Below are positions 1 to 20,213 of a stretch of 20,213 nt of DNA, one piece after another (within the stretch, counting starts at the first letter, position 1; every line of letters starts with the position of its first letter). Position numbers and translations under genes: made by a program. Origin of the DNA: a virus. The notes beneath the pieces are model-generated. The model was given only the letters and a program-made list of their open reading frames with translations. It was not told where the DNA came from and did no database searches. Where the stretch lies: positions 1-20,213 of the IMG/VR virus record IMGVR_UViG_3300040962_000014. One strand, given 5' to 3'.

Positions 1-30
1 CATAAAACTTACTTCCAAGAATAAAAAAGG

Positions 31-38
31 TATAAATA
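31..38 (+). promoter_or_regulatory. T4-type late promoter for gp13
   Basis: Perfect 8/8 match to the T4 late promoter box TATAAATA, the sequence recognised by gp55-directed host RNA polymerase. In T4 the box spans -13 to -6, which puts the start at about 44, giving a 22-nt leader before the gp13 ATG at 66. That leader contains an AGGA Shine-Dalgarno at 51-54. It heads the neck/terminase gene run. Bases 1-30 show no recognisable gene end. Confidence 0.8.
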
Positions 39-65
39 GTAGTATACGAGAGGAATACTACTATT

Positions 66-881
66 ATGGCAACACCGAACAGTAAAGCAACATTAAAAGA
101 ATACATTAAGAGAAAACTGGGAGCTCCTGTTCTAGAAATCAATGTGGACGATGACCAGTTTGATGACAGAATTGACGAAGCCGTTCAGTATTTCCAAGAG
201 TACCATTATGACGGTTCTATCCGTGTATACTTAAAACATCAACTAACTTCTGATAATCTAGTGACTATGAGGTCAGACGAGACCTTCACAGAGACTTCAG
301 CTGGTACTCACGCATACACAGACCAACAAGTAAAACAACAACAAAATTATATCGTATTACCTGAGTTTGTTCTTGCAGTGAATAGAATTTTCCCATTCAC
401 TGATAAACACAATCTCAATATGTTTGACCTTAGATATCAATTAAGGTTGAATGATTTATATGATTTGTCTGCAACAAATATATTGTATTATAACATGGTA
501 CAAGAACACATTTCTTTATTAGACAATATACTTGTCGGACAAGTTCCTATTAGATACAAACAACATATGAATAGATTGTATCTAGATGCAGATATAGAAG
601 CTCTGAATGCAAACGAGTTTCTTATCATTGAATGTCATAGAAAAATAGACCCTAATGATTTCACAGATATCTATAATGACATGTGGTTGAAAAGATATGC
701 AACTGCATTAGTCAAATATCAGTGGGGAGAAAACTTATCTAAATTTCAAGGGATTACTTTGCCAGGCGGAATAACTTTAGATGCCTCGGAAATGAAATCT
801 CAAGCACAAGAGGAAATAACAAAATTAGAGGAAGAGTCAAGATTAAATTATGAACTTCCAATCATGGACTTAATGGGGTAA
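66..881 (+). CDS. 13: neck protein gp13 (head completion)
   Basis: Predicted T4-like neck protein gp13, which with gp14 forms the collar that seals the filled head and accepts the tail. The 271-aa product is a little shorter than T4 gp13 (about 309 aa). The N-terminal part has the usual look of this family: a short helical start, then a DDxFDDRIDEAVQYFQEYHYDG stretch split around residues 27-49. The start is the first ATG after a late promoter at 31-38 and an AGGA Shine-Dalgarno at 51-54. gp14 follows after 3 bp, and the next genes are gp15, gp16 and gp17, exactly the T4 order, which supports the assignment more strongly than any single motif. It is expected to be expressed late. No truncation or frameshift is seen. 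Confidence 0.9.
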   Translation: MATPNSKATLKEYIKRKLGAPVLEINVDDDQFDDRIDEAVQYFQEYHYDGSIRVYLKHQLTSDNLVTMRSDETFTETSAGTHAYTDQQVKQQQNYIVLPEFVLAVNRIFPFTDKHNLNMFDLRYQLRLNDLYDLSATNILYYNMVQEHISLLDNILVGQVPIRYKQHMNRLYLDADIEALNANEFLIIECHRKIDPNDFTDIYNDMWLKRYATALVKYQWGENLSKFQGITLPGGITLDASEMKSQAQEEITKLEEESRLNYELPIMDLMG

Positions 882-884
882 TAA

Positions 885-1742
885 ATGCCTACAAATGTAT
901 TTTTTAACCATGCAGTAGCAACTGAACAACATCTTGTAGAGGATTTGATTGTTGAGTCACTTAGAATGTATGGACATGATGTCTTATATCTACCAAGACA
1001 AATAGTAGAAGAAGACACAATTTTTACGGAAGATGTACAGGCCACATTCGGTGACGCCTATTCCGTTGAAATGTATCTTTCGAATGTTGAAGGTTATGAG
1101 GGACAAGAGGATTTAGCCACTAAGTTTGGTGTCGATATTAATGACGATGCCGAATTCATAATGAGTGTAAGAACATGGGAGAGATTTGTTTCCCTTGATT
1201 CAAACCTTGTAGTTTCTGCAAGACCTAACGAAGGTGATTTGATTTACTTCCCTATGACAGGTCATTTATTTGAAATCAGATTTGTTTCAGACCCCGACCC
1301 ATTCTATCAATTAGGAAAAATATATGTTTTCAAAATGCAAGTATCCCTATTCGAATACAGTGGAGAGGATTTCGATACTGGTACTTCTGCAGACTTAGTA
1401 GAAGCAGACCAAGCTTACACAATCGAACTCACAATGACTGGTTCAGGAAACTACACTCATGGAGAGAATTTAACTACTGTTATTGACGGAGTCACAACGA
1501 CAGTTGGAGAGGTTGTACTATGGCAACCACAAGCAAATAAACTTACAATTAAGGATAACACTAAGACACTACAAATTGGAGATGTACTCACGGGTGTGAC
1601 TTCTACAACTGCTAGACCTATAGGAAGTATTGTAGATGTTCTAACATTTGAGAACTTATCTTCTGCACAAAATAAAGACTTCGAAGATAAGGATAGTAAT
1701 TACTTAGACTTTAGTGAAGTGAATCCTTTCGGTGAACCATAA
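885..1742 (+). CDS. 14: neck protein gp14 (head completion)
   Basis: Predicted T4-like neck protein gp14, the partner of gp13 in the head-tail connector collar. The protein is 285 aa, against about 256 aa in T4. The N-terminal region (FFNHAVATEQHLVEDLIVE, residues 6-24) and the segment with WERFVS and RPNEGDLIYFP (about residues 98-123) are typical of the family. The C-terminal third is rich in Thr, Val and Asp, is beta-like, and probably accounts for the extra length. It starts 3 bp after gp13. Its stop codon overlaps the gp15 start in a TAATG arrangement, so gp15 is probably translationally coupled to it. The reading frame is intact. The call rests on sequence character plus synteny between gp13 and gp15. 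Confidence 0.88.
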   Translation: MPTNVFFNHAVATEQHLVEDLIVESLRMYGHDVLYLPRQIVEEDTIFTEDVQATFGDAYSVEMYLSNVEGYEGQEDLATKFGVDINDDAEFIMSVRTWERFVSLDSNLVVSARPNEGDLIYFPMTGHLFEIRFVSDPDPFYQLGKIYVFKMQVSLFEYSGEDFDTGTSADLVEADQAYTIELTMTGSGNYTHGENLTTVIDGVTTTVGEVVLWQPQANKLTIKDNTKTLQIGDVLTGVTSTTARPIGSIVDVLTFENLSSAQNKDFEDKDSNYLDFSEVNPFGEP

Positions 1743-2791
1743 TGTTCGGAACTTTTTTCTACAACGAAACTATTAAAAGGTCGATTTCTGTATTCGGTAC
1801 TTTGTTCAATAATATACACACGAGCAAAATAAAAGCAGACGGAACAGTATTGTCTAAAAATTTAGTTCCAATATCTTATGGGCCAAAACAAAAGTTTCTA
1901 TTAAGATTACAAGACGATGTTAAAGCAAAAGACGGGAATGTCACTTCTATATCTTTACCTCGTATGGCTTTTGAATTGACAGGATTTGAATATGACGCGT
2001 CAAGACAACAAAATAAACTTATCAGAACTCAGAAAACAGTTTTAGAAACTTCTGATGTTGGAAAGAGAGGTTTTCAATATCAACCAGCACCATACAATTT
2101 AACCTTTACATTATCGATATTATCAAAGAATGCCATAGACGCATTACAGATAGTAGAACAAATACTTCCATACTTTCAACCTGAATATACAGTATCAATG
2201 AAAATGGTTGATAGTATGAGTGAGGTAAGAGATGTACCAATCTTTTTAAATTCTGTTGCAATGGACGACCAATACGAAGGTGAATTTGTAGAAAGAAGAG
2301 TTATAGAATACACATTAGAATTTACTATGAAGACATACTTCTTTGGCCCTGTTTATACTGGAGAGGTCATTAAGAATGTTATTGAAAGAGATTATATAAA
2401 CGATAGTGTTGCAGCTGGATTTACATCAACAGAAATTAATAATTCAGGATTGGTTAAGGAAGTCAAACACTACGAACCAGCCTTCGCTGCAAGGTCAAAT
2501 GCAGTAGTCAACTCAAATACAGTCACTTTTCCAAGTGCAATAAATAGTAAGATAAGTGTTGGAGACGAAGTATTTGGTACAAATCTAACAACGAATCCAA
2601 CTATTTCAAGTATTGCAAGTGATAAATTATCGATTGTATTAAGTAATCAAGTTAATTTTAGTGCAAACACAAACTTGAAATTCGTAGGTTCTGTTGACCC
2701 AAGTGATACATTTGTGGTTGCAGAAACAGTGACTTTTTATGATGAGGGTGGTGGTAATACATTTGAAGAAGACACCGCTAGTGATGGATAA
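1742..2791 (+). CDS. 15: tail sheath stabilizer / tail completion protein gp15
   Basis: Predicted gp15, the hexameric protein capping the finished T4-type tail, stabilising the sheath and joining the tail to the neck. The 349-aa product is longer than T4 gp15 (about 272 aa). The first 220 residues carry the conserved family core, with FGTFFYNETIKR at the N-terminus, LPRMAFELTGFEYD around residue 75 and EYTLEFTMKTYFFGP near 190-203. The extra length is a C-terminal domain of about 130 residues rich in Asn, Ser, Thr and Val that looks like an added beta domain. The start overlaps the gp14 stop (TAATG). The small terminase gene begins 2 bp after its stop. Its function in the tail is inferred from the family. 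Confidence 0.88.
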   Translation: MFGTFFYNETIKRSISVFGTLFNNIHTSKIKADGTVLSKNLVPISYGPKQKFLLRLQDDVKAKDGNVTSISLPRMAFELTGFEYDASRQQNKLIRTQKTVLETSDVGKRGFQYQPAPYNLTFTLSILSKNAIDALQIVEQILPYFQPEYTVSMKMVDSMSEVRDVPIFLNSVAMDDQYEGEFVERRVIEYTLEFTMKTYFFGPVYTGEVIKNVIERDYINDSVAAGFTSTEINNSGLVKEVKHYEPAFAARSNAVVNSNTVTFPSAINSKISVGDEVFGTNLTTNPTISSIASDKLSIVLSNQVNFSANTNLKFVGSVDPSDTFVVAETVTFYDEGGGNTFEEDTASDG

Positions 2792-2793
2792 TT

Positions 2794-3207
2794 ATGGCAA
2801 AAGAAATAGACCAAAAGTTAGATAATCTTCTAGATATCAACTCTGATATCAAACAAGAAACCCGATTAGTTAAATTACCTGATAGGGACAAGAATATCGA
2901 ATCAGACTACAGATATGCTAGAGAGAACCTATATGACCTCGTAGAACGCGGTCAGGACGCTATAGACGGCATATTAGAACTATCCAAGGAGACAGAACAC
3001 CCTCGTGCATATGAGGTTGCTGGACAACTCATAAAGACTGTATCCGAAACTGCAGAAAAGTTAATCGACATACAGAAGAAGTTGAAGGACTTAGAGAAAG
3101 AAGATAGTTCAGTAAGAACTCAACACAATCACTTATATGTCGGTTCGACAAGTGAATTGCAGAAGTTCTTAAAAAAGGAGTCTAAGAAAGATGGAAATTC
3201 AACCTAA
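2794..3207 (+). CDS. 16: terminase small subunit gp16
   Basis: Predicted small terminase subunit, the DNA-recognition and regulatory partner of the gp17 packaging motor. It is 137 aa, against 164 aa in T4. The mostly helical sequence contains the conserved central block DYRYARENLYDLVERGQ (residues about 39-55) followed by DGILELSKETEHPRAYEVA (about 58-76), a signature I recognise from T4-like gp16 proteins. The region after that (SETAEKLIDIQKKLKDLEKE) is a likely coiled coil used for ring formation. Its last 17 bases overlap the start of the methyltransferase-like gene, which separates it from gp17, whereas in T4 genes 16 and 17 are adjacent. The ATG lies 2 bp after gp15, so translation is probably coupled. 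Confidence 0.87.
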   Translation: MAKEIDQKLDNLLDINSDIKQETRLVKLPDRDKNIESDYRYARENLYDLVERGQDAIDGILELSKETEHPRAYEVAGQLIKTVSETAEKLIDIQKKLKDLEKEDSSVRTQHNHLYVGSTSELQKFLKKESKKDGNST

Positions 3208-3739
3208 CGAATACAACCCGATACCGATACCCGAAGTCACAGAAGGAGAACCATTTTGGTTATTAGCTCTAGGTCATTTAACTAGACACAACTCAAAAAT
3301 ATTTCAATTAGATACTTCAAAGTACGACGCATACGAAACATGGATAAGAGATAATGTCAAAGATAAAACAGTATGTGTATTGGGAACTGGTGTAGGAACT
3401 TTATTACACCTTGCAGATTATTACGGTGCAAAAAAATGTATAGGATTAGATTCTGATAATTGGATATGTGTTTATTTAAAAGGTTTGTATCCACATATGG
3501 AGATACATAATTCTAATTATTACAAAGTAGAATGGCCAGAAGCAGACATATATTTACACAATGGTTGTACACAAACATTTTTACAGAGAGCAGAAAATTT
3601 AAATAAGAAAGTATTTCCACCTGTTTGTAATATAGAACTTGTTATGAAAACAAGAGACGATTTAATTACAGACGGTGTTATGGATTTTTCAGATACACAT
3701 GCAAGAGCGTATCAAGAACTTGGTAGGATAAATGGTTAA
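3191..3739 (+). CDS. class I SAM-dependent methyltransferase-like protein
   Basis: 182-aa protein of uncertain function lying between small and large terminase, a position not occupied in T4. Residues 61-89 read as the nucleotide-binding core of a class I methyltransferase: a hydrophobic strand ending in GTGVGT (motif I, residues 65-70), a helix, then a strand ending in GLDSD (residues 85-89), whose acid would hold the SAM ribose. A further strand ends at ADIYLHN (118-124), the place of motif IV, but there is no NPPY/DPPY of DNA adenine or N4-cytosine methylases, so the substrate cannot be predicted. It is short for a complete methyltransferase. The ATG follows an AAGGAG Shine-Dalgarno (3175-3180), overlaps the gp16 end by 17 bp and runs 8 bp into gp17, so it belongs to the late packaging operon. 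It could also be a degenerate, non-catalytic Rossmann protein. Confidence 0.6.
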   Translation: MEIQPNEYNPIPIPEVTEGEPFWLLALGHLTRHNSKIFQLDTSKYDAYETWIRDNVKDKTVCVLGTGVGTLLHLADYYGAKKCIGLDSDNWICVYLKGLYPHMEIHNSNYYKVEWPEADIYLHNGCTQTFLQRAENLNKKVFPPVCNIELVMKTRDDLITDGVMDFSDTHARAYQELGRING

Positions 3740-5336
3740 ACCAGTAAACGAAGGATACTTAGGGAACACCCTCATTAAAAGAGCTGGTGTCGAGACTCAG
3801 TATACCGAGGAAGAACTGAATGAATACATGAAGTGTTCAAAAGACCCTACACATTTTATTGAACAATATACACAAATTATATCACTTGACGAAGGTATGG
3901 TTCCTTTTCAACTTCGTGGATATCAAGAAGACCTCATAAACTTCTATGACGAAAATAGATTCAATGTTGTTCTTGCAAGTAGACAGAGTGGTAAATCTAT
4001 CACTTCGTGTGCATACTTATTATGGTATCTCTTATTTCACCCCGAAGTCACCGTGGCTGTTCTTGCAAACAAAGGTGCAATTGCAAGAGAAATGATTGCA
4101 AGAATCGTGACCATGTTGGAGTCTGTACCATTTTTCTTACAGCCAGGCGTCAAGATTCTTAACAAAGGTTCGATAGAATTTGCAAATGATTCAAAAGTAG
4201 TTGCAGCTGCAACGAGTTCTAGTTCGATTCGTGGTATGTCAATCAACTTACTATACTTGGACGAGTTTGCATTCGTAGACGATGCAGATACATTCTATAC
4301 TGCAACATATCCCGTAATCACCTCGGGTAAAGATTCAAAGGTTATTATTACTTCTACTGCAAACGGTGTGGGTAATATGTTCCATAAGATATATGAATCT
4401 GCAGTACACGGACAATCAGAATACAAACACTTTATAATAAACTGGTATGATGTGCCAGGCAGAGACGAAGAATGGAAAGAAATGACCATTGCAAACACAT
4501 CAGAAGCTCAGTTTGAACAAGAATATGGAAACTCATTCTTAGGTACTGGTAATACATTGATAAATGCAGATACCTTGTTAGGTCTCAAAGCATGGGAACC
4601 TGAATGGAATAGAGATAATATAAATGTATATAAGAGACCTATACAGGGTCACGAATATATTTGTACAGTAGATGTTGCAAAAGGAAGAGGTATGGACTAT
4701 TCAACCTTCTCCGTGTTTGATGTATCTACGAAACCTTTTGAACAGGTTTGTACTTATAGAGACAGTATGATAAGTCCCATGCTGTTTCCCGATATTATAA
4801 ATAAGTATGTAAAAGCATATAATGAAGCATTAGTCATAATAGAAAATAATGCAGAGGGTGGTATGGTTGCAACTCAGTTGCACTATGACATAGAATATCC
4901 AAATGTCTTTACCCAAGGTCAACTCAAAGCAGAAGATATTGGGGTCACTGTAAATAAAAAGATAAAAAGGATTGGGTGTTCTACTCTCAAAGAATTATTA
5001 GAGGAAAACAGACTAAATGTTATAGACAGAGCTACTATAACAGAACTCATGACTTTTGTCACGAAGGGTAATTCTTTCGAAGCTGACAGAGGATACCATG
5101 ACGATATGGTTATGAATCTCGTATTATTCAGTTGGTTTATTACCACTGAATACTTCTATAATTTAACGGATACACAGGTCAAAAACTTGTTATACGCAGA
5201 ACAACAGAAGTTAATAGAAGACGATGTATTACCCGCGGGGGTGTTTGGAGAGGTAAAACCCGAGGAAACTACCTTTGTAGACGACCAAGGAGACCGTTGG
5301 TTCACTAAAGATATGTCAAATGAGATGAAATGGTAG
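3732..5336 (+). CDS. 17: terminase large subunit gp17 (packaging ATPase/nuclease)
   Basis: Large terminase, the motor that pumps concatemeric DNA into the prohead and cuts it at headful. The protein is 534 aa (T4, 610 aa), with both domains intact. The ATPase domain has an adenine-binding segment PFQLRGYQ (58-65), Walker A SRQSGKS (83-89), Walker B LLYLDEFAF with D177/E178, and a coupling motif TSTANG (208-212). The RNase H-like nuclease domain shows the acidic residues expected of the family: D314 in TVDVAKGRGMDYSTF, E371 in ENNAEGG, and D457/D458 in GYHDDMV. The start overlaps the previous gene by 8 bp and has an AGGA Shine-Dalgarno just upstream. It is followed by a 65-bp gap containing a late promoter for gp18. 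Confidence 0.97.
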   Translation: MVKPVNEGYLGNTLIKRAGVETQYTEEELNEYMKCSKDPTHFIEQYTQIISLDEGMVPFQLRGYQEDLINFYDENRFNVVLASRQSGKSITSCAYLLWYLLFHPEVTVAVLANKGAIAREMIARIVTMLESVPFFLQPGVKILNKGSIEFANDSKVVAAATSSSSIRGMSINLLYLDEFAFVDDADTFYTATYPVITSGKDSKVIITSTANGVGNMFHKIYESAVHGQSEYKHFIINWYDVPGRDEEWKEMTIANTSEAQFEQEYGNSFLGTGNTLINADTLLGLKAWEPEWNRDNINVYKRPIQGHEYICTVDVAKGRGMDYSTFSVFDVSTKPFEQVCTYRDSMISPMLFPDIINKYVKAYNEALVIIENNAEGGMVATQLHYDIEYPNVFTQGQLKAEDIGVTVNKKIKRIGCSTLKELLEENRLNVIDRATITELMTFVTKGNSFEADRGYHDDMVMNLVLFSWFITTEYFYNLTDTQVKNLLYAEQQKLIEDDVLPAGVFGEVKPEETTFVDDQGDRWFTKDMSNEMKW

Positions 5337-5356
5337 TTCATTAGAGTTAGCGAAGT

Positions 5357-5364
5357 TATAAATA
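5357..5364 (+). promoter_or_regulatory. T4-type late promoter for gp18
   Basis: Perfect TATAAATA late box in the gap between gp17 and gp18. The predicted start is near 5370, giving a leader of about 32 nt that contains an AGGAG Shine-Dalgarno at 5391-5395, seven to eight bases before the gp18 ATG at 5402. Strong initiation signals fit the large copy number of sheath protein. Confidence 0.82.
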
Positions 5365-5401
5365 AAACAGTAAACAACTTTTACATTAACAGGAGAAAAA
5401 T

Positions 5402-7375
5402 ATGGCATTTCAAGTATCACCAGGCGTTCAGGTCAAAGAAATAGACTTGACAAATGTTGTGCCTGCAGTTTCTTCCACTGTTGGAGGATTCGCGGGTGCG
5501 TTCAGATGGGGCCCTGTTGATGAAGTAGTATCAGTTTCAGATAGTCAAGGTTTAGTAGATAATTTCTATACACCTGCCGATACAAACGCAGGTGCAGAGG
5601 ATTTCTATTCTGCAGAGGCTTTCTTAAGATATGGTTCATCATTAAAAGTTGTTCGTGTTGCAAGTGCAGATGCTTATAATGCAAACAACGGTGGAGACAC
5701 TGATGCAAGCATCAAGAATCTAGACGCATACCAATCAGGTTTTGAAAGTGGTGGTGCAGCTGGAACTATAGGTACATTTGCTGCAAAATATCCAGGCGCA
5801 ATTGGAAACTCACTAAAAGTCAGTGTTTGTGCATCACCTGATGCATACTTCAATGATAATGTGACAACCTTAGACGCAGAAGAAGCTGCTGGTCAAACAG
5901 TGATTAGTGTGACTTCTGAAAGTGGATTCCAAATCAGAGATATTGTCAGATTTGGTACTGACACTCAAGAATACAGAGTGACAGCAACTGCAACAGGAAC
6001 AATAACCATAGAAGCCCTTAATCAACCAGCTGGAACTGGTCTAGTTAGCACAGTTGCTAACTCAACACAAGTTCACAGATATTGGGAGTTTTACAACTTA
6101 TTTGATAAAGCCCCAGGCACATCTGCTTCTGCAACTGCAGCTTCAGGTAGTGCAGACGAAATTCATGTAGTCGTAGTAGACGAAGACGGAGTTATCTCAG
6201 GAAAACAACACGAAGTCCTAGAAACTTACGGATTTGTTTCATGTGCATCAGACGCTAAAGACGCACAGGGTGCTGCAAATTACTACAAAACAAAAATTAA
6301 TAACGAGTCAGAGTGGATATGGTGGACTGGTCACAGTACATCAACTCATGCAGCTGCAAACAGTGTGACAACTCACGCAGGTTCAGCCTCAGTTGCATTT
6401 GGAAGACCTTCTGCACCAATTACTACTTCATTAGCTAATGGTGCTGACGGAGCTGACTTATCACCTGCTGTCAAGTACGGTGGTTATGTCGACAACTTCG
6501 GAGACGCGGAAACTGTAGATGTATCTTTCCTAATTGTAGGTTCTACAAGAACTTCAAATGGAGATGTATTAGCAGACCACAACTCTATCGTTAATCAATT
6601 AATTCAAATTGCAGAAAACAGAAAAGACTGTATGGTGATTGCATCACCAAGAAGAGCCTCAGTTGTTAATGTTGCATCTGAATCAGCACAAAGTACAAAT
6701 GTTATTGCAGACTACGCGTCTGTGACTTCAAGTTCTTATGCAGTTCTAGATTCAGGTTGGGTATACCAATACGACAGATACAACGACAAATACTGTTGGG
6801 TGCCTGGCAACGGACATACAGCAGGTATTATGGCAAGGTCTGACCTATTAAGAGACCCATGGTTCTCACCAGCAGGATTCTCAAGAGGTCAATACTTAGG
6901 AATTACAAAACTTGCATTCAACCCATCGCAATCATCTAGAGATGATTTATACAGTGCAAGAATCAATCCTATAGTCACATTCCCAGGCCAAGGTACAGTT
7001 CTTTTCGGAGATAAAACTGCATTAGCGACACCTTCAGCATTCGATAGAATCAATGTCAGAAGGTTGTTCATCGTATTAGAGAAAGCAATTGCAACTGCAG
7101 CTAAATCACAACTCTTTGAATTCAACGATGCATTCACAAGAGCACAATTTAGGGCTGCTGTAGAACCTTTCCTAAGAGATGTTAAGAACAGACGAGGTCT
7201 AACAGATTTCACAGTATTATGTGATGAAACAAACAATACCGATTCAGTCATAGACAGAAACGAATTTGTATGTTCTATCTTCGTGAAACCTGCTAGAAGT
7301 ATTAACTTTATCACTCTTAACTTCGTGGCTGCAAGGTCAGGGGTTGAGTTTGAAGAAATCTACGGAGCAGTTTAA
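5402..7375 (+). CDS. 18: contractile tail sheath protein gp18
   Basis: Tail sheath subunit that polymerises around the tube and contracts on infection. At 657 aa it is almost the length of T4 gp18 (659 aa). The N-terminus has the sheath hallmark SPGVQVKEID and VGGFAGAFRWGPVDE (residues about 6-40). The C-terminal domain carries the strongly conserved region beginning NVRRLFIVLEKAI (near residue 553), through FTRAQFRAAVEPFLRDVKNRRG and DRNEFVCSIFVKPARSINFI, which forms the handshake with neighbouring sheath subunits. The middle, rich in Ala, Thr and Ser, is the variable surface insertion. It has its own late promoter and Shine-Dalgarno, and the tube gene follows after 10 bp. Confidence 0.96.
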   Translation: MAFQVSPGVQVKEIDLTNVVPAVSSTVGGFAGAFRWGPVDEVVSVSDSQGLVDNFYTPADTNAGAEDFYSAEAFLRYGSSLKVVRVASADAYNANNGGDTDASIKNLDAYQSGFESGGAAGTIGTFAAKYPGAIGNSLKVSVCASPDAYFNDNVTTLDAEEAAGQTVISVTSESGFQIRDIVRFGTDTQEYRVTATATGTITIEALNQPAGTGLVSTVANSTQVHRYWEFYNLFDKAPGTSASATAASGSADEIHVVVVDEDGVISGKQHEVLETYGFVSCASDAKDAQGAANYYKTKINNESEWIWWTGHSTSTHAAANSVTTHAGSASVAFGRPSAPITTSLANGADGADLSPAVKYGGYVDNFGDAETVDVSFLIVGSTRTSNGDVLADHNSIVNQLIQIAENRKDCMVIASPRRASVVNVASESAQSTNVIADYASVTSSSYAVLDSGWVYQYDRYNDKYCWVPGNGHTAGIMARSDLLRDPWFSPAGFSRGQYLGITKLAFNPSQSSRDDLYSARINPIVTFPGQGTVLFGDKTALATPSAFDRINVRRLFIVLEKAIATAAKSQLFEFNDAFTRAQFRAAVEPFLRDVKNRRGLTDFTVLCDETNNTDSVIDRNEFVCSIFVKPARSINFITLNFVAARSGVEFEEIYGAV

Positions 7376-7385
7376 GGAGTAAAGA

Positions 7386-7883
7386 ATGGCAACAATAGAC
7401 GAATTTAAAGCACAACTGATTGGTGGTGGCCCAAGACCAAACCGATTCAGAGTCTTCATTCCTAGAAGTGGCAATAGAATTGAGTTTCTATGTAAAGCTG
7501 CTGCAATTCCAGCTGCAACCCTAGGAGAAATACCAGTAAACTTTAGAGGACATATCCTCAAGTTAGCAGGAGATAGAACATTCGAAGATTGGTCAGTGAC
7601 TATCATTAATGATTCAGAATTTTCTGCAAGGTCAAGCTTAGAAGCATGGCAACAAGACATACAAGAACTTGATTCAGGTGTAGGTATGGCGTCTAACGAC
7701 TACCTACTATCAAGAGCATTTGTCGAACAACTAGGTAAAGACGACGCTGTCCTTGCGAGATATGAATTTTTCAACATGTATCCAAAGAACATTGCTGCTA
7801 TCGAATTAAATTACGAAACAGTAGATGCATTGGAGGAATTCACAGTTGATTTCACATATTCTCACTGGGAAAGAGTCAAGTAA
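7386..7883 (+). CDS. 19: tail tube protein gp19
   Basis: Major tail tube subunit, which forms the inner tube through which DNA exits. It is 165 aa, against 163 aa in T4. Conserved family segments include RPNRFRVFIP near the N-terminus, FLCKAAAIPAATLGEIPVNF (residues 34-53), GDRTFEDWSVTIINDSEFSAR (60-80) with the invariant GDRTF-DW, and a C-terminal strand ending EFTVDFTYSHWER. A strong AAGGAG Shine-Dalgarno (7374-7379) precedes the ATG, and the gene is probably co-transcribed with gp18 from the promoter at 5357. A second, divergent tube-like gene is found at 13934-14476. Confidence 0.95.
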   Translation: MATIDEFKAQLIGGGPRPNRFRVFIPRSGNRIEFLCKAAAIPAATLGEIPVNFRGHILKLAGDRTFEDWSVTIINDSEFSARSSLEAWQQDIQELDSGVGMASNDYLLSRAFVEQLGKDDAVLARYEFFNMYPKNIAAIELNYETVDALEEFTVDFTYSHWERVK

Positions 7884-7912
7884 TAATAGTGAGTTGACCT
7901 CTAATTTAGGGG

Positions 7913-7920
7913 TATAAATA
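7913..7920 (+). promoter_or_regulatory. T4-type late promoter for gp20
   Basis: Perfect TATAAATA. The box ends only 5 nt before the gp20 ATG at 7926. With the T4 geometry (-13 to -6) the transcript would start exactly on the A of that ATG, leaving no leader and no Shine-Dalgarno. Read-through transcripts from gp19 would carry GGGG at 7909-7912, too far away to be a good ribosome site. Confidence 0.75.
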
Positions 7921-7925
7921 TAGTT

Positions 7926-9458
7926 ATGGAATTATTTGGGTTTGAAATAACTCGTAAGAAAGACGAGTTAAGAGCAACGGAGGTAAAGAACGCTAAGTCG
8001 TTTGTACCTCCTGTTGACGATGATGGCACTCCCGTTATACAACAACAAGCGGGATACATATCAGGTGGCGCATATGGTGCCTATGTTGATATGGAAGGTG
8101 GTATCAAGAATGAGGCAGAACTCATTCGTAGGTATCGTGAAACATCATTAGTACCTGAATGTGACTCAGCTATTGAAGATATAGTTAATGAGTGTATTAC
8201 TTCTGATATATCAGATAGGATTGTTGCACTCGACCTCCGAGATGTCAAACTCTCGGATAGTATCAAGAAAAAGATACAAGACGAGTTTGCTCACATCTTA
8301 TCCTTAATGAAGTTCAATCAGAACTCTCATGAAATTTTCAGAAAGTGGTATGTCGATGGAAGAATATACTTCCATAAGGTCGTTGATAGCAAACGACCAA
8401 AGTTAGGTATTGTAGACTTAAGGAACATTGACCCACTTAAAATTAAGAAGGTCAGGAATGTCGAAAAGGGTAAAGACCCTAAGACAAAGATTGAACGAGT
8501 AGAGAAAGTAGAAGAATTCTACATGTTCAATGACAAAGGTTTTGATAAGACTTCTGCAACAGAAGGTGCAACAGTTAAAATTGCACCCGAGGCAGTATCT
8601 TATACAACAAGTGGATTACTTGATTACAGTAGAAATGTTGTAATCGGTTATCTACACAAGGCATTGAAGACTGCAAATCAGTTAGCAATGATGGAAGATG
8701 CACTTGTTATCTATAGGATTTCAAGGGCTCCCGAGAGAAGGATATTCTATATCGATGTCGGAAACCTTCCAAAAGCAAAAGCTGAACAGTATCTTGCCGA
8801 TGTTATGCACAAATATAGAAATAAATTAGTGTATAATGCAGAGACAGGTGAAATCAAAGATGATAGAAAACACATGTCAATGCTTGAGGACTTTTGGTTG
8901 CCTCGAAGAGAAGGTGGTAGAGGAACAGAGATTACTACTTTGCCAGGCGGTCAAAACCTTGCAGACATAGACGATATAGAATACTTCAAGAAGAAGTTAT
9001 ATCAGTCACTAAATGTGCCTGCAACTAGATTAGAAGCAGACAATGGATTTAACATGGGTCGTGCTTCAGAGATATCTAGAGACGAACTTAAATTTAATAA
9101 GTTCACAAACAGACTTCAAAAGAAGTTTGCAAGAGTTTTTACAGACATGTTAAGAACACATTTAGTTCTTAAGGAAATAGTGACTGGAGAAGAGTTTGAT
9201 AAATTCAAAGACTTTATCCAGTATGAATTTGCAACCGACAACCACTTTACAGAGTTGAAGGAAGCAGAGATTCTAAGGGAAAGATTAGATACCCTTGGAG
9301 GAATAGCAGACTATATTGGTAAATACTATTCAAACGAATATGTTAGAAAGTATGTACTAAGACAGTCAGAGGAAGACATCAAAATCATTGACCAACAGAT
9401 ACAAGACGAGGGTGGTAATGAAGAAGATGGAGAAGACGATAGCTTTGGAGGATTTTAA
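7926..9458 (+). CDS. 20: portal vertex protein gp20
   Basis: Portal protein, the dodecameric ring at the unique head vertex that nucleates prohead assembly and forms the packaging channel. It is 510 aa, against 524 aa in T4. Recognisable conserved blocks are ELIRRYRETSLVPECDSAIEDIVNE (residues about 64-88), RKWYVDGRIYFHKVVD (139-154), RAPERRIFYIDVGNLPKAKAEQYL (about 268-291), KHMSMLEDFWLPRREGGRGTEITTLPGG (about 317-344) and KKLYQSLNVPATRLE (355-369). The C-terminus is acidic (DEGGNEEDGEDD). It has its own late promoter, so close that translation may be leaderless, and the next gene starts 2 bp after its stop. This is the gene widely used as a marker for marine T4-like phages. Confidence 0.97.
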   Translation: MELFGFEITRKKDELRATEVKNAKSFVPPVDDDGTPVIQQQAGYISGGAYGAYVDMEGGIKNEAELIRRYRETSLVPECDSAIEDIVNECITSDISDRIVALDLRDVKLSDSIKKKIQDEFAHILSLMKFNQNSHEIFRKWYVDGRIYFHKVVDSKRPKLGIVDLRNIDPLKIKKVRNVEKGKDPKTKIERVEKVEEFYMFNDKGFDKTSATEGATVKIAPEAVSYTTSGLLDYSRNVVIGYLHKALKTANQLAMMEDALVIYRISRAPERRIFYIDVGNLPKAKAEQYLADVMHKYRNKLVYNAETGEIKDDRKHMSMLEDFWLPRREGGRGTEITTLPGGQNLADIDDIEYFKKKLYQSLNVPATRLEADNGFNMGRASEISRDELKFNKFTNRLQKKFARVFTDMLRTHLVLKEIVTGEEFDKFKDFIQYEFATDNHFTELKEAEILRERLDTLGGIADYIGKYYSNEYVRKYVLRQSEEDIKIIDQQIQDEGGNEEDGEDDSFGGF

Positions 9459-9460
9459 TA

Positions 9461-9643
9461 ATGAGTGAAGACATATCAAGAAAGATAGTTGACGGAATTG
9501 AAGCAGGAAAGTTGGAACAGGCAAAGAACGATATCTTTGACGGAATCAAACAAAAGGCTGCAGAAGTTGTTGATATGAAGAGGGTTGAGACTTCTGTGAA
9601 TTGGTCACAGAACGAAACCGAAGAAACTCCTACAGAGTCATGA
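9461..9643 (+). CDS. 67: gp67-like prohead core protein
   Basis: 60-aa acidic protein directly after the portal, where T4 encodes prohead core protein gp67 (80 aa). The helical N-terminal half (SRKIVDGIEAGKLEQAKNDI, then FDGIKQKAAEVVDMKRVE) has the same pattern as T4 gp67: an I..I segment, a short turn, then a helix carrying the DxI/F-A-x-x-x-D/EL-x-x-x-K spacing. It ends in an acidic tail (NETEETPTES) shorter than the T4 acidic tail. In T4 the protein is part of the inner scaffold and is chopped by gp21. It starts 2 bp after gp20, and its stop overlaps the next ATG (ATGA). The assignment is by position and pattern, so moderate. Confidence 0.65.
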   Translation: MSEDISRKIVDGIEAGKLEQAKNDIFDGIKQKAAEVVDMKRVETSVNWSQNETEETPTES

Positions 9644-9933
9644 AATCGTTTTCAGAAGTTTCTACGGAACTTCATGAGGCCACATTTAAGTGTCCCGAAG
9701 GTCATGTAGAACTTAAAAGAGAAAGTGTAAAATATGGTGAAGAAACCATAAATATAATTTACACTGAGTGTAAAGAAGGTATAACAGTATTCTTAAACGG
9801 ACATGGAATACATGAGACCTTCGAGGACGAGGAGTCCTTAAAAGTTGGTATGCTAGAAGTGAAAAGAATGTTGAAAGACATGTCCGAAGAAGGTATATCA
9901 ATAGAGGAAATAACAAATGAAATTAATATCTGA
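9640..9933 (+). CDS. hypothetical protein at the gp68 position
   Basis: 97-aa protein between the gp67-like gene and the protease, the slot of T4 prohead core protein gp68 (141 aa). I do not recognise gp68 similarity in its sequence, so the name is withheld. It begins MKSFSEVSTELHEATFKC, then has alternating hydrophobic and charged residues that look like beta strands (ESVKYGEETINIIYTECKEGITVFLNG), and ends in an acidic helix (residues about 61-97). The chosen start is the ATG at 9640, which overlaps the previous stop as ATGA. A longer frame back to a TTG at 9601 lies inside the gp67-like gene and is unlikely. Its end overlaps the gp21 start by 17 bp. Its location implies a prohead-assembly role, which is inference. 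Confidence 0.75.
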   Translation: MKSFSEVSTELHEATFKCPEGHVELKRESVKYGEETINIIYTECKEGITVFLNGHGIHETFEDEESLKVGMLEVKRMLKDMSEEGISIEEITNEINI

Positions 9934-10570
9934 ATTTAACGACTACGGAGTACAACCCGTAATAGTCGAACAAAACGAAAAAGGTGAAAAGGATTACTTC
10001 ATCGAAGGAATCTTTATGCAATCAGAAATTAAAAACCGTAATGGAAGGATATATCCTAAAGAAGTTATACAGAAAGAAGTAAAAAGGTATAACAAAGAGT
10101 TCGTAGAAAAGAAAAGAGCATTCGGAGAGTTAGGACACCCCGAAGGCCCTACAATTAATTTAGACAAAGTGTCCCACATGATAGAGAAATTAGAAGAAGA
10201 TGGAAACAATTTCGTGGGACGAGCAAAGATTTTAAGTACACCAAACGGTCAAATAGTTAAAAATTTGATAGATGATGGTGCCAAACTGGGTGTTTCTTCT
10301 AGAGGTCTAGGTTCACTAGAATCAAAAGGAAACGCACAGTATGTAAAAGACGATTTTCAACTTGCTACGGCAGGTGATATCGTTGCAGACCCGTCTGCAC
10401 CTGAGGCCTTTGTAGAAGGTATTATGGAAGGTGTTGAGTGGGTTTATGAGAGTGGTATCTTAAAGGCAAAAGATTTAGACCAAATGCAGAAAGATTTAAA
10501 GACTGCAAGGTTAAATAAACTTGAAGAAACCAAATTGAACCTATGGAAAAGTTTCGTTGAGAAGCTTTAA
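9917..10570 (+). CDS. 21: prohead core protease gp21
   Basis: Prohead protease that cleaves the scaffold and the N-terminus of the capsid protein during head maturation, cutting after the (L/I)xE consensus in T4. The protein is 217 aa (T4, 212 aa). The family hallmarks are visible: EIKNRNGRIYPKEV (37-50), FGELGHPEG with the likely catalytic His74, VGRAKIL (100-106), and LGVSSRGLGSL with the nucleophile serine at 127/128, followed by DFQLATAGDIVADPSAPEAFVEG (about 146-168). This herpes-like His-Ser assemblin fold is known for the family. A GAGGAA Shine-Dalgarno precedes the ATG. Its substrates, gp22 and gp23, follow immediately. Confidence 0.95.
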   Translation: MKLISEFNDYGVQPVIVEQNEKGEKDYFIEGIFMQSEIKNRNGRIYPKEVIQKEVKRYNKEFVEKKRAFGELGHPEGPTINLDKVSHMIEKLEEDGNNFVGRAKILSTPNGQIVKNLIDDGAKLGVSSRGLGSLESKGNAQYVKDDFQLATAGDIVADPSAPEAFVEGIMEGVEWVYESGILKAKDLDQMQKDLKTARLNKLEETKLNLWKSFVEKL

Positions 10571-10574
10571 CATA

Positions 10575-10582
10575 TAAATAAA
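10575..10582 (+). promoter_or_regulatory. T4-type late promoter for gp22/gp23
   Basis: Perfect TATAAATA 4 bp after the gp21 stop. The predicted start near 10588 gives a 22-nt leader, with AGGAG at 10599-10603 as Shine-Dalgarno for gp22 at 10610. gp23 has no late box of its own in the 20-bp gap after gp22, so this promoter probably drives both scaffold and capsid up to the terminator at 13352-13379. Confidence 0.82.
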
Positions 10583-10609
10583 AAAGTAATCTTTAAACAG
10601 GAGAAATTT

Positions 10610-12004
10610 ATGTCAGATTTAGAAAACCAAGTAGAAACTGCTGAAGAGTTAGTTGCTGAAAAGGCACCTACCGATATGGCAGAAAAAGGTGACAAATCTG
10701 CTCACAAACAAGGTTCGTCTTCCGAAGAGAAAATCGAAAGCGGAAAGGCCGAAGTCGTCAAGCCTGAGGAAAATCCTGTTGACAAGGCTGTTGCAAGTGT
10801 TTCAAAAGCAGAGAAAGGTACTAAACCAGTATCAGACGCTGTAAATAAAAATGCAGAGAAAGGTGACAGCAAAGCAGACAAATTAAAAGAAGATGAAGAT
10901 TCCAACGAAGAGGACACTATCGCAGAGAAAGGACAATCTAAAATGGAACTAATCAAGGCTGCAGTCGACAGTATGAAAGGGTTGAATAAAGAAGAGTTAA
11001 ACAAATTATTCAGTTCTTTATCAGAAGACGAGGTCGATGAATCCTTGACTAAAGCAGAAGTCGCAAGAAAAATAGTAGAAGCATTAAAAGAAATGTCTTT
11101 GGAAGATGTTCAAAAACTCGTTAAAGAAATGGGTTATGAGGACGAAGAAGACGAAGATGATGATGACGATGACGAAGATGACGATGAAGAAGAGTCATAC
11201 GGTAAGAAAGAGTCAAAATCAGAATCAGTCGAAAATGACTCTGCTGTTGAATCTTCATTAGTCGAGATTGAAATAGATGACGACCTATCAAAAATCTCTG
11301 AATCATTAGATTTATCAGAAGAAAATGCAGAAAAAGCTAAAACTATTTTTAAAGCTGCAGTAAACAGTAAAGTTGAAGAAGCTAAAGAAAAGCTTGAAGA
11401 GCATTACCAAACAGAATTAAAATCCCAAGTAGAAACTATCAAAGAAGAATTAACTTCTTCTGTAGATAAGTATCTAACATATTGTGCTGAAGAGTGGTCG
11501 AAAGAAAACGAACTCGCAATAGAAAGGGGTTTGAGGTCAGAAATGACAGAAAACTTTATCGAAGGTCTCAAGAAGTTGTTCGTAGAACACTATGTTGAAG
11601 TGCCAGAAGATAAGTACAATGTCGTTGACGAACTCGCAAATCGTCTTGACGAGATGGAAGCTAAAGTTGATGCCGAAGTTCAAAAGAACATGGATATTAA
11701 CGAAGAGCTAGAAAGTCTTAAGAGACAAAATGTTGTGAAAGAGGCATGTGAAGACTTGTCTGATTCACAAAAAGAGAAAATGGTATCATTGTCAAACGGT
11801 GTAGACTTCACAGACCAAGCAGATTTCGAAGAGAAAATTGCAGAAATCAAAGAAGCATACTTCGGTGTAGACAGTGAAACTATTGCTGAAGAAACCGTAC
11901 AAGAAGAAGGTAATGGAGATTTCGATACAGAAGTTGAGAAAGTTCTTGACCCTTCAATTGCACGATACTCTGAAGCATTAACTAAACTAAAACCATTAGG
12001 TTAA
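10610..12004 (+). CDS. 22: prohead scaffold (core) protein gp22, enlarged N-terminus
   Basis: Major scaffold protein around which the capsid assembles, later degraded by gp21. At 464 aa it is far longer than T4 gp22 (269 aa). The conserved core is C-terminal: VDKYLTYCAEEWSKENELAIE (split around 285-305), then ENFIEGLKKLFVEHYVEVPED (about 314-334) and a coiled-coil-like LANRLDEMEAKVDAEVQ. The first 230 residues are low-complexity, highly charged and probably disordered. Four AEKG motifs occur at residues 24-27, 67-70, 82-85 and 105-108, and an almost pure Asp/Glu tract at about 177-195. A short helical unit (MELIKAAVDSMKGLNKEELN, 112-131) sits between them. The gene has its own late promoter and AGGAG Shine-Dalgarno. 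Confidence 0.9.
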   Translation: MSDLENQVETAEELVAEKAPTDMAEKGDKSAHKQGSSSEEKIESGKAEVVKPEENPVDKAVASVSKAEKGTKPVSDAVNKNAEKGDSKADKLKEDEDSNEEDTIAEKGQSKMELIKAAVDSMKGLNKEELNKLFSSLSEDEVDESLTKAEVARKIVEALKEMSLEDVQKLVKEMGYEDEEDEDDDDDDEDDDEEESYGKKESKSESVENDSAVESSLVEIEIDDDLSKISESLDLSEENAEKAKTIFKAAVNSKVEEAKEKLEEHYQTELKSQVETIKEELTSSVDKYLTYCAEEWSKENELAIERGLRSEMTENFIEGLKKLFVEHYVEVPEDKYNVVDELANRLDEMEAKVDAEVQKNMDINEELESLKRQNVVKEACEDLSDSQKEKMVSLSNGVDFTDQADFEEKIAEIKEAYFGVDSETIAEETVQEEGNGDFDTEVEKVLDPSIARYSEALTKLKPLG

Positions 12005-12024
12005 TTTAAAGGAAACTAAAACTC

Positions 12025-13332
12025 ATGTTTTTATCAGAAAATTTACAAGAGAAGTGGGAGCCTATTCTAGAACATTCCGATTTGCCAAAAATCGAGGACA
12101 ACTACAAGAAAGCAGTCACAGCAGTTATACTTGAAAACCAAGAGAAAGCTTTAAACGAAGACAGAGCAACTCTTGAGGAAGCTGCACCTTTAAACTCTAC
12201 TGGTAGTTCTATTTCTAACTGGGATCCAATCCTAATTTCGTTAGTAAGAAGAGCTATGCCAAATCTCGTTGCATACGACATTTGCGGTGTTCAACCTATG
12301 ACAGGCCCAACTGGTCTTATATTTGCTATGAAAGCAAGATATAACGACTATCCAACAGAAACAAGACTGAATAACTCAGAAGCTTTATTCAATGAAGCAA
12401 GAAGTGGATATTCAGGTGGTGCAGACCCAACAGCGGGCCCTGCAGACAACGACCCTGTTGGTGACCCTTTTGATGCATCTGGCCCAGAAACCTACGCAGG
12501 TGATACTGGTGCTGGAATGGCTACTTCAAGTGCAGAATCATTAGGTGACGGTGCGTCAAATCACTTTGCACAGATGTCTTTCACTATTGAGAAAGCAACT
12601 GTGACTGCAAAGTCAAGAGCACTCAAAGCAGAGTACACTTTAGAATTAGCACAAGACCTCAAAGCAATCCACGGTCTTGATGCAGAATCAGAACTTGCAA
12701 ACATTTTGTCAAGTGAGATTCTTGCTGAAATCAACAGAGAAGTTGTAAGAAATGTCAATCTTCAAGCGAAGACTGGTGCATCTGCAACTGCTTCTAGCGG
12801 AACATTCAACTTAGATGTTGATGCAAACGGTAGATGGTCTGTTGAGAAATTCAAAGGACTATTGTTCCAAATCGAAAGAGAAAGCAATGTAATTGCAAAA
12901 GAAACAAGAAGAGGTAAAGGAAACTTTATCCTATGTTCTTCTGATGTTGCATCTGCACTTTCAATGGCTGGTGTTTTAGATTACACACCTGCGTTAAACA
13001 CTAACATTAATGTTGACGACACAGGCAATACATTTGCTGGTGTTCTTAACGGAAGAGTAAAGGTCTACATTGACCCTTATGCGTCTGTTGACTACATGAC
13101 TGTTGGTTATAGAGGGTCTAACCCTTATGACGCTGGTATGTTCTATTGCCCATATGTTCCACTACAAATGGTGAGAGCAGTTGGTGAGAACACTTTCCAA
13201 CCAAAAATCGGATTCAAAACTAGATACGGTATGGTTTCAAACCCATTCGTAGGAAGCACACCTTCTGACGGTCTTGCATCTGCTGGAACAAACCAATACT
13301 ACAGAAAAATGGCAGTGTCCAACATTCTGTAA
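12025..13332 (+). CDS. 23: major capsid protein gp23
   Basis: Major head protein, an HK97-fold subunit. The precursor is 435 aa (T4, 521 aa). Clear conserved segments are SNWDPILISLVRRAMPNLVAYDICGVQPMTGPTGLIFAMKARY (about 64-106), a Ser/Gly/Asp-rich insertion (about 120-175), FTIEKATVTAKSRALKAEYTLELAQDLKAIHGLDAE (about 186-221), a GNFILCSSDVASAL block, and a C-terminal region with YMTVGYRGSNPYDAGMFYCPYVPLQM. The N-terminal propeptide probably ends at LEE/A, residues 50-53, a match to the gp21 consensus at the expected place. An AAAGGA Shine-Dalgarno lies upstream. Transcription ends at the hairpin just downstream. The DNA contains the only GATC I found in the window. Confidence 0.97.
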   Translation: MFLSENLQEKWEPILEHSDLPKIEDNYKKAVTAVILENQEKALNEDRATLEEAAPLNSTGSSISNWDPILISLVRRAMPNLVAYDICGVQPMTGPTGLIFAMKARYNDYPTETRLNNSEALFNEARSGYSGGADPTAGPADNDPVGDPFDASGPETYAGDTGAGMATSSAESLGDGASNHFAQMSFTIEKATVTAKSRALKAEYTLELAQDLKAIHGLDAESELANILSSEILAEINREVVRNVNLQAKTGASATASSGTFNLDVDANGRWSVEKFKGLLFQIERESNVIAKETRRGKGNFILCSSDVASALSMAGVLDYTPALNTNINVDDTGNTFAGVLNGRVKVYIDPYASVDYMTVGYRGSNPYDAGMFYCPYVPLQMVRAVGENTFQPKIGFKTRYGMVSNPFVGSTPSDGLASAGTNQYYRKMAVSNIL

Positions 13333-13351
13333 ACGGAATTTCGTTTCGATT

Positions 13352-13379
13352 AAAACCCCTCTTTCGAGGGGTTTTTTTT
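13352..13379 (+). terminator. intrinsic terminator after gp23
   Basis: GC stem CCCCTC (13356-13361) / GAGGGG (13366-13371) with loop TTTC, extended by AAAA/TTTT and followed by eight T residues. This is a textbook rho-independent terminator 20 bp past the capsid stop and closes the gp22-gp23 unit. A weak 5-bp hairpin (AAACG/CGTTT, 13331-13346) precedes it. Confidence 0.9.
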
Positions 13380-13380
13380 C

Positions 13381-13388
13381 TCTAAATA
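13381..13388 (+). promoter_or_regulatory. candidate late promoter for the riboswitch-peptide unit
   Basis: TCTAAATA matches the late box TATAAATA at 7 of 8 positions and lies immediately after the gp23 terminator. T4 geometry puts the start at 13394, two bases before the first paired base of the riboswitch (13396), a spacing that makes it a plausible dedicated promoter. Confidence 0.5.
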
Positions 13389-13393
13389 ATACA

Positions 13394-13453
13394 ATCGTTC
13401 ATTCACTCTAAATGTAGCAGTGAACGGAAGTAGGCATGGGGCCGAAGGAACGC
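13394..13453 (+). promoter_or_regulatory. glutamine-II (Downstream-peptide/glnA-type) riboswitch
   Basis: The RNA matches the glutamine-II aptamer family as I know it. P1 is CGUUC (13396-13400) with GAACG (13448-13452). A second helix is UUCACU (13402-13407) with AGUGAA (13419-13424). These are followed by the highly conserved CGGAAGUAGG (13425-13434), a small GGC/GCC element, and the conserved CCGAAGGAACGC (13442-13453). This class binds L-glutamine. In cyanobacteria and marine phages it precedes nitrogen genes or tiny peptide genes, exactly the context here, where a YRG-motif micro-peptide begins 35 bp downstream. The region from 13454 to 13487 holds the Shine-Dalgarno GGAG (13475-13478) and so is the likely expression platform. 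No obvious anti-SD strand was found, so the direction of control is not readable. Confidence 0.88.
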
Positions 13454-13487
13454 ATTTTTGTTCAACCTTTAAACGGAGAGAATGGAA

Positions 13488-13604
13488 ATGACAAAGAAAG
13501 CTAACCTCAAGTTAGTATATCGTGGTGTTCGTCACAACGGTGAAGTCACTAAGTCAAAGCCACAGACCAAGGGTGTATACCGTGGTTCTAAGTGGGTTGC
13601 TTAA
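13488..13604 (+). CDS. riboswitch-controlled micro-peptide, DUF4278-like
   Basis: 38-aa basic peptide (MTKKANLKLVYRGVRHNG..., ending GVYRGSKWVA) with two YRG motifs, at residues 11-13 and 31-33. Short proteins with this YRG repeat (DUF4278) are the usual products downstream of the Downstream-peptide RNA in cyanobacteria and their phages. Their function is unknown. The ATG at 13488 is preferred because it is 9 bp after GGAG (13475-13478). An in-frame ATG at 13482 would add Met-Glu but sits too close to that site. It lies between the riboswitch and a GC-rich hairpin and forms a self-contained regulated unit. Expression is presumably tied to glutamine, the main nitrogen-status signal of the cell. 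It could be a regulator of host nitrogen metabolism, but that is inference. Confidence 0.8.
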   Translation: MTKKANLKLVYRGVRHNGEVTKSKPQTKGVYRGSKWVA

Positions 13605-13634
13605 AACACCTATATACTAATAGTCGAAAGGCAA

Positions 13635-13661
13635 GGGGGGTCTGGCATGTCAGATACCCCC
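13635..13661 (+). terminator. GC-rich hairpin, possible terminator
   Basis: GGGGG (13636-13640) pairs with CCCCC (13657-13661), and TCTG (13641-13644) with CAGA (13651-13654), leaving a two-base bulge (TA) and a six-base loop. It stands 31 bp after the micro-peptide stop. There is no good T-run after it (TACTATTATAA), so it may be a weak terminator or a 3'-end stabilising structure rather than a classical terminator. Confidence 0.5.
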
Positions 13662-13667
13662 TACTAT

Positions 13668-13675
13668 TATAAACA
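13668..13675 (+). promoter_or_regulatory. candidate late promoter for the 71-aa gene
   Basis: TATAAACA, 7 of 8 matches to the late box. The predicted start near 13681 leaves a 23-nt leader with AGGAGA (13693-13698) as Shine-Dalgarno for the ATG at 13704, the same leader size as for gp13 and gp22. Confidence 0.45.
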
Positions 13676-13703
13676 CACACATGCATAACACACAGGAGAA
13701 AAT

Positions 13704-13919
13704 ATGTCTCAAGGAAAATCAGGGTTCGAAATCCGAGCCGAACTACTCAATCAAGCACAAGGTCTGTTAGAAGGAAATATCTACAGAAACAACGAGGCGA
13801 TTGTAGAACACAATAATAACTTCCCAAACGATAGAAAACCTTACGGTGACCAGTTCGTGTCTACGGAAGAAGTTATTGCAGTTGCAAGACAACTCAATGA
13901 GTTTGTAAACGAGAAATAA
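13704..13919 (+). CDS. conserved-looking hypothetical protein, 71 aa
   Basis: 71-aa soluble protein of unknown function. It starts MSQGKSGFEIRAELLNQAQGLLEG and is mostly helical, with a polar middle (NNEAIVEHNNNFPNDRKPYGDQF) and a second helix (STEEVIAVARQLNEFVNEK). I have an unverified impression that similar small proteins starting with SGFEIR are found near the capsid gene in other marine T4-like phages, and I cannot name a role. No signal peptide or membrane segment is seen. A strong AGGAG Shine-Dalgarno and a candidate late promoter suggest abundant late synthesis. Its neighbours (capsid upstream, tube-like protein downstream) would fit a virion or assembly protein. Confidence 0.8.
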   Translation: MSQGKSGFEIRAELLNQAQGLLEGNIYRNNEAIVEHNNNFPNDRKPYGDQFVSTEEVIAVARQLNEFVNEK

Positions 13920-13920
13920 C

Positions 13921-13928
13921 CATAAATA
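13921..13928 (+). promoter_or_regulatory. candidate late promoter for the second tube-like gene
   Basis: CATAAATA, 7 of 8 matches to the late box. It ends 5 nt before the ATG at 13934, identical in geometry to the gp20 promoter, so the predicted transcription start coincides with the start codon. Confidence 0.55.
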
Positions 13929-13933
13929 GTATT

Positions 13934-14476
13934 ATGGCAGACCCAATAATAAACAAATCACTTTTAGGTAAGAATAATTTTAGATTACTTATTGACAAGA
14001 TTCCTAATGTGGAATTCTTTGTTAAGACAGTAAATATTCCAGGCTTAACTTTCACCGAAACAGTTGCACCTGCTGGTATAGGTCTAGATGCATTCTTCCC
14101 AGGCGATAAAGTTTCTTTTGATACCCTTGAGGTAGGATTCCTTGTTGACGAGGATTTAGGAAACTTCAAAGAGATTTTTGATTGGATGGACAAGATAGTT
14201 CCAGTTTCAGACCCAAGTGCATATAAAAATTATGTAGGTTCTCAAACTACGGCAACTGGTGAACAATCAACTATTGATAATGCACTCGCACAATATTGTG
14301 ATATTACATTGGTCACTAATACTAATAAGAACATACCTAATAAGTTCTTTAGGTTTCATGATGCATTCCCAATCGCACTAAGTGGGATTGAATTGGAATC
14401 AGGTGCAGACGGTGAGACAGTTCTTGCAACAGTTTCATTCAGGTTTACATACTACGAAATAAAATCCACTTCCTAG
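13934..14476 (+). CDS. gp19-like tail tube / structural protein (second copy)
   Basis: 180-aa protein that resembles the T4 tail-tube family rather than any head protein. It starts with a short linker, then GKNNFRLLIDKIPNVEFFVKTVNIPGLTF (residues about 12-40), the same strand order as FRVFIP...FLCKAAAIPA in gp19. It continues with FFPGDKVSFDTLEVGFLVDEDLGNFKEIFDWMD (about 55-87), matching the GDRTF-DW...D...F-W region, and ends in a strand ATVSFRFTYYEI like the gp19 C-terminus. It is divergent from the gp19 at 7386-7883, so probably an old paralogue with a separate job such as tube initiation, a terminal ring, or baseplate-hub contact. That role is inference. The start lies 5 nt past a late-like box with no good Shine-Dalgarno. 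Confidence 0.7.
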   Translation: MADPIINKSLLGKNNFRLLIDKIPNVEFFVKTVNIPGLTFTETVAPAGIGLDAFFPGDKVSFDTLEVGFLVDEDLGNFKEIFDWMDKIVPVSDPSAYKNYVGSQTTATGEQSTIDNALAQYCDITLVTNTNKNIPNKFFRFHDAFPIALSGIELESGADGETVLATVSFRFTYYEIKSTS

Positions 14477-14481
14477 ATTAC

Positions 14482-14498
14482 CATAAATATGGTATAAT
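14482..14498 (+). promoter_or_regulatory. overlapping late-like and host-type promoters for uvsY
   Basis: Two signals share 17 bp. CATAAATA (14482-14489) matches the late box 7 of 8. TGGTATAAT (14490-14498) is a perfect extended -10 (TGnTATAAT) for host sigma70. The sigma70-type start would be near 14505, two bases before the uvsY ATG at 14507. No convincing -35 was found, which an extended -10 does not need. Dual use would allow expression before and during late time. Confidence 0.6.
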
Positions 14499-14506
14499 AG
14501 TATATT

Positions 14507-14950
14507 ATGACACTCGATGAATTGAAAGCAGAGTGGAAACAGGACTGTGAAATAGACGATATCGAACTAGATAAATCGTCATTAGAACTACCCAAACTCC
14601 ACGCAAAATACTCAGAATATCTAACAGACGCAGTCGTTAGACATAAAAACCTTCAGCTTAAATATTCCATGTTATTGAAAGATAAATGGTTGTGGTTCAA
14701 TGGTAAAATGGACGAAGAAACAATTAAAGAAAAAGGTTGGAGTGACGACCCATTTGACGGTCTTAAGATTATGAAAAATGATATGCAAATATTTTTCAAT
14801 GCAGATAAAGACTTACAAAAGTTAAATGCACAAACAGAATATCAACAAATCCAAATCGACTTCTTAAAAAGGTGTATGGAAAATATTACATGGAGACACC
14901 AAACAATTAAGAATACAATCGAATGGAGAAAGTTCATGGCGGGTTCATGA
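14507..14950 (+). CDS. uvsY: UvsY recombination mediator
   Basis: UvsY, the mediator that loads UvsX recombinase on gp32-covered single-stranded DNA. It is 147 aa, against 137 aa in T4. It is highly charged and helical, with the family-typical block KYSEYLTDAVVRHKNLQLKYSMLLKDKWLWFNGKMDEE (about 34-71), and C-terminal QIQIDFLKRCMENITWRHQTIKNTIEWRKFMAG (about 114-146). The ATG has no Shine-Dalgarno and lies next to an extended -10. Its last bases overlap the ATG of a 28-aa membrane peptide (ATGA). It is grouped with uvsW, as expected for replication-recombination genes of T4-like phages. Confidence 0.93.
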   Translation: MTLDELKAEWKQDCEIDDIELDKSSLELPKLHAKYSEYLTDAVVRHKNLQLKYSMLLKDKWLWFNGKMDEETIKEKGWSDDPFDGLKIMKNDMQIFFNADKDLQKLNAQTEYQQIQIDFLKRCMENITWRHQTIKNTIEWRKFMAGS

Positions 14951-15033
14951 TAGAAACACTTGCACAAGTATTAATGGTGGTTTCAGTTATGTTAGGAATA
15001 GCTATCATATGGTATGAGGAAATTATAAAATGA
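14947..15033 (+). CDS. tiny predicted membrane peptide, 28 aa
   Basis: 28-aa ORF (MIETLAQVLMVVSVMLGIAI, then IWYEEIIK). It has one hydrophobic segment of about 17 residues (7-23) flanked by an acidic N-terminus and a charged C-terminus, consistent with a single-span membrane peptide. It overlaps uvsY (ATGA at 14947-14950) and the downstream oxygenase start (ATGA at 15030-15033), so it exactly fills the gap between two genes, a strong sign of a real, translationally coupled gene. There is no upstream Shine-Dalgarno beyond coupling, and no recognised family. Confidence 0.6.
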   Translation: MIETLAQVLMVVSVMLGIAIIWYEEIIK

Positions 15034-15722
15034 TTTATCATTCTTATTGTTGTATACTACCAAAATTCATGACCAAGGAAGAGGTGGATTATATACATGG
15101 ATACTCTAGAAGTCTTCCTATTAACGAAGCAAGAATAGGTGGTTCTGTGACCGATTCAGATAGTCACCAATCTAGATTCACAGATAAAACTGGTTATGGT
15201 AATAGTGAGATAAGACAATCTACTAATAAGTGGATAGACCACAATGACGAAAAGTTTCGAGTCGATATAAAACAAAAAATATTTGACGGTATGGTTCAAG
15301 CAAATGAACAGTGTAATTGGCGTTATGAAATAACTGATATGGAACATTGGCAATATACAGTTTATGAAGCTCAAGAAGATAAACCAACTGGTGACTTTTA
15401 TACATGGCATACAGACGCAGGTGCAGACCCATATTCAGATGGGACAATAAGAAAGATATCATGTTCAGTTCAACTATCAGACCCCGATGATTATGAAGGT
15501 GGTCATTTCCAGTGGATTGAATCTGCAAAAGTTTTTGACCGTATCAAAAAAAGAAGTGGTGATATTAGATTAGACGAATTGATTCACACTGCACCTATGA
15601 GTGGAAGAGAGTTAGGTTCACTAATTGTTTTCCCTTCTTGGTTGCACCACCAAGTCACACCAGTCACCCACGGAGTAAGAAAATCTCTAGTAGTATGGAA
15701 CAAAGGATGGCCTCTGAAATAA
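15030..15722 (+). CDS. 2-oxoglutarate-Fe(II) dioxygenase
   Basis: 230-aa oxygenase of the prolyl-4-hydroxylase-like superfamily, using 2-oxoglutarate, O2 and Fe(II). The iron facial triad is visible: H127 and D129 in WHTDAG, and H207 in PSWLHHQVTPV. R217 in HGVRKSLVVW would hold 2-oxoglutarate. The double-stranded beta-helix is also marked by RKISCSVQLSDPDDYEGGHFQW (141-162), with GG as in other phage members. Such genes are frequent in marine T4-like phages. The substrate (protein, nucleobase or small molecule) cannot be read. The ATG overlaps the preceding peptide stop, and its C-terminus overlaps the uvsW start by 16 bp, so it is embedded in the recombination operon. Confidence 0.9.
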   Translation: MIYHSYCCILPKFMTKEEVDYIHGYSRSLPINEARIGGSVTDSDSHQSRFTDKTGYGNSEIRQSTNKWIDHNDEKFRVDIKQKIFDGMVQANEQCNWRYEITDMEHWQYTVYEAQEDKPTGDFYTWHTDAGADPYSDGTIRKISCSVQLSDPDDYEGGHFQWIESAKVFDRIKKRSGDIRLDELIHTAPMSGRELGSLIVFPSWLHHQVTPVTHGVRKSLVVWNKGWPLK

Positions 15723-17128
15723 TTCTAAAGAAGGTCGATGAGGTCTTCATGAAAGTAGAATGTGATGACGGTCTTGCTAGAGACTTGTTTGACTTCTTTT
15801 CTTTTACAGTTCCAAATGCAAAGTTTATGCCCTCAGTTAAGAATAGATACTGGGACGGTAAGGTTAGACTCTTTTCAATCAAAACACATAAGATATACAT
15901 TGGATTACTTCCGTATGTGGACGAGTTCTGTAGAGAAAGAGGATATGATATTGTAGGTATAAACGATATCATTGGTGATAAAGAAAGACAACCTGATGAG
16001 AACTTCATACAAGAACTAGGATTACCTTTTGAACCTAGAGATTACCAGTTAGACGCATTCAGAACTGCAGTACAATATGGTAGACAACTATTACTTTCAC
16101 CCACTGCAAGTGGTAAGTCATTAATCATTTATTTACTTGCAAGATATTACAACAAGAAAACTGTCGTTATAGTTCCTACAACTTCTCTTGTAGAACAAAT
16201 GGCAAAGGATTTTAAAGACTATGGATACGATAAAGAAATTTGTAAGATTTATAGTGGTCAGCCTGTATTTGATTCAGACATCACGATTACAACATGGCAG
16301 TCATTTAGTAAGGCTCCTAAAAATGTCATGGAAAAATTCGAGGTTGTCTTCGGAGACGAAGCACACCTCTTCAAAGCAAATGTCCTCAAAGGAATCCTCG
16401 AAAAAATGAAAAACACTGCAATTCGTTTTGGTACTACAGGAACCCTTGACGGTTCAGAGTGTCATAGATTGCAACTAGAAGGATTGTTTGGCCCAGTCAA
16501 AAAAGTAGTATCAACAAAAGAATTGATAGACGAAGGTACTATTGCAAATTTATCTATCGATTGTGTCATACTATGTCATACTAAACAGAAGAAAATGACA
16601 TACCAAGAAGAGATGGATTATCTTGTTTCTAATGATGCAAGAAATATTTTTATAGTAAATCTTGTTAGAAGTCTAAAAGGAAACACACTGGTGTTGTTCC
16701 AGTATGTAGAGAAACATGGAGTTATACTTCACAGTATGATGTCACATACAGACATGGGTGGAAATCTACATTATGTCTATGGTGGTACAGACACGGAAGA
16801 TAGAGAATCCGTTAGAGAGATTGTAGAGAAGAACAAGGAAGATACTATCCTTGCATCATATGGAACCTTTTCTACAGGTGTAAATATAAAAAGGATTGAT
16901 AATATTGTATTTGCAAGTCCGTCTAAATCAAGAATACGAAATCTCCAATCGATTGGTAGAGGTCTTCGTAAGACAGACGGTAAAGATAAATTGAGACTGT
17001 TTGATATTGCAGACGACTTAGGGTGTGAAAATTATACATTGAATCACCTCAAAGACCGTATAAATATATACAATGAAGAAAGATTTAACTACGAGATAAA
17101 ACAGTTCAGTTTAAATGACAAGACCTAA
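15707..17128 (+). CDS. uvsW: UvsW recombination DNA/RNA helicase
   Basis: SF2 helicase UvsW, which unwinds R-loops and branched DNA to shift T4-type replication from origin- to recombination-dependent mode. The product is 473 aa from the ATG at 15707. Motifs: RDYQLDAF (111-118), Walker A SPTASGKS (131-138), Ib PTTSLVEQM (157-165), DEAH (217-220), TGTLDG (244-249), and a motif VI region SIGRGLRKTDG near residue 420. The N-terminal DLFDFFSF...NRYWDGKVRLF block matches the T4 nucleic-acid-binding domain. Start choice: T4 alignment fits 15707 (GGA at 15697). In-frame alternatives are ATG 15695 and TTG 15638, the latter deep inside the oxygenase gene. It overlaps the next gene by 14 bp. Confidence 0.95.
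   Translation: MASEIILKKVDEVFMKVECDDGLARDLFDFFSFTVPNAKFMPSVKNRYWDGKVRLFSIKTHKIYIGLLPYVDEFCRERGYDIVGINDIIGDKERQPDENFIQELGLPFEPRDYQLDAFRTAVQYGRQLLLSPTASGKSLIIYLLARYYNKKTVVIVPTTSLVEQMAKDFKDYGYDKEICKIYSGQPVFDSDITITTWQSFSKAPKNVMEKFEVVFGDEAHLFKANVLKGILEKMKNTAIRFGTTGTLDGSECHRLQLEGLFGPVKKVVSTKELIDEGTIANLSIDCVILCHTKQKKMTYQEEMDYLVSNDARNIFIVNLVRSLKGNTLVLFQYVEKHGVILHSMMSHTDMGGNLHYVYGGTDTEDRESVREIVEKNKEDTILASYGTFSTGVNIKRIDNIVFASPSKSRIRNLQSIGRGLRKTDGKDKLRLFDIADDLGCENYTLNHLKDRINIYNEERFNYEIKQFSLNDKT
17059..17066 (+). promoter_or_regulatory. late-type box inside the 3' end of uvsW
   Basis: Perfect TATAAATA within the uvsW coding region, 48 bp upstream of the ATG at 17115. It could give a late transcript for the 17115 gene and the membrane-peptide cassette with a leader of about 43 nt. 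It also encodes part of a Tyr-Asn-Ile-rich stretch in AT-rich coding DNA, so chance is possible. Confidence 0.35.
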
Positions 17129-17642
17129 AGACATAGTTCCAACACAGTACGAAGTATTGAAATTACTTAACGGCACAGAAGTTGTCGGTATGACTAGAGA
17201 TACAGGAAACGGTATAGAGATTACATTACCTATGATATGTAAACTCGAAGTTGTTGCACCAGCTGGTAATACTACCCTTGCAACATTTTATCCTTATGCA
17301 CCTTTATCTGCAGATGCAACTGTTCTACTTCCATTAGATATAATTGCACATAGAAATAATATGAATGAACAATTCGTACCATACTATGACGAAGCTTCCT
17401 CTAGGTGGTTCGACATGGTTGAAAATAAATCTATACCATTAACAGGTGATAAAAAACAAGTTCGAAGAGCTTACCTAGATAGAGTTGTTAGAGACCTCAT
17501 GGAAGCAACTGGTGGCCCAATCACTGAACAAGAACAAAGAATGTTGGAAAGAATTGAGGAAGAAGAGTGGTCAATGGAAGACGAAGTTCTTGCAGACTTT
17601 GAATCTGCACTTGCACCAACAGACAAGAAAAAAATTCATTAG
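17115..17642 (+). CDS. unknown protein with possible Sm-like N-terminal barrel
   Basis: 175-aa protein of unknown function. The N-terminal part, YEVLKLLNGTEVVGMTRDTG followed by a strand ITLPMICKLEVVAP and later TLATFYPYAPLSADATVLLP (residues about 12-77), resembles the strand-loop layout of Sm/LSm or Hfq-like barrels, in which a 'hLxNGxxhxGxh' stretch forms the first strands. This is a pattern impression, not a proven homology. The C-terminal half is helical and strongly acidic (EQEQRMLERIEEEEWSMEDEVLADFESAL), with no catalytic motif visible. The ATG overlaps the uvsW end by 14 bp, so it is co-translated in the recombination operon. An RNA-binding role is speculative. Confidence 0.75.
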   Translation: MTRPKDIVPTQYEVLKLLNGTEVVGMTRDTGNGIEITLPMICKLEVVAPAGNTTLATFYPYAPLSADATVLLPLDIIAHRNNMNEQFVPYYDEASSRWFDMVENKSIPLTGDKKQVRRAYLDRVVRDLMEATGGPITEQEQRMLERIEEEEWSMEDEVLADFESALAPTDKKKIH

Positions 17643-17743
17643 AAAATTATTTCTTAGACTTTCAATTCATATATATACTATCGATAATTTATGGTGATAG
17701 TACATCATAAGTCTTCTTTATAACTTTAAAAACGGAAATAACC
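17643..17743 (+). other. 101-bp AT-rich gap upstream of the membrane-peptide cassette
   Basis: No gene is seen. The gap contains an imperfect hairpin ACTATC (17677-17682) / GATAGT (17696-17701) with a 13-nt loop and no T-run, a TATACT -10-like hexamer (17674-17679) with only a weak -35, and near the end a GGAA Shine-Dalgarno-like site before the ATG at 17744. Promoter function is possible but not well supported. Confidence 0.3.
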
Positions 17744-17914
17744 ATGACACAAGCAATACTTGGAATTGCAAAGGGCATGGTGGTGAGACTCGAAAACATT
17801 ATTGAGACAAAGATTATATCAATGTTAATAGAAGCAGTAGAATTTCTAACACTGATGCTCCTTCCAATTTTTATACCATTAGGCATAATGCTCCTATCGG
17901 GGTGGACTTTATAA
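17744..17914 (+). CDS. small predicted membrane protein, 56 aa (cassette gene 1)
   Basis: 56-aa ORF, MTQAILGIAKGMVVRLENII... The first 30 residues form a plausible amphipathic helix, and residues about 34-54 (FLTLMLLPIFIPLGIMLLSGW) are a strongly hydrophobic segment with a central Pro-x-x-x-Pro kink. An ACGGAAAT stretch lies 7-8 bp before the ATG as a Shine-Dalgarno-like site. Its stop overlaps the next ATG (TAATG), coupling it to gene 2. I do not recognise the family. A membrane location is inferred from hydrophobicity only. Holin-like or host-envelope functions are possible and unproven. Confidence 0.6.
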   Translation: MTQAILGIAKGMVVRLENIIETKIISMLIEAVEFLTLMLLPIFIPLGIMLLSGWTL

Positions 17915-18018
17915 TGTCCCGTGAAAGGTACGAAACGATAAGAGATGGTCTAGAAGTCACAGCACTTGTAGCCATCTTTTGTCTATCTTTATTTGGAGTA
18001 AACTCACATGTCCTCTAG
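17914..18018 (+). CDS. small predicted membrane protein, 34 aa (cassette gene 2)
   Basis: 34-aa ORF starting MSRERYETIRDGLEVTALVA and ending IFCLSLFGVNSHVL. A charged N-terminus (Arg/Glu) precedes one hydrophobic segment (about residues 13-30). Its ATG overlaps the stop of gene 1 (TAATG), and its last 11 bases overlap the start of gene 3. The overlaps on both sides, rather than size or composition, are the main support for a real gene. No known family recognised. Confidence 0.5.
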   Translation: MSRERYETIRDGLEVTALVAIFCLSLFGVNSHVL

Positions 18019-18295
18019 AGAATACGACCCAGTTTGGAAGAGGTGGAAAACAGTTTCTACTCCTTCTGCAGTAGACGATGCAGCTAATGTAATGTCAGGT
18101 TATGAACAACAACTTGAATTAGTATTCAAACCAGCAGACGCGACACCCGAAGAAGCACAAGAGTGGCAAGAGACAGAACTCAAATGGTGGGCAGACAGAC
18201 AATTTCCTATCGTATGGATTGCATGTTTTGTTCAATTGACTGCATTAGCTTTCATGGGTGCAATTATGCTACTCAATCAACAGGTATTCGGGTGA
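18008..18295 (+). CDS. predicted C-tail-anchored membrane protein, 95 aa (cassette gene 3)
   Basis: 95-aa protein. A soluble, charged N-terminal part of about 65 residues (SREYDPVWKRWKTV at the start, then an acidic Glu/Gln-rich helix near 44-60) is followed by one clear transmembrane segment, residues about 67-89 (PIVWIACFVQLTALAFMGAI, then MLL), and a short tail. This is the layout of a C-tail-anchored protein with the N-terminal part facing the cytoplasm, an inference from charge. A TTTGGAGT Shine-Dalgarno (about 17993-18000) precedes the ATG at 18008. The stop overlaps a GTG start (GTGA). It is the largest member of the cassette and has no recognised family. Confidence 0.72.
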   Translation: MSSREYDPVWKRWKTVSTPSAVDDAANVMSGYEQQLELVFKPADATPEEAQEWQETELKWWADRQFPIVWIACFVQLTALAFMGAIMLLNQQVFG

Positions 18296-18366
18296 AATAT
18301 CTAATCTACGCCGCAATACTGATACCTTGGGAGTTAGGAATCGTCCTCCTATTCAGTCTCGTATGA
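18292..18366 (+). CDS. very small predicted membrane peptide, 24 aa (cassette gene 4)
   Basis: 24-aa ORF from a GTG start: MKYLIYAAILIPWELGIVLL then FSLV. Practically the whole peptide is one hydrophobic segment with a central Pro-Trp-Glu. The GTG overlaps the stop of gene 3 (GTGA), and the stop overlaps the next ATG (ATGA, 18363-18366). A CAGG site lies about 6 bp upstream. In-frame extension upstream to 18163 would run inside gene 3 and is not favoured. Being so short, it is supported only by the tight overlaps and hydrophobicity. Confidence 0.45.
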   Translation: MKYLIYAAILIPWELGIVLLFSLV

Positions 18367-18494
18367 AGCAATATATAGTATATGCAATGTTAGGAATGTC
18401 GTTCTCATACATGGTGACTGGAGATTTAGACCGAATGGGACGGGGTGCAGAAATGAAATATGCACTCATAAGAAATCAATCCCTTCTAATATAG
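18363..18494 (+). CDS. small hypothetical membrane-associated protein, 43 aa (cassette gene 5)
   Basis: 43-aa ORF: MKQYIVYAMLGMSFSYMVTG then DLDRMGRGAEMKYALIRNQS and LLI. The first 20 residues are hydrophobic with one basic residue, similar to a signal-anchor or an uncleaved leader. The rest is polar. The ATG overlaps the end of gene 4 (ATGA), so it would be translated by coupling. A longer frame back to 18258 exists but overlaps genes 3 and 4. No recognised family. It closes the cassette before a 130-bp intergenic region. Confidence 0.5.
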   Translation: MKQYIVYAMLGMSFSYMVTGDLDRMGRGAEMKYALIRNQSLLI

Positions 18495-18567
18495 TACCCT
18501 CAGCGGGAACATATTCATCTTATCATGGATTTCTCATTTGACAAGGCACTTTTCTAAAAAAACTTTA

Positions 18568-18583
18568 TTTAATAAATATTAAA
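18568..18583. repeat. AT-only inverted repeat upstream of the gp55 promoter
   Basis: TTTAATA (18568-18574), two-base centre AA, TATTAAA (18577-18583): a perfect 7-bp inverted repeat ending 7 bp before the gp55 -35-like box. It may be an operator or an UP-like AT element. In AT-rich DNA chance cannot be excluded. Confidence 0.35.
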
Positions 18584-18589
18584 AAGCCC

Positions 18590-18618
18590 CTTACAATCTG
18601 TGGATTTTAGAGTATAAT
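18590..18618 (+). promoter_or_regulatory. host-type sigma70 promoter for gp55
   Basis: -35-like CTTACA (18590-18595, 4 of 6 to TTGACA), 17-bp spacer, perfect -10 TATAAT (18613-18618). The start seven bases past the -10 falls on the A of the gp55 ATG (18625). No late box is present, fitting the need to make the late sigma factor before late promoters work. Confidence 0.65.
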
Positions 18619-18624
18619 AGATAC

Positions 18625-19185
18625 ATGACTACGAAAAAAGACCCTAAAAAAGCAGAACACTATGTTAACAACAAAGAGTTCACTTTGGCAGTCTCCGAGT
18701 TTAACGAAAAAGTAAAACTTGCAGAATCAAAAGGCAAAGAGCCACCTAGAATGACTGAATATATCGGTGAGTGTATCTATAAGATTGCAACCCGTTTATC
18801 CACTCGTCCTAATTTTATCAATTATACATACCGTGACGAAATGATATGTGATGCAATTGAAAATTGTATTCAGTATATCGGTAATTTCAATACGGAAAAG
18901 TCAAACAATGCGTTCGCATATGTCACTCAAATTTGTTATTATGCATTCCTTCGAAGGATACAAAAGGAGAAGAAACAGGTTTTCATTAAACAGAAATCTA
19001 TCGAAGAATCTAATATAACTATGGACGCTTACACAACCATAGACGGGGAACATGACCCAACTCTTACAAACACTAATGTAGAGTGGATGCAAGAGCATAT
19101 GAATCGGGTTGAATACGAACCAAGAAAATCAAAAAGACAAAAGAAAGTAAAAGAGAATACTAATTTAGAAAAATTTACTGAATGA
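18625..19185 (+). CDS. 55: gp55 late-transcription sigma factor
   Basis: Phage sigma factor that directs host RNA polymerase to TATAAATA late promoters, aided in T4 by gp33 and the gp45 sliding clamp. The protein is 186 aa, essentially the length of T4 gp55 (185 aa). Typical segments are PRMTEYIGECIYKIATRLSTRPNFINYTYRDEMICDAIENCIQYIGNFN (about 41-89), which corresponds to the sigma region-2 like core-binding part, and FAYVTQICYYAFLRRIQKEKKQ (about 97-118), which corresponds to promoter recognition. The short C-terminal NLEKFTE resembles the hydrophobic clamp-binding tail of the family. Host-type promoter upstream, no Shine-Dalgarno, possibly leaderless. Its stop overlaps the gp47 start (ATGA). 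Confidence 0.94.
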   Translation: MTTKKDPKKAEHYVNNKEFTLAVSEFNEKVKLAESKGKEPPRMTEYIGECIYKIATRLSTRPNFINYTYRDEMICDAIENCIQYIGNFNTEKSNNAFAYVTQICYYAFLRRIQKEKKQVFIKQKSIEESNITMDAYTTIDGEHDPTLTNTNVEWMQEHMNRVEYEPRKSKRQKKVKENTNLEKFTE

Positions 19186-20213
19186 AGATAGCAATACTTA
19201 ACGACACTCATGCTGGTGTCCGTGGTGATATGGTTGCAATGGCCGATTACCAAGGACGATTTTATAATGAAGTTTTCTTCCCATATCTAAAGGAGAATGA
19301 TATCACTCACATATTACATTTGGGTGATTACTTTGATAGAAGGAAGTATGTAAACTTTTCAACATTAAAATCTAATCGTGAACATTTTATAAAACCTATG
19401 TTGGAACATGGTATATCCATGGATTTGATTATAGGTAATCACGATACTTATTTTAAAAATACAAATGAAGTAAACTCTCCCGACCTTTTATTATTCGAGT
19501 CAGATAATATCAATGTTATCCAAGAACCCGAGGTAAGAGAATATGACGGATTGAATATTGCACTTGTTCCATGGATTAATTCTGAGAACTATGCAGATTC
19601 AGTAGAGTTTCTTATGTCTGCAAATGCACCTATTTGTATGGGACACTTCGAATTTGAAGGTGCGTTAATGCACCCAGGCATGACTTGTCAACATGGACTA
19701 GACCATTCATATGTAAAGAGATTTGAAAAAGTTTATAGTGGACACTTCCACCAAAAATCAGAGTTTGCAAATATCAAATATCTTGGTTCTCAAATGCAGT
19801 TTACTTGGTCAGATTTTGGAGACGAAAAATTCTTCCATATCTTTGATACTGAAACAAGAGAAATGGAACCAGTTCATAACCCTTTAAAAATTTTCGACAA
19901 AATTTTCTATGACGATACAAAGGAGACTTTTGAGACACTTGTTAACAAAGACTATTCTTCTGTGACAGGTAAGTTTACAAAAGTTATTGTTGTAAATAAA
20001 GACAACCCGTATTGGTTCGATGCATTCTTAGATAAGATACATGCAGCTTCCCCATTACACTTACAAGTTGTAGACGATAATAAACACATGGACTTAATGG
20101 ACGATGCAGATGTTGAAAATGTTGAGGATACATTGACTATACTAACAAAGTATGTCGATAGTATGGATATTCAAGGTAAGAAAAAGCCTCTTACAGAATT
20201 AATGACTTCGTTG
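19182..20213 (+). CDS. 47: gp47 recombination endonuclease subunit (Mre11-like), open at window end
   Basis: Nuclease subunit of the gp46/gp47 complex (SbcD/Mre11 family), which resects DNA ends for recombination-dependent replication and degrades host DNA. 344 codons are visible with no stop, so the C-terminus lies beyond the window. T4 gp47 is 339 aa, so little is likely missing. The metallophosphoesterase motifs are complete: DTH (D8, H10), GDYFDRR (D49), GNHD (N86-H87-D88), GHFEFEG (H155) and GHFH (H188, H190). The ATG overlaps the gp55 stop (ATGA), so the two are translationally coupled. In relatives gp46 usually follows. Confidence 0.95.
   Translation, partial: MKIAILNDTHAGVRGDMVAMADYQGRFYNEVFFPYLKENDITHILHLGDYFDRRKYVNFSTLKSNREHFIKPMLEHGISMDLIIGNHDTYFKNTNEVNSPDLLLFESDNINVIQEPEVREYDGLNIALVPWINSENYADSVEFLMSANAPICMGHFEFEGALMHPGMTCQHGLDHSYVKRFEKVYSGHFHQKSEFANIKYLGSQMQFTWSDFGDEKFFHIFDTETREMEPVHNPLKIFDKIFYDDTKETFETLVNKDYSSVTGKFTKVIVVNKDNPYWFDAFLDKIHAASPLHLQVVDDNKHMDLMDDADVENVEDTLTILTKYVDSMDIQGKKKPLTELMTSL

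Follow-up and report, generated by a model that had tools for sequence, protein, structure and literature searches.

In cyanobacteria, glutamine-I (glnA) riboswitches (RF01739) precede genes with a DUF4278 domain, such as gifB, which encodes IF17 (PMC6316151). The domain forms the N-terminal part of this GS-inactivating factor and, although reported to be dispensable on its own for IF17 activity, stabilises the protein. The glutamine-II class (Downstream-peptide, RF01704) is found in marine picocyanobacteria, where the aptamer is followed by an open reading frame (ORF) of 17–100 amino acids (aa), in some cases encoding DUF4278 (PMC2864571, PMC6698751). The measured riboswitches are ON switches in both type 1 (PMC6316151) and type 2 (PMC6698751). 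A 2018 review considered glutamine riboswitches to be confined to cyanobacteria (PMC6316151); marine metagenomic cases with nitrogen genes had already been listed by Weinberg in 2010 (PMC2864571). RF01739 is also present in Melnitz and Mosig, related T4-like phages of OM43 and SAR11, and the Melnitz riboswitch has been published as controlling ssrA (PMC9004378).

The window, that is, the entire 20,213-base IMG/VR entry analysed here, comes from the structural block of a T4-like marine phage, with genes for head and tail connectors, terminase, sheath, portal, scaffold and gp23 as well as UvsY, a UvsW-type helicase and a gp55-like late sigma factor. A 2OG-Fe(II) oxygenase-like gene (phrog_61; 15030–15722) is located between uvsY and the helicase gene. 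The gp23 protein is 67% identical to that of OM43 phage Melnitz and 66% identical to that of Pelagibacter phage HTVC008M. Behind the gp23 gene, an earlier reading of the letters without database searches (hereafter, the sequence-only reading) had placed a self-contained unit, composed of a glutamine-riboswitch aptamer and a DUF4278-like micropeptide, in the order terminator, late box, aptamer, Shine-Dalgarno (SD) sequence, 38-aa ORF and G+C-rich hairpin; the coordinates and folds bear out both the unit and the order (Table 1). Judged by sequence, the locus securely adds a further representative to an established riboswitch class, in unusual surroundings, and exemplifies a widespread phage cassette, of which we found no description in the open-access literature searched.

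Table 1. Features of the riboswitch–micropeptide cassette and its surroundings in the window
Feature	Position	Strand	Evidence or remark
gp23 major capsid protein gene	12025..13332	+	Pfam PF07068, E 6.8e-147; upstream neighbour of the cassette
Intrinsic terminator separating gp23 from the cassette	13352..13375	+	10-pair stem and T run; kept in L107
T4-type late promoter box TCTAAATA (candidate)	13381..13388	+	One mismatch to TATAAATA; perfect TATAAATA in L107
Glutamine-I (glnA) riboswitch aptamer	13394..13456	+	RF01739, 59.8 bits
P4 expression-platform hairpin, abutting P1	13453..13490	+	Fold; covariation over viral loci
Shine-Dalgarno GGAGAG	13475..13480	+	Read directly
38-aa YRG (DUF4278-like) micropeptide gene	13488..13604	+	ATG 13488; DUF4278 E 0.0016; homologs; dN/dS about 0.2
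G+C-rich hairpin closing the cassette	about 13618..13669	+	Fold, -20.5 kcal/mol; without T run
71-aa ORF following the slot in sister phages	13704..13919	+	Seen in sister-phage loci
gp55-like late sigma factor gene	18625..19185	+	phrog_234, E 8e-59; expected reader of late boxes

The window shares with the gifB/IF17 case the aptamer class, the downstream DUF4278 domain, the short leader and the nearby SD, but differs in that the genome is that of a phage, the 38-aa peptide stands alone without the C-terminus of IF17 or PirA, the putative promoter is of a late type, the capsid gene is adjacent, and the SD hairpin abuts P1. The resemblance to the picocyanobacterial riboswitch lies in the arrangement, a glutamine aptamer ahead of a short ORF, whereas the aptamer itself belongs to the other class. 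RF01739 matched over the full model (positions 1–53; E 3.4e-11 for the whole window against 4227 Rfam families on both strands), exceeding the curated cut-off of 35 bits, and the predicted stems are P1 (13396–13400/13448–13452), P2 (13402–13407/13419–13424) and P3 (13433–13435/13441–13443). The sequence-only reading had assigned the RNA to glutamine-II and proposed both covariance models as a check; RF01739 came out positive, whereas RF01704 reached only 10.8 bits over a partial region, below its gathering score of 33, and glutamine-II identity was rejected on this score. The RNA is thus classified by sequence as a class I glutamine aptamer and presumably binds glutamine. A blastn search of phage records with the aptamer gave no matches.

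An identical copy of the cassette is present in L041, and a 79.6-kb contig, L107, carries the same cassette in the same place. The gp23 of L107 is only 86% identical to that of the window at the protein level, while the leader is nearly invariant, with one substitution in the aptamer and a 2-nt deletion beside the SD; at the position of the G+C-rich hairpin, L107 has another, different hairpin.

The late box noticed in the sequence-only reading was confirmed with its single mismatch and lies 7 nt ahead of P1. This type of box is enriched before viral aptamers: among the matches listed, 48 of 94 distinct viral leaders carry TATAAATA with at most one mismatch 5–12 nt before P1, and 34 carry it exactly, whereas shuffling yields averages of 4.5 and 0.4, respectively, and the count for leaders in bacterial genomes is 6 of 99. 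From a T4 late promoter so placed, transcription would be expected to initiate near the first aptamer nucleotide.

Behind the aptamer, the fold pairs 13453–13463 with 13480–13490, the latter including the start codon, such that the SD lies within the inner stem of P4. The tail that follows P1 differs between viral loci (CACCU, CAUCU, CACUU and others), with matching changes on the SD side, the tail classes being fitted to their own SD by Watson-Crick pairing (CACCU 33/34, CAUCU 0/34). With the 3' strand anchored by the SD alone, all five P4 pairs form in 58 of the 79 viral loci among the matches listed, compared with 38 (maximum 46) under permutation, and the variable positions contain 137 Watson-Crick pairs, against 96 (maximum 115). 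Pairing of the 5' strand of P2 (CAUUCACUC) with GAGAGAAUG as an anti-SD was also considered and was dropped, the same P2 sequence being found in loci with unrelated SDs.

P4 starts at the base immediately after P1, and the two stems can form simultaneously. This geometry would suit an OFF switch in which P1, once glutamine is bound, stacks coaxially on P4 and holds the SD closed, so that the peptide would be made only when glutamine is low during virion production. We regard this as rather unlikely, given that the measured type 1 and type 2 switches activate, and on that precedent we favour the ON sign; the assimilation genes, too, speak against it, as their leaders are much longer than those in front of micropeptides and so probably contain a second, different kind of expression platform. 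Tandem aptamers with such leaders precede glutamine synthetase and ammonium-transporter genes in L359, L360, L364 and L377 (SAR86 order) and in L402 and L404 (SAR116 order). When P1 was enforced or forbidden in simulations, SD accessibility was hardly altered, and neither an opening nor a closing of the SD on P1 formation, nor a clear sign of the switch, emerged.

The reading we prefer, to which we give somewhat better than even credence, is that of a late-transcribed phage glutamine-I cassette that switches translation of a peptide touching the nitrogen metabolism of the host; what is inferred here is the binding of the ligand, the sign, the host and the target of the peptide. Transcription from the late box would start near the first aptamer base, abundant glutamine in the infected cell would stabilise the aptamer, and a change at the P1/P4 junction would alter access to the SD, most likely turning translation on, as in the experimentally examined members of both glutamine classes. 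The peptide might then act on the control of host nitrogen assimilation (glutamine synthetase, PII or similar), like the DUF4278 small proteins under the same riboswitch in cyanobacteria.

The sequence-only reading had described the product as a 38-aa, YRG-motif, DUF4278-like peptide. On its own, the match to DUF4278 (PF14105) is weak, at 19.0–19.2 bits (E 0.0016–0.0018), under the Pfam cut-off of 25.3 bits, but the model is matched by every one of 20 aligned YRG peptides encoded downstream of an aptamer of this class, with the first YRG invariant and a best E of 1.7e-15 (from the cyanobacterial member or a closely similar phage peptide), and the family profile aligns with IF17-like proteins (hhalign, 94.6%). 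Through these intermediates, the peptide is identified by sequence as a short DUF4278-like protein. It ends after the YRG repeats, without the C-terminal effector domain of IF17 and PirA and without an NCBIfam PirA match. The AlphaFold model (pLDDT 77, pTM 0.29) predicts two beta-hairpins with a YRG turn at the centre of each and is credible for local shape only. Searches of the PDB by sequence and by fold returned nothing significant, a viral fold search gave weak matches only, some of them to cyanophage proteins, and tblastn of the peptide against phage records gave no matches.

Between the window and L107, the ORF differs by nine nucleotides, distributed 1/3/5 over the three codon positions (dN 0.047, dS 0.224), a pattern indicative of purifying selection. 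The micropeptides are tiny and differ between phages, which might mean that what counts is the RNA or its being translated (for example, as an sRNA or a leader peptide) and that the product is irrelevant. The low dN/dS of this pair and the YRG conserved throughout the 20 homologs make this very improbable, as does the termination of the unit in a hairpin, with no conserved gene directly behind it in all relatives.

As to what the peptide might do, the DUF4278 domain occurs in cyanobacterial nitrogen-control proteins (PMC8092223), so that, by analogy, the phage peptide may reasonably be expected to take part in nitrogen regulation. In one cyanobacterial locus (L132:5531-5956, plus strand), the DUF4278 protein encoded behind a glutamine-I riboswitch has a PirA domain at its C-terminus (NF050139, E 4e-16), tying DUF4278 to PII control.

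The placement behind the capsid gene, which had seemed striking from the window alone, recurs with different peptides in at least 13 T4-like and at least 18 T7-like loci, some of them redundant. In sister phages with gp23 83–89% identical, the contents of this slot vary: the window, L041 and L107 have YRG; L006/L256 (in tandem) and L045 have a riboswitch with a TDNPFYP-type peptide; L255, L260, L261 and L262 have no riboswitch but do have the 71-aa ORF; and L253, L257 and L259 have neither. The 71-aa ORF (KSGFEIRA...LNEFVNEK in the window) is retained by sister phages at the gp23 slot and has no family match. In more distant T4-like phages, the same slot holds YRG (L052, L064) or YCR (L003, L018, L035, L095, L105, L118) peptides. 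The site thus appears, from these comparisons, to be a cassette slot filled with different micropeptides. Among the matches listed, the cassette also lies 41–60 nt behind another capsid family (phrog_267, T7-like phages) in 18 loci, 15 of which encode YCR peptides; examples of this major head protein followed by the glutamine-I aptamer in T7-like marine phages are L014, L017, L027, L028, L047 and L102, among others. Altogether, a major capsid gene directly precedes the cassette in at least 31 of 121 viral clusters, redundant loci counted.

The variable presence of the cassette among sister phages, together with the fact that no phage micropeptide has an established function, could also point to passenger DNA, that is, a host-derived aptamer and peptide hitch-hiking in a gap that tolerates them downstream of a gene with strong expression and of little use to the phage. 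We consider this improbable in view of the selection on the ORF, the conserved aptamer and the covarying P4, the phage-type late box positioned for a start at the aptamer, and the recurrence behind two capsid families.

Across the viral collection, the exact conserved aptamer core is present in at least 119 IMG/VR stretches (partly redundant, near-duplicates included), and an SD and a tiny basic ORF follow nearly every viral aptamer at 17–37 nt, among the matches listed. By single-linkage clustering, the micropeptides form at least seven families of three or more members, plus singletons: YRG joined with TDNPFYP and NWQL forms, YCR, STNNW, RNRAW, NFKWDL, YQWK and FVQYLK. The median pI of the families is 9.5–11, and those other than YRG show no similarity to IF17-like proteins. 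The YRG–TDNPFYP join runs via chimeric peptides, and single linkage may over-merge; in these chimeras (L022:2561-2707, minus strand; L043:5624-5770, plus strand), SAR86-type N- and C-termini (MTKYEEAR..., YITDNPFYP) surround an internal YRG. Tandem aptamers, as already reported for glnA RNAs (PMC2864571), occur in 22 of 121 viral clusters among the matches listed.

In bacterial genomes, the aptamer pattern accompanies SAR11-type glnA and amtB, SAR86 glutamate synthase and glutamine synthetase, and cyanobacterial DUF4278 genes, as well as orphan micropeptide genes in SAR86, SAR116-type and betaproteobacterial chromosomes. RF01739 scores above the cut-off in 79 of 199 SAR86-order, 8 of 17 betaproteobacterial-family and 9 of 101 SAR116-order genomes. 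Phages and chromosomes have in common the families TDNPFYP (SAR86), YCR (betaproteobacteria) and YQWK (SAR116-type), and YRG follows the same riboswitch in cyanobacteria.

The P2 sequence of the window (UUCACUCUAAAUGUAGCAGUGAA) exactly matches that of several phages with SAR86-type peptides, and two close relatives have that peptide type in the same slot; on these grounds we infer a SAR86-like host, with the chances about evenly balanced. SAR86-order genomes yielded no close relative of gp23 (best 64–67% identity), and 162 SAR11-type-order genomes yielded no gp23. The psbA gene is present in 7 of 49 records tested, all seven with YRG peptides and, given psbA, cyanophages; none was found in the 79.6 kb of L107.

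More generally, and with somewhat less than even confidence, we suggest that several marine phage lineages carry interchangeable cassettes of riboswitch and host-clade micropeptide, transcribed late and often located behind the capsid gene, that would read the nitrogen state and reset host nitrogen assimilation. Much of the surface ocean is nitrogen-limited. If phages sense glutamine by host-type riboswitches and respond with host-type micropeptides, this would be a compact and experimentally accessible form of metabolic takeover. The SAR86, SAR116-type and betaproteobacterial micropeptides would then be undescribed nitrogen regulators, the cassettes could serve as host-prediction markers, and a riboswitch called cyanobacteria-restricted in 2018 would extend to micropeptide genes of these three groups; the ssrA reading of the Melnitz riboswitch would also be corrected.

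The riboswitches of Melnitz and Mosig each have a micropeptide ORF behind them and, unlike that of the window, lie elsewhere than behind gp23. In Melnitz (L127), the tmRNA model ends at 1891 and the aptamer occupies 1899–1947, that is, 3' of ssrA; because the aptamer lies after the tmRNA, the published control of ssrA looks wrong, and the locus is better read as a micropeptide cassette. An unannotated 32-aa ORF (MTLYQQWCYLKAQKEYRRRQKILMYFRIRLKG) of the YCR family, as found behind the betaproteobacterial riboswitch, begins 26 nt behind the aptamer. At this place (MZ577096.1, about 46398–46567; L127:1899-2070) the deposit annotates an opposite-strand hypothetical CDS instead. The Mosig aptamer precedes Mosig_00116, a protein of the NFKWDL family. 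Synechococcus phages S-PM2 (S-PM2p190) and DSL-LC03 likewise encode a YRG peptide, with an upstream RF01739 match just below the cut-off (33.3 and 34.2 bits, respectively); unlike the window, these are cyanophages in which the ORFs are not behind gp23 and are annotated as hypothetical proteins only. In S-PM2 (AJ630128.1; L414:1414-1671), S-PM2p190 lies behind speD, with the RF01739 match 30 nt upstream. In cyanobacteria, the aptamer also precedes a family of hydrophobic, membrane-like ORFs of 67–75 aa (L133, L140, L143, L144, L146, L168, L177 and others).
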